Part shown: piece by piece, positions 1-64,000 of the stretch | How positions within the stretch are numbered: the first letter of the stretch is position 1 | How the letters are laid out: every line of letters starts with the position of its first letter | Position numbers and translations under genes: made by a program | From: Siphonobacter sp. SORGH_AS_0500 | Lineage (GTDB): Bacteria > Bacteroidota > Bacteroidia > Cytophagales > Spirosomataceae | Direction: 5' to 3' | Length of the DNA: 64,000 nt | Assembly: GCF_002838835.1 (NCBI RefSeq) | Contig: NZ_NHPP01000008.1 | Coordinates: 186,001-250,000 of the forward strand | Notes under the pieces: generated by a model | Databases searched by the model: none | What the model was told of the DNA's origin: nothing | What the model saw: only the letters and a program-made list of their open reading frames with translations

Positions 1-963
1 GAACGGCCCGGCGTAAAATCCGGCGAATGACGTAACCAGCCCGAACATTGGAAGGTAACTGTCCATCGGCAATAGCGAAGGCAATGGCCCGGATGTGATC
101 CGAGATGACCCGCATGGCGATGTCTGCCCATTTATCTTCTCCGTAAGTCTTACCAGCTGCTTTTGCAATGAAATCAATCGTTCCGGTGAAAACGTCGGTA
201 TCGTAATTTGATTTTTTTGCTGAATCGCCATGCAAAGACGCTCAAAACCCATTCCCGTATCTACGTGACGAGCGGGCAGAGGTACGAGCGAGCCATCGGC
301 TTTTCGCTCGAATTGCATGAAGACGTTATTCCAGATTTCAACTACCTGTGGGTGATCGGCGTTTACGAGGGACTTGCCGGGAATGGCATCCACTTCGTCC
401 TGATCGCGTAAGTCCACGTGAATTTCCGAGCAGGGGCCGCAGGGACCTACTTCGCCCATTTCCCAGAAATTGTCTTTTTTATTGCCTAAGATGATGCGGT
501 CTTCACTACCCAGAATTTCCTTCCAGAGGTCAAACGCTTCCTGATCGAAAGGCACGCCGTCTTTTTCGTCACCCCCAAAAACCGATACATACAGACGATC
601 TTTGGGAAGTTTATACACTTCCGTTAGTAACTCCCAGGACCAGTGTAATGCTTCTTTTTTGAAATAATCACCAAACGACCAGTTCCCCAGCATTTCGAAC
701 ATCGTGTGGTGGTAAGTATCAAACCCTACATCTTCGAGGTCATTATGCTTACCAGATACCCGAAGACACTTTTGTGTATCCGCGATCCGGCGGGAGGGAG
801 GCGTACCGTTACCCAGGAAATAATCTTTAAACTGAGCCATTCCTGAGTTATTGAACATCAGGGTAGGGTCGTTTTTAGCCACCAGCGGGGCCGAAGGAAC
901 AATTAAATGGCCTTTTGATACAAAAAAATCAAGGAAAGCCTGGCGTATCTCTCTGGAAGTCAT
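1..963 (-). CDS. alaS: Alanyl-tRNA synthetase, N-terminal part (runs off the window; apparent frameshift)
   Basis: AlaRS charges tRNA-Ala in the cytoplasm and is essential. Reading the minus strand from the ATG at 961-963 gives a typical class II AlaRS catalytic domain: [14 protein letters not shown], then [15 protein letters not shown], then [17 protein letters not shown], then [10 protein letters not shown] and [11 protein letters not shown]. After MAIQQK (positions 214-231) the frame is lost at a run of seven A on the minus strand (T-run 212-218). The family sequence ([12 protein letters not shown], later [32 protein letters not shown]) continues in the neighbouring frame to position 1. 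The original frame stays open but encodes unrelated residues. One extra A would restore the frame. The remainder of the gene lies outside the window. Identification is secure; whether the frameshift is real cannot be decided here. Confidence 0.95.
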
Positions 964-1333
964 GGGATATTCGTGAGTCAGCAGGTTTCAGTTACTAAAA
1001 GGAAACCGCTGGAAATTAGCCTGCAAAGGTAATTTAAATTTCCTTGCGGGCGAAAGGTGTGTGAAAGAGCAATGATTTTGCGGAGAAGAATTTTTTTTGT
1101 TGAAACCAATTGTTTATAGAAAAATGTTAAAATTATATTTTTGAAAATAGGATTTGTTAAAAGAAAATAAGGCATTTTTAAGGCTCTAATACGGTCAATC
1201 GACCTATTTTTAATTCCCTAACCTTGCAACCATATTTCTTCTGACGTAGTTTACGTTAGAAAGAATAGGGGCAGGGCTATGGACTTTTGGGGCTAGCAAC
1301 ACCTTCACCGGAACTTATTACTATGCGGCGGTT
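964..1333. other. Intergenic region between divergent alaS and the MerR gene
   Basis: About 370 AT-rich bases separating two divergently transcribed genes, so both promoters should lie here. A TATTTTTG box (1136-1143) matches the Bacteroidota -7 consensus TAnnTTTG, but no TTG sits at the expected 19-20 base distance, so no promoter is called. No convincing coding frame was seen. Confidence 0.5.
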
Positions 1334-1753
1334 ATGACGGACGAGAAGCGGTACTATACCATACGAGAAGTAGCAGATATGTTTTCGTTTGATATCTCTA
1401 AAGTGAGATATTGGACGGACAATTTCCCCACGCTCAAAAATAAAGTGAAGCGGAATCGGGGGGGCGACCGTATGTATACCAAAGAAGATATTCGTCAACT
1501 GGAGATTATCTATCAACTGGTTGAAGAACGCGGCTATACCTTAAAAGGAGCCCGCAAATACCTTGAGAACAAAGAATTCAAACAGGAGAATAATACCGAA
1601 CTGGTAGATTCCCTGTTGGAGTTACGCAAGTTTCTGCTGGATCTGAAAGCTACACTTGATGAAAAGACCGGACGTAATCGCAAGTTTGAAGTGGCCGATA
1701 AAGAGGAAAAAGATGAAGAGCAAACCTTGAAGCTGGCTCGTCAGGTGAAATAA
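1334..1753 (+). CDS. MerR-family transcriptional regulator
   Basis: A 139-residue protein with an N-terminal MerR-type winged helix: YYTIREVADMFSFDISKVRYW (residues about 7-27) is the HTH, and GGDRMYTKEDIRQLEIIYQLVEERGYTLKGARKYL (about 43-77) is the wing plus second helix pair. The C-terminal 60 residues are charged and probably form the dimerisation coiled coil. No cysteine cluster is present, so a metal or redox sensor role is unlikely. This short MerR form is common in Bacteroidota; its targets are unknown. It is divergent from alaS and followed by a strong terminator. An in-frame ATG at 1322 is a possible earlier start, but MTDEKRYYTIREV matches the usual family beginning. Confidence 0.85.
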   Translation: MTDEKRYYTIREVADMFSFDISKVRYWTDNFPTLKNKVKRNRGGDRMYTKEDIRQLEIIYQLVEERGYTLKGARKYLENKEFKQENNTELVDSLLELRKFLLDLKATLDEKTGRNRKFEVADKEEKDEEQTLKLARQVK

Positions 1754-1774
1754 AGAAATAGAACATAAGGAAAG

Positions 1775-1799
1775 GCCCGCGATCTTCGTGGGCTTTTTT
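1775..1799 (+). terminator. Rho-independent terminator after the MerR gene
   Basis: An eight-base-pair stem GCCCGCGA/TCGTGGGC with a three-base loop (one G-U pair) is followed by six T. It ends the MerR gene transcript. Confidence 0.85.
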
Positions 1800-1924
1800 G
1801 TTGCCGCTACTAAAACTTTTCAACAGGGGTACGGGTTTTTAGAGAAATTATGGAGAGAGAAGACATTCTTGTTGTATTCTTTTGCGTTATTTATCGACTA
1901 TAATTTTGATTTTTACATACTCTA

Positions 1925-2356
1925 ATGGCTGATACCAAGAACCTCCTGGAACGCATTTTACATTCCGTTTTTTTTAAAAGTGCTCAGAAAAAAGCCAGCA
2001 AGTCGGCTCGTAATCCTGCTTTTCTTTTACAGTTAATGACCCGTGTTTTCCAGGCTTCCAACAAAGCTGGAATCATCAGCGATGTACAGGAAAAAATTAG
2101 TTTACTAGGACGGCTGATTCGGGCTTATGCCAAAGGCGAGTACCGCACATTACCCTGGAAAAGTCTGGTATTAACCGTTACTGTGCTGATCTATTTTGTC
2201 AGCCCCATTGATGTGATTCCTGATTTATTACCCATCGTAGGATTTACGGATGATGTAGCCTTGTTAGTATGGTTGTTTCGCACGATTTCCACCGATCTGG
2301 ACGCCTTCAGTGAGTGGGAGAAACGGGGAGCAGTGACGGTTGAAGAGGTAAAATAG
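1925..2356 (+). CDS. DUF1232 (YkvA-type) membrane protein
   Basis: A 143-residue protein whose second half carries the DUF1232 signature: a hydrophobic segment (SLVLTVTVLIYFVSPIDVIPD, residues about 80-100) running into LLPIVGFTDDVALLVWLF. The YFVSPIDVIPDLLPxxGFxDD core is diagnostic. The family is membrane associated and without an established biochemical role. The N-terminal 75 residues are basic and probably cytoplasmic. It stands alone on the plus strand between the MerR gene and tatA, with about 170 bases upstream for its own promoter. Confidence 0.85.
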   Translation: MADTKNLLERILHSVFFKSAQKKASKSARNPAFLLQLMTRVFQASNKAGIISDVQEKISLLGRLIRAYAKGEYRTLPWKSLVLTVTVLIYFVSPIDVIPDLLPIVGFTDDVALLVWLFRTISTDLDAFSEWEKRGAVTVEEVK

Positions 2357-2458
2357 GGCTCGAGCCTTCGATGGTGTAAAAGAAAAAGCTCGGAGTAAAT
2401 ACCGAATTTTTCACCTGAAATTCTTAACTTTACATTCATATTATTAAAGACATTGATT

Positions 2459-2659
2459 ATGGAAATGGCAACAATTTTGGCGTTTGGCCTCGGTGGTCCC
2501 GAAATCGCCCTGATTATTTTTGCCCTTGTTCTCCTCTTTGGAGCCAAGAAAATCCCTGAACTCGCAAGAGGCTTAGGAAAGGGCATTCGCGAGTTCAAGG
2601 ACGCTAGTAAAGATGTCCGCAGCGAAATTGAAAAAGCAGGCGACGAAGCCAATAAATAG
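2459..2659 (+). CDS. tatA: Twin-arginine translocase subunit TatA
   Basis: TatA/Hcf106-type protein of 66 residues that oligomerises in the inner membrane to let folded twin-arginine substrates pass. It has the expected order: a short periplasmic end, one membrane helix with the [29 protein letters not shown] pattern (residues about 10-38, read in pieces as [26 protein letters not shown]), then a charged amphipathic helix [17 protein letters not shown]. The [11 protein letters not shown] motif is diagnostic. I chose the ATG at 2459; a TTG six bases earlier is in frame but would only add two residues. TAACTTTA-like sequence about 35 bases upstream could be a -7 box. No tatC is seen nearby. Confidence 0.92.
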
Positions 2660-2745
2660 TCGTTTTTGCTACTACTTCAGGGCATAGTCACACGGCTAGG
2701 CCCTTTTGTCGTTTTTTACAGAATCCTCAGATTATCCAGTATATT

Positions 2746-4188
2746 TTGAAGTACTACTCCTCCTTCCGTTCGCTTCAGCAGGATTTACGCCAAGGCACCA
2801 CTTCCTGCCTTGCCATGGTCGATTATTACCTGAACCGTATTGAAAATCACACTCATCTGAATGCCTTTCTGGACGTTTACGCAGACGATGCCCGTACTCA
2901 GGCCAGTCGTGTAGACGCCAAGCTAGCCGCCGGAACGGCTGGAAAGCTGGCAGGAATGGTCATCGGCATCAAAGACCTACTTTGCTATGCCGATCACGGA
3001 GTACAAGGGGGGAGTAAAATTCTGAACGGATTCGTCTCGCAGTTTACGGCTACCGCCGTGCAACGTCTGTTGGATGCCGATGCAGTGATTATTGGTCGGC
3101 AGAACTGCGACGAATTTGGGATGGGCTCTTCGAACGAAAACTCTGCTTTCGGTCCGGTGCGAAATGCCTTCGATGAAAGTCGGGTACCGGGCGGTTCTTC
3201 GGGTGGGTCTGCCGTTGCCGTTCAGGCCGATTTATGCTTTGCTTCCATTGGTACCGATACGGGTGGTTCGGTTCGGCAGCCTGCTGCCTTTTGCGGAGTA
3301 GTCGGTTTAAAACCAACGTATTCACGTGTATCCCGCTGGGGCCTGTTAGCGTACGCTTCTTCTTTCGATACCATCGGCCCGATTACCCGTTGTGTAGAAG
3401 ATGCTGCCCTGATTCTGGAGGTCATGGCGGGAGCGGATGAGCAGGACAGCACCGTCTCGCAAACCCCGGTTCCTGCGTACTCGGAGAAATTAACTTCGGG
3501 TGGTCTGAGAAAAATTGGCTATTTTCGTGAAAGTATCGATTCAGAAGGAGTAGACGAATCAGTGAAAGCCGTTCTTCGTCAGACCATTGAACGCTTACAG
3601 GCCGAAGGGCATACCTTAGTTCCGATTGATTTTCCGTTGGCTCATTATTACCTGCCAACGTATTATATTCTGACTACGGCTGAAGTAAGCTCCAATCTTT
3701 CCCGTTACGACGGCGTTAGATACGGTTACCGAAGTCCGCAGGCCGTTGATCTGGATTCGCTATACCGACTCAGTCGTACCGAAGGTTTAGGCAGCGAGGC
3801 CCGCAAACGAATTCTGCTGGGGACATTTGTTTTAAGTGCAAATTATTATGACGCTTATTACACGAAAGCACAGCGAGTTCGGCGTTTAATCAAGGAAGAA
3901 ATCGAAAGGCATTTCCAGGAAGTAGATTTTATTCTGTATCCCACCACGCCTTCAGTTGCCTTTCCTTTAGGAGAAAAGTCTTCGGACCCCTTAAAAGAGT
4001 TTCTGGCTGACATCTTTACGGTGCAGGCCAACCTCACGGGCACTCCCGCTATTTCACTTCCGCTGGGAAAAGATAGTCAGGGTTTACCCGTTGGCATTCA
4101 GGTGATAGCCCCTGCCTTTGGCGAAGAACAGTTACTTGCTTTTGCCAAGTCTCTGGAGGGGATTACTGAGCCGCAATTAACGATGTAA
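2746..4188 (+). CDS. gatA: Glutamyl-tRNA(Gln)/aspartyl-tRNA(Asn) amidotransferase subunit A
   Basis: GatA, the amidase subunit of the GatCAB complex, releases ammonia from glutamine for conversion of Glu-tRNA(Gln) to Gln-tRNA(Gln). The 480-residue sequence has the amidase signature family triad: Lys in VIGIKDLLCY (about residue 76), cis-Ser in GGSSGGSAVAV (about 150) and nucleophile Ser in GTDTGGSVRQPAAFCG (about 175). The C-terminal LTGTPAISLPLG and GLPVGIQVIAP blocks are also typical. Length is normal. The start is a TTG (MKYYSSFRSLQQDL), since no ATG or GTG is in frame upstream; this matches the beginning of relatives. gatB and gatC are not in the window, as is usual in this phylum where the genes are scattered. 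Confidence 0.95.
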   Translation: MKYYSSFRSLQQDLRQGTTSCLAMVDYYLNRIENHTHLNAFLDVYADDARTQASRVDAKLAAGTAGKLAGMVIGIKDLLCYADHGVQGGSKILNGFVSQFTATAVQRLLDADAVIIGRQNCDEFGMGSSNENSAFGPVRNAFDESRVPGGSSGGSAVAVQADLCFASIGTDTGGSVRQPAAFCGVVGLKPTYSRVSRWGLLAYASSFDTIGPITRCVEDAALILEVMAGADEQDSTVSQTPVPAYSEKLTSGGLRKIGYFRESIDSEGVDESVKAVLRQTIERLQAEGHTLVPIDFPLAHYYLPTYYILTTAEVSSNLSRYDGVRYGYRSPQAVDLDSLYRLSRTEGLGSEARKRILLGTFVLSANYYDAYYTKAQRVRRLIKEEIERHFQEVDFILYPTTPSVAFPLGEKSSDPLKEFLADIFTVQANLTGTPAISLPLGKDSQGLPVGIQVIAPAFGEEQLLAFAKSLEGITEPQLTM

Positions 4189-4327
4189 TTAATCAACCGA
4201 ATGAATAGAAAGTTATTGCTTTTTGCAAGAAGAGCAATAATGAGCACCCTTCTGCCCCACTGATCGATAAAGTATGTCCTGAGAGTTTCGCGAGGAAACT
4301 CCAGTATCACCTAACAACAAACTCTCA

Positions 4328-5764
4328 ATGATGAGACCAATTCGAATCCTGACTGTTGCAGCAGCGATTGCCTCATTTTCGATTTGTTCCGTAGGAGCAC
4401 AGACCGATTCGACGCAAAAGAGTATTGCTTCCGCTACGGTTACGAAAGATTCCGTGCCACAGGTTGATTACAACCTGGTTCACGAGCGGATGAAAAAACT
4501 TCAAAAGGAGATTCCCCTGAATCACAACGATGTAACGCATCAGTACGTCGAATTTTTTACGTTTCGTAAGCCTTCTTTTGTGAAGGAAATGCTGGAACGA
4601 AAAGCCTTGTTTTTTCCCATTTTTGAAAAATACCTCGCTCAGTACGGATTACCCGATGAGTTGAAGTATCTCTCCCTGATTGAATCACGGCTAGACCCCA
4701 AGATTATCTCACACGCCGGAGCTGGCGGGTTATGGCAGTTCATGCCCAGCACTGGACGCATTGATTTCAAGTTACGGATTGATAAATACGTAGACGAACG
4801 CTTTGACCCTTACAAGGCTACCGAAGCGGCCTGTAAGTATTTCCTGCAACTCGGTCGGATTTTTAATAATGACTGGGAAATGATGCTGGCATCCTATAAC
4901 AGCGGTCCGGGCAATGTTTCGCGGGCGGTTCGCCGTTCGGGCAAGAGTAGCTATTGGGATGTGTATCCCTACCTGCACAAGGAAACGCGGGGTTATGTAC
5001 CTCAATACGCGGCGATTGTTTACATGATGCATTATGCCGCAGATCATGGCATCAAGCCCGATACGGTTCGCTCAATTGCTGCGTTTGATACGATTCACGT
5101 CAATTCTTACATGAATCTGAAAATGCTGGCGACTGCGGGTCAATTTTCCTACGATAAATTCAGACAGCTGAATCCACAGATTCTGACGGATGTTTTACCA
5201 GAAGATACCCGTCGGTATCCCATCCGCCTGCCTAAAGAGGAGCTAAAGCATTTTTACGCTCACCGTCAGGAAGTAATGCTGTCTGCTACACAGTCTCCGT
5301 TTGCGGAGCGTACCATGCTGGCTTCCAACACAACCAGCAACGAAAGCGATGAAGATCAGGATGCAGAAGCGAAAGTAACAACGCAGTCGAAACGATTGTC
5401 CCACAAAGTTCGTCGGGGCGAAACCCTGTTTTCAATTGCCCGCAAATATCAGGTAGCCGATGCTCAGCTTAAAAACTGGAATCACCTGGGTCGTCACAAT
5501 AAAATTCATGCTGGACAATCGTTGGTGATTTACAAGCAGGTGGATGTAAGTACACAACCGACGGCTACTTTAGCGAAAAATACGACGAAGGCTTCACGTG
5601 AAGATCGGTTGAGTAAAGTTCGGAAATACCATACCGTTCAGCCCGGCGATTCACTCTGGAAAATTTCGCAACGGTACGGTGGCATCTCCATTGATAAACT
5701 GAAAAAACTAAACGGCATTAAGGGGAATGATGTAAAACCCGGCCAGAAGTTAATTGTGATTTAA
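4328..5764 (+). CDS. MltD-like membrane-bound lytic transglycosylase with two LysM domains
   Basis: A 478-residue exported murein hydrolase. Residues 1-25 form a signal peptide ending near VGAQT. The SLT goose-type lysozyme domain follows (about 100-260): LPDELKYLSLIESRLDP contains the catalytic Glu, then GAGGLWQFMPSTGR, ASYNSGPGNVSRAV and YVPQYAAIVYMM. Two LysM peptidoglycan-binding modules close the protein, beginning HKVRRGETLFSIARKY (about 358) and YHTVQPGDSLWKISQRY (about 435). It cleaves the MurNAc-GlcNAc bond to leave 1,6-anhydro ends, acting in the periplasm. The gene is monocistronic and ends in a strong hairpin. ATG codons at 4328 and 4331 are both possible starts. Orthology to E. 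coli mltD is by architecture only. Confidence 0.93.
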   Translation: MMRPIRILTVAAAIASFSICSVGAQTDSTQKSIASATVTKDSVPQVDYNLVHERMKKLQKEIPLNHNDVTHQYVEFFTFRKPSFVKEMLERKALFFPIFEKYLAQYGLPDELKYLSLIESRLDPKIISHAGAGGLWQFMPSTGRIDFKLRIDKYVDERFDPYKATEAACKYFLQLGRIFNNDWEMMLASYNSGPGNVSRAVRRSGKSSYWDVYPYLHKETRGYVPQYAAIVYMMHYAADHGIKPDTVRSIAAFDTIHVNSYMNLKMLATAGQFSYDKFRQLNPQILTDVLPEDTRRYPIRLPKEELKHFYAHRQEVMLSATQSPFAERTMLASNTTSNESDEDQDAEAKVTTQSKRLSHKVRRGETLFSIARKYQVADAQLKNWNHLGRHNKIHAGQSLVIYKQVDVSTQPTATLAKNTTKASREDRLSKVRKYHTVQPGDSLWKISQRYGGISIDKLKKLNGIKGNDVKPGQKLIVI

Positions 5765-5770
5765 AACCAG

Positions 5771-5801
5771 CGAAAGGTGAGTCAGAAAGGCTCACCTTTC
5801 G
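5771..5801 (+). terminator. Hairpin terminator after the lytic transglycosylase gene
   Basis: Perfect 11-base-pair stem CGAAAGGTGAG/CTCACCTTTCG with a nine-base loop, followed by a short pyrimidine run (TTCCCT). It lies between the transglycosylase stop and ruvA. Confidence 0.75.
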
Positions 5802-5820
5802 TTCCCTATACACGCCTGCC

Positions 5821-6414
5821 ATGATTGCTTACCTAGACGGAAAACTAGCTTTAAAAGAACCAGCTTACATTATTATTGATGTACAGGGAGTGGGTTATGA
5901 AGTTCGCATTTCTCTGCAAACGTTTTCGACCTTACCCGAGGTAAACGAAAAATGTCGATTGTTTACTTTTCTGAATATTCGGGAAGACGCTCATGTCCTA
6001 TTTGGATTTCGGGAGATGACCGAAAAACAGTTATTCCTGGATTTAGTAAGCGTTTCCGGTATTGGCCCGAACACGGCTCTGGTTATGCTTTCGTCACTTT
6101 CTTCGGTGGAAATCCGGCAAGCCATCATTACCGAAGATTTACGCGTTATTCAGGGAATTAAGGGCATTGGAGCCAAAACGGCACAACGGGTGATTCTGGA
6201 GCTAAAAGACAAACTCAAGAAAGATCACCTGGCTTCGGGCAGCATGACAACCAACCTCTTCCTCGGCCCTAATTCAGCCGCCCGGACGGATGCTATTTCA
6301 GCTTTGATTGTCATGGGAATCCCTCGTCCAGTTGCCGAAAAATCCGTGGATACCATCCTGAAAAAACAACCGGATAGTACAGTAGAAGAATTAATCAAAT
6401 TATCACTGAGATAA
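5821..6414 (+). CDS. ruvA: Holliday junction DNA helicase subunit RuvA
   Basis: RuvA binds Holliday junctions as a tetramer and loads the RuvB motor for branch migration. The 197-residue sequence shows the three family domains: an N-terminal OB fold (MIAYLDGKLALKEPAYIIID...GVGYEVRIS), two helix-hairpin-helix motifs (LVSVSGIGPNTALVML and IQGIKGIGAKTAQRVILEL, residues about 75-130), and a C-terminal RuvB-binding three-helix domain after a linker (AARTDAISALIVMGIPRPVAEKSV). Length is normal. It is followed by its own terminator, so it is not cotranscribed with sprA. Confidence 0.96.
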   Translation: MIAYLDGKLALKEPAYIIIDVQGVGYEVRISLQTFSTLPEVNEKCRLFTFLNIREDAHVLFGFREMTEKQLFLDLVSVSGIGPNTALVMLSSLSSVEIRQAIITEDLRVIQGIKGIGAKTAQRVILELKDKLKKDHLASGSMTTNLFLGPNSAARTDAISALIVMGIPRPVAEKSVDTILKKQPDSTVEELIKLSLR

Positions 6415-6458
6415 CGTTTTAAATAGATTTTAAAAAATACCATTTCTTAATTGCGAAC

Positions 6459-6485
6459 AAGTGGGAGCCCATCCCACTTTTTTTT
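6459..6485 (+). terminator. Rho-independent terminator after ruvA
   Basis: Perfect stem AAGTGGGA/TCCCACTT with a five-base loop, ending in a run of eight to nine T. Confidence 0.88.
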
Positions 6486-6600
6486 GCAATTTTACTCCAG
6501 TTTCTGCGTTTAGGTTGCGGTAACCTGCCATTGGTTCCTCAGTCCCTCAATAGTTAACACGTACCTACCCCAGTTTATATATAGGACATTATACCTAACA

Positions 6601-9600
6601 ATGCGAATTTTCCAACCCGTTCGAAAGTCAGGAGTTTATTCCCGGCGGAGGCGATGGATTACGGTACCCGGATTTATAAGGGCTTTCTTCTTGATTGGAA
6701 CAACGTTTATGGTCGCCAAGGGCCAGGTTGTTCGCCCTGATTCTGTTCAGCAGGATACACTGTACCGTACCAAAACTGGCCGACGACCCTATCTAAAAGT
6801 ACCAGACCGATTAGGCAGCCGATTCAGCTATCGTTTGCCGCAGTCGCCCTTAGTGCCCCATGATCCTAAAACCTTACAAACCCAATTCAGATACGATCCC
6901 AACGGACAGCGGATTATTGTAGATGATCACTTTAAAGTAGGGGATGCACATCTGCCTTACCGAACCGGCGAAGCCATTTCGCTGGATGAATACCTGCGAA
7001 TTCAGAACGACGCTTCCTACCGGGACTTAATTCGTGAATACGCGGCTCGTTCAGATGGTAAAAGTGAAGTTTCGGGTCGGGGACTTTTTCCAAAAATAAA
7101 ACTGACGGACCCTTCGCTCGACCGGATCTTTGGTTCGAATATTATCGACTTTCTACCCAACGGTTCGGTAATGCTCGACTTTGGGTATCTCCACCAGAAC
7201 ATTGATAACCCGGCTATTCCCGTACGGCAGCGTCGGACGGGCAACTTCATTTTTAATGAACAGATTGCCATCAACTTCGCTGGAAAAATTGGTGATAAGC
7301 TCAACCTGAATACCAATTTTGATACCAAAGCCGCTTTCAATTTTGAGAATAAGCTCAAGCTTGGTTTCCGAAATCAGGAAGAAGACATTATTCAGCGGGT
7401 GGAAGCGGGGAACACTAGTTTTCGAACCAATAGCCAGTTAATTCCTAGTGTTGAGAACCTTTTTGGAGCCAATGTAGCTCTGCGGTTTGGCAAACTGGAT
7501 GTGAATATCGTAGCGGCTCAACAACGTTCTAAACGTCAGAGCATGACCCTGAAAAATGGGGCCCAGAACAGGCCGTTTAGCATTCGTGAAGACTTATACG
7601 ACGAGAACCGTCACTTTTTCCTTAGCCATTTTTTCCGGGATAATTACGAACGTTCCTTGCAGCAGTTACCCATGATTACCTCCGGGGTAAATGTAACGCG
7701 GGTAGAAGTGTACGTAACCAACCGCTCCCAGAGTACGGAGACCTTGCGAAATCTGGTAGGGTTGACGGATATGGGTGAAGGAAATCCGTATAACCGCACT
7801 TCTCCGCTGGTACAGCCTATTTCGGGTTCGGCCAGTTCACCAGCTAGTAATGCCATCAATGGATTGTTCCAGAATGTTTCCCAAAATCCCGTCGTTCGTC
7901 AGATTGATAATGTAGCTTCTGAGTTAACGGGCAGCAGTTATACGCGAGGTATTGACTTTGATATCTTACGAGGAGCCCGGAAACTCGGCGAACGCGAATT
8001 TAAATTTCATCCACAGCTGGGGTACATTTCGTTATTAACCCCAGTTCGAAACGATGAAGTGATTGCCGTTGCCTACGAGTACACCTATCAGGGGCGGAGT
8101 TACAAAGTCGGTGAGTTAACAGAAGATTACCAGAACCGTCAGCAGGATGAAGTCATTGTTCTGAAATTATTGAAGTCGTCAACCATTCGGAATAATACCA
8201 GCATTCCGATGTGGGATCTGATGATGAAGAATATTTATTCCCTCAGCACGCAAACGCAGTCCAATAATACCAGCAGTTCGACGACGTATACCGGAACAAC
8301 GGTCAGTGTTCAGAAGCAGGGTTTCCAACTACGAGTTATTTATAAAGACGATATTACGGGGGTAGATAACCCCGCTCTTCAGGAAAGTAATATTGCCGGA
8401 ATTCCGCTGGTGCAGGTCATGAATCTGGATAAACTTAACCAGATGAGCGACCGACAGCCCGACGGAAATTTTGATTACGTAGAAGACGTAACCATCGACT
8501 CCAAAAATGGTCGGGTTATCTTCCCGGTGCTGGAGCCTTTCGGGTCAACGCTACGAAATCGGCTGAGTGCAGATAATCCTGCTTTGGTAGAAAAATACGT
8601 ACAAACCACATTATACCGAGGTACGCAGATTGACGCAACGCAGGAGACGGATAAGAATAAATTCTACATTTCAGGAAGTTATCAGGGAGCCAACGGAGCT
8701 CAGATTCAACTGGGTTTTGGAGTGGATGAAAAAACGGTTCAGGTGTCAGCTGGAGGCGTTGCTTTAAATCCCGGAACGGACTTCGTGGTGGAAGCCGGAA
8801 GCGTTCGGATACTGAACGAATCGCTGATGAATTCGGGTAAAGACGTAACCATCAGTTGGGAAACGCCGGATCTGTTCAATAATCAGGTGCGAACGATGCT
8901 GGCGGGGCGTTTTGATTACCGAGTTGACCGGAACTTCAACATTGGAGCAACGGTAATGCGTTTACGCGAAAGTACCCCTGGTAACATTACCCGCGTGGCG
9001 TTAGGAAACGAACCCGTTAATAATTTCCTGTTTGGGCTGGATGCCAACCTGAAGAAAGACGTTCCGATCCTGACGAAAGCTCTGGACGCTTTGCCATTCC
9101 TGCAAACGAAGGAAATGTCAACGATTGCTTTTTCGGGCGAGTACGCTCAGTTATTACCCGGCGTAACGCCGCGTTCCCGGAATCGGAGTTACCTCGACGA
9201 CTTCGAAGGCAGCCGAACCATTTATGACTTTACCCGTCAGCCCATCAAATGGCGGTTGGGGGCTACACCCGATGGATTCCCGAAAGGTAATGCTGCGAAC
9301 CCACTGGAATATGCCTATCGCCGAGCCATGATTTCGGTATATAATATTGATCAGACCGTTTACGGAACGGGTGGACTAGGAAACAATTCCGTACCGGGCA
9401 ATCTGGACGTTAGTAACGTATACGAACGCCAATTTATGCCGCAGGATATTTTCAAAGGAAAAGCTACCCTTAACTATAACCTCCCGCTCAATACGCTCGA
9501 CATCGCCTATTTCCCCTCCGAACGCGGGATGTACAATTACAACCCGGACCTGACTTCGGAAGGCTTATTACGTAACCCCAAACAAAATTTTGGAGCCATT

Positions 9601-12600
9601 ACCCGAGCCATTACTTCAGATAATGACTTTGATAACTCAAACATAGAATTGCTGGAGTTTTGGGTGATGGACCCCTTCCAGACAGGAGCGAAAGCCGTTG
9701 TAAAAGACGGGGTGGTTAATCAGAATAATACTACGGGAGGTAAGTTACTGCTTCACCTCGGAGACATTTCGGAAGATGTCGTTCCTGATGGACGTTTCAA
9801 CTTTGAAAATGGTTTGCCCGTGGGAGAAGTGCGTAGTCAGCCCGTGAACGGCCAGCCCGCTAACGTAGACTCAACGGCCTGGGGCCGGGTTACGAAGCAG
9901 CAATTTGTTATCAATGCATTCGATAATGAGAATATTGCCGCTCAGGATATAGGTCTGGATGGTTTGAACAATAATGCCGAGCAAACGTTCTTCGGGAATT
10001 ACCTCAATCAGGTACGGACGCGGGTAACGGGTCCGGCTCTCAATCAGATTCTCTCGGATCCATCCAACGATGACTTCCGCTATTACCTCAGTACGGAAGC
10101 CGATCAGAATAACTGGTCGCTGGTACAGCGGTATAAGCGAATCATGGGGATGGAAAATAACTCACCCGCGAATACTGCATCAGGCTCACAAATTACGCCG
10201 TCTTCTTCCAGCCTTCCCGATTCAGAAGACCTGAACGTAGATAATACGGTGAACGAAACCGAGAGTTATTACGAATACGAAATTCCCCTGAAGCCCGGCG
10301 AGCTGAAGGTAGGAAGTAATAACATTGTGGACGAGGTAGTCGTAAATCAGCAGGATGGGACTACAACGAAATGGTATTTATTCCGGGTAGAGGTTCGTAA
10401 GCCTACGCGTTCGGTGGGGGGCATTAATGGGTTCAAATCCGTGCGTTTCATGCGAATGGTAATGACTGATTTCGAGCAACCCGTTGTGTTGCGGTTTGCT
10501 CAATTCCAGTTAACGGGTTTTCAGTATCGGAAATATGATTACGATTTGAATGCCAAAGGTCTGGATGAAATACCCGAGCCTTACGATGCTGATTTTCGGG
10601 TGTCTACGGTAAGTATTGAAGAAAATGGACCGGGAACGAAGGATGCGGGTCGTATTCCTTACGTAGTTCCTCCGGGGTACGAACGGGATCGCGACATCAT
10701 GACGCTCAATAATGCCGAACTCAATGAACAGGGGTTAAGCCTTTGCGTTACTGATTTGCGGGATGGCGATTCGCGGGCGGCTTACAAACTGGTGAACTAT
10801 AACCTGAATCAGTACCGCCGTCTGACTATGTCGGTGCACATGGAAAACGCCATGAATGAGAGTTCAAAAACCTCAACATTCATTCGGCTGGGAACGGATT
10901 TCAAGGATAACTATTACGAAATTGAAGTGCGGGATTTGAAAGCAACCGATCCCGGTTCGATTAACGTAGGAGCTCCTGATCCCACGCTGGTTTGGCCCCT
11001 GGATAATAAGTTTGACTTCCCGATTGATGAATTAAGGCGGGTGAAATCCGAACGAAATCGACTGGGAGCGGCCAATGCTACACCATTCACGCTGGTTTCG
11101 GAGGATGGAAAGTATAACATTACCGTGGTCGGAACGCCGGATATTTCGGCGGTGCAAGTGTTAATGCTAGGGGTTCGAAATCCTACCTCTGCGGATGGGC
11201 AGGCGAAGTCATTCTGCGTTTGGGTGAACGAATTTCACGCCACGGATTTTGACCAGAAATCGGGTTATGCTGCCATTGGCCGGGCCGATATCAAGCTCGC
11301 CGATTTTGCGACAGTTACCCTGACCGGGGCCGTGAAAACCTACGGATTTGGAGGCGTTGAAACCCGAATTTCCGAGCGATCTCAAAGTAACTCGCTGGCC
11401 CTGGGCATGGCTTCAAACGTCAATCTGGACAAATTCTTCCCGCAAAAATGGGGCCTACAGATTCCGTTTTATTTTAGCGTAGATCGCCAGAATATCCGGC
11501 CGCATTTCAACCCACTGGACCCAGACATGCCGCTGGAATTATCCTTAAGCACCATGAGTGCCAGCCAGCGGGAAGCGTACCGGAAAATGGTAGAAGAGAA
11601 CTATTCCCGCAAGGCAATTAACTTTTCGAACGTGCGTAAAATTCGAATGAACCCCAGCAACCGGGCTCATTTCTACGACATTGAAAACTTCTCGTTTACC
11701 TACGCCTATTCAGACGCGATTCGCTCCAATATCACCATGGCCGAATACCGCCAGTTATCGCGGCGGGGCGGCATTACCTACGCCTTCACAACGGTGCCCA
11801 GACCCTGGGAGCCTTTCAAGAAATGGAAGAATGATCGGCATATCTTTCAATTGATTAAAGATTTCAATTTTACACCCGTTCCAACCAGCATTACCCTGCG
11901 GGCGGATATGGATCGGAGTTTAATTCGGACGCAGTATCGCAGTGCGGTGGCGGGTTCAACGGCAGGTAACCCCAGGTTAACCACTGATGGAGTTACGCCT
12001 TTGTTTGAAAAATACTGGTTATTCAATCGTCTGTATGGATTGACCTGGAATTTATCGAAAAACTGGAACGCTCGGTATAATGCGACGGCTCAGGCCATTA
12101 TTGATGAACCTTACGGTGACATTAATACCCAGGAAAAGCGGGATTCGGTTATGAATAGTTTGCGGAACCTGGGACGGATGAAAAACTTTGAACAGCGTAT
12201 TGATAATACCTGGCAGGTTCCTTTAAATAAAACGCCCCTAACCGACTGGATGACGGCTCAGTTGCAGTATAACGTAGCCTATAAATTTCAGGCGAACAGT
12301 TACGGCATTGTTGATTCGACGGGAACTCCTTTCGGTAACACCATCCAGAACCGGAAGGAACGCGTATTGACGGGACGCATCGATTTTGTGGCTCTGTATA
12401 ACCGCGTAAAAGCCTTACGCTGGGTGAACTCACCCAGGGCTCCGCGTCGGGACATTGCCCGAAGCCCCGGTGATTTTGACGAAGTAGAACAGGATAATAA
12501 CCGTTTCCTGAAAAGTGTGTCGCGGTTATTACTGACGGTTCGCGGGATTCGATACACGTATGCTATTGATGAATCGACAATTCTGCCCGGCTTTATGTCA

Positions 12601-13851
12601 ACGCCTCACTTGCTGGGGGATCGTAGCGGCGTGCCGGGTATGCCCTTCATTCTGGGAAGTCAGGATGCGAGTATTCGATACCGGGGAGCAGCGGAAGGCT
12701 GGATTTCGAAGAGTACAGTCCAGAATCAGCCTTTTGTACAGACGGTAACCAAGCGTTTTGAAGCCACCACAGACCTGGAACCTTGGAAGGATTTCAAGGT
12801 GTTCATGGATTTACGGTATAACCGCTCGGATAACTATCAGGAGTTTTTCCGTCCAGCCACGGTAAATGGAGCTTTTCAAAGTCAGTCGCCCGTGCGTTCG
12901 GGTAGTTATTCGATGAGTTACCTCTCGTTCCTGACGGCCTTTGAACGAACCAGCCGCGAAAGCTTTTCAGCGAACTTTGAACGCTTTAAGGATTACCGAA
13001 ATTTATTACTGGACCGTCTGAAGCAGGCAAACCCTGCGGGCGATTCCTATAACCTGAATTCACAAGATGTATTGATTCCAGCCTTCTTTGCGGCTTACTC
13101 GGGTAAGAGTCCGGAAAAGGTAAAATTTTCACCTTTCTATAAAATTCCTCTGCCTAACTGGCGGGTGAATTACAACGGTCTGACGAATGTGCCCTGGGTG
13201 AAAAGACGCTTCTCACAGGTACAGATTACGCACTCGTATTCAAGTACCTACAACGTGGGTAGTTTCGTTTCATCGCTGGAATACGATGCCGCTTTCGTAG
13301 CCTTGAACGCTCCTATGTATCCGTTTGCTGACCGGGTTAATGCCGAAGGTCAGTTCGTTCCGGTGTACGTGATGAGTGTGATTTCTTTCGTAGAACGTTT
13401 CGCTCCGTTCCTCGGCGTACAGTTCCGAACAAAAGATGGTATTTCGGGTGGGTTGGAATATAACCAGGATCGGAACGTTGGTCTGAACCTTTCGAACGTC
13501 TCGGTGAATGAAGTAAGTAACAAAGACCTGACGGGTCGGGTTGGTTTCACGAAGCAAAATGTGCGGTTCAACCTCGGAGGACGTCAGATCAAACTGAAAA
13601 ATGACCTGACTTTCGATTGCCGATTAACCTTCCGGGATCAGCGGGTAGTCATTCGAAAACTGGAAGGCGAAACAACGCCAACGGCGGGTAACGTATTCTT
13701 CCAGTTTAACCCCAGCGTTACTTACAATGCCAGCCGTCAGCTAAATGTGCGGGTGTATCTGGATCGTACAGTAAATGATCCGTTGGTATCCAATTCCTTC
13801 CGGCGAGCTTTAACGCAGGGTGGAGTTCAGCTACGACTGAGTTTGAATTAA
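6601..13851 (+). CDS. sprA: SprA (Sov), giant outer-membrane translocon of the type IX secretion system
   Basis: SprA forms the roughly 36-strand outer-membrane pore through which T9SS cargo leaves the periplasm; it is required for gliding or secretion in many Bacteroidota. The 2416-residue protein has an N-terminal signal/membrane segment (about residues 22-42, FIRAFFLIGTTFMVAKGQ) and family landmarks such as PDRLGSRFSYRLPQSPLVPHDPKTL, GNFIFNEQIAINFAGKIGDKLNLNTNFDTKA read in segments, RSYLDDFEGSRTIYDF and the C-terminal beta-strand ending QGGVQLRLSLN. Its position next to ruvA is common in Bacteroidota. It is preceded by about 190 bases after the ruvA terminator and ended by a bidirectional hairpin. 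No other T9SS subunit lies in the window. Confidence 0.96.
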   Translation: MRIFQPVRKSGVYSRRRRWITVPGFIRAFFLIGTTFMVAKGQVVRPDSVQQDTLYRTKTGRRPYLKVPDRLGSRFSYRLPQSPLVPHDPKTLQTQFRYDPNGQRIIVDDHFKVGDAHLPYRTGEAISLDEYLRIQNDASYRDLIREYAARSDGKSEVSGRGLFPKIKLTDPSLDRIFGSNIIDFLPNGSVMLDFGYLHQNIDNPAIPVRQRRTGNFIFNEQIAINFAGKIGDKLNLNTNFDTKAAFNFENKLKLGFRNQEEDIIQRVEAGNTSFRTNSQLIPSVENLFGANVALRFGKLDVNIVAAQQRSKRQSMTLKNGAQNRPFSIREDLYDENRHFFLSHFFRDNYERSLQQLPMITSGVNVTRVEVYVTNRSQSTETLRNLVGLTDMGEGNPYNRTSPLVQPISGSASSPASNAINGLFQNVSQNPVVRQIDNVASELTGSSYTRGIDFDILRGARKLGEREFKFHPQLGYISLLTPVRNDEVIAVAYEYTYQGRSYKVGELTEDYQNRQQDEVIVLKLLKSSTIRNNTSIPMWDLMMKNIYSLSTQTQSNNTSSSTTYTGTTVSVQKQGFQLRVIYKDDITGVDNPALQESNIAGIPLVQVMNLDKLNQMSDRQPDGNFDYVEDVTIDSKNGRVIFPVLEPFGSTLRNRLSADNPALVEKYVQTTLYRGTQIDATQETDKNKFYISGSYQGANGAQIQLGFGVDEKTVQVSAGGVALNPGTDFVVEAGSVRILNESLMNSGKDVTISWETPDLFNNQVRTMLAGRFDYRVDRNFNIGATVMRLRESTPGNITRVALGNEPVNNFLFGLDANLKKDVPILTKALDALPFLQTKEMSTIAFSGEYAQLLPGVTPRSRNRSYLDDFEGSRTIYDFTRQPIKWRLGATPDGFPKGNAANPLEYAYRRAMISVYNIDQTVYGTGGLGNNSVPGNLDVSNVYERQFMPQDIFKGKATLNYNLPLNTLDIAYFPSERGMYNYNPDLTSEGLLRNPKQNFGAITRAITSDNDFDNSNIELLEFWVMDPFQTGAKAVVKDGVVNQNNTTGGKLLLHLGDISEDVVPDGRFNFENGLPVGEVRSQPVNGQPANVDSTAWGRVTKQQFVINAFDNENIAAQDIGLDGLNNNAEQTFFGNYLNQVRTRVTGPALNQILSDPSNDDFRYYLSTEADQNNWSLVQRYKRIMGMENNSPANTASGSQITPSSSSLPDSEDLNVDNTVNETESYYEYEIPLKPGELKVGSNNIVDEVVVNQQDGTTTKWYLFRVEVRKPTRSVGGINGFKSVRFMRMVMTDFEQPVVLRFAQFQLTGFQYRKYDYDLNAKGLDEIPEPYDADFRVSTVSIEENGPGTKDAGRIPYVVPPGYERDRDIMTLNNAELNEQGLSLCVTDLRDGDSRAAYKLVNYNLNQYRRLTMSVHMENAMNESSKTSTFIRLGTDFKDNYYEIEVRDLKATDPGSINVGAPDPTLVWPLDNKFDFPIDELRRVKSERNRLGAANATPFTLVSEDGKYNITVVGTPDISAVQVLMLGVRNPTSADGQAKSFCVWVNEFHATDFDQKSGYAAIGRADIKLADFATVTLTGAVKTYGFGGVETRISERSQSNSLALGMASNVNLDKFFPQKWGLQIPFYFSVDRQNIRPHFNPLDPDMPLELSLSTMSASQREAYRKMVEENYSRKAINFSNVRKIRMNPSNRAHFYDIENFSFTYAYSDAIRSNITMAEYRQLSRRGGITYAFTTVPRPWEPFKKWKNDRHIFQLIKDFNFTPVPTSITLRADMDRSLIRTQYRSAVAGSTAGNPRLTTDGVTPLFEKYWLFNRLYGLTWNLSKNWNARYNATAQAIIDEPYGDINTQEKRDSVMNSLRNLGRMKNFEQRIDNTWQVPLNKTPLTDWMTAQLQYNVAYKFQANSYGIVDSTGTPFGNTIQNRKERVLTGRIDFVALYNRVKALRWVNSPRAPRRDIARSPGDFDEVEQDNNRFLKSVSRLLLTVRGIRYTYAIDESTILPGFMSTPHLLGDRSGVPGMPFILGSQDASIRYRGAAEGWISKSTVQNQPFVQTVTKRFEATTDLEPWKDFKVFMDLRYNRSDNYQEFFRPATVNGAFQSQSPVRSGSYSMSYLSFLTAFERTSRESFSANFERFKDYRNLLLDRLKQANPAGDSYNLNSQDVLIPAFFAAYSGKSPEKVKFSPFYKIPLPNWRVNYNGLTNVPWVKRRFSQVQITHSYSSTYNVGSFVSSLEYDAAFVALNAPMYPFADRVNAEGQFVPVYVMSVISFVERFAPFLGVQFRTKDGISGGLEYNQDRNVGLNLSNVSVNEVSNKDLTGRVGFTKQNVRFNLGGRQIKLKNDLTFDCRLTFRDQRVVIRKLEGETTPTAGNVFFQFNPSVTYNASRQLNVRVYLDRTVNDPLVSNSFRRALTQGGVQLRLSLN

Positions 13852-13901
13852 TAGAAAAAGCTGACCTTGTGCTGCCAGCATGATTCGGTCAGCTTTTCTA
13901 T
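13851..13901. terminator. Bidirectional terminator between sprA and the peptidase-inhibitor operon
   Basis: Long stem ATAGAAAAAGCTGACC / GGTCAGCTTTTCTAT with one bulged A, loop of about 20 bases. It carries T-rich arms on both strands and lies between convergent genes, so it probably ends both transcripts. Confidence 0.82.
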
Positions 13902-13931
13902 CCTGGTATGATTCAAACAAAAAGGAAATCA

Positions 13932-14216
13932 TTAATCCTGTATCAACACTTCCAGTTCATACGCATCTATTGACTGGGTTTCCCAGGGCCTTTTTAGTTG
14001 GAAAAAGATACGGGCACGCCCGGATTTTAAAGCTTTTATGGTGAAGACCTCGCTGGCATTTTCTCCCATACGACCGTTAGATACGGACTGAAAACTTTTA
14101 CTGATCAGGATACAGGTGTCTCCCGTGAGTTTGGCTTCCCACTCATAACCAGAGGTACTTTTTCCGGGAAACGCCTGACTATAGGTTTCTTCCGTTTTGA
14201 GTTCAATGCGTTTCAT
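13932..14216 (-). CDS. Chagasin-like (MEROPS I42) cysteine peptidase inhibitor
   Basis: Chagasin-fold proteins block papain-family peptidases by inserting three loops into the active site. The 94-residue protein shows all three: STSGYEW (residues about 21-27, equivalent of NPTTGY), a central loop around SNGRMGENASEVFTIKA (about 47-63), and KRPWETQ (about 74-80, the RPW loop). No signal peptide is seen, so it should act in the cytoplasm with its neighbour. It is the last gene of a minus-strand run directly downstream of a papain-fold peptidase (87-base gap with a 13-bp hairpin). The pairing strongly suggests the adjacent peptidase is the target. Family call from motifs; inhibition of this neighbour is inferred. 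Confidence 0.85.
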   Translation of the reverse strand: MKRIELKTEETYSQAFPGKSTSGYEWEAKLTGDTCILISKSFQSVSNGRMGENASEVFTIKALKSGRARIFFQLKRPWETQSIDAYELEVLIQD

Positions 14217-14235
14217 AGTTTCGGTACAGAAAAGA

Positions 14236-14270
14236 AATCGTTGACAGCGACTGTAATGCTGTCAACGATT
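14236..14270 (-). promoter_or_regulatory. 13-bp perfect hairpin between peptidase and inhibitor genes
   Basis: AATCGTTGACAGC and GCTGTCAACGATT pair perfectly around a nine-base loop in the 87-base gap between the peptidase stop and the inhibitor start. On the minus strand it is followed by TCTTTTCT, a weak T tract. It could be a leaky terminator or an RNA-stabilising structure that sets the peptidase to inhibitor ratio. Confidence 0.55.
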
Positions 14271-14303
14271 GTGGCCCTGAAATGGGTCAATATAAATTAC
14301 AGA

Positions 14304-15080
14304 TTATTCCACGGTACGAATAGTCCAGAAATCCTGGCAAAACTGGCTACTGGTGATGTAGGCATAAGGCATCCAGAAATTTCCGGCTAGTCCCCAGTTT
14401 TCACCCCACGAATTTCGTACTAATACGGCTTGTTTCGCATCGTCATATCCAATTGCCAATACAGCATGGCCACCTCGTACGTGTTCGGTAGCTAGGTTCG
14501 GAAGGGGCATTATTCCCGTCTCACGAACCGCTTGCGACATAAAACTGTCGTATACAGTGAAACCAAAAGAAAAAGGGAAGCCTTCACTTAAACAACCTTT
14601 AATGGAATTGAGGTTGTTCGGCACTCTCCAATACGAAAGGACCTGATTCTTCAACGCTTTCTTGTAGCAGGTTTGTGGGGGCTTTTTCGTGAATTTGGAG
14701 CCCGGTGCCGAAGAGTCATCATAGGTCCAGTCGGCTTCGGGGCATACGCCGTCTTTGTTGAGCGATTTAACGCCATCCCGCAGAAAAGCCCCACTATCTG
14801 ATAGAACCGTATTTATCATCACTCGCTCATTGTAATATAAAAAGAGCCGAGAAGGGCGAAACGTGGGTTTTTGCTGCTTGGTCTTCGCAAATTCGAAGGC
14901 CGCACCCAGAGCATTAGCCGTGCAACTGCCCAGACCACCCTGATTATAAACGGGAGGGCATCCCGGACTTAAATCCACGCTGGCCGGTAATGCCTGCATA
15001 ACTTTTAGCGGAGCGGCATAAATGTAGTCCCGGGCGTCGGGAAGGTCTGGCAACCAGCCAAATTTGAATTCCTGTTCCAT
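14304..15080 (-). CDS. Papain-fold (C1) cysteine peptidase
   Basis: A 258-residue C1-family peptidase without signal peptide or obvious propeptide. Catalytic and oxyanion residues are all in place: Gln47 and Cys53 in NQGGLGSCTANA, His205 in RGGHAVLAIGYD, and Asn223 in VRNSWGENWG. The N-terminus (GWLPDLPDARDYIY) is the typical start of bacterial cytoplasmic C1 enzymes. It sits in the middle of a minus-strand operon: DUF2589 protein, two uncharacterised proteins, this peptidase, then a chagasin-like inhibitor. The lack of a zymogen region plus the adjacent inhibitor suggests control by the inhibitor, not by processing. Substrate unknown. Confidence 0.9.
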   Translation of the reverse strand: MEQEFKFGWLPDLPDARDYIYAAPLKVMQALPASVDLSPGCPPVYNQGGLGSCTANALGAAFEFAKTKQQKPTFRPSRLFLYYNERVMINTVLSDSGAFLRDGVKSLNKDGVCPEADWTYDDSSAPGSKFTKKPPQTCYKKALKNQVLSYWRVPNNLNSIKGCLSEGFPFSFGFTVYDSFMSQAVRETGIMPLPNLATEHVRGGHAVLAIGYDDAKQAVLVRNSWGENWGLAGNFWMPYAYITSSQFCQDFWTIRTVE

Positions 15081-15120
15081 GATTTGTGAGCGTTAGCTGA
15101 AGGGTTTATAAGAACGCGTA

Positions 15121-15702
15121 CTATGAATTTTTCAGAGCATTAATGGCATCGGCCATCAGAATCCAGCCGTCGTATCGACTGACCATTAACAAAACTCTTC
15201 GCTGGCCTAATAGAAGATTACTATCGGTAGAAAGCTGTTTCCAAAGACGTTCGATGTCCTGTTCGTTTTGAATGGATTGGATTAGTTCTGTGGAAATCAT
15301 TCCGTTTTGCAGTCCGGCAATGATAATTTGCGTCACTAGCACCTGAGCTTCCTGAAGCCGCTCGACGTTCTGATTGAATTGGTGTTGAATCTTTGCATAT
15401 AGAGCCTGAAGTATACGAAAATAGGCTGTGCTCTGCATGTCACGTTTGCCAGTGATGAGCTTTTCAAACGTGAAGGGATTTACACCTCGCTGAACGGTCA
15501 CGAACTCCATTTTCAGATGCTGAATCCAGACTTTAAGGTCATCTTTTTTCTCCCTTTCGTATGAGGTTTCAAGAAGATTGAGCAGAGCAAGCAACGCTGT
15601 ATCCGTCTCAAAATCACGCTGATTATATAAGGTCATTACCCGCCCCAATTGCTCCAGTGTTTGAGTCAGTTGGGCATTTTCGTTGGTATAGAACTTTTGC
15701 AT
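15121..15702 (-). CDS. Uncharacterised helical protein of the DUF2589/C1 peptidase operon
   Basis: A 193-residue protein I do not recognise. It is rich in Leu, Gln and Glu and looks entirely helical (for example QNVERLQEAQVLVTQIIIAGLQNG), with no signal peptide or membrane segment. It starts five bases after the stop of the upstream 274-residue gene and ends 40 bases before the peptidase gene, so the three are almost certainly cotranscribed and perhaps translationally coupled. Its role is unknown; a structural or adaptor subunit would fit the context. Confidence 0.75.
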   Translation of the reverse strand: MQKFYTNENAQLTQTLEQLGRVMTLYNQRDFETDTALLALLNLLETSYEREKKDDLKVWIQHLKMEFVTVQRGVNPFTFEKLITGKRDMQSTAYFRILQALYAKIQHQFNQNVERLQEAQVLVTQIIIAGLQNGMISTELIQSIQNEQDIERLWKQLSTDSNLLLGQRRVLLMVSRYDGWILMADAINALKNS

Positions 15703-15707
15703 GTCTT

Positions 15708-16532
15708 CTATTCAAATTCAACGATGTTCTTTTCGCGGTTGGTTGCTTCATCGATGATGGTTTTTACGAAAATGCCTTCTTCCATGATTTTTGCCTTGAT
15801 CGTAAATACCGTGGAATCGCTGCTCCCGTCTTTCACTAGTTGCGTTTCGGGGTTCACCAGAAGGTTAGCCATTTTAGTTTGAGATACTTGTGTACCCGCA
15901 ACAACAGCATCCTGAATTTCTTTCAGCGTTTTCCGAAACAGCTCATTGCTTGGATTTTGCCGTTTGTATTCATCCATTAAGCTGTTTTCTTCCAGTTTTT
16001 TATAAAAGATTTCTGCCCATTTTACCTGAACAATGCTTTCGGGATCTTCGGGATCGGTGTTATTGAGAAGTAGCTCATAAAATTCATCGATGATCGGATC
16101 AATGCTGTCGGCCCGAAGCGGCTGATCCGAAAACTCTCCCCGACCTCTGATTGGCTTAATAATGATCGGACGAATGAAAATAGGCTTTTTCATTTCCGGG
16201 TCATTGATAAGTTTGATGTCCCGTATGAATCCTCTTTTTTGTATCAGGATGATTCGAATGCAATTGGAAATCTTAGTCAGCAACAGATTTCGAAATTCTT
16301 CTTTCTTCAGAACAAACTCCAAAATAGCCACAAATTTCGCCCCTGAGATTAATACGGGAATGGTCAGATCCATTTCGGGAATCTTAAACCGAGGTACGGA
16401 AAAGAACTTTAAGATATCATCCTTAGCATATTGCAGAGCAAGTTCTTTAGCTACGCGGTCGGCTTGGTCGCGGGCACGGGTAATCTCCGAAAAGATAAAC
16501 CCAACGTATTCAGAAAGGGTGATGTTCGACAT
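15708..16532 (-). CDS. Uncharacterised protein with N-terminal AR-AD helical motif, DUF2589 operon
   Basis: A protein of 274 residues from the ATG at 16532 (MSNITLSEYVGFIFSEI); an upstream ATG at 16571 would add 13 unlikely residues. The N-terminus SEITRARDQADRVAKELALQY followed by FFSVPRFKIPEMDLTIPVLI is, from memory, a recurring pattern in uncharacterised proteins encoded beside DUF2589 genes; I cannot name a family. The middle contains a beta-rich stretch (KPIFIRPIIIKPI) and the C-terminus a charged helix. No signal peptide. It lies second in the operon, 122 bases after the DUF2589 gene and five bases before the next. Confidence 0.75.
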   Translation of the reverse strand: MSNITLSEYVGFIFSEITRARDQADRVAKELALQYAKDDILKFFSVPRFKIPEMDLTIPVLISGAKFVAILEFVLKKEEFRNLLLTKISNCIRIILIQKRGFIRDIKLINDPEMKKPIFIRPIIIKPIRGRGEFSDQPLRADSIDPIIDEFYELLLNNTDPEDPESIVQVKWAEIFYKKLEENSLMDEYKRQNPSNELFRKTLKEIQDAVVAGTQVSQTKMANLLVNPETQLVKDGSSDSTVFTIKAKIMEEGIFVKTIIDEATNREKNIVEFE

Positions 16533-16654
16533 GGGGTCACATGTTAGCCGTGTGTTCAGGAAAAAGAGCATTGGTCAGCATACTTCCCGAAAGCCTCAAC
16601 ACTGAGGCCGATAGGCTTTCAGGAAGTGGTCTGGATAGGTATCAAAGCTGTTTT

Positions 16655-17352
16655 CTAGGCGGCCAGCATGCCAAGGATTTTCTCCAGTCCGGCAGGCATT
16701 TCATCCTGCACGGCTTTCACGTTGATGTTGAGGGCGTATTCTTTTTTAACCTCCACTCCCGTGGTCGATTTTCGCTGATATGACGCCGAAACTTTGAAGC
16801 TGACAGGCCCCCAACCGCCTTTTGCTTCTACTCCAACCTTAATTGAGTCAGAAATACTGGAAGTTTCTACGGAGTTAAGTTTTACATTGAAGTCAATAAT
16901 GGCGTGCTCAATCCGTAAACTCGGAATAGGAGCATAGCTAACAGAGGTACCTTAAGGTGTATTTCCTTGTCATTTGGGGTGCCGTCACTGTTAACATCCT
17001 TTCGAGTGTGCGTGAAATCTACCATGACCAGCTCTTTTTTGCCCTGATCCGTTTCAGTGAATCCAACTGAATTGATAAAATTGACAGTTGCCAGAGCAGA
17101 AGCTACCTGAGCGTCCACAACCGCCTGAAGTGGGCCACCAATCATTTTCCTGAAGTCGATGTTATTGAGCTCGGAGGTGAGATTGGTCGAAGGAGCTGCC
17201 AGCGGAACCTCTTCCCGGGCGGTAATGCTGTCCAGGGTTTGGTTCGCCAGTTCGAGCCCTTTCTGTAAAGTTTCTTCCTCGGAAAGCTGGACAGAAGGCG
17301 TGTCCTCTTTCGCAGGTTTGGGCTTGTTTGGTTTTGATTCTTCCTCTGCCAT
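16655..17352 (-). pseudogene. DUF2589 family gene with an apparent one-base frameshift
   Basis: From ATG 17352 the protein reads MAEEESKPNKPKPAKED, a charged linker, then the DUF2589 core FRKMIGGPLQAVVDAQVASALAT and FINSVGF (about residues 75-105). The frame is lost after KVPLLAML near 16922-16932. The family continuation PIPSLRIEHAIIDFNVKLNSVETS, ending AVQDEMPAGLEKILGMLAA, is in the next frame and stops at 16655. One additional C in a CC pair would repair the gene to about 232 residues. As read, the first frame stops at 16882. It is the promoter-proximal gene of the peptidase/inhibitor operon. Either a sequencing error or a recent inactivation; the intact downstream genes favour an error. 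Confidence 0.8.
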
Positions 17353-17732
17353 TTTTGTATAGGTTTGAATGGGTGAACGGTTCAGTGATCTGCTTATAAA
17401 AGCGAGATAACTGAACAAAACTGGCAGGAATTTCAATGAGGAAAAATCCCATAATTGAGGGACAATTATAGGGCTACTTACAATTACTAAGTAAAGTTCT
17501 TGAGGAGCGAAGGGAAATTGACTAGTGGGTTTAATTTACTTATTATGAGAGCATTAATTGGTTAATGCTACTTCTGTTTTTTGAAAAATTCAATACAACA
17601 GAGGTTGGGATTCAGCGGTAGGTCAGGTTCTAGCTGCCAGCAAGAAAAGCTGGCAGCGGTTTGCATCCGGCATTTCGCGGACAGGGTCTTGTACGCTTTT
17701 AGGACGGTTGCACGGGCATTCGTCAGAAAGAG
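17353..17732. other. Promoter region of the DUF2589 operon
   Basis: About 380 bases without a supported gene. It must hold the promoter of the minus-strand operon. A nine-bp hairpin GCTGCCAGC/GCTGGCAGC (17633-17657) without a T-run lies downstream of the HD gene stop, and ACTTA/TAAGT forms a small inverted repeat near 17480. The open frames here have no family resemblance. Confidence 0.4.
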
Positions 17733-18323
17733 TTACTTCTTTAAAATTCCTCCTTCAACGCTATCGTTAATCAACTGTTCAGCGTACTGCCAGAGGGTGT
17801 CAGATCCGCGTTGAATTACTTGTTTCTTGGCATAGACCTTGTCGTAATTCACACCGAACTCGTTCCAAGTACCTCCATTATTCGATGTATTTTGCAGAAG
17901 CGGTTCGAGTCGGTCCATGGCTCGGGCAAACTTGGCATCGTTGGTTTGCTGAGCTTCAAACTCTTCCCAGAGAGCTATGAGTTCATGAGCCTGATCTTCC
18001 GGTAATAAACCGAAGATACGTTGAGCGGCTGCACGCTCTTCTTCCGTATTATCATGGCTTTTCTGAGCATCATAAATAAAGGTATCACCCGCGTCGATTT
18101 CTACGATGTCATGAATAAGCAACATCTTAATTACCTTCAACAGATCAACCGGGAAATTGGCATGTTCTACCAAAACCATGGCCATCAAAGCGAGATGCCA
18201 ACTGTGTTCGGCGTCATTTTCGTTCCGGTCGCTATTGAATAACTTGGTCTTCCGAAGGATGTATTTCAGTTTGTCAACTTCTTTGATGAATTCAATTTGC
18301 TTGAGAAGATTCTCGATTTCCAT
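17733..18323 (-). CDS. HD-domain hydrolase (HDDC2/YfbR-like)
   Basis: A 196-residue HD-superfamily metal-dependent phosphohydrolase. The metal ligands are visible: His in DAEHSWHLALMA (about 40-43), the HD doublet in LLIHDIVEIDAGDTF (71-72) and the distal Asp in ARAMDRLEPLLQN (about 137). The spacing and the IVEIDAGDTFIYD block fit the YfbR/HDDC2 branch, whose members hydrolyse deoxynucleoside 5'-monophosphates. The exact substrate here is not established. It stands alone on the minus strand. Confidence 0.85.
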   Translation of the reverse strand: MEIENLLKQIEFIKEVDKLKYILRKTKLFNSDRNENDAEHSWHLALMAMVLVEHANFPVDLLKVIKMLLIHDIVEIDAGDTFIYDAQKSHDNTEEERAAAQRIFGLLPEDQAHELIALWEEFEAQQTNDAKFARAMDRLEPLLQNTSNNGGTWNEFGVNYDKVYAKKQVIQRGSDTLWQYAEQLINDSVEGGILKK

Positions 18324-18593
18324 GCTTTAAGCCATTTAATTGATCGTAGCAAAATTGAATAGTAAGGGCGGGCTGACAATTGCCAATTGACAAGAAATAG
18401 TTTCCTGTACCGTTCGAAGTGTTACTTGCAGTGGAGGAAAAGGGCAGTCTAGGGCTAACGATAGTATCAGTGAGTGATGTCTGGTACGTAATGGTTTGCT
18501 AAACACTGGCAACCGAATGCATGATAAGCCTGAAACAGCACGATTAACTTCCCGAAAATTTAAAACTTCCGGGAAGCGGGCATGAGAAAATCA

Positions 18594-20429
18594 CTAACGA
18601 TACCCTTCTGCCTGTAATTCAAACAATTCAGCATACCGGCCATTTTGAAGTAAGAGCTCCTCGTGCGTGCCGATTTCCAGAACCTTGCCACCTTCCAGCA
18701 CCAGGATACGATCAGCCATGCGAACGGTGCTGAAACGGTGCGAAATCAGAACCGCCGTTTTTCCTTTCGTTAACTCCGCAAATCGCTGGAATACTTCGTA
18801 TTCGGCTCGGGCATCGAGGGCAGAAGTGGGTTCGTCCAGGATTAATAGATCGGCTTCCCGCAGATACGCCCGGGCCAGGGCAACTTTTTGCCATTGGCCG
18901 CCTGATAACTCAACGCCACCCGAAAACCGTCGTCCGAGCGGTTGATCGTACTGATGAGGTAAGCCAGCAATGACCTGATCCGCGAGGCTATGTTCGGCTG
19001 CTTTTTCGAGGGCCAATCGGTTCTCCCGTTCCATAATATCGCCCACGGCAATGTTATCTCCCGCCGAAAACTGGAAGCGTAGGTAATCCTGAAAAATGAC
19101 GCCAATGTGTTGTCGTAACTCTTCCAGATCGTAATCCTTCAAGCTATACCCATCCAGTAAAATCTGACCTTCATCGGGATCATAAAGTCGGCCCAGCAGT
19201 TTGACTAAAGTCGTTTTTCCCGCACCGTTTTCCCCGACTAAAGCCAGTTTCTCCCCAGCTTTCAGGGTAAAGCTCAGGTTACGAACGGCCCATTTTTCGG
19301 AGTTGGGATATTTGAAACCCACGTTATCAAAAACAAAGCCCTGCTGAATGGGACTCGGAAAGGAACGTGGCTGAACGGGTGAAATGATTTGAGGCTGAAT
19401 TTCGAAAAATTCGAATAAGTCTTTCAGGTATAAAGCTCCCTGTGAAATGCTGTTGAATCGTCCCAGAATACCTTCCAGTAAACTCCGAACCTGCCGGAAC
19501 GAACCCGCCAGAAAGGTCAGGTCCCCGAGGGTTACCCGGCCCTGAACGGTCTGAAAAATCATGTAACCATAGGCGGAGTAATAACCTACCGTACCGATGG
19601 CGAGTAATAAGCTACCCCAACCCGCCCGTTCAACAGCAAGCTTTCGGTTTTCCTGGAAGTATTGCTCCGAAAGCGTTTGATAGCGATTGATCAGAAAATC
19701 CGACAAACCAAATAACTTGACTTCTTTAGCGGTATCGTCGCTGGCTCCGAGGTAACGGTAATAATCCAGCTCTCGTCGTTGGGGTGTCCAGCCGTAGAGG
19801 AGCGAATAACTTTTAGCGTTGAAGTGTAATTCGCCCAGAAAAGATGGAATAACTGCCACCAGTAATAGCACTAATAACCACGGAGCAAAACTAATTAACC
19901 CGACAGCCAGCGAGGTTATGGTTAGAAAATCCTGAAGTTGCGAGAAGGTTTGCGTCAATAACTGCGTGCGGCCCGCCGTTTGCTGCCGGGCTCGTTCGAG
20001 TTTATCATAAAAAGTCGGGTTTTCGAATTGAGCTAAATCCAGCGTAGCGGCGTGTTTCATCAGCCGAACGGAAGTTTGATGAGCATACCAGTCTCCTAGC
20101 AGGCTTTCACTCAGGGAGATACCCCGGCTTAATAAATCGCTTCCAATCGCCAGTCCAAATTCAATCGCTATCAAGACCCATAAATGCGTAAGGTCTGAGG
20201 AATGAATGGTTGCCAGACGCACTACCTCGTCAATAATCAGCTTACCTACGTACAAACTCATCGTTGGCACTGCCGAACGAAGCAAACGCAGGAAGAGGTT
20301 AAGCAACGTAAGCGAAGGACTGGTTTGCCAGATTTGTTTAAAAAAAGCCGGTAAATTCCGCAGGGCTTCGAAGCGTTCGCGGAAGGTTAGGGAAGTATCA
20401 GAAGATTCAGTATTACGTTTTCTTGCCAT
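18594..20429 (-). CDS. ABC-type exporter, fused permease and ATPase
   Basis: A 611-residue half-transporter. The N-terminal two thirds (about 30-340) hold about six membrane helices of an exporter fold, for example SLTLLNLFLRLLRSAVPTMSLYVG and the FAPWLLVLLLVAVIPSFLG hairpin. The nucleotide-binding domain starts near 365: Walker A GENGAGKTTLVKLLG, Q-loop VIFQDYLRF, signature LSGGQWQKVALARA, Walker B LLILDEPTSALDA and switch His in LISHRFSTV. Substrate cannot be predicted; lipid, drug or peptide export are all possible. It is divergent from the flavoprotein gene at 20583, with a palindrome in the shared upstream region. Confidence 0.92.
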   Translation of the reverse strand: MARKRNTESSDTSLTFRERFEALRNLPAFFKQIWQTSPSLTLLNLFLRLLRSAVPTMSLYVGKLIIDEVVRLATIHSSDLTHLWVLIAIEFGLAIGSDLLSRGISLSESLLGDWYAHQTSVRLMKHAATLDLAQFENPTFYDKLERARQQTAGRTQLLTQTFSQLQDFLTITSLAVGLISFAPWLLVLLLVAVIPSFLGELHFNAKSYSLLYGWTPQRRELDYYRYLGASDDTAKEVKLFGLSDFLINRYQTLSEQYFQENRKLAVERAGWGSLLLAIGTVGYYSAYGYMIFQTVQGRVTLGDLTFLAGSFRQVRSLLEGILGRFNSISQGALYLKDLFEFFEIQPQIISPVQPRSFPSPIQQGFVFDNVGFKYPNSEKWAVRNLSFTLKAGEKLALVGENGAGKTTLVKLLGRLYDPDEGQILLDGYSLKDYDLEELRQHIGVIFQDYLRFQFSAGDNIAVGDIMERENRLALEKAAEHSLADQVIAGLPHQYDQPLGRRFSGGVELSGGQWQKVALARAYLREADLLILDEPTSALDARAEYEVFQRFAELTKGKTAVLISHRFSTVRMADRILVLEGGKVLEIGTHEELLLQNGRYAELFELQAEGYR

Positions 20430-20485
20430 TGTATAAAGTCAACGCAAGTAATACCCAAAAAAATCCCGCCCGGAACTTCTTTAAA

Positions 20486-20500
20486 TGCAACATAGTTGCA
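20486..20500. promoter_or_regulatory. Palindromic operator candidate between divergent ABC exporter and flavoprotein genes
   Basis: TGCAAC-ATA-GTTGCA is a perfect inverted repeat (extended ATGCAACATAGTTGCAA) centred in the 153-base divergent intergenic region. Symmetry and size fit a dimeric winged-helix repressor such as a MarR-type protein. No regulator gene is adjacent. Confidence 0.5.
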
Positions 20501-20582
20501 AAAATATACCAGGGTTCATATTCGCCACTGAAATGGAATATGGAACGCCCTTTTTATCCCTGACATCATACGATCAATCTTT

Positions 20583-21482
20583 ATGAAATTTGACGCAATT
20601 ATTGTGGGCGGCAGTTACGCAGGCCTTTCGGCAGCGATGGCTTTAGGACGTTCTCTTCGGAATGTATTAGTAATTGACGGAGGCGAACCCTGTAATCGGC
20701 AGACGCCCCATTCGCATAATTTTATTACCCAGGATGGACAAACGCCTGCGGCTATTGCAGCTCTGGCAAAGGAGCAGGTGCTAAAGTATCCCACGATTAC
20801 TTTTGTTACAGACAAAGCTATTAAGGCCGAAAAAGTGGACGATAGTTTTGAGATTCGGACGGAATCAGGCAAATGTTTTTCGGGGAAAAAAGTAGTACTG
20901 GCTACAGGGGTTGTGGATCAGATGCGACCCATTCCGGGCTTTGCGGAATGCTGGGGAAACACGGTTATTCATTGCCCCTATTGCCACGGCTACGAAGTGC
21001 GAAATGAAAAAATCGGTATTCTCACGAACAGCGATGCGAGTTATGAGTTTGCCCGGTTGATTAATAATTGGTCCAAAGACATTCGGATATTAACCGACGG
21101 AGATTGCGAAATTCCCGAAGAGAATCTGGAGAAGTTGCACTATAAGAAATTTCCCGTCATCGAAGGAGAAGTTGAAGCTCTGATTCACGAAAATGGAAAG
21201 CTTCAGAAAGTCCTTTTCAAAGACGGGCGAGAGCTGGAATTAACTGCTATTTTCGTACGCGTACCCTTCCAGTTTGCTACCGATCTGCACGAACAACTGG
21301 GCTGTGAACTTAATGATCACGGGCACATAAAGGTTAATGATTTACAGCAGACCTCAGTGCCGGGGGTATACGCGGCGGGCGATGCCACTACGGGCTTCCG
21401 GTCGGTTGCTTCGGCGACTGCTACGGGTAATAAAGCCGGGGCATTAATTAATCATGAGTTGATTCACGAAGAAGATATTTAG
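20583..21482 (+). CDS. Thioredoxin-reductase-like NAD(P)/FAD-dependent oxidoreductase
   Basis: A 299-residue two-dinucleotide-binding flavoprotein. FAD-binding GGSYAGLSAAMALGR (residues 9-23), redox-active disulfide HCPYCHGYE (Cys131 and Cys134), a NAD(P) domain around KIGILTNSDASYEFA, and the C-terminal FAD motif GVYAAGDATTGFRS (about 258-271). The layout is that of the thioredoxin-reductase-like branch common in Bacteroidota, which lacks a known thioredoxin partner in many genomes. It probably takes electrons from NAD(P)H to a disulfide substrate. Monocistronic, with a strong terminator directly after the stop. Confidence 0.9.
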   Translation: MKFDAIIVGGSYAGLSAAMALGRSLRNVLVIDGGEPCNRQTPHSHNFITQDGQTPAAIAALAKEQVLKYPTITFVTDKAIKAEKVDDSFEIRTESGKCFSGKKVVLATGVVDQMRPIPGFAECWGNTVIHCPYCHGYEVRNEKIGILTNSDASYEFARLINNWSKDIRILTDGDCEIPEENLEKLHYKKFPVIEGEVEALIHENGKLQKVLFKDGRELELTAIFVRVPFQFATDLHEQLGCELNDHGHIKVNDLQQTSVPGVYAAGDATTGFRSVASATATGNKAGALINHELIHEEDI

Positions 21483-21487
21483 GAAAG

Positions 21488-21513
21488 GAAGAGCAAATGC
21501 TCTTCTTTTTTAT
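21488..21513 (+). terminator. Rho-independent terminator after the flavoprotein gene
   Basis: Stem GAAGAGCA/TGCTCTTC with a two-base apical gap, followed by TTTTTTAT. Confidence 0.85.
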
Positions 21514-21585
21514 TAAATCGAGGAAATGCAAACGCAATTTGCCTGGGCCGATTAAACCTTCCTACCTTCGAACGATCATGTATAT

Positions 21586-22980
21586 ATGGCAATGAGGGGT
21601 AAATATCACTTAAACTTTTGGGAGATACGTTTACGCAGGTATCTCAAAAAAATCAGCCGTAGTTCGGGCTTTCAACAAATCAATCGCTGGTTCATCGACC
21701 ATAACCTATCGACCGCACCTCTGCGGGCAGCTCCTTTATGGATTGCTTCGGCTTTGGTAGGCTTAATGGCTGTGGGCTATGAAAAAATATTTGCCTGGGT
21801 TGAACATGCCGGGATGCACTGGTACCAAAGTCATCCGTACCTGATTTTCATTACTACGCCACTCTGTTTTTGCGGAGCCTGGTTATTAACGTATTACATG
21901 GCTCCGTCGGCTTCGGGTAGCGGTATTCCCCAATTGATGGCTGCCGTAGATTTGGCCGAAACGAAAGCCCACTGGAAAGTCGATAAGTTATTAAGCATCC
22001 GCATTGCCTTGGTAAAGGTAGCTAGCAATCTGGTTTTGCTTTTGGGCGGAGGAGCGACGGGGCGAGAAGGCCCAACGCTTCAGATTGCCGGATCTATTTT
22101 TGAGTCGATTTACCGACTGATTCCTATTACCTGGAATAAAGTTTCACAGCGGGTGATGATCGTTACCGGGGGAGCTGCCGGTTTGGCCGCCGCCTTCAAT
22201 ACGCCTTTGGGTGGTATTGTATACGTGGTGGAAGAGCTTACCAAGGCTCACCTGGCCGTTTTCCGAACAGCGGTACTTAGCTCGGTGATTATTGCGGGTA
22301 TGACTAGTCAGTTTTTACTCGGGCCTTATCTGTTTTTGGGATTTCCTAAAATTACCCGCTTACCCCTTGAGTATATCTGGCTGGTGGTTGGTATTGCCTT
22401 CATAACTGGCCTGGCGGGTTCTGCTTTTACCAAGTTATTACTGTTGATTTCAGCCCTTCGAAAACGCTTTCAGGGACTCACCCGACAGCTCCTGTTCGTT
22501 ACTGGACTGGGCCTTTTGTTTGCCGGAATTATTTATTTCTCAGGCATTCAGGCCATGGGGTCGGGTAAGGAGTTAATCAATCAGGCTCTGTTTGAGGGCA
22601 CGCAGCATATTGCCTGGTATGCTTTCCCGGTTCGTTTTATTGGCAATGCCCTGTCATTTTCAGCGGGAGGAGCCGCCGGAATTTTTGCTACTTCATTATC
22701 TTCCGGGGCTATGCTAAGTTCCTTTTTGCTGGAATATGCCATTACGATTCCCACGCAACACCATAACCTATTGATCTTGGTAGGTATGATTGGTTTTCTT
22801 ACCGGAGTAACCCGCACGCCATTTACCTCCGCCATTCTCGTGCTGGAAATGACCGATCGACATTCTGCCATTTTCTACTTTTTACTGGCGGGCATCATTG
22901 CCAATGTAGCGGCCAGTCTTATTCTCCGTCATTCCTTTTACGAAATTCGAAAAGAAGAATTCCTGACTCAACCGGCTTAA
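21586..22980 (+). CDS. ClC-family chloride channel or H+/Cl- exchanger
   Basis: A 464-residue polytopic membrane protein with three ClC filter motifs: GSGIPQLMAAVD (about 105-116, normally GSGIPE), GREGPTLQIAGS (about 155-166, keeping the gating Glu) and GGAAGIFATSLSSGAML (about 362-378; the usual GxFxP has Thr-Ser instead of Pro). The C-terminus lacks CBS domains. The gating Glu suggests selective anion passage; whether it is a channel or an exchanger cannot be decided because the internal proton Glu was not located. ATG codons at 21586 and 21592 are both possible starts. Followed by a 14-bp terminator. Confidence 0.9.
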   Translation: MAMRGKYHLNFWEIRLRRYLKKISRSSGFQQINRWFIDHNLSTAPLRAAPLWIASALVGLMAVGYEKIFAWVEHAGMHWYQSHPYLIFITTPLCFCGAWLLTYYMAPSASGSGIPQLMAAVDLAETKAHWKVDKLLSIRIALVKVASNLVLLLGGGATGREGPTLQIAGSIFESIYRLIPITWNKVSQRVMIVTGGAAGLAAAFNTPLGGIVYVVEELTKAHLAVFRTAVLSSVIIAGMTSQFLLGPYLFLGFPKITRLPLEYIWLVVGIAFITGLAGSAFTKLLLLISALRKRFQGLTRQLLFVTGLGLLFAGIIYFSGIQAMGSGKELINQALFEGTQHIAWYAFPVRFIGNALSFSAGGAAGIFATSLSSGAMLSSFLLEYAITIPTQHHNLLILVGMIGFLTGVTRTPFTSAILVLEMTDRHSAIFYFLLAGIIANVAASLILRHSFYEIRKEEFLTQPA

Positions 22981-23012
22981 TTTAATCCTTAGGTATTGAT
23001 TGATAGTTCTTG

Positions 23013-23056
23013 GAAAAAGTCTGACCCATTTCATGAAAAATTGGTCAGACTTTTTC
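23013..23056 (+). terminator. Terminator after the ClC gene
   Basis: Perfect 14-base-pair stem GAAAAAGTCTGACC/GGTCAGACTTTTTC with a 16-base loop and T-rich 3' arm. A-rich left arm makes it usable in both directions. Confidence 0.82.
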
Positions 23057-23161
23057 TTTAGGAAGAGCTTAGTAAAGAACCTCCCACTCAAAACCATAGG
23101 CCGAAGGCACTCCAACTCAAATACATTTCGTATTTTCCCTTTTCAAAACTTCGTACTCCCC

Positions 23162-24928
23162 ATGAAATATCTGTCCCTTTTAGCTATTCCTGTTTTATTA
23201 ATCACCAGCGTTTCCTGTCGGAAAAATTCGCAAAAACTCAGTAAAGGAGCCTACGAATTCATTACGGACGACCCGAACGCCAAGCCTTTTATTTCCGATA
23301 AAAAAGGTGTTTTTGAAAAACACGTGATGGTGGCTTCGGCTCACCCGGCAGCTTCAAAAGTAGGGGCAGAGGTCATGAAAAAAGGAGGTAATGCGGTTGA
23401 TGCAGCCGTTGCTACGTTCTTTGCTTTAGCCGTGGTTCACCCTTCGGCGGGAAACCTGGGTGGCGGAGGTTACATGGTATTTCGGGATAAAACCGGACAA
23501 AGTTTTGCTCTGGATTTTCGTGAAAAAGCTCCGTCAGCGGCTTTCCGTGATATGTATCTGGATTCGCTGGGTAACGTCGTACCTAACATGGCCTGGCTGG
23601 GACCTTCGGCAAGTGGTGTACCGGGCTCGGTAGATGGCATGGTAATGGCCCATCAGAAATTTGGGAAAATGAGTTGGAGAGAAGTCCTTCAACCCGCCAT
23701 TGATCTGGCCGAAAAAGGGGTGTCGCTCACTGAAAATGAAGCCAAAGGACTGAATCGGGTGCGTTCAGATATTAAAAAATACAATCCCGGTGAGCCTTAT
23801 TTCCTGAAAATGGAACCCGATACGCTGTGGAAAACAGGCGAAAATTTTGTTCAGGTTGATTTAGGGAAAACGCTCCGCCGCATTCAGGAAAAAGGGCGGG
23901 CGGGCTTTTATGAAGGCGAGACCGCTGCTTTGTTAATCAAAGAAATGTCCGTAGCAAAAGCCCCCATTGTGCAGAAAGATCTGGATGACTATCATTCGGC
24001 CTGGCGAACGCCCATCGCGGATACCTATCGTGGGTATAAAATCATTTCCATGTCGCCGACTTCTTCGGGGGGAATTGCCCTGGTTCAGTTAATGAAGATG
24101 GTGGAACCATTCCCTCTCAAACGCTGGGGCTGGCACTCGGATTCGACGACGCAGGTTGTTATCGAAGCCGAACGTCGGGTGTATGCGGACCGGGCTAAGT
24201 GGCTGGGCGATCCTGATTTCTTCAAAGTTCCGGCTAAAGAGTTACTGGAACCTGCATATCTGAAAAAACGCTGGAGCGATTTCAACTGGGCCCAAGCCAG
24301 CGACTCGAAAGCCATTTCGGGTGGAGCTATAGCGGGTTATGAAAGTAATGAAACCACCCATTTTTCGGTGGTCGATGAGGAAGGCAATGCAGTGTCGATC
24401 ACCACGACGATTAATAATGGGTACGGCAGCCGGGTTGTGGTAAACGGAGCCGGATTTTTGATGAATGATGAAATGGAAGATTTTGCCGTAAAACCCGGCG
24501 TGCCTAACATTTACGGATTAGTTGGAGCGGAGGCTAACTCGGTTCAACCCGGTAAGCGAATGCTTTCCAGCATGACGCCTACGATTGTGGAAAAAGACGG
24601 GAAGTTATTCATGGTAGTTGGAACACCCGGCGGCTCAACGATTATTACCAGCGTTTTTCAAACGATTAGTAACGTCATTGACCACGGCATGGGCATGCAG
24701 GAAGCGGTCAATGCTCTGAAATTCCACCACCAGTGGTTACCTGACCGCACAACTTACGAACGCGGTGGTTTTTCAGATAAAGTGCTCAATACCCTGAAAA
24801 GTAAAGGATATGTCATCGAGCCTCAGACCGGAACACTGGGTCGTATGGATTGCATTCTGGTATTACCTAATGGCTCGCTCGAAGGAGGTTCCGATCCCCG
24901 GGCGGATGATACCAGCGTGGGTTGGTAA
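23162..24928 (+). CDS. ggt: Gamma-glutamyltransferase (glutathione hydrolase), lipoprotein
   Basis: Ntn-hydrolase that cleaves gamma-glutamyl bonds of glutathione. I start it at the ATG at 23162, giving MKYLSLLAIPVLLITSVSCRK, a lipoprotein signal with Cys at about residue 20; the longer open frame begins inside the upstream terminator. The protein is about 588 residues. Landmarks: HPAASKVGAEVMKKGGNAVDAAVAT, HPSAGNLGGGGYMV, the autoprocessing site NETTHFSVVDEEGNAVSITTT whose first Thr of TTH is the nucleophile, and GTPGGSTIITSVFQ. It should be cleaved into large and small subunits and reside in the periplasm, anchored by lipid. Confidence 0.94.
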   Translation: MKYLSLLAIPVLLITSVSCRKNSQKLSKGAYEFITDDPNAKPFISDKKGVFEKHVMVASAHPAASKVGAEVMKKGGNAVDAAVATFFALAVVHPSAGNLGGGGYMVFRDKTGQSFALDFREKAPSAAFRDMYLDSLGNVVPNMAWLGPSASGVPGSVDGMVMAHQKFGKMSWREVLQPAIDLAEKGVSLTENEAKGLNRVRSDIKKYNPGEPYFLKMEPDTLWKTGENFVQVDLGKTLRRIQEKGRAGFYEGETAALLIKEMSVAKAPIVQKDLDDYHSAWRTPIADTYRGYKIISMSPTSSGGIALVQLMKMVEPFPLKRWGWHSDSTTQVVIEAERRVYADRAKWLGDPDFFKVPAKELLEPAYLKKRWSDFNWAQASDSKAISGGAIAGYESNETTHFSVVDEEGNAVSITTTINNGYGSRVVVNGAGFLMNDEMEDFAVKPGVPNIYGLVGAEANSVQPGKRMLSSMTPTIVEKDGKLFMVVGTPGGSTIITSVFQTISNVIDHGMGMQEAVNALKFHHQWLPDRTTYERGGFSDKVLNTLKSKGYVIEPQTGTLGRMDCILVLPNGSLEGGSDPRADDTSVGW

Positions 24929-24935
24929 GTAATAC

Positions 24936-24978
24936 AAAAGCAGAGAGCCTGATCGATTCGATCAGGCTCTCTGCTTTT
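24936..24978. terminator. Bidirectional terminator between ggt and the basic repeat protein gene
   Basis: Twenty-one base pairs: AAAAGCAGAGAGCCTGATCGA and its near-perfect reverse complement around a one-base centre, with A/T tracts on both ends. It separates convergent genes. Confidence 0.9.
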
Positions 24979-24991
24979 CTTAGTATATTGA

Positions 24992-25441
24992 CTACATTTT
25001 GACTTTGCTATCCTTGTCCAGATACGTTTTGTTACCGCTGGAGTTGATGTAATACTGACCCCCTTTGGCTCCTACGTAAATGTTACGACCTTTGGCATCT
25101 TTGCCTACCATTTTGTCCGTTCCGGCTACTTTTTTCTGAACCGTAGCGTCGGCTTCGTCTTTGGTTACCTTTTGAGTTACTTTTTTAGTCTCAGCCTTCA
25201 CCTCCTTCGCTCCCTGCTTTACATCCGCTTTGACTTCTTTCGCTTCTTTCTTTACGTCAGTTTTTGCTTCTTTTACTTCCTTATCGACCTTGGTTTTTAC
25301 TTCCTTAGCTTTCACGTCGGCTTTTGCCTTGGTTTCCTTGGCATCGACCTTGGCTTTTTTTACTTTATCTTCTGCAGATTGAGCCTGCGTGGTAAATGTA
25401 ACTCCTAAAAATAGTAGAGCTACGGCCAGTAACTTGTTCAT
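24992..25441 (-). CDS. Secreted Lys/Ala/Glu-rich repeat protein with PBCV basic adaptor-like C-terminus
   Basis: A 149-residue exported protein. Signal peptide MNKLLAVALLFLGVTFTTQAQ, then about 75 residues of degenerate 11-residue-like repeats of the KEVKxxVK(K/Q)xAKEVKA type, all helical and strongly charged, resembling LEA or histone-H1-like tails. The last 35 residues GKDAKGRNIYVGAKGGQYY and NSSGNKTYLDKD match the short PBCV-specific basic adaptor pattern (G-(R/K)-x-IYxGxxGGxYYxNxxGxKTY). The combination suggests an envelope or surface-binding protein. Function unknown. Single gene, convergent with ggt. Confidence 0.75.
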   Translation of the reverse strand: MNKLLAVALLFLGVTFTTQAQSAEDKVKKAKVDAKETKAKADVKAKEVKTKVDKEVKEAKTDVKKEAKEVKADVKQGAKEVKAETKKVTQKVTKDEADATVQKKVAGTDKMVGKDAKGRNIYVGAKGGQYYINSSGNKTYLDKDSKVKM

Positions 25442-25683
25442 AAACTTGGTTGTTAAGATTGAAAATTAAAGTTTGTTTCAGGCAATATTATTCATTAACG
25501 GTACTTCATCAAAAAGACTGTACGAACCGTTGGGGGAATTTTGTTAAAAAGTCATCAAGTGTTTGATTGTCAGTAAATTAAGGTAGGTTAAATCTTCATT
25601 AATACGCTTTTATACCACAAAAGACGGGCTGAATTAGCTTGTTTTTTATACCTTACCTTTTCAAACCAGACTTTAATCATTCC

Positions 25684-26523
25684 TTGAAACTTTATACTAT
25701 TGACGCTGGTCATTTTAAGCTTGACGGTGGGTCCATGTTTGGTGTAGTGCCAAAAGTGCTCTGGCAAAAACTTACCGAGACGGATGCTAATAATCATGTG
25801 CCATTGGCCATGCGATGTTTATTAATCGAAACCAGCGATCGGCTGATTCTGGTGGATTGTGGGATGGGCGATAAGCAGGAAGCTCGCTGGCAAAATTTCT
25901 ATTACCGTCACGGCGAAGGCGATTTAATCCAGTCCATTCAAAAAGCTGGCTTTAGTCCGAATGAAGTAACGGACGTATTGCTGAGTCACCTGCATTTTGA
26001 CCACTGCGGAGGAGCGGTGCAATGGAACAGCCGGCGGGATGGGTATGAGTTAACCTTCCCAAAGGCTCATTACTGGACTCACAGTGATCACTGGGCCTGG
26101 GCCATGAAACCCAATCCCCGGGAGAAATCAACTTTTTTAAAGGAGAATATACTTCCCATGCAGGAATCCGGCCAGTTGAAATTTGTGGATCAGGAATCCT
26201 TTGGCACGGAAATAGAGCTACTGACGATGAATGGGCATACCGAAAAAATGCTATTACCCAAAATCAAAGTAGGGGAGCAGACCGTAGTATTTACGGCCGA
26301 TTTATTACCCACCTCGGCCCACGTGCCCATCAATTACGTAATGAGTTACGACATCCGGCCTCTGGATTCGATGATGGAAAAAGAGAAATTTTATGAACAA
26401 GCCCTTGCTGAAAACTGGATTCTTTTCTCCGATCACGATCCGCTTCACGAAGCTCTGACCATTCAACAGACTGAAAAAGGGTATCGTTTGAAAGAAGCAG
26501 GACCCTTAACCGAATTCCTTTAA
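25684..26523 (+). CDS. MBL-fold metallo-hydrolase
   Basis: Metallo-beta-lactamase-fold protein of 279 residues from the TTG at 25684 (MKLYTIDAGHFKLDGGSMFGVVPK), which matches the start typical of Bacteroidota relatives; an earlier TTG at 25639 would add 15 unlikely residues. Metal ligands: SHLHFDHCGG (HxHxDH), His in NGHTEKM, Asp in FTADLL and the final His in SDHDP. The fold hydrolyses lactones, esters or phosphoesters; the substrate is unknown. The next small gene starts 15 bases after its stop. Confidence 0.88.
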   Translation: MKLYTIDAGHFKLDGGSMFGVVPKVLWQKLTETDANNHVPLAMRCLLIETSDRLILVDCGMGDKQEARWQNFYYRHGEGDLIQSIQKAGFSPNEVTDVLLSHLHFDHCGGAVQWNSRRDGYELTFPKAHYWTHSDHWAWAMKPNPREKSTFLKENILPMQESGQLKFVDQESFGTEIELLTMNGHTEKMLLPKIKVGEQTVVFTADLLPTSAHVPINYVMSYDIRPLDSMMEKEKFYEQALAENWILFSDHDPLHEALTIQQTEKGYRLKEAGPLTEFL

Positions 26524-26538
26524 ACCAAATAGTTAGCC

Positions 26539-26730
26539 ATGAACCATTCGCAACAACCCGACGAAGACAACTTTATCCAACGAAATACAGCGGAAGGAGA
26601 AGAAGAAAAGAAAAGCAAGCCCGAAGACATTCCGCAGGAAAATGTATTGCCTTTGAATCCAACATCTGAAGAGCCAGAGGAAGCAAAAAACGGCAATGAT
26701 GATTTTGTAGAACGGAACGACGAGGATTAG
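26539..26730 (+). CDS. Small acidic hypothetical protein
   Basis: A 63-residue, very acidic and low-complexity protein (EGEEEKKSKPED, SEEPEEAKNGNDD) beginning MNHSQQPDEDNF. I do not recognise a family; it looks disordered. It follows the MBL gene by 15 bases and is followed by a hairpin, which supports real cotranscription. No function is suggested. Confidence 0.6.
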   Translation: MNHSQQPDEDNFIQRNTAEGEEEKKSKPEDIPQENVLPLNPTSEEPEEAKNGNDDFVERNDED

Positions 26731-26740
26731 AAAGAATAAA

Positions 26741-26769
26741 AAACGCTCCCGTGATGCACAGGAGCGTTT
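26741..26769 (+). terminator. Hairpin after the MBL/acidic protein pair
   Basis: AAACGCTCC/GGAGCGTTT nine-bp perfect stem with an 11-base loop. The T tract is short (CGTTTC), so termination is likely but not certain. Confidence 0.6.
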
Positions 26770-26926
26770 CAAAATCTTAACCTCTAAACCTATTTATGAT
26801 TCAAAGGTAGAGCGGAGAACAATGCTGAAATTTGTTATTCTATCAACTGTATGGTTTATACGTTAGACAGTAATTTTTGCCCCCAGAACGGTACATTATA
26901 CGTCATAAAAAGTTCGGCATGAAAGC

Positions 26927-26957
26927 TTGCATAAAATGCCAGGAGTTACTATCTTTG
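26927..26957 (+). promoter_or_regulatory. Bacteroidota-type promoter for the small RNA candidate
   Basis: TTG (26927-26929), 20-base spacer, then TATCTTTG (26950-26957), a perfect match to TAnnTTTG. Predicted transcription start near 26963. Confidence 0.65.
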
Positions 26958-26962
26958 AATCA

Positions 26963-27038
26963 ACCCCTCCTATCTCTCTGTTTGCAAAACCTGATAGGAG
27001 TTAAGAAAGCCTGGCATGGTGTCGGGCTTTCTTTTTTT
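26963..27038 (+). ncRNA. Candidate small RNA of about 75 nt
   Basis: Starts at the predicted start site of the promoter at 26927-26957. It folds as two adjacent hairpins: CTCCTATC/GATAGGAG (26967-27000) and the terminator GAAAGCC/GGCTTTC followed by seven T (27005-27038). The sequence lacks a plausible open frame of its own. Promoter, stem and terminator spacing make a discrete transcript likely; I do not recognise an RNA family. Confidence 0.5.
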
Positions 27039-27355
27039 GTGGGTAGCCTATTTGTAAATAGAGACACGTAAAGGCACTTTTGACAGTTCTGCTGATAGGG
27101 CTTTGTGGGGTTGGCGGAGAGATATGGGTTGGTTGGAAAAATATAAGCCCTTTCTTCGTATCGTTTTTCCCTTCTTCGATCGCAAGTAGAGATTAAGTAT
27201 ACTAGGTATAGTAGAACGAAAAGCATGTAAAAACTGCATTTCGTAGTCTGAAATCAACCATTAATCGAGAACCTAGGACAAACATGCCTTCTTTGCTGTA
27301 CTTTAGCATCACTAAATCATTCAGATGAGTGGCGGCTTGGAAGAGTGATTTACAG

Positions 27356-27390
27356 AAAAAGCCTGCTTATGGAAATAAGCAGGCTTTTTT
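27356..27390. terminator. Terminator hairpin without an upstream gene
   Basis: AAAAAGCCTGCTTAT/ATAAGCAGGCTTTTTT stem of 14-15 bp with a three-to-four base loop. No gene precedes it on the plus strand; ATCACT (27308-27313) and AGTGAT (27344-27349) form another stem just upstream, so it may end a short RNA. On the minus strand no gene ends here. Confidence 0.7.
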
Positions 27391-27492
27391 GTATCATGAT
27401 TAGCTTGGTAATTGTATATAGAAGCGGTTGAGCTATTAGGCAAGAAATCATAAGACATTTCAAAAGATTCTGTGAACCCTTAATGCAGTCAA

Positions 27493-27999
27493 TTAAGGTA
27501 AGTCCTTCCAGTTGATGTTAGAATTAGTAAGGAGAGATTCTAACCAAGATCGCTCATGACTCACGAGTGTTCCGTAGTCAGTTGCGGAAGGAATATAAAG
27601 CTCAAAGAGGTAGTCGCATTCTCTTTTTAAAAGATCATAGCGTGTTTTTCCCTGGATTCGTTGAGGATCAAGATACGCAGGTGGCAGCCGATTGAGTTGA
27701 ACCAGATTGATACCCTTATCTAGAGTAGGTAAAAGCTCTAAGAATTCAGGCGTTGGCAAAATAAAGTCAAAGTTTACTTGTCGGGCTTTAACGGTTAGAT
27801 TCATTGAATCTTTGGCTACTGGTAGTTCAAAAGAATGCCAATCAGCATAGGGGAAGGTTTGATGATGGTGTACCCAAACCATTGAATAGTCTTCTCGAAT
27901 CAAATGTTTGATAATGGCATTGGTAGCAAAATCAATAATGATTTGAAAATGCCCCGGATAGATTTCTCGAATAGTATTGATGTTGGCCTGCCAGTTCAT
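27493..27999 (-). CDS. Hypothetical protein (possible immunity-type cassette gene)
   Basis: A 168-residue soluble protein without a recognised family. Aromatic and acidic residues are frequent (MVWVHHHQTFPYADWHSFELP). No signal peptide or membrane segment. It is the first gene of the accessory array and ends about 130 bases after the orphan terminator; repeat block A lies just upstream of its start. Size, solitude and context fit the orphan immunity genes typical of such arrays, but the sequence itself does not prove it. Confidence 0.65.
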   Translation of the reverse strand: MNWQANINTIREIYPGHFQIIIDFATNAIIKHLIREDYSMVWVHHHQTFPYADWHSFELPVAKDSMNLTVKARQVNFDFILPTPEFLELLPTLDKGINLVQLNRLPPAYLDPQRIQGKTRYDLLKRECDYLFELYIPSATDYGTLVSHERSWLESLLTNSNINWKDLP

Positions 28000-28031
28000 A
28001 CGTTAGAGCTTGGATTCAAATAAATACTAGG

Positions 28032-28130
28032 GCATTCACTATAGGCACACCCGTGTGAAAGGGTACTTGCTTGACCCTCCCCGGTAGTTAAAAGCGTTTG
28101 ACCTACCCCCGGAGTATTTGCTAGGAGGTT
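28032..28130. repeat. Spacer repeat block A, copy 1
   Basis: Shares about 80 percent identity by eye with 56016-56106 (common core GTGAAAGGGTAC, CCCTCCCCGGTA, AAAGCG, TGACCTACCCCCGG). Inside each copy TTGACCCTCCCCGG and TTGACCTACCCCCGG form two half-repeats about 27 bases apart. It is intergenic, between the 168-residue and 127-residue minus-strand genes. Confidence 0.8.
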
Positions 28131-28154
28131 TTTGTATTAAACTAATTTGTGGTC

Positions 28155-28538
28155 TCAGATGATCTTCAAACGTTCAAGGATCGTATTGAGGAGTACTATC
28201 AGCCAAAAGGTTAACCCACTTAGCCAGATGATCCATGTGCAGACGTCTACGGCCTTGTACATGCGTTTCTGTTGAGAGGTGAACTTAGCCTGAGAATACT
28301 CATTTCTCAAAAACAGTTGGATCTTCTCCCAGCTTGTAAGTGTAAAATAGGTAGAAGCAAAGGGCTTAACACGATCCGGGCTTAGACTCTGATCCAGGTT
28401 GTGCTTAAAATACATTTTAGCGAAGTATCCTACGATGAAGGTGAGCATGCTTAAGGCCCAGATACTTTGAAGGATGTTGATGAGCATGAGATGTGCTAGC
28501 CTAAGTGTGTAAATATAGGTAATCCCCTCAATCGTCAC
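28155..28538 (-). CDS. Hypothetical small membrane protein
   Basis: A 127-residue protein with two membrane helices: LMLINILQSIWALSMLTFIVGYFA (about 17-40) and CTWIIWLSGLTFWLIVLLNTI (about 97-117), separated by a charged loop. Resembles many small, uncharacterised membrane proteins and matches no family I know. It occupies exactly the gap between repeat block A and the TAGATAGCTAACCC motif (28543-28560); in the second copy of these spacers (56.1 kb) A and the motif are only a few bases apart. The gene therefore looks like an inserted cassette. Confidence 0.65.
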   Translation of the reverse strand: MTIEGITYIYTLRLAHLMLINILQSIWALSMLTFIVGYFAKMYFKHNLDQSLSPDRVKPFASTYFTLTSWEKIQLFLRNEYSQAKFTSQQKRMYKAVDVCTWIIWLSGLTFWLIVLLNTILERLKII

Positions 28539-28542
28539 AGCC

Positions 28543-28560
28543 TACTAGATAGCTAACCCT
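28543..28560. repeat. TAGATAGCTA-type junction motif
   Basis: TACTAGATAGCTAACCCT. Similar motifs occur at 56119-56136 (ATTAGATAGCTAACCC), 56220-56231 (ACTATATAGCTAA), 56513-56524 (ACTATATAGCTA), 59315-59326 (ATTAGATAGCTAA) and, with an extra A, 28658-28670. All lie at gene or spacer boundaries of the accessory array. Confidence 0.65.
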
Positions 28561-28650
28561 AATCCGATAAACCGAAACTGCTTGATAATCACCGATATGA
28601 TTTTTCCTCCGTGCAAGTTATTGGTCGTTAGTCATCACAAAGGGCCTCTA

Positions 28651-28765
28651 CGGCGAACTATATAAGCTATCTGTCTGCTCGCTTTGCTCACTGCCAGCGG
28701 ACTCGTTATAGGTGATTCGGATGATCTATAAGGTGGGATTATTCCACCTTTTGCAAAAGGTAACT
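28651..28765. repeat. Spacer repeat block B, copy 1
   Basis: About 115 bases that are roughly 85 percent identical by eye to 56509-56625, including GCTCAC..GCCAGC, TATAGGTGATTCGGAT, GTGGGATTAT and AAAAGGTAACTCTG. Substitutions between copies preserve pairing in the TATAGGTGAT/ATnATCTATA hairpin, suggesting a selected structure. Confidence 0.82.
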
Positions 28766-28846
28766 CTGGATTACCTTATAGGGTAATTAGAGAGTCCAAA
28801 GTTGGACTTTCCGTTTAAAAAGTGATTCAGGATCACCCTTTAAAGC
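28700..28846. repeat. Tandem row of five short hairpins
   Basis: Consecutive inverted repeats every 25-30 bases: TATAGGTGAT/ATGATCTATA, AAGGTGGGA/TTCCACCTT, AAGGTAA/TTACCTT, GAGTCCAA/TTGGACTTT and AAAGTGAT/ATCACCCTTT. Central loops repeat a TTCGGA, CTCTGGA or TTCAGGA pattern. The first two are also present in the second copy of block B. No protein is encoded here. Could be a folded RNA, a recombination site or a selfish repeat. Confidence 0.65.
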
Positions 28847-28863
28847 AACGGCTGCTCTAAGGA

Positions 28864-29118
28864 CTAGACTATATCTTGAATGTCCTCTTCGTCTCTCAAT
28901 GTATTAGGCAGGAACTCTTTAGCAGTCGTTAATATTTGTTCCCATTGCTCTAAGGTCAATACTACTTTTTCAGCTACGGGATAAATGGTAAGCGAAAGCT
29001 CCTGGTGGTCAGTAATGCCGATTTCCATAAATGGATTGATCTGCTGTTCTTGAAAGAGTTCCAGATAAGGATAGGTTACGTTAATATCCCCTACCTTTTC
29101 AATGCGGATGGATGCCAT
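28864..29118 (-). CDS. Hypothetical small acidic protein (cassette gene)
   Basis: An 84-residue acidic protein (MASIRIEKVGDINVTYPYLELF, ending LRDEEDIQDIV) with no recognised family, signal peptide or membrane segment. A beta-rich N-terminal half and one helix (TLEQWEQILTTAKEFL) are likely. It sits between repeat blocks B and C; at the second locus the same place holds an unrelated 199-residue gene. Possibly an immunity protein; no direct evidence. Confidence 0.6.
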   Translation of the reverse strand: MASIRIEKVGDINVTYPYLELFQEQQINPFMEIGITDHQELSLTIYPVAEKVVLTLEQWEQILTTAKEFLPNTLRDEEDIQDIV

Positions 29119-29177
29119 GATTAATAGAATGAAGGGTAGTCAAAGGTAACGCAAACTTATAAGCCGTCAATGATGAG

Positions 29178-29250
29178 GTCAACTCAAAACTGAGTCGGCT
29201 GACTACCGGTTCTGGCGGCATTATAATGTCTTTTTGGGAGATATTTGAAA
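29178..29250. repeat. Spacer repeat block C, copy 1
   Basis: About 70 bases closely matching 57369-57438: GTCAACTCAAA, CTGAGTCGGCTGACTA, CGGCATT, TAATGTCTT, AGATATTT. ACTCA/TGAGT nested in GTCA/TGAC forms a small hairpin in both copies. It precedes the plus-strand gene at 29289, and copy 2 likewise precedes a plus-strand gene. Confidence 0.8.
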
Positions 29251-29288
29251 ACATTCTATCTTGGCTTTTGTGACGATCTCCACCTGTT

Positions 29289-29882
29289 ATGTTTAAATAC
29301 TTTATCCTTTACCCTTTACTGTTAATGGTGGATTGTAAGTCCAACTCTTCATCACCTGACTATTTTGATCGAAGTTTTATAGAGAGCTTCCCATCTGATT
29401 TTGATAAAGAGTCTGAACTTCCACCACCGCTTGAAGATAAATTGGTCATTATAAGTGTAGCAAAGGATTTAAAAGTAATAACGGATGTATATAGCTTAAA
29501 GAAGCTTTACCAGAACAAGTACTATAAAAGCTATTCTATCTATTATGATTATCTATATGATTGTTTTAATCAAAAGATATCTATTACATGTAATGAGGCA
29601 AAAGATATAGCTCTTCGTTGGCATATGGTCTGGAACAAGCCTTTCAAATTAGATCAAGACATTGTTCAAACCTACCAAACTCACGGCTTAGAGTATTCAT
29701 TAAATGCCTTTGGTGAAAGATCGAGAGCATTTCTGAATAATAAGGAAAAGATATACACGATGGGCAGGTGGCATTATGGTACAAAGGCTGCTACCTTTTT
29801 CTATCTCTGCTTTATCAATGGCGGTACCATGGCCTATGACGATTATGTAGGTCAATATTTTATCTCATTCCCTAGGCAGTAG
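29289..29882 (+). CDS. Hypothetical protein with N-terminal hydrophobic segment
   Basis: A 197-residue protein starting MFKYFILYPLLLMVDCKSNSS. The hydrophobic start and Cys resemble a lipoprotein signal, but Asp before the Cys departs from the normal lipobox. The body is Tyr and Lys rich (YYKSYSIYYDYLYDC) and unrecognised. AT-rich codons differ visibly from the chromosomal genes to the left, consistent with transfer. It follows block C directly. Another lipoprotein gene follows 83 bases later on the same strand. Confidence 0.65.
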   Translation: MFKYFILYPLLLMVDCKSNSSSPDYFDRSFIESFPSDFDKESELPPPLEDKLVIISVAKDLKVITDVYSLKKLYQNKYYKSYSIYYDYLYDCFNQKISITCNEAKDIALRWHMVWNKPFKLDQDIVQTYQTHGLEYSLNAFGERSRAFLNNKEKIYTMGRWHYGTKAATFFYLCFINGGTMAYDDYVGQYFISFPRQ

Positions 29883-29964
29883 GCGAAAAGATCATTTAGA
29901 GTTAGGTTGCCTATTTTACACCCTAGACCATTCGATTAATATAACTTTTGATTATACAACACTA

Positions 29965-30405
29965 ATGGCTTTGAAGAAAACCCTCCTATTATTTTTAAGT
30001 ACTATTTTGATCTTCTCCTGTGATCGCTTTATGCCGGGTGGCTTTTGGCTAGAATATAAAAAGGAAAAAATTACTCAGAATTTCAGCGATCAAGGTCCTT
30101 GGGGAGGGTCTCGAACCATACTATGGACAACATCTTCTAACCAAACTTTTACCAATGCAGTATCTTATGCGATCAACCACAACTGGACCTTCATCGATAG
30201 CGTTCATATTTCTGAGAACATACCCATTTCTCAGTTATCAAGCCACTTTCCTAAGTGGTTCAACGATGGCGGTACTGTTTTAAGATTTACCTCAGAAATG
30301 CTAAATGTAGACTCAGATACAGATAGTACTTACCTAGCAGAGGGTTACGTCATTTTCAATGAAACTAGAACTCAAATGGTGGTCTATCACAAATGGGGAC
30401 AATAA
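29965..30405 (+). CDS. Hypothetical lipoprotein
   Basis: A 146-residue protein with a clear lipoprotein signal (MALKKTLLLFLSTILIFSCDRF, Cys at about residue 19). The mature part is unrecognised; it has a beta-rich pattern ending with GYVIFNETRTQMVVYHKW. Same strand as the preceding gene and probably cotranscribed with it. Its 3' end faces the minus-strand lipoprotein gene at 30439 only 33 bases away. Confidence 0.65.
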   Translation: MALKKTLLLFLSTILIFSCDRFMPGGFWLEYKKEKITQNFSDQGPWGGSRTILWTTSSNQTFTNAVSYAINHNWTFIDSVHISENIPISQLSSHFPKWFNDGGTVLRFTSEMLNVDSDTDSTYLAEGYVIFNETRTQMVVYHKWGQ

Positions 30406-30438
30406 CAGTTTAACATACAGACACTTATGCAACAAAAA

Positions 30439-30972
30439 TTATTCATGTATTATCTCAGGTGGTGGGGGCGGCGTAGGTAACCACAACCTACTTCTAAAAT
30501 ATACTTCTTCCGAGCTTTCTACCAATTTTACCCTTCTTCTAGTTTCTTTTAGCCACTCAACCAAAGAGTCTAGCTCTTTAGGTGATTCATCCCTATGAAC
30601 GTATATGGTCTTCGCAAAAGCCTTCGTTCTGATGTAAAATCTATACTCTCTTCCATCTTTGTAATCTTCATAATACCTACTATCCAATCTCTTGAAATCA
30701 ATATTTTTCAGAAATAGATTGAGCGTATCTTGTTGATTACCAGATAGCGTGGAAAGGTAGTAGATACCTTCTTTAGGGGCGGTGGCACTGTCTGCTGTAA
30801 ATTCGTATCTATTAAAATGATCTCTTAGCCAGACTTGATAGGACTCTGAAATCTTCATTGAAAAGTCAGTTTCAAAAGTGCTACTATAGGATAGTTCAAT
30901 CTCTTCAAAGTTTTTGGACTGACACCCCAATACAACAATTAGTAAAATTGCCCAACATATTCTTGTTTTCAT
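30439..30972 (-). CDS. Lipoprotein with C-terminal polyproline tail (DUF6438-like fold suspected)
   Basis: A 177-residue lipoprotein (MKTRICWAILLIVVLGCQSK, lipobox VLGC). The mature region has LDSRYYEDYKDGREYRFYIRT and AKTIYVHRDESPKELDSLVEWL, a pattern similar to the second minus-strand lipoprotein at 59348-59866 (LCYYEADS, YHLWIHRANRTIRKARGY). Both end in a Tyr/Phe-rich stretch plus polyproline (LWLPTPPPPPEIIHE here). The D-x-YxF-x-I-x(n)-K-I pattern recalls DUF6438, which I offer tentatively. Probably an outer-membrane or periplasmic lipoprotein; role unknown. Confidence 0.65.
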   Translation of the reverse strand: MKTRICWAILLIVVLGCQSKNFEEIELSYSSTFETDFSMKISESYQVWLRDHFNRYEFTADSATAPKEGIYYLSTLSGNQQDTLNLFLKNIDFKRLDSRYYEDYKDGREYRFYIRTKAFAKTIYVHRDESPKELDSLVEWLKETRRRVKLVESSEEVYFRSRLWLPTPPPPPEIIHE

Positions 30973-31036
30973 AGGCTACGAGTACTGCATTGGAAAAGTT
31001 AGATATACAAATAAAGATAGCACTTATACTGTCCGT

Positions 31037-31130
31037 AACCTTTTACAAACGACCCTCTAGAAAATAGTAGATCCTAGCGGGTCGTTTTGTTTATAATCTT
31101 ACTCTGTTGAAATTTAAAACCTTTGATTGA
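31037..31130. repeat. Spacer repeat block E, copy 1
   Basis: About 93 bases, close to 34453-34545 (common CTCTAGAAAAT, ATCCTAGCGGGTCGTTTT, TTTATAATCTTACTCT, TTGAAATT, AAAACCTTTGATTG). A partial third match CGTTTACAAACGACC lies at 59196-59210. Confidence 0.8.
31045..31088 (+). terminator. Terminator hairpin inside repeat block E
   Basis: AAACGACCC-T-CTAG pairs with CTAG-C-GGGTCGTTT (13 bp, one mismatch) followed by TTTTGTTTAT. No plus-strand gene precedes it closely. In the second copy the left arm is mutated (ATGCCC), so pairing is reduced. Confidence 0.65.
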
Positions 31131-31170
31131 TTTTTTACAGGTTCTCAGAAAACTCCGTAGAGGCGTTTAA

Positions 31171-31398
31171 ATTACTTATACTAGTAGTGGAGTACAAATC
31201 AATCCTAAGCTAAAAGAAGGCACAAATTCGGCGGTTTCTGAGAGGGCCAGAAGAATGCCAGGCTTACCCATTCAAAGCTATGGCAAAACTCAGGCCTTTT
31301 CACGAGTACTTTCCTCGACTGGTTACACTCAAGATTTCAAAAACTGGAAGGGGGGCCGCGGAACTGGGGGATGGCTTTTCTTTACTTTTCGTCTCTGA
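31171..31398 (+). pseudogene. Open reading-frame relic, 75 codons, no start
   Basis: Between a TAA and the stop at 31396-31398 a frame with protein-like composition reads ...GVQINPKLKEGTNSAVSE, RARRMPGLPIQSYGKTQAFS, RVLSSTGYTQDFKNWKGG, RGTGGWLFFTFRL. There is no ATG at its beginning; an internal ATG at 31255 would give 47 residues. It looks like the C-terminus of a larger lost protein. I do not recognise the family. Confidence 0.35.
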
Positions 31399-31529
31399 GA
31401 GCAATAGGTATTGATTTAAAAAGACAGCTCGACGCAAAGGCGTGAAAACGCCCTTTTAGTGTTTTAATGTTTTTACTGTTTATATTCTTTTTATTTGGTT
31501 GGGTATCCTCCGGGTTATCCTACCGGTGT

Positions 31530-31576
31530 ACCTGCGGGTTATCCTACCGGTTTTATCGGCAGGTTAACCCGCAGGT
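31530..31576. terminator. Long inverted repeat at the 3' end of the GNAT gene
   Basis: ACCTGCGGGTTA and TAACCCGCAGGT are perfectly complementary (12 bp) and enclose a smaller CCnnCCG/CGGnnGG stem. Upstream, GGGTTATCCTACCGGT is present twice (31513 and 31536). Located directly after the minus-strand GNAT stop. A degenerate copy is at 34656-34708. It may be a terminator or a cassette boundary structure. Confidence 0.55.
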
Positions 31577-31580
31577 TACT

Positions 31581-32339
31581 TCACAGTAGCTCCGTAATCA
31601 TTACGAAGGATCCGATGTACCGATTTCGATCAAGAAAACCCTTTACCTTCTCTTCCTTCTGAGATAAACCATCTACACTCCAGTTTATCTGCCAGTCAGG
31701 ATGAGCCGGATAAATGATAGGAAGCTTGAGGGTTCTAGTTTTCAGCTGAAACTTGAGATTCCATTGCCAGGCTGGATCACACTTCCTTGCTTCATGCGGT
31801 TCCTGATCCCATAGCTTAACCACTTCCTTTGTACTTATCTTTTTAGCAGGTTTTAGATGAGGTACTATGATCTTATACATCTTGGGTCCCTCATGACTCC
31901 TTGTGTTCGTATGCTGCATAACCTCCGGAGACCTGGTGAAGCCTAATCTCTTCCAAGCCTTTTCCGAGGCGGCCGGCACGCATCGCAACCACAACGCTAC
32001 GGTTCCCTGAGCAACCAAATGTTGACAGAGCTCATTAAACATATGCTTCAGGTATCCTTTTCTACGGTAATCCGGATGTATTTCAGAAATGTCAATACCT
32101 GCACTAGAGTCCTCACCTCCCCCATGCCAGGTTATAAAACCGATGGCTTTTCTTCCTTCGAGAATAATGGCAATGCTTTTTTCATCATATGAGCTTTTTA
32201 TAGAATTCCAGTTACAGTAGAAGCCTTCTTGAGTATTCCGCTCCTCCTCTTCTAACCATAAGCGGATTTGTTTTATTTGTCTTTCTGTTGGTCTGAATGA
32301 CACGTTCATTTCTACTGCCATTTGTCGTGATTCATTCAA
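31581..32339 (-). CDS. GNAT-family N-acetyltransferase with C-terminal extension
   Basis: A 252-residue protein whose first 150 residues form a GNAT domain: AIAIILEGRKAIGFITWHG (beta strand preceding motif A), then the acetyl-CoA site SEIHPDYRRKGYLKHMFNEL (about 85-104) and AWKRLGFTRS (motif B). The remaining about 100 residues (from KISTKEVVKLWDQEP) are unique. Acceptor is unknown. A decayed copy of the C-terminal 65 codons lies at 34720-34913, so part of this locus was duplicated. ATG codons at 32321 and 32309 are alternative starts. Confidence 0.8.
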   Translation of the reverse strand: MNESRQMAVEMNVSFRPTERQIKQIRLWLEEEERNTQEGFYCNWNSIKSSYDEKSIAIILEGRKAIGFITWHGGGEDSSAGIDISEIHPDYRRKGYLKHMFNELCQHLVAQGTVALWLRCVPAASEKAWKRLGFTRSPEVMQHTNTRSHEGPKMYKIIVPHLKPAKKISTKEVVKLWDQEPHEARKCDPAWQWNLKFQLKTRTLKLPIIYPAHPDWQINWSVDGLSQKEEKVKGFLDRNRYIGSFVMITELL

Positions 32340-32678
32340 TTCTTCAATTACAACGAACTTTTAATACCAGGCCTGACGCCTTAAGCATACATACTGTTGA
32401 CTCTTCAAATTAAAGCATGGATATCAAGTAAATGATATCTATGCTTTTTTCTAAATAGCTTTCTCCTATACTCCCTGCCCACGTAAAACCTTTTATTTCA
32501 TAGGAAATACGTGGGTATTACGTAGGTATTTAGCAAGCTCATCGAATGAAAGACAAGCTACCTAAAAATGGCGGGTTCGTAAATCCTGTAAGTAAGAAAA
32601 TAGTCGACATTTTAAAACGAGTTTGCCTATTTAATTTGATCCTAAAATTGTCAACTATTTTTAGTGTAGTTGACAACG
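32340..32678. other. Spacer with an isolated terminator
   Basis: About 340 bases upstream of the GNAT gene and downstream of the metallopeptidase gene, both minus strand. Besides the hairpin at 32412-32450 nothing coding is apparent. Confidence 0.5.
32412..32450 (+). terminator. Strong terminator without a plus-strand gene
   Basis: AAAGCATGGATATCA/TGATATCTATGCTTT, 15 bp with one G-U pair, loop of six, ending in six T. The flanking genes are on the minus strand, so on the plus strand it is orphaned; the minus-strand side has only a weak T tract. Confidence 0.75.
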
Positions 32679-34349
32679 CTAAAGGCTCTTCTTATATAGT
32701 CGTAAGTCCCCTTTGGGGTTGACTTTTTCTACTGCCCATCCTTCAGCTAAATCAATTTCATAGTCCTCTCCAATAATTTGGTGATCAGTAATCTGAATCG
32801 GTTTCGAAAAAATAAACGTTCGACCATCAGGAGTTCCTAAGATGCCTGACACACCCAGCTTTTCCTTCGCTGGCAAGGTATGAAAGTTCCCGAAGTTTCG
32901 GCCCGTTGTGTTCGTGCCTATCAGATTTGAATACACCAGGCCACGATTACCTAGCACGAGTGTACCGTTCATGTCAAAACTGCGTGTAAAGACAGTATCG
33001 ACTAAAGTAGCCTGCAAAGTAGGCTGATGAACGAATCGATTGGTATAGTACGCTAGATTAGCTTCGTTCTGTTGGTAACGAGCTAGTTCCTGACGGTGAA
33101 TACTCAAATAGTTATTCCGACGGTTAGCCCGTTGGAAGGCCTGTTTATCAACCGAAATGGTTCGCTTGGTAAGCCGCTCATAGAGTGCCCGAAAATTGTA
33201 GATGTGGTCAAGAGGCTCTTTCCAGTTTAGGTGAAGGTAATCGAACAATAAGCCATAGGCCAGACCGGTCGCATAAGGAAAAGGACGGGTATACGTGGAT
33301 GCTTCTTCCCGCATCGTCAGTTCCCGCATTGCTCGTTCGTACTTATCCGAATAAGTAGACAATTTGTAGCCCGTGTAGTTGGCCATTCCCTCTAGCGTTT
33401 CCAGTTGTAATTCCCCTTCTAGATCGTTTTGATAAGCCTGTTGACGCACTTTTCGGTATCGCAGAGCATCCTCTATATACTGAACCACTAGCGTAGGCGT
33501 CTCTTGTTTACGAACGGCATTCAGTGCATTTCGCAAAGCCTGAAATTCTAAACGTAACAACTGACGAGCTTCATAGCGATCCAGGTAGTTGACCGGATTA
33601 CCTAAAAACATTCGATGCTTAAACTGGAGCAGGTGAAACAACTCATGAATAATCGTAGCACTACTATCACTTAAGTAGCTAGTCAGCACAATGGCGTACT
33701 GTTTCCCCAAATAGGGCTGTGCTGAGTTACTTTGACTTAGCTGGGTGGGCGTTACTTTCTTGGTGTACAAGACAGAATCGCTTGTCGTGCTTTCCGGTAA
33801 CGGTTCCAGGCTATAAATGGTGTTATCCGTATCTAACACTAGGATCTGATTCGACCAGATGGGTTCACCCCACAACTGACCATTATCGGCCGCCAGGATT
33901 GCTTTGGCCTTTAAAAGCGAGGATTTGATGCGGCCATAAGTCCGTGCAGGCAAGGTCCGTTTGTTTTCACGAGCCTGCTGAATGATGGCCGTCCAGGGTT
34001 CATTGTCACGCAAAGTCGTCAAATCGGTGTCACTCAACAGATGGTCTACATTACTATAGAATCGATTGGTTACGAGATAGTTCAATAACTGAAACGCCTG
34101 TTCATGATCGCCTTGTAAGGCATAGATACAGGCACCATCATAGAGTTGGCCACTTGGTAATCGATAGCCTTGCTTAGTAAACAACTGCCCAAAAAGTTGG
34201 CTTGCTTGAACGTATTTTTTCTGCTGATAGGCATTCATTGCTTCGGCGTACAGGTTGCGTTCTTGGGCAAATAGAGAGCTGTAAGATAAACACATGAGCA
34301 AAGTGCTTAGCAAGCTCCTCTTTATTAGGAATACAAAAGTCTTTTGCAT
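32679..34349 (-). CDS. Secreted putative zinc metallopeptidase with N-terminal TPR-like region
   Basis: From the ATG at 34349 the protein has about 556 residues and a signal peptide (MQKTFVFLIKRSLLSTLLMCLSYSSLFAQ). Residues about 30-110 look like TPR (AEAMNAYQQKKYVQASQLFGQL, ALQGDHEQAFQLLNYL). A zincin motif HELFH occurs in SATIIHELFHLLQFKHR (about residue 240), with a downstream ETLEGMANYTGY Glu/Asn helix that could supply the third ligand (ExxA/E). The C-terminal part is beta rich. Probably a periplasmic or surface gluzincin-like peptidase; specificity unknown. An ATG at 34367 would add six residues. Confidence 0.75.
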   Translation of the reverse strand: MQKTFVFLIKRSLLSTLLMCLSYSSLFAQERNLYAEAMNAYQQKKYVQASQLFGQLFTKQGYRLPSGQLYDGACIYALQGDHEQAFQLLNYLVTNRFYSNVDHLLSDTDLTTLRDNEPWTAIIQQARENKRTLPARTYGRIKSSLLKAKAILAADNGQLWGEPIWSNQILVLDTDNTIYSLEPLPESTTSDSVLYTKKVTPTQLSQSNSAQPYLGKQYAIVLTSYLSDSSATIIHELFHLLQFKHRMFLGNPVNYLDRYEARQLLRLEFQALRNALNAVRKQETPTLVVQYIEDALRYRKVRQQAYQNDLEGELQLETLEGMANYTGYKLSTYSDKYERAMRELTMREEASTYTRPFPYATGLAYGLLFDYLHLNWKEPLDHIYNFRALYERLTKRTISVDKQAFQRANRRNNYLSIHRQELARYQQNEANLAYYTNRFVHQPTLQATLVDTVFTRSFDMNGTLVLGNRGLVYSNLIGTNTTGRNFGNFHTLPAKEKLGVSGILGTPDGRTFIFSKPIQITDHQIIGEDYEIDLAEGWAVEKVNPKGDLRLYKKSL

Positions 34350-34452
34350 AAGGTTAGTTTTGTACAAAGACTCATATTCATGTTTAATGTTGCATCAGTA
34401 ATCGGTGCCAAACATGCAAAAATGAATTTAATAGAGAAGAGAGTTTATAATA

Positions 34453-34545
34453 ACCTTCTTACAAATGCCCCTCTAGAAAATGTATATCCTAGCGGGTCGT
34501 TTTATTTATAATCTTACTCTCTTGAAATTCAAAACCTTTGATTGC
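34453..34545. repeat. Spacer repeat block E, copy 2
   Basis: Partner of 31037-31130, about 85 percent identical by eye, but the terminator stem is broken in this copy. Confidence 0.8.
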
Positions 34546-34719
34546 TCTATTTTAGAATATTGCTTCTCTACAGGTACTCCACCTCTCCAAAGGAATGGTT
34601 CGTATACCCCATTTTTTTCCACATGATACATGGAACGATAATCAAGCTTATTTCGGTGTACCTGTGGGGTATCCTGCCGGTTTTATCGGCAAGGTTAACC
34701 CGCAGGTTAAATCAAGTCT

Positions 34720-34913
34720 TCACGGTAGCTCCGTAATCATTACAAAAGACCGATGTACCGTCCCCTATAAAGAAACCGCTTCACTTTCTCCTCTTTCTTA
34801 GATAACCCTTCTACGCTCTAGTTTATCTGGCAGTCAGGATAAGCTGGATGAATGATAGGAAGCTTGAGCGTTCTAGTTTTCGGCTGAAACGTAAGATTCC
34901 ATTGCCAGGGGGA
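34720..34913 (-). pseudogene. Pseudogene fragment of the GNAT acetyltransferase C-terminus
   Basis: Nucleotide sequence follows 31581-31795 closely (PWQWNLTFQPKTRTLKLPII, HPAYPDCQIN, then an in-frame TAG where the intact gene has Trp). The remaining reading frame is interrupted. The 5' two thirds of the gene are absent, the match ending abruptly at about 34913. Confidence 0.75.
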
Positions 34914-34993
34914 TCAGATCTAACCTTTCGGACGCTGGAACTAATTAAGACGTTCCGAGCAGCCAGTTAGCTGAATCTTTTCCGTACAAGCAG

Positions 34994-35025
34994 ATAAACA
35001 CTCCTCCTCGGGGTGTTTATTTTTT
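34994..35025 (+). terminator. Terminator without an upstream gene
   Basis: ATAAACACTCC/GGGGTGTTTAT stem of 11 bp with one G-U, small loop, then seven T. It lies after the GNAT pseudogene and upstream of the plus-strand gene at 35123. Confidence 0.78.
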
Positions 35026-35122
35026 CTGATCAGTGGCAGGTACCTTTCTGAAATAGTTTTTTTATTGCCACTTTAGAACCTGCATTAAACTACTGCTATG
35101 GCGATTAACGTAACAATTGATT

Positions 35123-35443
35123 ATGCAACAGAAAAAGAGGCCAGAAGAACGAACTTGGTTAGAGCCTTGGGGGGAGATCCCAACAAGCCAAAGGGATTCT
35201 TTTTTACTTCAATTAAATAAGGAAATTACTCAGCGACACCCACTGTTTGGAAGACACCTTGAACTTATTGGGAGAAGCTTTGCTAATGATGATCTATTAG
35301 TTGTGGTAGATACTAGCGAGTGGGTAGTAGTGCATTTGACTTGGTTAGGATCTGGAGATAGCCGTTTCCCCTTATTCGAGTCTTTTGATACTTGGTCCGG
35401 ATTTGTCAATAATAAAATGGCAGTCGATAACGAAGGTTTTTAA
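35123..35443 (+). CDS. Hypothetical protein (cassette gene)
   Basis: A 106-residue soluble protein starting MQQKKRPEERTWLEPWGEIP; a TTG at 35117 would add two residues. The C-terminal half (GRSFANDDLLVVVDTSEWVVVHLTWLG) has the look of a small alpha/beta protein. I do not know a named family; it recalls orphan genes annotated in toxin-immunity neighbourhoods. It converges on the CDI-immunity-like gene, ends 11 bases apart. Confidence 0.6.
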   Translation: MQQKKRPEERTWLEPWGEIPTSQRDSFLLQLNKEITQRHPLFGRHLELIGRSFANDDLLVVVDTSEWVVVHLTWLGSGDSRFPLFESFDTWSGFVNNKMAVDNEGF

Positions 35444-35454
35444 CATAAAATCAC

Positions 35455-35883
35455 TTATACAAAAGAAATAGCTCTCAGTTTAGGCAAGCTCTGATAGACG
35501 TTTTCTAGTACTGCTTTTGGGGCATCACTAGTAGCAAGAGAAGTAAGGCTTTTCTCAAGTAGGGTGGTAAAGGTGGCCAGTTCGAGCGAATGATTACGCC
35601 AATAGGATGGACTAGTTTTCAATACACTTACCAATAGATCCCCCTCGTAAAAGTCGCCTTCTGCAAGAATATCGACTTTCAACTTGTCTAGAGCTAAGGG
35701 AATCAGCCAAGTTAGACCAATGTTCTGGCCAATCATAATCCTTAAATCTTCAGTCGAGTAATTTTGTAGTTTCTTGTCCCTCAATTTATAGCAGGTTGCT
35801 ATTAAAGAGGATTCAAATTCAGTTGAATGAAAAGGTTCACTCGACTCCAACTCATTTATCGACTTTTCTAAGAAACTGATCAT
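35455..35883 (-). CDS. Contact-dependent growth inhibition immunity-like protein (CdiI family)
   Basis: A 142-residue helical protein carrying the pattern I associate with CDI system immunity proteins: LRDKKLQNYSTEDLRIMIGQ, NIGLTWLIPLALDKLKVDIL and GDFYEGDLLVSVLKTSPSYW (edLR.mIgQ.igl..LiPlAl..L...gdfY.GDLL). Such proteins neutralise a cognate CdiA-CT toxin delivered by a competitor. No CdiA, CdiB or toxin gene is present here, so it is an orphan immunity gene. It is the clearest immunity call in the accessory array. Family assignment is from memory of the motif order. Confidence 0.7.
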   Translation of the reverse strand: MISFLEKSINELESSEPFHSTEFESSLIATCYKLRDKKLQNYSTEDLRIMIGQNIGLTWLIPLALDKLKVDILAEGDFYEGDLLVSVLKTSPSYWRNHSLELATFTTLLEKSLTSLATSDAPKAVLENVYQSLPKLRAISFV

Positions 35884-36239
35884 ATTTAGAAAGTGCTTGC
35901 ATCTTTGTTAGCTCACATAACATAACCGCAGTTATAGAACAACCTTTTAGAAAGTATAATGCCATAGGTGGTATAGGCTGCAATATAGCTTGCTAATGAA
36001 CTATTCAGAAGATTGAGCTATACGTTCCCCTAGCATTTTCGTATCAATTTATAGCATACCTCATCCGAGCGAACGAGATCAAACTTAAATTTATGCAAAG
36101 GCATTTCGTGATACAGTACTTCTACCTTTAAACCCGCTTTATATTTCTATGAGATAGGAGGGACCATATACGTAGTAGCTGATAATATCAGTGACTTCAT
36201 GCTATCTTTGCTTGAGTCCGTTGTCCACCGTTAACCTCT
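35884..36239. other. Spacer without recognised features
   Basis: About 355 AT-rich bases upstream of divergently arranged genes (35883 minus, 36240 plus). Nothing coding or strongly structured was recognised; promoters are expected. Confidence 0.4.
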
Positions 36240-37439
36240 ATGAAACCTTTTTCTAGTGTAATCATCCTACTTACCTTTTACTTCATTACTAGTGCCTGTA
36301 AAAAGGGAAATCTACCTGTTCCTACACCAGAACTTATCGGCACCAATACATCTGTATTTATCTCTGATCTAGAGGGAAGGTTATACTCGTTTAATGCTCA
36401 GACTGGAGATATTCTTTGGGAAAAACAAGTAGAGGGAACCATGATTGAAGGTCCAGCAGCTTCAAATGGGCTCCTGTACACTAATAATAATGGTCGTGAG
36501 ATCCAGGCTCATGATATGAAAACAGGAGAGATCGTTTGGAAAACATCATTTGCTAGGCCAGGCCTTGGGGTATATAAATTTGCCTCTGCTGAAGGGGTAT
36601 TGTGTTCGGCAGGCGAGGACTTCATTGTAGGTCTGGATGCCAGAACAGGCCAAAAGAAATGGGAGATGAAACCTTCGGTTGTCCTTAAAGATACACCTAA
36701 TTCAAAAGCGTATATACTTCGTGCCTATGATGGACTCATTTATGGCACCACCTATACTAGCATATTTTGTATAGAACCGGCTTCCGGGCAGGTTCAATGG
36801 CAGACCTATGTAAGCCCTCAGTTTGGCTTAACCTTTTGTTTTAAGAATAGTAGCCTGTATACTTTTGTTACTGAAGTTGACCAGAGCCGAACTACTGAAA
36901 CCGCTATAAGTTATAATGAAAGGTTAATCCAGATTGATGCCAAAACAGGTAAGGCAAAATGGGATAAACAGGTCAGTTCAAATAATTCCTCTTCTAGCCT
37001 TGTGAGTTCATATGTGGTCGGAGCTACCTCAAATACTATTGTGATTTCAAGCCATCAAAACTACGCCATGTACTCGCGAGGGCTTTCCATAAAAGATGGC
37101 AAGCAAAGATGGAAAATGGAGTTTGCAAGATCCAATTCTCCCGTAGCTATTCATAACGATTTTCTTTATTGGAGTAGCCTGGATGGTAGCTTGTACCAAA
37201 TCAACGGTGATGATGGATCGTATCAAGCCTTTTACAATACCAATGGAAGGGGCTATCCCTACCAACCCGTCTATGCCAATGGCACCCTCTTCCAGATCAG
37301 TACAGATCGGCACCTATATGCCATAGAAGAATCAACGGGAAAGGCGTTGTGGACGGTCCCCCTCAAAGGAGAAGTAGATAGGAATGCCAACCCTATTGTA
37401 CTCGATTCCAATCAAAGCCTATTTCCCAGTGATCGTTAG
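36240..37439 (+). CDS. PQQ-like beta-propeller lipoprotein
   Basis: A 399-residue lipoprotein (MKPFSSVIILLTFYFITSACKKG, lipobox TSAC). The mature chain is a series of PQQ-like blades with the A-x-x-G-x-x-x-W tryptophan-docking pattern: YSFNAQTGDILWEKQV, QAHDMKTGEIVWKTSF, VGLDARTGQKKWEMK, FCIEPASGQVQWQTY, IQIDAKTGKAKWDKQ, LSIKDGKQRWKMEF and YAIEESTGKALWTVPL. Seven or eight blades are expected. It resembles BamB-type propellers but there is no Bam gene nearby; a periplasmic scaffold role is possible. It lacks visible quinoprotein catalytic residues. Confidence 0.85.
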   Translation: MKPFSSVIILLTFYFITSACKKGNLPVPTPELIGTNTSVFISDLEGRLYSFNAQTGDILWEKQVEGTMIEGPAASNGLLYTNNNGREIQAHDMKTGEIVWKTSFARPGLGVYKFASAEGVLCSAGEDFIVGLDARTGQKKWEMKPSVVLKDTPNSKAYILRAYDGLIYGTTYTSIFCIEPASGQVQWQTYVSPQFGLTFCFKNSSLYTFVTEVDQSRTTETAISYNERLIQIDAKTGKAKWDKQVSSNNSSSSLVSSYVVGATSNTIVISSHQNYAMYSRGLSIKDGKQRWKMEFARSNSPVAIHNDFLYWSSLDGSLYQINGDDGSYQAFYNTNGRGYPYQPVYANGTLFQISTDRHLYAIEESTGKALWTVPLKGEVDRNANPIVLDSNQSLFPSDR

Positions 37440-37762
37440 CTCTGTTTCCTAGCTAGCATTACACAGTTACACATTGACACTCTTAAAAAATAGCTATCGC
37501 CTGATAATGAGGCAAATATCCTTTGGGGTGCAACGTCTTACGAGGAGTGCCGACAAAACTGGCGAGACCCAAGAGTGACGCAAGTGCTGAAAGTGAGGCT
37601 CAAACAAAATCTTTTTTCAGGCGAGTGATAACCTTAAAGGCTGTTTTACAATAGAATAGACATAGAGCAATTGAGCGAACAGCAGTTATAGTTCAATCAA
37701 AACTTAGTTTATTGCTAAAATGAATTAACCGTAAAACAGTACCTTAACCCTACACCGCCGCT
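37440..37762. other. Spacer without recognised features
   Basis: About 320 bases. A short frame from 37507 (20 codons) is not convincing. No strong hairpin seen. Confidence 0.35.
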
Positions 37763-38887
37763 ATGGACTTCAAAGACCAGGTTCGCCAACTCAGCGAACG
37801 CGTATCTCAGTTAAAAGATAACATCCACACCGAGGAGGCTACCAAGAATGCCTTCATTATGCCTTTTCTTCAAGTCCTCGGCTACGATGTATTTAATCCG
37901 CTGGAAGTCGTTCCCGAGTTCATCTGTGACATTGGTATCAAGAAAGGAGAGAAGATTGACTACGCTATCTTTAAAGAAGGACATCCGGTTATCCTAGTTG
38001 AATGCAAACACTGGAAACAGTCGTTGGACATTCATGATGGGCAGCTACTTCGTTACTTCCACGTCTCCAAGGCTAAGTTCTCTATCCTCACGAACGGGCT
38101 AATCTTTCGCTTCTACACGGATCTAGTGGATGCTAACAAGATGGATGAGAAGCCGTTCTTTGAATTCAATCTGGAAGCCATCAAAGACGGACAGATTGAA
38201 AAGCTAAAGGAGTTTCATAAGTCAAGCTTTGACGTCAATAGCGTCTATCAGTCAGCGTTTGAATCCAAGAACTCCAATGAGCTACGAACGTTGCTTCAAA
38301 AGGAATTCAATGACCCAGGTGATGAGTTTACCAAACATTTTGTCAAGCAGGTGTATCCCACAGCTGTTACCGCAAAGGTACTGGAGTACTATAAGCCTCT
38401 GTTAAAGCGAACCATTGCTAACTTCATTAACGATACGCTAAACGACCGATTGAAGCTCGCGATTACCAATGATGACTCTTTGTCCTCATCGTCTGTGGTA
38501 GAGTCTACAAATGCGTCTAATGAGACTGTAGCTTTGCCCTCAGTACCAACTCAGGCCGATAAAGAGAAAGCGGAGATTGTTACCACAGAGGAGGAACTGG
38601 AAGGCTTCTATATTGTTCGGTCCATCCTTCGAACGAAGGTGCCTGCAGCTCGGATTACGCATCGTGATGCACTTTCCTACTTTGCCATCTTCCTGGACGA
38701 TAACAACCGTCGACCCATCTGTCGATTGTATTTGAATGCTCAGACGAAAAAGTATCTGGGAACATTTGATGCAGCTAAGAAGGAAACGAAGGTGGAGATT
38801 AAGTCGTTGGATGACATTTACAACTATGCAGCGGAACTAGAGGCTGTAGTAGGAGTGTATGCCAGTAGCAAAGTGAAGGAAGAGTAG
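37763..38887 (+). CDS. Type I restriction HsdR N-terminal-like nuclease domain protein
   Basis: A 374-residue protein. The N-terminal domain (about 1-175) matches the HsdR_N-like PD-(D/E)xK family: EEATKNAFIMPFLQVLGYDVFNP, then GEKIDYAIFKEGHPVILVECKHW, with Asp and the E-C-K catalytic signature, and QLLRYFHVSKAKFSILTNG. The C-terminal part includes an FYIVRSILRT..RITHRD.LSYFAIFLDDN region also seen in relatives. No HsdM or HsdS accompanies it, so it is a stand-alone nuclease, possibly a defence or repair protein. It is the last gene left of the tRNA fragment. Confidence 0.8.
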   Translation: MDFKDQVRQLSERVSQLKDNIHTEEATKNAFIMPFLQVLGYDVFNPLEVVPEFICDIGIKKGEKIDYAIFKEGHPVILVECKHWKQSLDIHDGQLLRYFHVSKAKFSILTNGLIFRFYTDLVDANKMDEKPFFEFNLEAIKDGQIEKLKEFHKSSFDVNSVYQSAFESKNSNELRTLLQKEFNDPGDEFTKHFVKQVYPTAVTAKVLEYYKPLLKRTIANFINDTLNDRLKLAITNDDSLSSSSVVESTNASNETVALPSVPTQADKEKAEIVTTEEELEGFYIVRSILRTKVPAARITHRDALSYFAIFLDDNNRRPICRLYLNAQTKKYLGTFDAAKKETKVEIKSLDDIYNYAAELEAVVGVYASSKVKEE

Positions 38888-38895
38888 CGTATATA

Positions 38896-38921
38896 GACTT
38901 TTGTCGGTTTAGTCAGTACCC
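38896..38921 (+). repeat. 26-bp imperfect direct repeat, copy 1
   Basis: GACTTTTGTCGGTTTAGTCAGTACCC, two mismatches from copy 2 at 39014-39039 (118 bases apart). Lies immediately outside the tRNA fragment; possibly recombinase arm sites or remains of an earlier insertion. (First 20 and last 6 bases are one contiguous unit.). Confidence 0.7.
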
Positions 38922-39013
38922 TTTTAGGACTTAAACGCAAAAATCTAAAGCATCTGGCAACAACCGCTGGGTGCTTTTTGCATATATAGGTTTTTCTCCA
39001 ACTTCGGAAAAAC

Positions 39014-39039
39014 GACTTTTGTCAGTTTAGTCGGTACCC
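39014..39039 (+). repeat. 26-bp imperfect direct repeat, copy 2
   Basis: Second copy of the repeat starting GACTTTTGTCAGTTTAG and ending TCGGTACCC. It is followed by CTTCGGTAC. Confidence 0.7.
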
Positions 39040-39145
39040 CTTCGGTACATTTTGACTAAAATTCAAAGGCTCCAAACCTCTTCAAGAAAGAGCCTCAGGG
39101 TACCTCATCACTGAATATGTTGGCTTGTTTGTTGGCTCATCAAGC

Positions 39146-39178
39146 AAAAAAGCACCTAGCAAATGAATGCTAAGTGCC
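39146..39178 (-). terminator. tRNA terminator on the minus strand
   Basis: AGCACCTAGCA/TGCTAAGTGCC stem (nine of eleven pairs) followed on the minus strand by six T. It lies just downstream of the tRNA fragment 3' end, as expected for the native tRNA transcript. Confidence 0.7.
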
Positions 39179-39190
39179 TGATTATGAGGG

Positions 39191-39237
39191 TGGGCCCTGT
39201 AGGTTTCGAACCTACGACCAATTGATTATGAGTCAAT
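39191..39237 (-). other. tRNA (CAU anticodon) 3'-half fragment, probable att site
   Basis: The minus strand reads a complete anticodon arm (ATTGA-CTCATAA-TCAAT, anticodon CAT), variable loop, T arm (GTAGG-TTCGAAA-CCTAC) and acceptor strand AGGGCCC with discriminator A. The D arm and the GGGCCCT acceptor 5' strand are missing: the sequence beyond 39238 does not fit. Such 3'-half copies arise when a tyrosine integrase inserts an element into a tRNA gene; the integrase gene follows at 39432. Geometry predicts the intact tRNA at the right end of the element, which was not found before 64000. CAU could be Met, fMet or Ile2. Confidence 0.75.
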
Positions 39238-39431
39238 AGTTATCGCTTTCCCAGTGAATCCTACTATTTCCCTGTGTTGCTATAAAAGCACTGAATATCA
39301 GTATTGTAAATAAATTGTTTCCCCGTTCATTCTCATTGATAGCTGATTAATTCTTAGATTTGTTGGTGAGTTTGCTGGTGAGTTATGGGATTTTGAGAAT
39401 AATCTAACCAGCACGATCTAACCAACCATGT

Positions 39432-40796
39432 ATGAATACCACAAAAGCCGAAATCAAGCTTGCCTTTGATCCGTCATCGAATGGGAAGATTTCGGTGAAG
39501 CTTCGAGTCATCTTCCAGCGTGAGAACCGGAAATATTCTTTTCCAATCAAAGGCGGGGTGTTTCTAACCAAGGAAGACTTTGATAAGCTGGTTCGCTGCT
39601 ACGAAGGCGGCTATGGTAAATCTGCTGAGCGGATACGCCATATCTATGACTCGCTAGAGCCTTTCATCAAGAAGGCAAAAGAGGTAGTAGACAAGCTTCC
39701 CGTGTTCTCCTTCGACGTTTTTAAAGAAGCCTTTTATCGAACAGATTCCGTAGTCGAGGACTTCGATAAAACGGACCTCTTACTAGCCATATCCAGAAAA
39801 GCCGATTCTATGCGTAAGCAGGGACGGGTAGGCAATGCTACTGCCTATGACGCCGCAGGAAGATCGTTGGCTCGCTACGTTAGCTCTCTATCTAAAGCGG
39901 ATCGTCAAGACTTAGGGCTGGCTGCTTTGCCAAAGAAGGCCGCTTCTCCTGTCATTACGCTGACTTACAAAGAAGTTACGCCTGAACTATTAGCCGACTA
40001 CGAAGGCTGGATGAAACGGTACGGCAAAAGCTCTCAAAGTCCTTCTGGCAAGCCTAGCCCAGCCTCTTCTACGACTATTGGCATCTACCTGCGTCACGTA
40101 CGCTCGATGTTCAATGATGCTATTGACGACGGTATCATCTCCAAAGATGTGTATCCATTCGGCAAGAAGAGGTATGTGATTCCAGCGGGTAAGAACACGA
40201 AGAAGGCCCTGGATAAAGCAGACATCGATAAGATCATGGCTTATGAGTGTGCCCCTGGGATGGAACAACGGAGCCGTGACTTATGGGCGTTCTCTTACTA
40301 CAGCAATGGCATGAACTTCGCCGATATTCTTCACCTCCGCTGGAAGGACATCGATAAGAAGAAAAATAAGATTGTATTCATTCGCAAGAAGACAGCCAGA
40401 ACCAGAAAGGCAGATCAGTTGAAGATTCAGGCAATGTTGTTTGAGGAAAGCTGGGCCATCATTAAGCGTTGGAAGAATACAGACAACCGGCCTGATGCCT
40501 ACGTATTCCCTTTTCTTGAAGAAACGATGGATGCTATACGCCAAAGAGCTATCATACGCCAGGTCATTAAAGTCACCAATAAGTACATGACCAAGATTGC
40601 CGAGGCAGTAGGGGTGGAGGGTGATGTAAAGACCTATGCAGCCCGGCATTCATTTGCCACGATCCTGCTTCGCTCAGAGGCTCCCATTGCCTTTATCTCA
40701 CAGTCACTAGGGCATGCGAACATCGCCACGACGGAAGCATATTTAGGTAGCTTTGATGACGAGAAAACCAAGAAGTATTTAGAAGCGTTAATGTAA
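39432..40796 (+). CDS. Tyrosine recombinase (phage-type integrase)
   Basis: A 454-residue site-specific integrase. N-terminal arm-binding/SAM-like part (about 1-230), including FKEAFYRTDSVVEDF and a core-binding helical domain. Catalytic part (about 255-454): SYYSNGMNFADILHLRWKDID at the place of the first Arg box (the usual Arg is not obvious, as in IntDOT-type Bacteroidota enzymes), AARHSFATILLR with the H-x-x-R pair, LGHANI and the nucleophile Tyr in TEAYLGSF. It lies 195 bases from the tRNA fragment and points into the element, the normal arrangement. First gene of the putative satellite. Confidence 0.92.
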   Translation: MNTTKAEIKLAFDPSSNGKISVKLRVIFQRENRKYSFPIKGGVFLTKEDFDKLVRCYEGGYGKSAERIRHIYDSLEPFIKKAKEVVDKLPVFSFDVFKEAFYRTDSVVEDFDKTDLLLAISRKADSMRKQGRVGNATAYDAAGRSLARYVSSLSKADRQDLGLAALPKKAASPVITLTYKEVTPELLADYEGWMKRYGKSSQSPSGKPSPASSTTIGIYLRHVRSMFNDAIDDGIISKDVYPFGKKRYVIPAGKNTKKALDKADIDKIMAYECAPGMEQRSRDLWAFSYYSNGMNFADILHLRWKDIDKKKNKIVFIRKKTARTRKADQLKIQAMLFEESWAIIKRWKNTDNRPDAYVFPFLEETMDAIRQRAIIRQVIKVTNKYMTKIAEAVGVEGDVKTYAARHSFATILLRSEAPIAFISQSLGHANIATTEAYLGSFDDEKTKKYLEALM

Positions 40797-40839
40797 CCCT
40801 TACGTAATTAGGGAACGTAACCGAGACAGATGCCATACA

Positions 40840-41580
40840 ATGAATCATGAACCCCTATATACTACGTTAAACCAACTAAAGGCGGAGTTTGATAGCTATC
40901 GACACCTGGATAACGAACGTATCCGCCAGGCCATTGAGCTAGAATATACCTACGAATCCAACCGAATCGAAGGCAATACGCTGACTCTGCGGGAAACGGA
41001 TCTGGTTATTAACGAAGGTATGACCATTGGTGGTAAACCTTTAAAAGACCATTTGGAGGCAATCAACCACCGCGATGCATTAGAGTTCATTAAAGACATT
41101 GCCCGTCGTGAGATACCAATCGATGAGCGGGTGTGTTTAGATATTCATGCGTTGATTCTTCGGGGAATCGATCCGAGAAATGCAGGGAAGTATCGGGATG
41201 TACCTGTATTAATCAGAGGAAGCAAGCATGTGCCTCCTGCGGCCTATGTCCTAGCAGAAGAAATGCAAAAACTTTGGAGTTGGTATGCAGAAGCTACGGG
41301 TCATCCCGTAGCCATTGCCGCCGAACTCCATGAAAGGCTGGTAACGGTCCATCCATTTATTGATGGCAATGGACGCACGGCCCGGCTGCTAATGAACCTG
41401 GTACTTATGCAACATGGATACCCGATTGCTATTTTGAAAGGTGATGTAGCTAGTCGTCTCCGCTATTATGATACGCTGGAACATGCTCAGACGACGGGCG
41501 ATAAAGGCCCATTTATCACACTAGTTGGGGAAACCGTACAAGAAACGCTAGAGCGGTTGATTAAAACACTGAAAGGCTAA
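40840..41580 (+). CDS. Fic-domain protein (probable AMP-transferase)
   Basis: A 246-residue class II Fic protein. The catalytic motif HPFIDGNGRTAR (His171-Arg182) is complete, and the N-terminal inhibitory helix motif SNRIEGN (40-46) is present, so activity should be self-inhibited. Fic enzymes transfer AMP, or sometimes other groups, to a target hydroxyl. The gene starts 43 bases after the integrase and ends with a terminator. In satellites the slot next to the integrase often carries defence cargo; a toxin, regulatory or phage-interference role is possible, but nothing here identifies the target. Confidence 0.9.
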   Translation: MNHEPLYTTLNQLKAEFDSYRHLDNERIRQAIELEYTYESNRIEGNTLTLRETDLVINEGMTIGGKPLKDHLEAINHRDALEFIKDIARREIPIDERVCLDIHALILRGIDPRNAGKYRDVPVLIRGSKHVPPAAYVLAEEMQKLWSWYAEATGHPVAIAAELHERLVTVHPFIDGNGRTARLLMNLVLMQHGYPIAILKGDVASRLRYYDTLEHAQTTGDKGPFITLVGETVQETLERLIKTLKG

Positions 41581-41588
41581 TAAAACAA

Positions 41589-41625
41589 AAGCACCCGGAG
41601 ACCGTGGTAAGTTGTCCGAGTGCTT
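41589..41625 (+). terminator. Hairpin after the Fic gene
   Basis: AAGCACCCGGA/TCCGAGTGCTT, 11 positions with one mismatch, loop of 15. T tract short (CTTGT), so strength is uncertain. Confidence 0.6.
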
Positions 41626-41641
41626 GTAACCCATAAAAACG

Positions 41642-43462
41642 ATGCAATTTAAGGATAATAAAGAAGTGTCTAAGGAATTTGTTGCTTCTCAAATAGACAT
41701 TGACAATACTTTAAGTGATGAGATATACGATTACCTAGAGGCATCAGAACGGAAGATGGAAGAGATTTATGAGATACTAAATCCTTCAATTGTCTATGAA
41801 AGACTTATCAATGAGGAAAATCCTATAACCTATGAAGAAGCAGTAGAAGTATTGGCTATTTGGGATCAAATAGATTACGAAAACAAGCTTAAAGTTTGGA
41901 AAGCTTTCCAATTTCCTCACACGGTTTATTGTTTAAATCATGTGGAGTTAAGCTTTTACCCTGCCATGGCTAGGGTAAAAGCCTCTGAAATAGATAATAG
42001 TAGGATCGACTTATTTACAATTCTTCCTACCAATGATGTTCATCGTGCCAGCTTCATCAGTTGGTGCTTAGATTTTCAGATAGGCTCCGACCCTGTGACA
42101 TCCATACCATCCAAAGAAGCATTTATAATGCAGGCTCGACGGCATCAAGAACCTATGCAATACATTAATGAAGTACGCCAAGTTATCGAAGATCGACTAG
42201 GCCATGCATATGATTTATATAGGTCCGTAAATGAAAAAATAAGAGACAACAACCCAAATGATCTTATTTTACAGCATTTTGAACTAAAAGAATGGCTTCT
42301 CTATATTGGTTATGACGATTCCAAGAGAGGCAATTGGCGAGCAGTTGAGCATTTAGATTGTAACTTCTTAAATATAGCTCCTTATCGGGTTTCCCATATA
42401 AGTGGTGCATTGAAAGGTTATCAGGCTGGACATTATGCTATGGAAGTCAGAACATTTATAAATGATTGCTCAGCCATATTGGATAGGAAAGAATCTAACC
42501 CTCTGCCTCAAGACGCTTTTGTTGATATTATTAACTCTTATACAGTGGCTGCCTTTGGTCTTAAAGGGTTATCTTCTTCAATTAGGAACATGGAATTTGC
42601 TTTGGCTCGCACTAGGGAACACAATCAAATTGAGGAAGAATATCGAGAGTATTATGAATGGGGATCACAATTAATAAGCGTTCCATTGAACTACAGGAGT
42701 AATGCGGTATTCTTCCATGAGTTAGTTACCAGGCAATACTTTGTGCATCTAAAATATCAACTATTAGATAAGTTCGCAGGGATTGCAGTGCCAATAGAGG
42801 TTATTAATCAAGAAATCAAGTTCATTGAGTCATTCATCTCTTTCTCTATTAATTACGATCCATCGAGATCAGTTATTGAAAACGGGAACAGCCCAGAAGA
42901 CAAAAGCGAGTTTGCGGAATATCAAAGACTTCGCTTAGGTTATTACACATATACAAAGCTAATACATAGCTATCCGGCCATTGGCGAGAAGCGTCCTGTA
43001 AATGTTGCCGTCTATGCAGTTTGTCATCATTATCTTAACTACTTGAAACATATTAAGGCTGAAAGAGAAGGGGAAAAGCCTTTAGAACCTATAGCAAGTC
43101 TATCCTCGTCACAAACTCTGCCGAAATTAGACGTTGAGTTAGGCGGATACAGTGAAATGGAAGGAATAGCGATGTTGTATGGCTATTTAGGTATAAATAT
43201 TACCCTAGAGGAAGCTAACTATATTGGAGAGTTATGTGATAAACAAGGAGGACAAGGTCTAATAAATAAGATAGTTAAATACTCACTCTCAAGGGAGAGG
43301 TATGGTCTGGGAAAAGAAGGAGAAAGGGGCTATAAGGCAAAGGCTAAGCGTTTTGACTGGGTAATTGAAAAGCTATCTGAAATGGGCCAGGGTAAAATCA
43401 AGAAAGTCGCCCAGGATGAAAAAAATAGATATATAGCTAATTATAGAGAGACCAACCCTTAA
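41642..43462 (+). CDS. Large uncharacterised protein of the satellite, possible cargo
   Basis: A 606-residue soluble protein I do not recognise. It is mainly helical, acidic in the N-terminal third (SDEIYDYLEASERKMEEIYEIL) and basic at the C-terminus (KAKAKRFDWVIEKLSEMGQGKIKKV). No signal peptide, membrane segment, Walker or nuclease motif was seen. AT-rich codon use differs from the integrase and Fic genes on its left, indicating a separate origin. It sits between the Fic gene and the excisionase-like gene, the usual accessory position of satellites and integrative elements. Confidence 0.7.
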   Translation: MQFKDNKEVSKEFVASQIDIDNTLSDEIYDYLEASERKMEEIYEILNPSIVYERLINEENPITYEEAVEVLAIWDQIDYENKLKVWKAFQFPHTVYCLNHVELSFYPAMARVKASEIDNSRIDLFTILPTNDVHRASFISWCLDFQIGSDPVTSIPSKEAFIMQARRHQEPMQYINEVRQVIEDRLGHAYDLYRSVNEKIRDNNPNDLILQHFELKEWLLYIGYDDSKRGNWRAVEHLDCNFLNIAPYRVSHISGALKGYQAGHYAMEVRTFINDCSAILDRKESNPLPQDAFVDIINSYTVAAFGLKGLSSSIRNMEFALARTREHNQIEEEYREYYEWGSQLISVPLNYRSNAVFFHELVTRQYFVHLKYQLLDKFAGIAVPIEVINQEIKFIESFISFSINYDPSRSVIENGNSPEDKSEFAEYQRLRLGYYTYTKLIHSYPAIGEKRPVNVAVYAVCHHYLNYLKHIKAEREGEKPLEPIASLSSSQTLPKLDVELGGYSEMEGIAMLYGYLGINITLEEANYIGELCDKQGGQGLINKIVKYSLSRERYGLGKEGERGYKAKAKRFDWVIEKLSEMGQGKIKKVAQDEKNRYIANYRETNP

Positions 43463-43507
43463 TAGCAGCTTATTTCAGTTTAAACTAGTTAAACTAGTTA
43501 GTGTTTC

Positions 43508-43554
43508 CTGTCATGAAACCTTTGTGTCATCATTAAACACAAAGGTCATGACAG
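43508..43554. promoter_or_regulatory. Large inverted repeat overlapping the start of the excisionase-like gene
   Basis: CTGTCATG-AA-ACCTTTGTGT (43508-43527) and ACACAAAGGT-CATGACAG (43537-43554) are perfect complements apart from a two-base bulge, 18 bp in total. The right arm contains the ATG at 43548. Just upstream AAACTAGTT is tandemly repeated. The element could be an operator for autoregulation or an RNA hairpin hiding the start codon. Confidence 0.7.
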
Positions 43555-43838
43555 AACTAGCCAATCCCTTTTCTGCTATTTATTCGAGACTGGCTCGAAT
43601 TGAAGAATTGCTTTTGGATATCAAGCATCTGCCTAATGCTGAGGTAGTAACTCGAGACGATGAAGCCTCATTTTTAACAGTTGCACAAGCTTCTAATTTT
43701 CTGGGGATCGCAGAGAAAACACTCTACAGCAACATCGGCAAGATTCCTCACCTTAAACGCCACGGGCGTCTGTACTTCCGCAAAGACGAGCTAGTAGGCT
43801 ATTTAGAGGGCGGTCGAGTGAAAGGAGGTCGCAAATGA
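43548..43838 (+). CDS. Helix-turn-helix excisionase-like protein
   Basis: A 96-residue protein from the ATG at 43548 (MTELANPFSAIYSRLARIEELL). The C-terminal half is an HTH of the excisionase/MerR-like type: EASFLTVAQASNFLGIAEKTLYSNIGKIPHLKRHGRLYFRKDELVGYL, seen as FLTVAQASNFLGI, KTLYSNI and RLYFRKDEL. The N-terminal helix RLARIEELLLDI is typical of Bacteroidota forms. It probably directs excision and may repress its own promoter through the inverted repeat at its start. An upstream GTG (43524) would be inside that repeat. Overlaps the next gene by four bases. Confidence 0.85.
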   Translation: MTELANPFSAIYSRLARIEELLLDIKHLPNAEVVTRDDEASFLTVAQASNFLGIAEKTLYSNIGKIPHLKRHGRLYFRKDELVGYLEGGRVKGGRK

Positions 43839-44308
43839 AAGCCACTCTCTTGCTCGAGAATAAATGGAATGAACTCAAGCGTCAGCAACGTCCTACTATT
43901 CCTTCTCATGCCATTCCCCGTACCAAATTCTCCGATTGCACTGCTAATGGGCTGGGTAAATGCCTAAAGACCTTCTCAATCGTTGAGCAATTCCAGTGTG
44001 AACGTATTTCTACCGAAGGAAGAGTCATTGATTCTCGCAAAACTGTACAGGACTGCTTAGGACATCGAAAAGTCATTGGAAGCATTAAGCGTATACCTAC
44101 CTCCGGAATGAAGGGCAGTGCTGATTATAGTCTAACCATTAATGGCCGTTCGATAAAGGTCGAGATTAAAATTGGCAAGGATCGTCAGAGTCAAGCTCAA
44201 AAAGAGTATCAACGTCAGGTCGAAGCAGCCGGCGGCATTTACCTCATCATCTCTTCCTTCCAGCAATTCTACGACTGGTACCAGCAACAGAAAGGAGTAC
44301 TCGCGTGA
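43835..44308 (+). CDS. VRR-NUC-type nuclease
   Basis: A 157-residue protein with a C-terminal PD-(D/E)xK nuclease domain of the VRR-NUC kind: GMKGSADYSLTINGRSIKVEIKIGKDRQSQAQKEYQRQVEAAGGIYLI, with Asp in GSADY, the E-I-K pair in VEIKIG, and Gln in SQAQKEY. VRR-NUC proteins cut branched DNA and are frequent in phages and satellites. Translationally coupled to the excisionase-like gene (ATGA overlap). Confidence 0.82.
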   Translation: MKATLLLENKWNELKRQQRPTIPSHAIPRTKFSDCTANGLGKCLKTFSIVEQFQCERISTEGRVIDSRKTVQDCLGHRKVIGSIKRIPTSGMKGSADYSLTINGRSIKVEIKIGKDRQSQAQKEYQRQVEAAGGIYLIISSFQQFYDWYQQQKGVLA

Positions 44309-44364
44309 AATGGCGTCTTATTGCCCTTATCCAGACACTCAGCACTATTCAGTGGCAGGCATAA
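44305..44364 (+). CDS. Possible 19-residue leader peptide
   Basis: GTG overlapping the nuclease stop (GTGA) opens a 19-codon frame MKWRLIALIQTLSTIQWQA, followed by a GGGTT/AACCC inverted repeat (44369-44395). Coupling and position are suggestive but the frame may be chance. Confidence 0.25.
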   Translation: MKWRLIALIQTLSTIQWQA

Positions 44365-44403
44365 AAAAAGGGTTAACCCCGGCAGGTCAACCCTAAAACA
44401 TAA

Positions 44404-45582
44404 ATGTGTAATCACATGAATGATACAGTAAATATAAGCAATTCTGGTATACCAGACCCTATTTCCCCCCATGAAATAGAAGCAAATATTGAGCAATATA
44501 CTAGAGAGGGGTTAACGCCTTTGGTATTAAAACTATCGGCGACTTCTCAAAAGCTAAAAGAACTCTCTAGTAAACCCGTTACACAGAGTGCACCACTGTT
44601 GGAGCTGAATGGCACTGGTATTTTTCGCAGGGGAACAGTCAATATGATCCAGGGACGCTTTGGCTCTCATAAGTCCAGATTAGCCGAATTATTAGCTTCA
44701 CGGATGATCATGCGACCAGGGTGTACTAATAACTTCCTCGGTTTTAAAACTCCTTATCAGGAACGTTTTGCAGTGCTGTTTATTGACACTGAGCGAAGCG
44801 TTAAAGAGGAGCTTCCACCAGTGCTTCAGCGAATTAGGAAACAGGCTGGGTATGATCCATACAACGATCCTGATGGTTTTTATTATACTTCGTTGAAGGA
44901 CCTAGATCGTAAAGAGCGACTTAATGCAGTCCGAGAATACCTCTCTTATATACGAAAGCAGACGTCTTACCATCTGTGTATCTTCCTGGATGTTTTAACT
45001 GACTGTGCTAGGTCCTTTAATGATGACTCTGACGCACTGAACTTACTCGACTTTTTAGGCAAGCTTACTGATGAGCACAATGCGACTGTATTTACTGTAG
45101 TACATGAAAACCCATCTGGCGTTGAGGCAAAGGCTCGTGGTCACGTAGGTACGGAAGCTACTAATAAGGCCAGCACAGTGCTTAGTATTGGTTACGATCG
45201 CACCGCTGAAGGCAAAGAGACGGATCTCATCAAAATCCAGTTCATTAAACTTAGGTCAGCTAAACGTCCTACCCCGATGTATCTGCAGTTTGACGCGGAA
45301 ACTGCCAGCTTGAGAGAAGCAGATCCATCATTGATCATCAGCCCCGATAAAGCAGATCCATTAGATGAGTTGGCCGAGTTCCTCAGCGTAGAACTGAAAG
45401 AGCCTAAAAACTTCTCCCAACTCGTAGCGAAATCTAAGAATGCTAAGAATACTCTCAGAAAGCGGCTTGAAGAGTTCATGCAAGAGGAACGTGAAGTTTA
45501 TGGTGATGAAGGCGAAGCGTACTACTTGACTACTGGGAATGGGCCTCAAAACTCTAAAATCTATAGCCTGAAACCTGTATAA
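44404..45582 (+). CDS. RepA-like AAA ATPase (replicative helicase type)
   Basis: A 392-residue RecA-fold protein of the RepA/DnaB-like type. Modified Walker A QGRFGSHKSRLAELLA (about 86-101; normal GKS replaced by HKS as in Bacteroidota relatives), AVLFIDTERS and Walker B HLCIFLDVLTDCA (about 193-205), and a sensor-like VFTVVHENPSG. The C-terminal third is charged and probably winged-helix (EFLSVELKEPKNFSQLVAKSKN). It should open or unwind the element's origin. ATG at 44416 is an alternative start. Followed by a 139-base gap with origin-like repeats, then the primase gene. Confidence 0.8.
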   Translation: MCNHMNDTVNISNSGIPDPISPHEIEANIEQYTREGLTPLVLKLSATSQKLKELSSKPVTQSAPLLELNGTGIFRRGTVNMIQGRFGSHKSRLAELLASRMIMRPGCTNNFLGFKTPYQERFAVLFIDTERSVKEELPPVLQRIRKQAGYDPYNDPDGFYYTSLKDLDRKERLNAVREYLSYIRKQTSYHLCIFLDVLTDCARSFNDDSDALNLLDFLGKLTDEHNATVFTVVHENPSGVEAKARGHVGTEATNKASTVLSIGYDRTAEGKETDLIKIQFIKLRSAKRPTPMYLQFDAETASLREADPSLIISPDKADPLDELAEFLSVELKEPKNFSQLVAKSKNAKNTLRKRLEEFMQEEREVYGDEGEAYYLTTGNGPQNSKIYSLKPV

Positions 45583-45589
45583 ATATAAG

Positions 45590-45684
45590 TGAGTCAGTCA
45601 ATCAAACGCCTATATAGGGAATTGACTGACTGACTTAGAGAACACTTAGTCGGTCACTGCTGATCAACTGACTGACTAAGTGAC
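45590..45684. other. Candidate replication origin with paired TGACTGAC hairpins
   Basis: Two adjacent inverted repeats share the same core: GTCAGTCAAT/ATTGACTGAC (45593-45630, 19-base loop) and ACTTAGTCGGTCA/TGACTGACTAAGT (45644-45681, 12-base loop). TGACTGAC also repeats directly. They lie between the helicase-like and primase genes in a non-coding gap, the usual place for an initiator-bound origin. Confidence 0.55.
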
Positions 45685-45721
45685 AAACTTCTGACTATTA
45701 ATTAGTTACATATTTTAAGCT

Positions 45722-46696
45722 ATGAAAAACGAACTTCCACCCCTCAAACTAGATAATAACCGAAAACGCGTCGCAACTTGCCCCTGTAACAAATCCAATA
45801 AAGACGGCAAATTCGCTCCCTATATTGGCCATGACTGCTATGGTTACTGCCACGCCTGCGGAGATACGTTTCTGCCTCCTATCAATCGCGAAGAAGGCTA
45901 CGATTACCAAATGACCGCTATCCAGCAGAGGCCTAAACTGCCGGAAGCACCCCCGTCGCTGATTCCGGATGACTTATTCAAGGCGACCCTGAAGAGCTAC
46001 GAAGGCAACCATTTTGCTACGTTTTTAGAAAGCCTGTTTGGTGTTGTGCTGACCGCAAAGCTTTTGCTTATGTACTTTGTAGGCTCAGCTAAAGGAGGGA
46101 AGACTATCTTTTGGCAGATTACTCCCAAGGGTGAAGTTAGGGCAGGCAAGATCATGCGGTATGATCCAGTGACTGGGAAACGCTCGAAAACCGAGCATCC
46201 TAACTGGGTGCACTCAGTAATGGATCTGACAGACTTCAAATTGAAGCAAGTTCTCTTCGGCTCCCATCTACTAACGCCGGCTAATCAAAGCAAAACAATA
46301 GCCATCGTTGAATCAGAGAAGACTGCCATTCTAGCCTCGGCTTACCTGCACAACTACATCTGGCTGGCTACGGGTGGAAGCAATGGTCCCGGACTTACTT
46401 CTAAAGAAACGCTGGAGCTATTAAAAGGGCGTAGAGTCATTCTTTTCCCTGACGTAGGGGCTTATGCCAAATGGGAAGAGAAAGCTGCTCAGATGAGGAC
46501 TATGGGCATTCAGGCACTTACTAGCTCCTTGCTTGAAAGCAAAGGACGTGATCATAACTGGGATTTAGCTGATGAGTTCCTAACCTACCGAGAACCGCTG
46601 ACGCTGGAGACAGGTGAAGTTCTTAACTGGGCACTAACTGAACCCGACGGATACCCACTCTTCTGGGATCAACCCGTACAAAAATGTTCGCCCTAG
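45722..46696 (+). CDS. TOPRIM primase with zinc finger (DUF6371-like)
   Basis: A 324-residue primase-like protein. The N-terminus carries a zinc-binding domain with CPCNKSNKDGKFAPY and YGYCHACGDTF (four Cys, about 18-60). The TOPRIM core follows: TIAIVESEKTAILASAY (about 192-208, metal-binding Glu) and GRRVILFPDVGAY (about 237-249, D-x-G in place of DxD). The combination fits DUF6371-type proteins of Bacteroidota mobile elements. It probably primes replication of the element together with the RepA-like ATPase. Confidence 0.82.
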   Translation: MKNELPPLKLDNNRKRVATCPCNKSNKDGKFAPYIGHDCYGYCHACGDTFLPPINREEGYDYQMTAIQQRPKLPEAPPSLIPDDLFKATLKSYEGNHFATFLESLFGVVLTAKLLLMYFVGSAKGGKTIFWQITPKGEVRAGKIMRYDPVTGKRSKTEHPNWVHSVMDLTDFKLKQVLFGSHLLTPANQSKTIAIVESEKTAILASAYLHNYIWLATGGSNGPGLTSKETLELLKGRRVILFPDVGAYAKWEEKAAQMRTMGIQALTSSLLESKGRDHNWDLADEFLTYREPLTLETGEVLNWALTEPDGYPLFWDQPVQKCSP

Positions 46697-46742
46697 ATTC
46701 CTGCAAAACAACTTAAATTATCACTAAACCCCCACTAGTATA

Positions 46743-47051
46743 GTGGATTTGCTCACTACTTATGAAGTTCGAGAAAGGACACGAAAGAGGAGGCGGAAAA
46801 GCGGAACTCCCAACAAGACTACCGCTGACATCAAGGCCCGCATCAAAGCACTCATTGACGATAACTTTGACAGTATCGTTGATTCCATTGAGCTACTGGA
46901 GCCTAAGGACCAGGTAGCAGCTTATCTAAAGTTCTTAGAGTACATCCTACCCAAGCAGCGGGAAACGAAAATCGATATATCTAGCCTATCTGACGAGGAA
47001 GTAGACTCCCTTCTTGAAAAAGCTATGGAGAAGATGGACAACGAAGAGTAG
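46743..47051 (+). CDS. Phage-type small protein resembling a terminase small subunit
   Basis: A 102-residue protein from a GTG start. Very basic beginning (RERTRKRRRKSGTPNKTTADIKARIKAL), then SIELLEPKDQVAAYLKFLEYILPKQRE, then an acidic tail. The GTPNKTT...LEPKDxxxxYLKxLxYxLPK layout is the one I know from Bacteroidota phage proteins next to packaging genes, often called terminase small subunit or DUF5681-like. No large terminase is present. In phage satellites a dedicated small terminase redirects packaging; that role is an inference. Confidence 0.55.
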   Translation: MDLLTTYEVRERTRKRRRKSGTPNKTTADIKARIKALIDDNFDSIVDSIELLEPKDQVAAYLKFLEYILPKQRETKIDISSLSDEEVDSLLEKAMEKMDNEE

Positions 47052-47079
47052 TACTTAAACCAATAACCCCAAAACGTAT

Positions 47080-47610
47080 ATGAATCGCAGTGAAAAGTTA
47101 CTTACGCTTAGCCTAGCTCTATCAGGGAATACTTCTCGATTAGAAAGGCTAAAAGAACTCAAACGACGTGAACTACTACCTTTCAAAGCAGTATGCGGAA
47201 TCCTATCATTCTATGATGTACCTGACGAGCTGCTGGAACATGGAGTGTATTTCACTAATCATCCTACCAGGAGAAACGAAGATCTACTCTCTCTGCAGGA
47301 ATATCTCGATTATTTTCAAGGTCTTGATCCGCAATTATTGCGTGGCCCTTTACCTAGAGGGATGATGCTTATAGAGAACTCAACAAATGCTTTTGATCAT
47401 GTAATACTTGATTATATCGCAGTAACAGGGAAAGACTACTTGGAAAGGTATACTAGTGGTACTATAGCTAATCTCAAGCAATTGAATCTTTTAAATAGCT
47501 CACCTTTATCTGGTGAAGGAATCGTGCCCGATGGCCACTTTATTCCAGTTCGCCTGTACTTAGATAAGAACGAGTTTAACAGGTTTACACAACACCCCTT
47601 TATCTCATGA
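47080..47610 (+). CDS. Uncharacterised satellite protein with MNR..LSGN.SR N-terminus
   Basis: A 176-residue protein, family unknown. The first 28 residues, MNRSEKLLTLSLALSGNTSR followed by LERLKELK, match those of the next gene's product (about 43 percent identity: MNR, K, L, LSGN, SR, E). The rest is unique (GVYFTNHPTRRNEDLLSL, PDGHFIPVRLYL). Overlaps the next gene by four bases (ATGA), so the two are coupled. Confidence 0.65.
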   Translation: MNRSEKLLTLSLALSGNTSRLERLKELKRRELLPFKAVCGILSFYDVPDELLEHGVYFTNHPTRRNEDLLSLQEYLDYFQGLDPQLLRGPLPRGMMLIENSTNAFDHVILDYIAVTGKDYLERYTSGTIANLKQLNLLNSSPLSGEGIVPDGHFIPVRLYLDKNEFNRFTQHPFIS

Positions 47611-47900
47611 ATCGGAAACTAAAAGAAGAGGCTTTAGCAGCCTTCCTATCGGGTAATCTCTCCCGAGTAAAGCAGATCCACGAACAACATAAGCCACCTG
47701 TAATTGTACAGGCAGATGAGGACGGGTCAGGTAACTATGCAAACGTGTCCATTAGGACGACTACAGGCAAAGCCACTGACCGGATCGTAGAATCACACGA
47801 ACAGTTAACTAGCGAAGAGTTTGATAGGCTAGTAGATAAGGCGAAAAGGAAAGGACGTCCTTCGCTTCTCCTCTTTACTGATAACCGACTGAAACAATAA
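47607..47900 (+). CDS. Small satellite protein sharing the MNR..LSGN.SR N-terminus
   Basis: A 97-residue protein beginning MNRKLKEEALAAFLSGNLSR, the same N-terminal motif as the preceding gene's product, then a different body (IVQADEDGSGNYANVSIRTT, SHEQLTSEEFDRLVDKAKRKG). Unknown family. The repeat of the N-terminal module in adjacent, unequal proteins suggests a shared binding partner. Confidence 0.65.
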   Translation: MNRKLKEEALAAFLSGNLSRVKQIHEQHKPPVIVQADEDGSGNYANVSIRTTTGKATDRIVESHEQLTSEEFDRLVDKAKRKGRPSLLLFTDNRLKQ

Positions 47901-47910
47901 AAACACTCCT

Positions 47911-48120
47911 ATGATGACAAATGAGCAAATGGAACAAATGATGGAAAGAATTAGGGTCAATTATGCAAATGATCGCGATGTGAAAAGTATGGAAGCTAAT
48001 ATTGAAAAGGTATTAGTCGAGTATATCGGTGTGCCGACCAATCCCAAAAGAATCAAAGTAATGGTAAATTCATATTCTTTGCTTGTACAGGCTACAACAC
48101 CTCAAGAAGGCATTATTTAA
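47911..48120 (+). CDS. Small hypothetical protein upstream of the tape measure gene
   Basis: A 69-residue protein (MMTNEQMEQMMERIRVNYAND, ending TTPQEGII), starting 10 bases after the previous stop. Unknown family; its size and site upstream of a tape measure gene would suit a tail chaperone remnant, but no supporting motif was seen. About 100 bases separate it from the tape measure gene. Confidence 0.55.
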   Translation: MMTNEQMEQMMERIRVNYANDRDVKSMEANIEKVLVEYIGVPTNPKRIKVMVNSYSLLVQATTPQEGII

Positions 48121-48221
48121 AGTTTAGGTACTTAAGGACTCCATAGACTTTACAAGTGCCAAATCCTGGATTATCTTAGTAACGACGACGCGACAAATTC
48201 CGATAGCTAAACCCTCTTAGC

Positions 48222-51200
48222 ATGTCGGCAATAATTAGACCGGATGACTTATACAGTCAGTCCGAATTTGAGCAAGCACTTCTAGCCCTGCAAAATTCGC
48301 ATGCAGGGCTATCTAAATCTATCCAGGCTGACGTAAAGCGTACGGCTAAGGAATATCTTTCCCTTAAACAGCAACTCAAAGACATTGCGGCGGCGGCTGA
48401 TAAGATTCAGCTAGGGGCCGGAGCGATGAAGCAACTTGTTGAGCTTAATAAAAAAGTTGAAGAGACGGCGGATCAGCACAATAAGGCAAAGGAGAAGATT
48501 AAAGAGCTTAACGACACGCTACGGGCGAATGGCGATTTTGTTGATAACGCCAAGGAAGCTGTTAAACGCCTTCAGAATGAGATTCGGGAACTGAGTAAAT
48601 CAGGCGAAACAGAGCGTCAAACGATTACAAAACTTAATAATGAACTACGCCAATATCAGACAGCTATCAAAGTAGTAGAGACTGCCCAGAAGCAGGCTAA
48701 ACAATCTATTGATTCAACACGGGCTTCCTATAGTCAACTTAACAAAGAGACTAATGAATTAACAGGCAAGCTTAGAAGTGTAGATAGTGCTCTTAAATCT
48801 TCTACCGGAGCGGTTAATAGGTATAACAAAGAGGCTTCAACTCTTCAGACACAAATTCAGAGTAATACAAAAGTTCTTAAAGTGCTTAATGCGGAAACGG
48901 GCAGTAGTAGAAGCTTATTTGAAGGGTATTCTGGTAGCTTAAGAAAGGTAAACAGCTCTGTCTCTCCAGTTGTAGGTTCACTCATGTCTCTTTCTGCTAC
49001 ACTCATTGGCGTAGGGTCAGCAATGGAAGCGGTAACGGCCTCTGCCAGGATTATTGCGACGATGGAGCGGCAAAACCTTGCTCTTCGCAATGCTTCTTCA
49101 TCGACCTCTGAATTTAATACAAATCTAGAGCTAACCCGGAGAATTGCTTTGAGGACAGGAGCCCCGCTGGACGATACAGTAGATGCCCTCCGTAAGTTCA
49201 CAGGAGCCGTGCGAGGTACATCGTTGGAGGGTGAAAAAGCCAGGCGGGTGTTCACTGCATTCTCTAACGCTTTTACAGCCAACGGAGCTAGTGCCGAAGA
49301 ATTATCCAGAGCGACGAAAGCCCTTTCTGATATGATGTCAAAGGGTACTGTGTCCGCAGAAGAGCTAAAAGGTCAGCTAGGGGATGCCTTGCCGGGTGCT
49401 GTCAAGTTGTTTGCTGATGCCATGGGGGTTTCCCAGCGGGAACTCCTAAAGATGATGGAAAACGGCGAACTACTAGCGGAGGAGGTTCTTCCAAAGGTTG
49501 CTGCTCAGCTGGAGAAAATTACGGGCAGTAAGGCTCAGGAGAATTTGAAAACCATCTCTGGATCTTGGCAGGTGGTTCGCACAAACTTTCAGTTGTTCTT
49601 AGCTGAGTTTAATAAAACGGGCGTTATCTCTAACTTCTTTTCGGTACTCAATGGCAACTTAGCTAAATACCTGGACGCCCTTCGGTTATCTTACAAAAAC
49701 GGCGGCTTAATGGGTATTACCAACTTGATGGGAATGTCAATTACGGATGCTTTGACAGGAAATCAGTTCAATGTTTCAGGAAATTATTACCGGAGCTTAC
49801 AGGCAAAAGAATCCATTGAAAAGAATCATGATTCATTTGCCCAGGCTACGCCCGCTCAGCAGGCCCAGGCGATCAAAATGCAAACCAAAGCCGTAGAGGA
49901 TCAGAAAAAGAAGGTCGCCGATTTGCAAAAAACGGTGGATAAGCTTAAAAGTGGCTACAAGGATACGTGGGCGGATGGAGGTAAGTCATACCGGATTTGG
50001 AGTGAAAATATCAACAAAGCCCGGAAGGATTTAAATGAAGCGAAAGGTACGCTTGAAAGCTACACGAATGGTTTGATCAAAATGGGTCGTGTTCAAGCTG
50101 AGACAGCCAAGAAAATACCAGCCCTTGGTAAGCCCCTTGATAAAACGACACCTGATACAATGACTTCTTCTATCCGAGATCAGATTGATGCGATCCCTAA
50201 CGCTCTGATCGGGAAAAATGGCAAGGCAGAGTTAACAAAGGAGCAAACTAAGGCGTTAAAAGCTGCCCGGGATGAGGTTCTTCAATTATATAATACCCTT
50301 TCCAAAGGTGAAGTAGCTAGATTGAATTTAGCCTCATTGAAGAATGAACTAAACGAGCTTCTGTACGGAAGAAAGGAAAATAAATCTGGAGCTTCAGCGG
50401 CTCAAAAAGAGCTTCGCAAGCAATTCACCACCATTCAAGGGTTTATTAAGGATTATCAAGACGAGCTTCAAAAATTTGTACTCAATGGTGATAATTGGGA
50501 TGTATTGGAAGCTATTCGTAAAAGATTGCAAGAGAGTATGCCTAAGCTTGAAAAAGAAATGGGCAAAGGCGATCAGAAAGCTAAAACATTACTTGGGAAG
50601 ATTACTGATACCTTCCGTAATAAAATGCCCTGGCTTAAGCCTTTAGAATACGACACAGATACAGTCTTTGGGCAAGCTTTGAAGGATGGCGAGAAGTTCC
50701 GCAAGTTCATTGAGGATAAGGGCTTTACGAACGCTCTCAAAAAGATTCAAAAGGAGGTTTTCGGGGATTCTACCAAGTTCCGGGAACAAGCCGCCAATGC
50801 CATTAAACCCGGCGGGGGCCTGGCTGAGCGAGTGTCCGAGAGGGCTGGCAAACAGTCTGACATTTATATGCAGTATCAGCAAGAATCTGGCTTCCTTAAG
50901 TCAGAGCTAAATATGTATATACTGATCAAGAATTCAGAAAGAGCCATACTACAAGATCATTTAGACAAGATTTATCAATATGAATTGGCTGGTGATCACA
51001 AGATGGCTCAACTCGAAAGGAATGCATACGAAAGAAGAAAAAAGCAGATACTAGATGAAGCACACATAAAACAACAGACAGTAGAAGAGTCTTTGCAATT
51101 GGCGACCACAATTGCATCTGGTGTTTTCGAAGTAATGTCCGCCTACAGGCAAAAAGAATTAGATGCTCTCTCTAAACAAAAAGAACACGAGTTGGGATTG

Positions 51201-51884
51201 GCTGGAGACAATAAAAATGCTCAAGCCAAAATCAATAAAGAGTTTGAGAAAAAAGAGGCAGCTATCAAGCTTAAGCAAGCCAAAGCAGATAAAGATAATG
51301 CATTATTTCAGATTGCCGTAAACACAGCTATTAACGCATCACGGTATTTACCTACGAACCCTTTATTCTACGTAGCATTAGCATCTGGGGCCGTTCAAGC
51401 AGCAATCGTATTAGCCAAACCCCTTCCTCAATTCTTCAAAGGAACCAACTATTCCCCCGAAGGCCCGGCAATGGTAGCCGAATACGGTCCCGAGCTTATT
51501 CAGGGGCCTAAAGGCGACATGCGAATCGTTTCTGAGCCGTCCATTGTGAATCTGGAGAAGGGTTCGAAGGTGAAAACGGCCTTTGAAACCAGCCAGCTTC
51601 TTAAACGAATGGAAGATGCGGAGCTTATGAGGGCTATCGGTCCCGGACACTGGCAACGAAAGATCGACGAAATCGAGACACTTCGCCACCAAAACGATTT
51701 CAACCGACTTGTGAGTGCCATGAAACAAAGTTCACTATCGGAAGCTATGGTTGAACGAGCTTTTGCCAGAGCATTAGACTCCCGGCCCGAAAAAGGAGTG
51801 ATTATGGATGCGAAAGGCTATCGGGAATACGAGATCAAGCAAAAACAGAAAGCGGAATACCTAAGCCGCAAAACAGGCTTTTAG
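48222..51884 (+). CDS. Phage tail tape measure protein
   Basis: A 1220-residue protein. Residues about 20-230 are coiled coil (many K/E/Q heptads, e.g. DNAKEAVKRLQNEIRELSKS). A tape measure N-terminal domain follows (about 255-440): RTGAPLDDTVDALRKFTGAV, KALSDMMSKGTVSAEELKGQ, LGDALPGAVKLFADAMGVSQ. After more helices comes a hydrophobic region near 1010-1060 and the typical C-terminal block GPAMVAEYGPELIQGPKGDMRIVSEPSIVNLEKGSKV. Tape measure proteins set tail length and are ejected with DNA. No major tail, capsid, portal or baseplate gene accompanies it, which is unusual. Helical length of about 1.5 angstrom per residue would predict a tail near 180 nm. Confidence 0.9.
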   Translation: MSAIIRPDDLYSQSEFEQALLALQNSHAGLSKSIQADVKRTAKEYLSLKQQLKDIAAAADKIQLGAGAMKQLVELNKKVEETADQHNKAKEKIKELNDTLRANGDFVDNAKEAVKRLQNEIRELSKSGETERQTITKLNNELRQYQTAIKVVETAQKQAKQSIDSTRASYSQLNKETNELTGKLRSVDSALKSSTGAVNRYNKEASTLQTQIQSNTKVLKVLNAETGSSRSLFEGYSGSLRKVNSSVSPVVGSLMSLSATLIGVGSAMEAVTASARIIATMERQNLALRNASSSTSEFNTNLELTRRIALRTGAPLDDTVDALRKFTGAVRGTSLEGEKARRVFTAFSNAFTANGASAEELSRATKALSDMMSKGTVSAEELKGQLGDALPGAVKLFADAMGVSQRELLKMMENGELLAEEVLPKVAAQLEKITGSKAQENLKTISGSWQVVRTNFQLFLAEFNKTGVISNFFSVLNGNLAKYLDALRLSYKNGGLMGITNLMGMSITDALTGNQFNVSGNYYRSLQAKESIEKNHDSFAQATPAQQAQAIKMQTKAVEDQKKKVADLQKTVDKLKSGYKDTWADGGKSYRIWSENINKARKDLNEAKGTLESYTNGLIKMGRVQAETAKKIPALGKPLDKTTPDTMTSSIRDQIDAIPNALIGKNGKAELTKEQTKALKAARDEVLQLYNTLSKGEVARLNLASLKNELNELLYGRKENKSGASAAQKELRKQFTTIQGFIKDYQDELQKFVLNGDNWDVLEAIRKRLQESMPKLEKEMGKGDQKAKTLLGKITDTFRNKMPWLKPLEYDTDTVFGQALKDGEKFRKFIEDKGFTNALKKIQKEVFGDSTKFREQAANAIKPGGGLAERVSERAGKQSDIYMQYQQESGFLKSELNMYILIKNSERAILQDHLDKIYQYELAGDHKMAQLERNAYERRKKQILDEAHIKQQTVEESLQLATTIASGVFEVMSAYRQKELDALSKQKEHELGLAGDNKNAQAKINKEFEKKEAAIKLKQAKADKDNALFQIAVNTAINASRYLPTNPLFYVALASGAVQAAIVLAKPLPQFFKGTNYSPEGPAMVAEYGPELIQGPKGDMRIVSEPSIVNLEKGSKVKTAFETSQLLKRMEDAELMRAIGPGHWQRKIDEIETLRHQNDFNRLVSAMKQSSLSEAMVERAFARALDSRPEKGVIMDAKGYREYEIKQKQKAEYLSRKTGF

Positions 51885-51888
51885 TTAA

Positions 51889-51917
51889 GAGGAGCCAGGT
51901 AGATTGCCTGGCTCCTC
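51889..51917. terminator. Bidirectional terminator between tape measure and DUF4236 genes
   Basis: Perfect 11-bp stem GAGGAGCCAGG/CCTGGCTCCTC with a seven-base loop between convergent genes. T tracts are short. Confidence 0.7.
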
Positions 51918-51924
51918 AACTGCT

Positions 51925-53070
51925 TTAAACCGCTTGTAATGCTTTAAGATTAATTATGGTCTTTTGATAATCTAAGAATGCATAGGCAAATTCTTCAGCA
52001 GCTTCGTAATTGCTAAACTCGTACTGTTCGTTGAGGCCCGTATTACTCCTAAGCTCAATATTTCCATATCGAGCAATTGGAATCTGATAGTTGCCTTTAA
52101 AACGCTTATCTCTACTACCATTTTTATTAACCTTCGCCCATGTATATTCTATTACTTTGCTGTCTTTCGGGACTGATTCGGTTTCGACGAACCTAGTAGG
52201 GGAGAATAGAAATTTTAATTCATCATATCCTACTACGGCAAGCTCTTTTCTACTTCTATAGGCAATCATAAAACTAGGGTAGAAATAAAGATCAGCTCCA
52301 TTGATGTTCTTGAAAAAGAACGGCTCGTAATCGGTCATTATATCCGGAATAGTTTTAAGGCCTATATAGGTCTGTTTCCTAGTTACTATCCTTGAGGCAG
52401 CTGAACGTGTCTTTTTACGATCATGATAATACGAAGATGTTCTATCCCAAATTTTATGACTACCAGCCATTACTTTAAAAGCATTCTGCATTCGGTCAAA
52501 TTTAGCTTGAATTGTAGGATCAAATTCTACCTCAAGCTTCACAAAGGAATTCTTTTCCTGCTCTTTCAGTGCTTCAAGAATTTCTTTTTGCGAAGCAATA
52601 TCTCCCTTAAAGCTCTCGGAAAGCTTCTTATTAAAAAATCCTAAAAGGAACGCATAGCTACAGGCCAACTTGAACTTTGATCCAAACGATGCCAGTCGGA
52701 CCTCCCTAATGCTTTTAGCAATCGAATTCCTCTGCTCATGCGTAGACAAGATTAAGTCTTTGATTCCTTGCATATCTTGGCTTGTAATTTGCTGGACATC
52801 TACACTGATGATATTATCAGGAAGATCGGACGTAAATGATGGTACAGGGGACTCTTCCGGTACATAAGAAGAGGGGGACGCACCAGGCTTATCAAGCCTT
52901 TCTCGATAAGAGATACCTGTACCCGGTATACTTGCATAGCCGTAAACACCTCGACCAGAGAAGTTGACTCCAGCTCCTCGAATGCCAATCGAGGTACTAA
53001 CTCCTTTAGAACTGAAATTTAAACGAACGCCAGGAATGATTTTGACGCTTTTGCGGAATCGCCATGCCAT
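51925..53070 (-). CDS. DUF4236 domain protein
   Basis: A 381-residue protein whose first 55 residues are the DUF4236 domain: MAWRFRKSVKIIPGVRLNFS, SKGVSTSIGIRGAGVNFSGR and GVYGYASIPGTGISYRERL. The remainder includes a helical region (IVSVDVQQITSQDMQGIKDLIL) and a C-terminal domain (YEPFFFKNINGADLYFYPSF). DUF4236 is a beta-rich domain of unknown function, often found at the N-terminus of bacterial proteins together with varied C-terminal domains. Convergent with the tape measure gene; may be cargo of the element. Confidence 0.85.
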   Translation of the reverse strand: MAWRFRKSVKIIPGVRLNFSSKGVSTSIGIRGAGVNFSGRGVYGYASIPGTGISYRERLDKPGASPSSYVPEESPVPSFTSDLPDNIISVDVQQITSQDMQGIKDLILSTHEQRNSIAKSIREVRLASFGSKFKLACSYAFLLGFFNKKLSESFKGDIASQKEILEALKEQEKNSFVKLEVEFDPTIQAKFDRMQNAFKVMAGSHKIWDRTSSYYHDRKKTRSAASRIVTRKQTYIGLKTIPDIMTDYEPFFFKNINGADLYFYPSFMIAYRSRKELAVVGYDELKFLFSPTRFVETESVPKDSKVIEYTWAKVNKNGSRDKRFKGNYQIPIARYGNIELRSNTGLNEQYEFSNYEAAEEFAYAFLDYQKTIINLKALQAV

Positions 53071-53162
53071 AATTCGAGATTGAAAAGGTTTGATATAGTA
53101 GGTTAATTTATTGAATGAACGAAAGTTGAATTAAATTTACAAAGCTTCTTACAAAGAATAAT

Positions 53163-53921
53163 ATGAGTGTAACAGAGATACCAAAGGAGAATTGGAAAGA
53201 TAAATCTATTGCTTTGAGTAAGGCAATGCTATCAATGGCACCACCTATTGAAGGCATTCCAGTAGGTTCGATAATTGGAGAGTTGATCTCTCTCTTTGTT
53301 ACTACACCACATTCTAAAAGTATGGAAAAATGGATGCATACAGTAGCGGAAAGGATCGTGTATGTCGAATCCCAAATAGGTCAAGAGGTATTATTAGAGT
53401 TGATCCAAAAGGACGAGTTCACTACATATTTTGCTGAATGTTGTAGAATTGCTACCAAAAATCATCAAGAGGAAAAGCTGCTAATGTTGAGAAACTCATT
53501 TGATAATTACTTCTTTAAGGCTGATATACATTTTGATAAAAAATATACTTTTCTACGTATAGTTGATGAGCTAACCGTTACGCATCTATCTATCCTGAAC
53601 TTCATTGAAAATAATGAAGGATACATCATTCATAATATTAAGGACTATGAGAACCTTTATAAGTTGTACATCGGGAGTAGGCCTGAGATAGATAGGTATT
53701 TTTTAAGACGTTGTGTCCGGGACTTAGAAACTCAAGGGCTAGTGCGTATCAATAACGATTTCAAGGACTTCATACATGGCCAAGGATTTGCTTCCGACAC
53801 TCATACACCTTCAATCAAATTAATTGATTTGGGGGCGGAGTTTTTACAGTTTGTAAGAGAGTCTAAAGGTTCTAATGACCAATCCTTCAATTCTGAGCAA
53901 GGGGGGGTATCTAAATCTTAG
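53163..53921 (+). CDS. Uncharacterised protein, possible membrane-interacting effector type
   Basis: A 252-residue protein with a short Gly-rich hydrophobic stretch (PPIEGIPVGSIIGELISLFV, about 27-46) followed by TTPHSKSMEKWMHTVAERI and a C-terminal winged-helix-like part (DRYFLRRCVRDLETQGLVRI). The order hydrophobic segment then P-x-x-K-x-x-x-W motif recurs in stand-alone phage-defence or abortive proteins of unknown mechanism; this is a weak analogy. Divergent from DUF4236. Confidence 0.6.
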   Translation: MSVTEIPKENWKDKSIALSKAMLSMAPPIEGIPVGSIIGELISLFVTTPHSKSMEKWMHTVAERIVYVESQIGQEVLLELIQKDEFTTYFAECCRIATKNHQEEKLLMLRNSFDNYFFKADIHFDKKYTFLRIVDELTVTHLSILNFIENNEGYIIHNIKDYENLYKLYIGSRPEIDRYFLRRCVRDLETQGLVRINNDFKDFIHGQGFASDTHTPSIKLIDLGAEFLQFVRESKGSNDQSFNSEQGGVSKS

Positions 53922-53998
53922 AAAAAGGGGTTGAATAGATAGTAACAAACCGTTCGCTCAAGAGTATATGTAGGTGGAGGCGAAAGGTTATCAAAAAA

Positions 53999-54023
53999 AG
54001 AACCCGGACACTAGCCGGGTTCT
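53999..54023 (-). terminator. Terminator of the HipA-like/DUF3037 operon
   Basis: AGAACCCGG/CCGGGTTCT stem of nine bp and a seven-base loop, followed on the minus strand by seven T. It lies directly after the DUF3037 stop. Confidence 0.85.
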
Positions 54024-54030
54024 ACTTATA

Positions 54031-54909
54031 TTAGCTTTTACGAATAGGAATATGATCCGATACTTCCCTGATAGTCTTTTGAGTATAAGTCTCTAATTCG
54101 TCCTCTTCAACTACTGTTACTATACCATCATTCTTCTTAAGAAGATCTACAGACTTTTCGTATTCGTCCAGCAAATTAATGTTCGAAGGCTTAGTTACCA
54201 GAATATCAAAATGCTGGCGATTTTTGTGAGCAACTTCACTTAAGTGGTTAAGCTTCGCATTGTATAAGACAGCTTTGTCATTAATAGAGTGGTTACTTGC
54301 TAAATCAAAACTTAAGGGCTTCACGAGGTGTTCTACTCCATTTTGCCAAGATATATCAATCTTGATCGATGTCAGATCAGTCGCAATGGTCTTGGGCTCT
54401 TCCTTGATGTAGTTTTTATAGCTAACGTTAATAAAACTATTTTTGTACTTTCTAACAATGTAGTCTTCATCGCGAACAGTAATTGATTCCTCTTCTTCCC
54501 AATCTCCAAAATAAAGATTGAAGTAATCGTTCGCTATAGAAGAAATGTCTGAATTATAGGTAATTCCAACTTTAGTTCGAGAAAACTGTAGTGACGAGGC
54601 ATCTACATTCAAAAACTGCTTACTTATAAAAGTATCTGGGCTGTCTTTGAAGATATGCTCACTGAAGAGATTCCATTTGTTTGAAACTTCACGAGCTTTG
54701 GACTCGAACGTCTTTAAATACCCTTTAACAAGTTGTTCTTGAAAACTGCTTTTGTAGGCATTCCTCAGCCTTGTCAGCTTAGACAACCGGCGAAATATTA
54801 TTTTGCGGTGTTCGGGGAAGATGAATAGTATTCCAACATTTAGAATCTCTCCCGACACTGCCGAGTGGTTATATTGAAGCAGGCTATATGTGAAAGGAGA
54901 TGGTTTCAT
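54031..54909 (-). CDS. DUF3037 protein
   Basis: A 292-residue protein with the DUF3037 pattern at its N-terminus: FTYSLLQYNHSAVSGEILNVGILFIFPEHRKIIFR (read as FTYSLLQYNH, EILNVGILF). DUF3037 genes are regularly found downstream of HipA-like kinase genes, as here, where the genes overlap by four bases. The pair may be a toxin-antitoxin-like or defence-related unit, but the function is not established. Confidence 0.82.
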   Translation of the reverse strand: MKPSPFTYSLLQYNHSAVSGEILNVGILFIFPEHRKIIFRRLSKLTRLRNAYKSSFQEQLVKGYLKTFESKAREVSNKWNLFSEHIFKDSPDTFISKQFLNVDASSLQFSRTKVGITYNSDISSIANDYFNLYFGDWEEEESITVRDEDYIVRKYKNSFINVSYKNYIKEEPKTIATDLTSIKIDISWQNGVEHLVKPLSFDLASNHSINDKAVLYNAKLNHLSEVAHKNRQHFDILVTKPSNINLLDEYEKSVDLLKKNDGIVTVVEEDELETYTQKTIREVSDHIPIRKS

Positions 54910-55711
54910 GATAATAACGATTGACGCAAAAAGGTTACAAAATTAGAACTATTCGCTTTAAATTCAGATAAGTATGCTTTTAAAGTTACAACGTCAAGTA
55001 TCGGGATTTTATGATCATTGAGTATTTTAACGTTTTTATCTATGCAATCAACATTCAGAATCTTAGAATACTCTAAAAACGTACCAAACATCTCCAGCTT
55101 ATCAGGCTTTTTGGAAGCCTTGAGATAGGGATACATCAAATGCCCCTCAATAGGATAGGTCAAAGTACCAGACTTAAGTTCATTAATTTTGTTATTATCT
55201 ATTAACAAACTATACTCATGATCTATCAAGGAAAGCTCTCCCTCGTGTAACAGCACATTAGGCTTCTCCTTTCTTCTATCAAAATTCTGAATTAGTACAT
55301 CAAAGGCATACAGTGTGTCTAGGTAGTGCAGCCCATTTAGCGTTTCCCGCTTGAGCTCAGCTTCTAAAAGCAAAGAACCTTCTAGGTATTCTGTAGCAAA
55401 GAAGGGTCTGAATGAATCACATTTGCCAAATGCTTCTTGCAAATCAGTGGGGAGTTGTTCGCGTAACTCACTACTCACTTTAACTAAAGCAATGGGAGGC
55501 GAAAATAACTCAAACTCAGTTGCTAAAGTTGACGCTAGTACTTCTTTCGCAATCACACAGTGATTTTCTACTTCATGTTTTGGGTAAACTTTAACTACAT
55601 ACGGCTTAAGCCACTTAGGGTCGCTACTAAAAATATAGGTGGTTTGCTACGCCCCCCCTTCTCTATCCTTTTTACAAAACTTATGGCATCAAATACTTGT
55701 ATATCAGGCAT
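54906..55711 (-). pseudogene. HipA-like kinase gene with an apparent one-base frameshift
   Basis: The second frame (from about 55633 down to 54906) encodes a HipA-like kinase: SSDPKWLKPYVVKVYPKHEV, NFDRRKEKPNVLLHEGELSLIDHEYSLL with catalytic Asp/Asn (NFDRRxxKPN) and metal-binding DHE. The natural beginning MPDIQVFDAISFVKRIEKGG from ATG 55711 is in another frame, which ends at a TAG. One extra T in a TTTTT run (A-run 55629-55633) would join them to about 268 residues, the family length. As read, only a 216-residue piece with a non-optimal GTG start is available. Error or recent decay; neighbours are intact. Confidence 0.75.
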
Positions 55712-56254
55712 GGGTAGGCAAAAAATTAGAGCTTTAGCCAATTAGTAAAGCAATATATCCTTGATTATTGAAGTAAAAAACACTCAATCTATATTATCAA
55801 TCAATGATTTAAATTCATAGTACTGATAATCAGCAGTATTTTCTCTGAGTGTACTATATTAGCACCTATTGACTCGCCTCAGTAACATGCATCTTCTTGC
55901 CATACGGCACAGCAATAGCGATCAGGCAGGATAGACAGAGACGGGGGCTTTCCTAAGATCGTACTTCTATGGGCAATTATAGAGGAAATTAGTATAAACG
56001 GCGGTGGAGTGCCTGCATTCATTCTCGCGTGAAAGGGTACCTGTTCAACCCTCCCCGGTAAGGAAAAGCGTCTGACCTACCCCCGGGGTGTTGGGTGGAG
56101 GATTTTCATAGTACAGTGCATTAGATAGCTAACCCAGATTATATTTTTGGCAACCGACTGATTATCAACGTTGTGAGGAAAAATCACAACGGGTGTCTGC
56201 ATCTTCATCATTACAGTGGACTATATAGCTAAATAGATCGCTAGGCAGATTAGA
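55712..56254. other. Spacer with repeat block A copy 2 and junction motifs
   Basis: About 540 bases. It carries repeat block A copy 2 (56016-56106), the TAGATAGCTAACCC motif (56119-56136) and ACTATATAGCTAA (56220-56231). A short minus-strand frame ending IAVPYGKKMHVTEASQ (about 55870-55930) looks protein-like but has no start. A palindromic CTGATAATCAG lies at about 55830. Confidence 0.5.
56016..56106. repeat. Spacer repeat block A, copy 2
   Basis: Partner of 28032-28130. The junction motif follows directly at 56119, whereas in copy 1 a 127-residue gene lies between the two. Confidence 0.8.
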
Positions 56255-56500
56255 CTAGCGGGCGAATTCCAAAGCGACGTCTTCATGCATCCATGTTCCG
56301 CCTGTATGCTGACCTCTCTCGGTTATAATCCAATTACCATTATTTCTGGTATTTGACAATTCGGCAATATAGGCTCTAGTAGAAGCCAATGACAGCCAGT
56401 CATTAGGACGTTTCCCAAACGGCTTAGCCATTTCAGTAGCATTCACCATTAATTCGCCTGACTCAGTGCGAAAAGTTACCTTACTGTTTTGATACTCTAA
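56255..56500 (-). pseudogene. KilA-N domain fragment
   Basis: The minus strand encodes EYQNSKVTFRTESGELMVNA, TEMAKPFGKRPNDWL, GQHTGGTWMHEDVALEFAR, the KilA-N DNA-binding domain of phage antirepressors, then stops where the family continues with WLSP. No start codon precedes EYQN; an internal ATG (56449) would give 64 residues. The piece is cut at both ends and lies between two ACTATATAGCTA motifs (56220 and 56513). Confidence 0.7.
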
Positions 56501-56508
56501 CCTGCATA

Positions 56509-56625
56509 GCGGACTATATAGCTACCTGTCCGTTCGCTTCGCTCACAGCCAGCAGACTCTTTATAGGTGATTCGGATTATCTATAACGTGGGATTATCCC
56601 ATCTTTTGTAAAAGGTAACTCTGTC
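56509..56625. repeat. Spacer repeat block B, copy 2
   Basis: Partner of 28651-28765, with the TATAGGTGAT-TCGG-ATTATCTATA hairpin (10 bp with two G-U pairs) and the TGGGA/TCCCA hairpin. Similarity stops after AAAGGTAACTCTG, so the last three hairpins of copy 1 are missing. Confidence 0.82.
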
Positions 56626-56692
56626 TTAGTTTAATGAAGAATCATGCTGTATTTAGTTTGCAGGGATATGAATTCACTCTATATCTTCAGGC

Positions 56693-57292
56693 ATGATAGA
56701 AATCAATGATACTTCAGAAACTTCGTCAAGGTTTTCTGGCCAGGAGCTTCCTGGCCAAGTGTTCACAAAAACCTATGATTATTATATATTCCTCGATTAT
56801 GATTTCTTTGCCACTGGTACCTATGCCAATCTCATCTTTGGGCTCGAAAGAGCTTTAAATGGAGAATATATCCGTTTGCATACGCTTGAGAAAAAGATAG
56901 GTGAAATATGGCAATATGATCAAGAAGTTGCTCCTGTGCCTTATCCCTGTTTACAATTAAACGTTTGCAATGATCCAGAGGTAGAGTGGAGTCAGGCGAT
57001 AGATCTAAATGAGGAGGGGCTGTCGATCTATGGTGAGTCCTGTTTCAACCCCGTTATGTACGGAGCTTCGCAGCATTGGGCCCTCTATCTTCATAAATAT
57101 GACGAAGTTGGCGTATTGGGATTTGATACCATACTCCTGGAGACGTTCGTATCATTAGCCATTCCCGTCAAAGGACATTTACTAAGCTCACATGAAGTAA
57201 TAGCATTTCAAATGCGGTTATCAAGCAATCCAGAACGATTGGCTGCTTCCTACGCCAATTTTGTTAATACTTATCCTGTGTTTTTGATCTAG
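56693..57292 (+). CDS. Hypothetical protein (cassette gene)
   Basis: A 199-residue soluble acidic protein (MIEINDTSETSSRFSGQELP, then TYDYYIFLDYDFFATGTYAN). No known family. Residues 50-110 look beta rich (CLQLNVCNDPEVEWSQ). It lies between repeat blocks B and C, the position occupied by an 84-residue minus-strand gene at the first locus. Likely a cassette; an immunity role is possible but unproven. Confidence 0.62.
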   Translation: MIEINDTSETSSRFSGQELPGQVFTKTYDYYIFLDYDFFATGTYANLIFGLERALNGEYIRLHTLEKKIGEIWQYDQEVAPVPYPCLQLNVCNDPEVEWSQAIDLNEEGLSIYGESCFNPVMYGASQHWALYLHKYDEVGVLGFDTILLETFVSLAIPVKGHLLSSHEVIAFQMRLSSNPERLAASYANFVNTYPVFLI

Positions 57293-57368
57293 TGGTGATA
57301 GTTAAAAATAATTCAGCATGACCTAATACAAGTGCAAGTTGAGGCCTGATTATAGGCATTGAACCTAT

Positions 57369-57438
57369 GTCAACTCAAATCTGAGTCGGCTGACTATCGG
57401 TAAGGGCGGCATTTTAATGTCTTCAAAAAGATATTTTG
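57369..57438. repeat. Spacer repeat block C, copy 2
   Basis: Partner of 29178-29250, preceding the plus-strand gene at 57529 as copy 1 precedes the gene at 29289. Confidence 0.8.
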
Positions 57439-57528
57439 GGTTGCAAGTCTCAGGAGCGGTCACTGCGTTTATTAATGACTACTTTTGGCTCGTCACCTGA
57501 ACTAGTTCCAATTCAACATGTATTGACA

Positions 57529-58248
57529 ATGAGTCAGCTTAAATGGGAGGAGCTTAAAGTCTACCGCCCCCTGCCTAAAGAGTCCCTTAAGCCTGCTTTC
57601 AAAGACTTTACCGCTATTATCGCCGAAAACCTTTTGCCCTATGGATTTAAAAAGGTGGGCCGAAGATTGATCAGGCCATCCAAGGACCTGTTACAGGTTA
57701 TTCATATCGACACCCGAGGCAGTTGGATGGGTACGAGTGAAAGTTTTAAAACAGAAATAGGTTTAGCCACTGTCTATGATACCGATTGCTTCGTTAAGAA
57801 TTATGAGCTAACCGGCTCTAAAAAGATTGAACATATTATTCCGAGTCTTAAAAACTATCATCGGATCACCCAGGAGTACAAAGTATTTGCGGAGTTCTAT
57901 ACCCAAACACTCATTGAGCATATTCTACCTTACTTTAGCCGCTATTCTTCTTCAACTGATGTTTTGACTAATCGAACCCATTTCAAAGTCGGTGAAGTGT
58001 CAGGGCGTGATGAAAACCTAATTCTTTTCTGCGAGCTTGCTCAGCATATGAATCAAGAGGCTTCCGCTATTGTAAGCAGAAAACTTGTTTTAGCCCGTAA
58101 CCTCTCTTGCAGCGATGTGGCGATACAAGAGTTGGAACGGATTAACCAATACTTGCATGCTAATCAATGGGATCAAATAGACCAAGTACTTCTTGACTAT
58201 AAAAGCCAGGTTGTCAAGAAGCTTAAGCTGAAGACCCAAGGCGATTGA
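57529..58248 (+). CDS. DUF4304-like protein (cassette gene)
   Basis: A 239-residue protein from ATG 57529 (MSQLKWEELKVYRPLP); ATG 57475 and TTG 57436 are longer choices, but TACTTTTG at 57480-57487 resembles a -7 box, which favours the shorter form. The region FKDFTAIIAENLLPYGFKKVGRRLIRPSKDLLQVIHI fits DUF4304 (long helix, then GFKKxGxxFxR and hydrophobic strands). DUF4304 occurs among putative immunity proteins of polymorphic toxin systems. Family call moderate. Confidence 0.62.
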   Translation: MSQLKWEELKVYRPLPKESLKPAFKDFTAIIAENLLPYGFKKVGRRLIRPSKDLLQVIHIDTRGSWMGTSESFKTEIGLATVYDTDCFVKNYELTGSKKIEHIIPSLKNYHRITQEYKVFAEFYTQTLIEHILPYFSRYSSSTDVLTNRTHFKVGEVSGRDENLILFCELAQHMNQEASAIVSRKLVLARNLSCSDVAIQELERINQYLHANQWDQIDQVLLDYKSQVVKKLKLKTQGD

Positions 58249-58365
58249 ATGTCATTACCAGTAAATCAAGGTAGCAAGCTCCAGGTTCATATTCCTGAAA
58301 GCCTTTCGTGAGTATATTGAATAGCCGATTTACATAAAGGATTGATTTTACAATAGTGCATCACC

Positions 58366-58677
58366 ATGAAAGACTCTAATCGTCAAGAACTAATACGTAT
58401 GATTGAATCAGCTATAGGCACCCCGTTACCCGCAAATCCTATTTTTTTTGAGGGTTTAGGCATTGATGGTGATGACTGTGTAGAGCTAATGAAAAGCCTC
58501 GCTATTAAATATGAAATCGATATGACGGATTATCAGCCCCTGGATTATCAGGCAACCGAATACGAAATCGGCACGTCTTGGTTTGGGGAAGTTAAACTCG
58601 ATCACCAGTTAAAAACATTTGATTTTGAGCATTTGGTTAGCGTAATTGATCAGAAGAAATGGTATAATCCTCGCTAG
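58366..58677 (+). CDS. DUF1493-like protein (cassette gene)
   Basis: A 103-residue acidic protein. PIFFEGLGIDGDDCVELMKSLAIKYEIDMTDY matches the DUF1493 pattern (D.GidGdDaxellxxFxxxFxVD), an acyl-carrier-protein-like helical fold without the phosphopantetheine Ser. It is a frequent member of orphan immunity-like gene clusters. The next gene starts 28 bases after its stop on the same strand. Confidence 0.68.
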   Translation: MKDSNRQELIRMIESAIGTPLPANPIFFEGLGIDGDDCVELMKSLAIKYEIDMTDYQPLDYQATEYEIGTSWFGEVKLDHQLKTFDFEHLVSVIDQKKWYNPR

Positions 58678-58705
58678 TTCAATCTAAAACTGCTTATACA
58701 ACTGC

Positions 58706-59182
58706 ATGAAAGATATTACAGACCAAATACTAGATTATCGAGAATGTTGCAGAAATATCTGGAACAGCTACTTTCTAAGACTCGACTGGGCTGAGCGAGA
58801 AATAGACTATAGAGATTATTTCGAATCCATAAATACAATTCTTCTAGAAGACACTGTCTTCAAACAAGTAACAGGAGGGCAGGAAATCCAACGCCATGCA
58901 AATGGATACTATCCCCCCATAAAGGTTACTCCCCGCTTAGGCCCTCTGGGTTACCATGCTATGTATGGAGAGAGTGTCGATCTACATACTCAGTGGCACG
59001 AGATAAAGTTGAGTTCAAACAGCAATGATTTTAGGTTTATTGAACTATTCGATTGGACCGTCGAGAATATCATGGATAATCAGTATGTAAGGGTGAAGCT
59101 GATTGATTCCCTTGAGCTTCCAGAAAAGATTGGCTACGATTTCTTAGTTGAATGTTGGAGTGTTGACTTTTTTCTTATCTAA
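58706..59182 (+). CDS. Hypothetical protein (cassette gene)
   Basis: A 158-residue soluble protein with many aromatic residues (RNIWNSYFLRLDWAEREIDY). Unknown family. Close to and probably cotranscribed with the DUF1493-like gene. Its C-terminus LVECWSVDFFLI is beta-like. Context suggests an immunity-type gene; sequence alone does not. Confidence 0.6.
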   Translation: MKDITDQILDYRECCRNIWNSYFLRLDWAEREIDYRDYFESINTILLEDTVFKQVTGGQEIQRHANGYYPPIKVTPRLGPLGYHAMYGESVDLHTQWHEIKLSSNSNDFRFIELFDWTVENIMDNQYVRVKLIDSLELPEKIGYDFLVECWSVDFFLI

Positions 59183-59314
59183 CTTACTCCTATAGCGTTT
59201 ACAAACGACCACCGGAGTAATGTGATCCATGTACTCGCACGCAAGCACCTACCCGAAAACCCGGCATTTCTCCACTTCTGATTTGAACCCGTCCTTGTCG
59301 AGGCCCAATATATA

Positions 59315-59326
59315 TTAGATAGCTAA
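59315..59326. repeat. TAGATAGCTA-type junction motif, right-most copy
   Basis: ATTAGATAGCTAA followed by GTCAGATCGCTGAAG; the ATCGCT continuation is also seen after the motif at 56220 (TAGATCGCTAGG). It adjoins the 3' end of the lipoprotein gene. A partial block E match (CGTTTACAAACGACC) lies 110 bases upstream. Confidence 0.6.
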
Positions 59327-59347
59327 GTCAGATCGCTGAAGAGCTTT

Positions 59348-59866
59348 TCAGCGTGAGTTTGGCAATGGAGCTGGCGGGGGAGGCGGTATGGGTACGTAGC
59401 TTCCAAAATGAAATTTTTTGGAAGTGGGTTTCAACATCAGCGTGTCAAAGAGTGGTGTTAAGCTATGAGCTAAAGCCACAATGCTTGGAGAAGCAACGTT
59501 AGAATAACCGCGGGCCTTGCGTATAGTTCGGTTTGCTCGGTGTATCCAAAGATGGTAGGTAAAAGCGTCGGCAACTATTCCTGTTGAGGCACTATCCGCT
59601 TCATAATAACAAAGGGAGTCAATAGCGGTGGTTAATTTATGAATGACACTTAAGTCAACTTGCCCCTGGAAGTAATTAGTATCAATATTTCGATGCCTCC
59701 AAAATAGCACTGTCCCATCCTTGGCAATTTTAAAGGAATAGTTATGAGGAATGTATTCGCCTTTAAAACTTCCCTCGAGTGTATCAAAATCAGGATGGTG
59801 CGTGTTTTCTTTAGGCCCAGAAGTACAGGCAGACATTAGTCCGGCAAGAAGTAAGAATCGTTTCAT
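59348..59866 (-). CDS. Lipoprotein with C-terminal polyproline tail
   Basis: From ATG 59866 a 172-residue lipoprotein (MKRFLLLAGLMSACTSGPK, Cys at residue 14). Middle: LDTLEGSFKGEYIPHNYSFK, AIDSLCYYEADSAS, FTYHLWIHRANRTIRKARGY; end: FHFGSYVPIPPPPPAPLPNSR. Layout parallels the lipoprotein at 30439-30972, at the other end of the accessory array, including the aromatic-polyproline tail. A relation to DUF6438 is suspected. A 13-bp hairpin (59893-59937) lies in its upstream region. Confidence 0.65.
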   Translation of the reverse strand: MKRFLLLAGLMSACTSGPKENTHHPDFDTLEGSFKGEYIPHNYSFKIAKDGTVLFWRHRNIDTNYFQGQVDLSVIHKLTTAIDSLCYYEADSASTGIVADAFTYHLWIHRANRTIRKARGYSNVASPSIVALAHSLTPLFDTLMLKPTSKKFHFGSYVPIPPPPPAPLPNSR

Positions 59867-59892
59867 AACGGTGAGGTTGTAAGCAGCCAATA

Positions 59893-59937
59893 TAACAAAG
59901 AAAGCTACCCATGACGATGAGTAGGCTTTCTTTGTTA
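59893..59937. terminator. Terminator-like hairpin upstream of the lipoprotein gene
   Basis: TAACAAAGAAAGC/GCTTTCTTTGTTA, 13 bp, with an additional inner CTAC..CAT/ATG..GTAG stem. On the minus strand it lies in the 5' region of the lipoprotein gene, so it may be an attenuator or may end a transcript from further right. Confidence 0.6.
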
Positions 59938-60020
59938 GTGCAAGTAAAGTCGGCATTATGGCAATGCTTTCTTAGAGATGTAGATCACGCCACTGAAGGA
60001 TTCTCAAGTTATAGAGTAAA

Positions 60021-60040
60021 ATGTTCGCAATAGCGAACAT
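60021..60040. promoter_or_regulatory. Perfect 20-bp palindrome, operator candidate
   Basis: ATGTTCGC-AATA-GCGAACAT. Symmetry and length fit an operator for a dimeric phage-type or stress repressor. It lies 50 bases upstream of the RNA promoter and about 150 bases upstream of the divergent lipoprotein gene. Confidence 0.6.
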
Positions 60041-60089
60041 AACTAATTGATATATAGATATTTAAGTAAAAAATATTTGCTCTTTTTTA

Positions 60090-60119
60090 TTGACATTTTG
60101 TTCTTCTCTTGTATTTTAG
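60090..60119 (+). promoter_or_regulatory. Bacteroidota-type promoter for the structured RNA
   Basis: TTG (60090-60092), 19-base spacer, TATTTTAG (60112-60119; one mismatch to TAnnTTTG). Start predicted near 60125, just at the 5' strand of the RNA's closing stem. Confidence 0.65.
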
Positions 60120-60122
60120 CAG

Positions 60123-60303
60123 TGTCTAAGTTTCAATAGCGGGTAGCAATGCCCAACATATAGTTGTAGGGCTTACATTTGTGCCTGATAGTCATTTCTG
60201 TGTCTATACGCAGCGGTGTTCTACCTGCCGTGCATCTCCTGTTATGGTTGATGCAAGCCCGTTATTGGACTTAGACAGCGGCAAGGGGAACACCGCTGTT
60301 TTT
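60123..60303 (+). ncRNA. Structured non-coding RNA candidate, about 180 nt
   Basis: The 5' end TGTCTAAGT..CAATAGCGGG (60123-60143) pairs with CCCGTTATTGGACTTAGACA (60258-60277), closing the molecule. Inside are GCCC-AAC/GTT-GGGC (60151-60172) and GCATC/GATGC (60232-60254) hairpins. The 3' end is a terminator, ACAGCGG/CCGCTGT then five T. A second option is visible: CAGCGGTGTTC (60211-60221) is perfectly complementary to GAACACCGCTG (60288-60298), which would break the terminator. Length and closed-stem layout resemble 6S RNA, but I cannot assign a family. The integrase gene starts 140 bases later. Confidence 0.65.
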
Positions 60304-60443
60304 ATTGTACCTCTTCTTCTAAAACACAGGAGTCATGATTAACTAAACTTCCTTCCAAAAATCACAATTAAGTATCTTTTACACAGCCGGACAAATATCT
60401 GATTGCAAGAATTCTATTGTCTAAACAAAAACCACATACCATC

Positions 60444-61625
60444 ATGATCAACAAATTTCATTTCGCCTACCATCTGCGTACTGAAGGCATTTCTGAACAA
60501 GGTCTGCCCATTATTTATGCCAAAGCGACTTTAAATGGCAATCGTATTAATATTGGCTCAACGGGCATTCGGGTATCATTAGATAACTGGGATATCCAAA
60601 GACGCCGGATCCGACTATCGGATACCATTTCGATGATGGATAATGCCAAGCTTGATTCTTTGGAAAGTCAGGTAAGGTCCGTAATTCTGTATGCCGAATC
60701 CCGTCAGGAACGGGTCACCCCGGAGCAGTTAAAGAAGGCTCTGCGTCCTGCTTCCGCTCGTCAAACGGACGTATTTACACTACTGGATAAATACCTAGAA
60801 TGGTCAGAACAGATGAGTCAGAAAGGGGATCACGCAATTAGTACCCATAAGACCCGCAAGGAGAAGCTAGCTTTAGTAAAATACTTCCTAGAGGAAGAAA
60901 AGAAGACTAAGCTTCTGGTCGAGGAGATAAACAGGGTCATTATGGAGCGTTTTATTAATTACATGCTACTCAAACGTAACGCTAAAAAAGTCTACGCCCA
61001 GAAGTGCCAGCAGTTCATAAAGACCTTCGTGATTTGGTGTTGGGAAAATGGACATATTGACATTAACCCGCTGGACAACTACAAAGTCAAGGTAGACAAA
61101 ACACCTAATTTGGAACACCTCTCTGAAGCAGAGCTTACGCTACTGACGACAACGGTGTTTCCTAAACGCCTCCAAGAGACCGTTGATTGTTACCTGTTTG
61201 CGTGCAATACCGGGTTAGCCTACGTAGATATGAAGCTTTTGAATGAATCCAACGTAGTTGAGGTAGGGGGTAGATTGTACTTACAAGGGGCACGTGAGAA
61301 AACAGATACGAAGTATTTCGTTCCACTGTCAAAAGTAGCTCAAGCTATCATTGTCAAATATGGCGGAGTCTCTAAACTCCCATTACGATCCAACAAAGAA
61401 GTTAACTGCATGCTCAAAGTCGCTATGGCCCAAATTGGTGTCAATAGAAGAATCTGGTTTCATACAGGTCGAAAGACCTTTGCTATGCGGATGCAGAATG
61501 AGTTCCTACGTTCGGATGAGACCACAGCCGCCATGTTGGGCCATAAATCAACTAAAGAGCTAAAAACCTATCGCAACATTACCAAAGAGCGGGTTATTAA
61601 AGAAATGAGCAATTTCGACTTTTAA
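60444..61625 (+). CDS. Second tyrosine recombinase (SAM-like integrase)
   Basis: A 393-residue integrase from the ATG at 60444 (MINKFHFAYHLRTEGISEQG); a TTG 27 bases earlier is possible. N-terminal arm-binding domain with ATLNGNRINIGSTGIRVSLDNWD, then a SAM-like core-binding domain (about 105-200) and the catalytic domain: CNTGLAYVDMKLL (first Arg replaced by Ala as in many Bacteroidota enzymes), FHTGRKTFAMRM (H-x-x-R), LGHKS, and the nucleophile Tyr in LKTYRNIT. It borders the immunity-like array on its right, as the XerD-like recombinase does in acquired defence arrays. It may alternatively belong to an unrelated mobile element further right. Confidence 0.9.
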   Translation: MINKFHFAYHLRTEGISEQGLPIIYAKATLNGNRINIGSTGIRVSLDNWDIQRRRIRLSDTISMMDNAKLDSLESQVRSVILYAESRQERVTPEQLKKALRPASARQTDVFTLLDKYLEWSEQMSQKGDHAISTHKTRKEKLALVKYFLEEEKKTKLLVEEINRVIMERFINYMLLKRNAKKVYAQKCQQFIKTFVIWCWENGHIDINPLDNYKVKVDKTPNLEHLSEAELTLLTTTVFPKRLQETVDCYLFACNTGLAYVDMKLLNESNVVEVGGRLYLQGAREKTDTKYFVPLSKVAQAIIVKYGGVSKLPLRSNKEVNCMLKVAMAQIGVNRRIWFHTGRKTFAMRMQNEFLRSDETTAAMLGHKSTKELKTYRNITKERVIKEMSNFDF

Positions 61626-61639
61626 AATTCCAAACCACC

Positions 61640-61912
61640 ATGGCAAAGCAAAACGCCTCTATTTCAGCCGAACACTCTATGGCTGCCCAGATCATTTTTG
61701 AAAGTGCTAAAAACATGCGGGAAGATTATGATTTTCCATCTTTGCGAAAACACCTCAACCGGGCTCATACCTGGTATGCCGCTTCTACCCTCTACGCAAA
61801 TCTGGAAGATGACGAAAGACAGCATGCTGCCGAGTATCACCTAGCCGTCATGGACCTGATTGACACCATAGCTCGGCAGATTGAAGACCCGCATAATCCA
61901 AATAACGTATAG
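61640..61912 (+). CDS. Small helical protein downstream of the integrase
   Basis: A 90-residue helical protein, starting 14 bases after the integrase stop, so probably cotranscribed. LRKHLNRAHTWYAASTLYANLEDDERQHAAEYHLAVMDLID shows the same spacing as FQSHLSQMFAHYAIS.., L..EERYDAA in the product of 62753-63028, so the two are likely distant paralogues. No family known. Confidence 0.6.
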   Translation: MAKQNASISAEHSMAAQIIFESAKNMREDYDFPSLRKHLNRAHTWYAASTLYANLEDDERQHAAEYHLAVMDLIDTIARQIEDPHNPNNV

Positions 61913-62024
61913 TGAATTCCGTTTAAATTTAAATCCTTGCATTCTCAGGCTTTTCTCTTCATCACTACCCGCTAGTGATCTGGGCGAGCTATGTCCTAAA
62001 TGCTTCTAATTCCTCACTATTCAC

Positions 62025-62684
62025 ATGAAAAATCAATCAAAAGTAAACGGCTCATCCATGCCTGTATCGCCCGTCTCAGGCTCTTTCTCTACTTCTGAGC
62101 TTCGCATCACTCAGGCCGTAGAGTTATCTGGTCACATCAGTCTTCCAGCCGAGTTCTATGAGAAGTACAAAGACTCAGAGATCTTTCAAAAGGGAGTACC
62201 CCGGGTAGAGTTCCACCACCAGCAGCGAATGATTCACCTGACGGCTGGTGAAGGCGAAGAGGCAGTTTGGGTGGTAGGTCATTTAACGCCTCATCCAATT
62301 TATTCTGATTTAAGCGTCTTCAAGCGGGAATGGATGCTGTCAAAGGAAGCCGATACCTACTTTGAAAGCCATACCCATTATTTTGGTTCTGAGCATGAAG
62401 GATACAAAGAGGTGAGTGAAATCCTGGATGAGAAGAAACGAGCCGATATTGCCTGCTTTCATGATTTCAAGCTTCATCTGCCTATCTTCTGCGAAGTACC
62501 TTATAATATCGAAGGGGGAAATCATGTATGGTTAGAGATGGAAACCCAACCAGATCTGCAAGGCACATCCTATGTATATTTTATGTCATCTCTCTATGAT
62601 GAGATGGCTCAGAAGGTGCAGGATCGAGTGTTTGCGGAGCAGAAACAGCGTCTCAAAGACCTCATCTGCATTGATGTATACTAA
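62025..62684 (+). CDS. Hypothetical protein of the integrase region
   Basis: A 219-residue soluble protein without a recognised family. The N-terminal 25 residues are Ser-rich (SKVNGSSMPVSPVSGSFSTS). The body contains HHQQRMIHLTAGEGEEAVWVVGHLTP and ends ERKQRLKDLICIDVY-like (EQKQRLKDLICIDVY). A beta-rich fold is likely. Same strand as the integrase with a 112-base gap. Confidence 0.6.
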   Translation: MKNQSKVNGSSMPVSPVSGSFSTSELRITQAVELSGHISLPAEFYEKYKDSEIFQKGVPRVEFHHQQRMIHLTAGEGEEAVWVVGHLTPHPIYSDLSVFKREWMLSKEADTYFESHTHYFGSEHEGYKEVSEILDEKKRADIACFHDFKLHLPIFCEVPYNIEGGNHVWLEMETQPDLQGTSYVYFMSSLYDEMAQKVQDRVFAEQKQRLKDLICIDVY

Positions 62685-62752
62685 TCCATTACTCGGCCTT
62701 TTGGAATTTTTCTGGGAGGCTGATCTTTTCAACTCTACAACTACTTACATCT

Positions 62753-63028
62753 ATGGAAAACGTATCTCAAAAACAGCATAAGGTCTATCAAATCGCTGAA
62801 GGCTTTATTACCCGAACAGTGATTCGTGAATTGCAGAGTCACTTAAGTCAAATGTTTGCTCATTACGCTATCTCAATACCTTTTCACCAACTAGGAGAGG
62901 AGGAACGCTACGATGCAGCCAGCTCATTTATAGCCCTAGTTGAGCTATTGAACAAGTTAGCTGAGGAAATTCATGATGTCGATGCTCAGGATTACATAGC
63001 CTTGGGCAAACGGCAAGCAGCTGCTTAA
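62753..63028 (+). CDS. Small helical protein, probable paralogue of the 61640 product
   Basis: A 91-residue helical protein (MENVSQKQHKVYQIAEGFIT). The region LQSHLSQMFAHYAISIPFHQL, GEEERYDAASSFIALVELLNKLAEEIHD aligns in pattern with the 61640-61912 product. No known family. Followed by a strong bidirectional terminator. Confidence 0.6.
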   Translation: MENVSQKQHKVYQIAEGFITRTVIRELQSHLSQMFAHYAISIPFHQLGEEERYDAASSFIALVELLNKLAEEIHDVDAQDYIALGKRQAAA

Positions 63029-63029
63029 A

Positions 63030-63062
63030 ACAAATACCCCATCATATCGATGGGGTATTTGT
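63030..63062. terminator. Bidirectional terminator
   Basis: ACAAATACCCCATC/GATGGGGTATTTGT, 14 bp with a five-base loop, between convergent genes ending at 63028 and 63065. Confidence 0.85.
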
Positions 63063-63064
63063 AG

Positions 63065-63568
63065 TTACTCAGTCACTTCTTCGGAATTGAATATGTTAAG
63101 TACTAGGTCAATAGCAAAGTTATCAATTGCTTGTATCAAACCAGCCGACTCATCATCCTTTACATGTGAAGACGTATAAGTGTATATGAATGGGACACTG
63201 TTAGGAATAAGCGGGTTTGGCCCTTGGGTAATATTGCCAAACCCATAATCGTATTGCCTTTGAAGTCTAACACTTTTTTCTATGAAGCTTTTGCTTACTT
63301 CATTCGCGCCTATCCAATAACTCTTAACAAATAATTCTTTACGAAGGGAACCGCCTTTTGCAAAGAAATTGATTAGATGTAATCCGTGCACAAACGTCAT
63401 ATCAACTTCGTATGTTAGATCAAATCTTCCAACTGGACGTTTTAATTTGAATGTATTCAGAATGCCTAAATCTATTTCCGAGTGAACTAGACCGTCTAAA
63501 ACAACAAACTTCCTGACTGGGCCTGTATTGTACTTTTCTTCTATTAGCTCTATTTTTTTTAGTGCCAT
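63065..63568 (-). CDS. Hypothetical protein
   Basis: A 167-residue soluble protein (MALKKIELIEEKYNTGPVRK) that I cannot assign. Alternating hydrophobic residues (FKLKRPVGRFDLTYEVDMTF) suggest a beta-rich N-terminal half; the C-terminus AGLIQAIDNFAIDLVLNIF is helical. Single gene on the minus strand. Confidence 0.6.
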   Translation of the reverse strand: MALKKIELIEEKYNTGPVRKFVVLDGLVHSEIDLGILNTFKLKRPVGRFDLTYEVDMTFVHGLHLINFFAKGGSLRKELFVKSYWIGANEVSKSFIEKSVRLQRQYDYGFGNITQGPNPLIPNSVPFIYTYTSSHVKDDESAGLIQAIDNFAIDLVLNIFNSEEVTE

Positions 63569-63889
63569 TATATTATATTTAATGCCCTCTCTTAGTTGAT
63601 GGGCACATAAATATCATTTTATTTTTTTTGTTTTCAAATTCGTTAAAATCCCTAGATGCCTTTAAAAAAACCATCATATGTCTATCATATGATGGTTTTT
63701 TTAGATAATTTATAAAATAAATATTTTTTATCAAATGTCAAGGGATTTTGATATTTTTTGATGTTTCGTCGGTATACCCGAGTGCATGGGCCAAAGTCAT
63801 TATGATGTCTTATTTGTATTAAACAAAGATTTCACTAGGTGTAATTGATGCCTGTTATATTATATTAGTAGCATAAACGATTGATTCAT
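63569..63889. other. AT-rich intergenic region with a perfect hairpin
   Basis: About 320 very AT-rich bases between divergent genes. It contains the 17-bp hairpin at 63664-63702. No gene seen. Confidence 0.5.
63664..63702. terminator. Symmetric 17-bp terminator hairpin
   Basis: AAAAAAACCATCATATG and CATATGATGGTTTTTTT are perfect complements around TCTAT. It functions in either direction by shape, but no gene ends here on either strand, since the flanking genes are divergent; it may mark the end of a small RNA or a boundary. Confidence 0.75.
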
Positions 63890-64000
63890 ATGTCTGTGCC
63901 ATTATTACCCACATATATATCTAGTATCCTGCCTATTGTTTTAGCCATCCCGTTGCTTATAGTCTCCTATGGACGCAAAGTAGTAGTTAACCCTTCTAAT
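63890..64000 (+). CDS. Start of a membrane protein gene, cut by the window end
   Basis: The ATG at 63890 opens a frame of 37 codons that continues past the window end. MSVPLLPTYISSILPIVLAI PLLIVSYGRKVVVNPSN contains one membrane helix (about residues 9-27) with a positive cytoplasmic side. Too short for a family call. Confidence 0.45.
   Translation, partial: MSVPLLPTYISSILPIVLAIPLLIVSYGRKVVVNPSN

Follow-up and report, generated by a model that had tools for sequence, protein, structure and literature searches.

A probable antirepressor-silencing RNA family of Bacteroidota phages and its likely orphan copy beside an integrase gene

Antirepressors tip temperate phages towards lysis. The c4 RNA of P1/P7 (RF01695) is a structured phage RNA against the antirepressor mRNA with segments complementary to its start region, and the a1b1 motif is a second copy of the c4 target. 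In PMC12197685, c4 is 77 nt long and blocks ant translation, and the sar RNA of phage P22, another small phage RNA of 68/69 nt, represses antirepressor translation. Both c4 and c4-a1b1 are tabulated in PMC2864571.

Here, we analysed a 64,000-nt stretch of DNA from Siphonobacter sp. SORGH_AS_0500 (the window; host genome of 5.08 Mb, 92.6% complete). It carries a structured RNA of about 185 nt at 60119–60303 on the plus strand, one of 35 family members (Table 1). By analogy, its best reading is that it works most like c4, and it is not filed as c4 because the c4 model does not match: RF01695 hit neither the window nor the relatives L095 and L096 (E up to 10), nor 14 further loci at the gathering score. 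As for two other c4 features, an antirepressor is directly downstream in 24 of the 33 relatives' ORFs but an integrase in the window, and start-region complementarity holds for the relatives as a set but is at the chance level in the window.

The family differs from c4 also in its length, the crossing P1 and P2 pairings, its own U-tract and an early attenuator-like hairpin. It resides in Bacteroidota whereas c4 resides in Proteobacteria, and it precedes SymE as well. The sar RNA is alike in being a phage RNA that represses antirepressor translation, homology with it being compared through Rfam only.

We consider it probable that these are phage-borne antisense-type RNAs of Bacteroidota silencing the downstream antirepressor, with the window copy orphaned. 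From the computed structure, covariation, target complementarity and gene association of the family, we infer that the RNA would be transcribed from its own promoter, and that its 3′ domain (P2, P2′ and P3) would fold and end at the U-tract. P1b would then pair around the translation start of the adjacent downstream gene, in most cases an antirepressor, and block its translation to favour lysogeny, as the c4 RNA does in P1/P7. P1a, a look-alike of the target, would compete for P1b; this sequestration of P1b counts against the antisense reading.

Table 1. Features of the window RNA and its surroundings
Feature	Position	Strand	Remark
KilA-N antirepressor fragment	56255–56521	−	PF04383, E 5e-14 on 56258–56452; open frame
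Promoter-like site	60090–60119	+	TTG 60090–60092, N19, TATTTTAG 60112–60119; read from the sequence
P1a	60123–60143	+	5′ side of the closing stem; look-alike of the target start in relatives
Attenuator-like segments 1–4	60141–60186	+	1 (GGG), 2 (GCCC, 60151–60154), 3 (GGGC, 60169–60172), 4 (GCC); 2:3 is the T1 hairpin
P2a	60211–60221	+	CAGCGGTGTTC; covaries with P2b in 34 sequences
P2′, 5′ strand	60226–60230	+	partner 60279–60283; UGCCG/CGGCA in the window
P3 hairpin	60231–60255	+	loop GUUAUG
P1b	60258–60277	+	3′ side of the closing stem; in relatives, the candidate antisense segment
P2b	60288–60298	+	GAACACCGCTG; directly adjoins the U-tract; covaries with P2a
U-tract (T2)	60299–60303	+	as the letters read
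Mini-ORF	60335–60346	+	ATG ATT AAC TAA; located where the gene starts in relatives
P1b match	60418–60424	+	TGTCTAA, 7 nt, near the integrase start; duplex not significant
Tyrosine recombinase gene	60444–61625	+	Phage_int_SAM_5 above cut-off, Phage_integrase below

Assembly of the family

Three covariance models were used: R1 built on the window RNA alone with P1 included, R2 of the 3′ domain and R3 of nine sequences. Among 390 genomes of the order, R1 gave a full-length match in two besides its own, each just upstream of AntA (L095 and L096). Applied to 73 viral and 55 genome AntA loci, it gave two matches only, which are these same loci by scores and coordinates (listed there as L170 and L171).

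Over the phylum (395 genomes), R2 had matches in 62 at E up to 1, of which G548 and G768 (E 1.3e-8 or better) were accepted besides the window; this search contributed one Bro-N locus and one SymE locus. The remaining matches (E 0.0047 and up) were set aside, including G801, which was inspected and not taken. On 67 of the 128 AntA loci, the best R2 score was 15.2 bits and was not accepted.

With an E-value limit of 0.01, R3 had matches in seven of 395 genomes. Four loci, L295–L298 (29.7–30.7 bits), were dropped as plain terminator hairpins by eye, and so was a second match of 16.9 bits in L266. In a run including 69 of the 128 AntA loci, L051 alone was accepted at 47.5 bits, and four further matches, none above 22.8 bits, were rejected.

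Two motif scans of IMG/VR required GTWATG or GTAATG in the P3 loop, and the relaxed one returned 34 contigs. R3 did not match six of them (L264, L271, L275, L281, L282 and L291), nor L260 from the earlier scan. The family totals 35 with 28 IMG/VR contigs and seven genome loci, the window being counted among the latter; L287 is truncated at its 5′ end. The scans selected on the 3′-domain sequence and were blind to P1, target pairing and downstream gene, so these three serve as separate tests for the scan-derived loci. Several family loci are closely related and thus not independent.

With the RNA as a blastn query, only short matches turned up besides the own locus. Counting the own genome, 41 of 59 genomes matched at E up to 1; with the limit set to 0.01, 32 of 222 did, the longest match besides the own locus there being 63 bases. 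A match in G036 was taken for coding DNA on reading, and R1 scored 7.8 bits at best on four other blastn-matched loci. The phage and plasmid collections gave matches of just 28 and 57 bases, and no named phage matched the RNA of L285 or that of L274. A search of open-access literature found no paper on RNA silencing of antirepressors in Bacteroidota phages. PMC8040213 presents thousands of candidates, and an unnamed overlap with this family is possible.

Two members stand apart in layout. L265 apparently has a second RNA-like core at about 3677–3766, by eye in tandem after the first and before a Bro-N gene. L051, from another genome of the same family, lies at 2726–2880 on the minus strand and adjoins an integrase gene on the opposite strand with no U-tract.

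Conserved structure and its two ends

An earlier note on this DNA described a promoter, a closing stem of about 20 bp, inner hairpins and a terminator, and the promoter-like site, stem, hairpins and U-tract are present where it placed them. Its view of a discrete, structured and unassigned RNA is likewise borne out. The fold of 60122–60306 is multibranched at −68.5 kcal/mol with a z of −4.0, and none of 200 shuffles was as good. The Rfam covariance search of the window found no match to the RNA, the 6S models included, and the homologues carry compensatory changes.

These changes are strong in both P2 and P3. In an alignment of 34 sequences (L287 left out), 95.0% of the cells pair and double changes occur at 17 of 22 pairs, including each of the nine modelled P2 pairs and of the five P3 pairs. 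Covariation scores 0.564 compared to 0.163 in shuffled alignments (0/500 as high) and at most 0.114 in slid versions; the alignment was fitted to R3 and includes its nine training sequences, so it leans towards structure. The CCG/CGG of P2′ is invariant in the 34 sequences, hence uninformative. As for P1, the P1a region pairs with its own P1b at a mean of −28.7 kcal/mol and across loci at −12.3, the best of 20000 permutations reaching −16.1. The own pairing is the best in 31 of 34 loci, and P1 is weak within the 62 nt tested in L267 (−9.3) and L051 (−13.2 kcal/mol).

The proposed pairing of P2a with P2b exists as 11 bp, and forcing it on 60122–60300 costs little by the model (−68.1 vs −68.5 kcal/mol), being isoenergetic with the minimum. 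Its ensemble probability is about 0.03 in a model without pseudoknots, and a repeat search extends it to 20-nt arms of 85% complementarity. P1 and P2 cross, so they either form a pseudoknot or exclude each other.

P2 was previously suggested to exclude the terminator stem. It does exclude a short local hairpin, but P2b itself ends at the same U-tract. The anti-terminator reading fails because P2b abuts the U-tract, so this layout would not prevent termination, and P2 is not supported as an anti-terminator. The local terminator hairpin is not separable from P2 by covariation, for its CGG/CCG core is almost invariant and 31 of 33 have a standard pair next to it.

At the upstream end, TTG-N19-TATTTTAG is a putative Bacteroidota-type promoter. 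Of 34 loci, 28 have a TAnnTTTG-like box (at least 5/6) ahead of the RNA, with TTG 17–21 nt upstream, a raw count without shuffled control that has the window in and L287 out. At the downstream end, 34 of 35 members have at least 5 T per 8 nt close to where the RNA ends, L051 being the exception.

An early hairpin, T1, recurs in the relatives. Its segments can pair as 1:2, as 2:3 followed by a U-run (T1) and as 3:4, and the T1-like hairpin with the U-run is found in 29 of 34 loci by our criterion. The window is not among the 29, its U-run being degraded (TTACATTTG). When P1a was blocked in the fold model, the average T1 value of 31 loci (the window, L287, L051 and L267 left out) went up from 0.47 to 0.82, with 20 loci rising, 10 staying the same and one falling, under a block that covers part of segment 1 and no shifted-block control. 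This is only suggestive that P1a occupancy favours T1.

Such an arrangement resembles the antisense-controlled attenuators of the pT181/pIP501 type. There as here, the 1:2 pairing excludes the 2:3 terminator, and antisense binding to segment 1 would by the model favour termination. The putative antisense differs here in being the 3′ part of the same RNA. Tentatively, one RNA may thus act in two steps: P1b would silence the neighbouring antirepressor or toxin mRNA, and P1b of the finished copies would bind nascent P1a, free T1 and stop further synthesis. It would be a self-limiting cassette that phages retarget through joint changes in P1 and the start site, a scheme we regard as possible and rather doubtful.

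Downstream genes and target complementarity

The first ATG to open a long frame lies 6–46 nt past the model match in 31 of the 34 relatives, with L284 (68), L051 (68) and L265 (111) farther away. By our tally, 24 of 33 downstream ORFs match an antirepressor-type Pfam family (Bro-N, AntA, KilA-N, Rha, P22_AR_N or ANT). Over the 33 ORFs, the overlapping counts are Bro-N 14, ANT 8, AntA 3, KilA-N 3, Rha 2, SymE 2 and P22_AR_N 1, and there are two further weak single matches; in L258, Bro-N scores under the curated cut-off. Seven ORFs had no Pfam match (L273, L266, L280, L270, L290, L287 and L267), and five of these, searched against PHROG, had none there either.

The two SymE-preceding members, L294 and L299, are in one genome, G768, and recall the SymE/SymR type I toxin-antitoxin. 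SymR is encoded on the strand opposite SymE, whereas here the RNA is upstream on the same strand.

Taken as a set, the relatives show complementarity between P1b and the start region of the downstream gene. The duplex of P1b with the own start region averages −14.3 kcal/mol compared to −8.1 across loci, matched by none of 20000 permutations (32 relatives; the window, L287 and L051 left out). The longest exact complementary run averages 8.1 nt compared to 5.4, again with 0/20000 (34 relatives). L095 has an exact run of 13 nt and L096, L263 and L290 have one of 12 nt each, whereas the runs of L265 (4 nt), L287 (5 nt) and L051 (5 nt) are short.

Of the 32 P1b segments, 18 pair better with their own target than with any other, and for the remaining 14 between 1 and 23 foreign targets do equally well, in some loci because the ORF choice cut the start region short. 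By our count, loops or bulges break up 24 of the 32 duplexes.

The same pairing could be read in another geometry, with the RNA as a cis-acting 5′ leader of the downstream gene. Read-through transcripts would choose between P1a–P1b with the start free and P1b–start with it blocked, T1 and T2 being attenuators. The shared strand, the promoter-like box upstream, the short spacing to the start codon, the two terminator-like sites and the competing pairings are all consistent with it. However, the terminator-like U-tract in nearly all members suggests a separate transcript, and a leader has no known ligand or trigger here. We regard such a leader as possible yet the less likely arrangement, not fully exclusive of the antisense one.

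If the antisense silencing holds, a portable RNA module placed before several antirepressor families and SymE would be a directly testable control point of lysogeny in Bacteroidota phages.

The window copy beside an integrase gene

The window copy retains P1, P2, P3, the promoter-like site and the U-tract, and has lost the U-run of T1. With the partner gene missing, it is most likely an orphan copy, and the mini-ORF may mark where the lost gene stood. AntA was not found in the own genome, at its 92.6% completeness. Probably orphaned, the RNA may be a relic or act in trans on related incoming phages; in the latter case, orphan copies could serve as immunity factors.

The locus itself appears on a 28.4-kb IMG/VR contig, identical over the 2401 bases compared. 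Upstream of it, the window encodes a tape-measure protein and a second integrase. Relatives of the integrase were none in the genome contigs and one locus of the same sequence in the viral contigs.

The earlier note had seen the layout of a switch or attenuator upstream of the integrase, or of a 6S-like RNA. In another reading, the RNA would now control the integrase through P1b pairing with TGTCTAA, which overlaps a possible alternative in-frame start (TTG at 60417), and the pairing segment is the one used in the relatives. However, 12% of 2000 shuffles pair as well as this duplex (−9.7 kcal/mol), which is the chance level, and the site is 114 nt past the U-tract. Chance also accounts for P1b at the canonical spot in the window (50% of shuffles as good) and over the whole downstream stretch (51%). 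At one or no mismatch, the own genome has 15 P1b-complement sites, one being P1b itself, compared to 54 for the reversed control.

The same-genus homologues argue against this reading as well. Blastn homology of the window with L065 stops at 59993 and resumes at 60429, leaving the RNA-bearing stretch without a counterpart, and neither R1 nor R3 matched L065–L068, which have other DNA there. The usual partner of the family is the antirepressor, though L051 does adjoin an integrase. Control of the integrase thus appears improbable. A 6S-like RNA binding RNA polymerase, for which the length and the closing stem speak, is very unlikely, as RF00013 matched none of 59 genomes, RF01685 passed its cut-off in none with weak matches in three, neither matched at the window and the fold is multibranched.

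In L065, L066 and L068, a lipoprotein-like gene is upstream of the integrase by eye. L065 (1720–2023) and L066 (1648–1946) have an intact 70–71-aa ORF ahead of it, with one copy of a palindrome-like or repeated site before the ORF and another before the integrase. The ORF looks like a small regulator with operators, and that of L065 has no Pfam match.

Several other elements surround the RNA. Upstream of its promoter, an inverted repeat ATGTTCGC-AATA-GCGAACAT at 60021–60040 may be either operator-like or a minus-strand terminator. Repeats of TAGCTATATAGTCC at 56218–56231 and 56511–56524 flank the KilA-N fragment and are possibly a recombination site. This string has four genome sites at one or no mismatch compared to none for the reversed control, and by eye L065 and L066 carry it too, over 1 kb ahead of the integrase. 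Farther upstream, at 39189–40796, a tRNA-Met adjoins the second tyrosine integrase gene, likely marking an attachment site.
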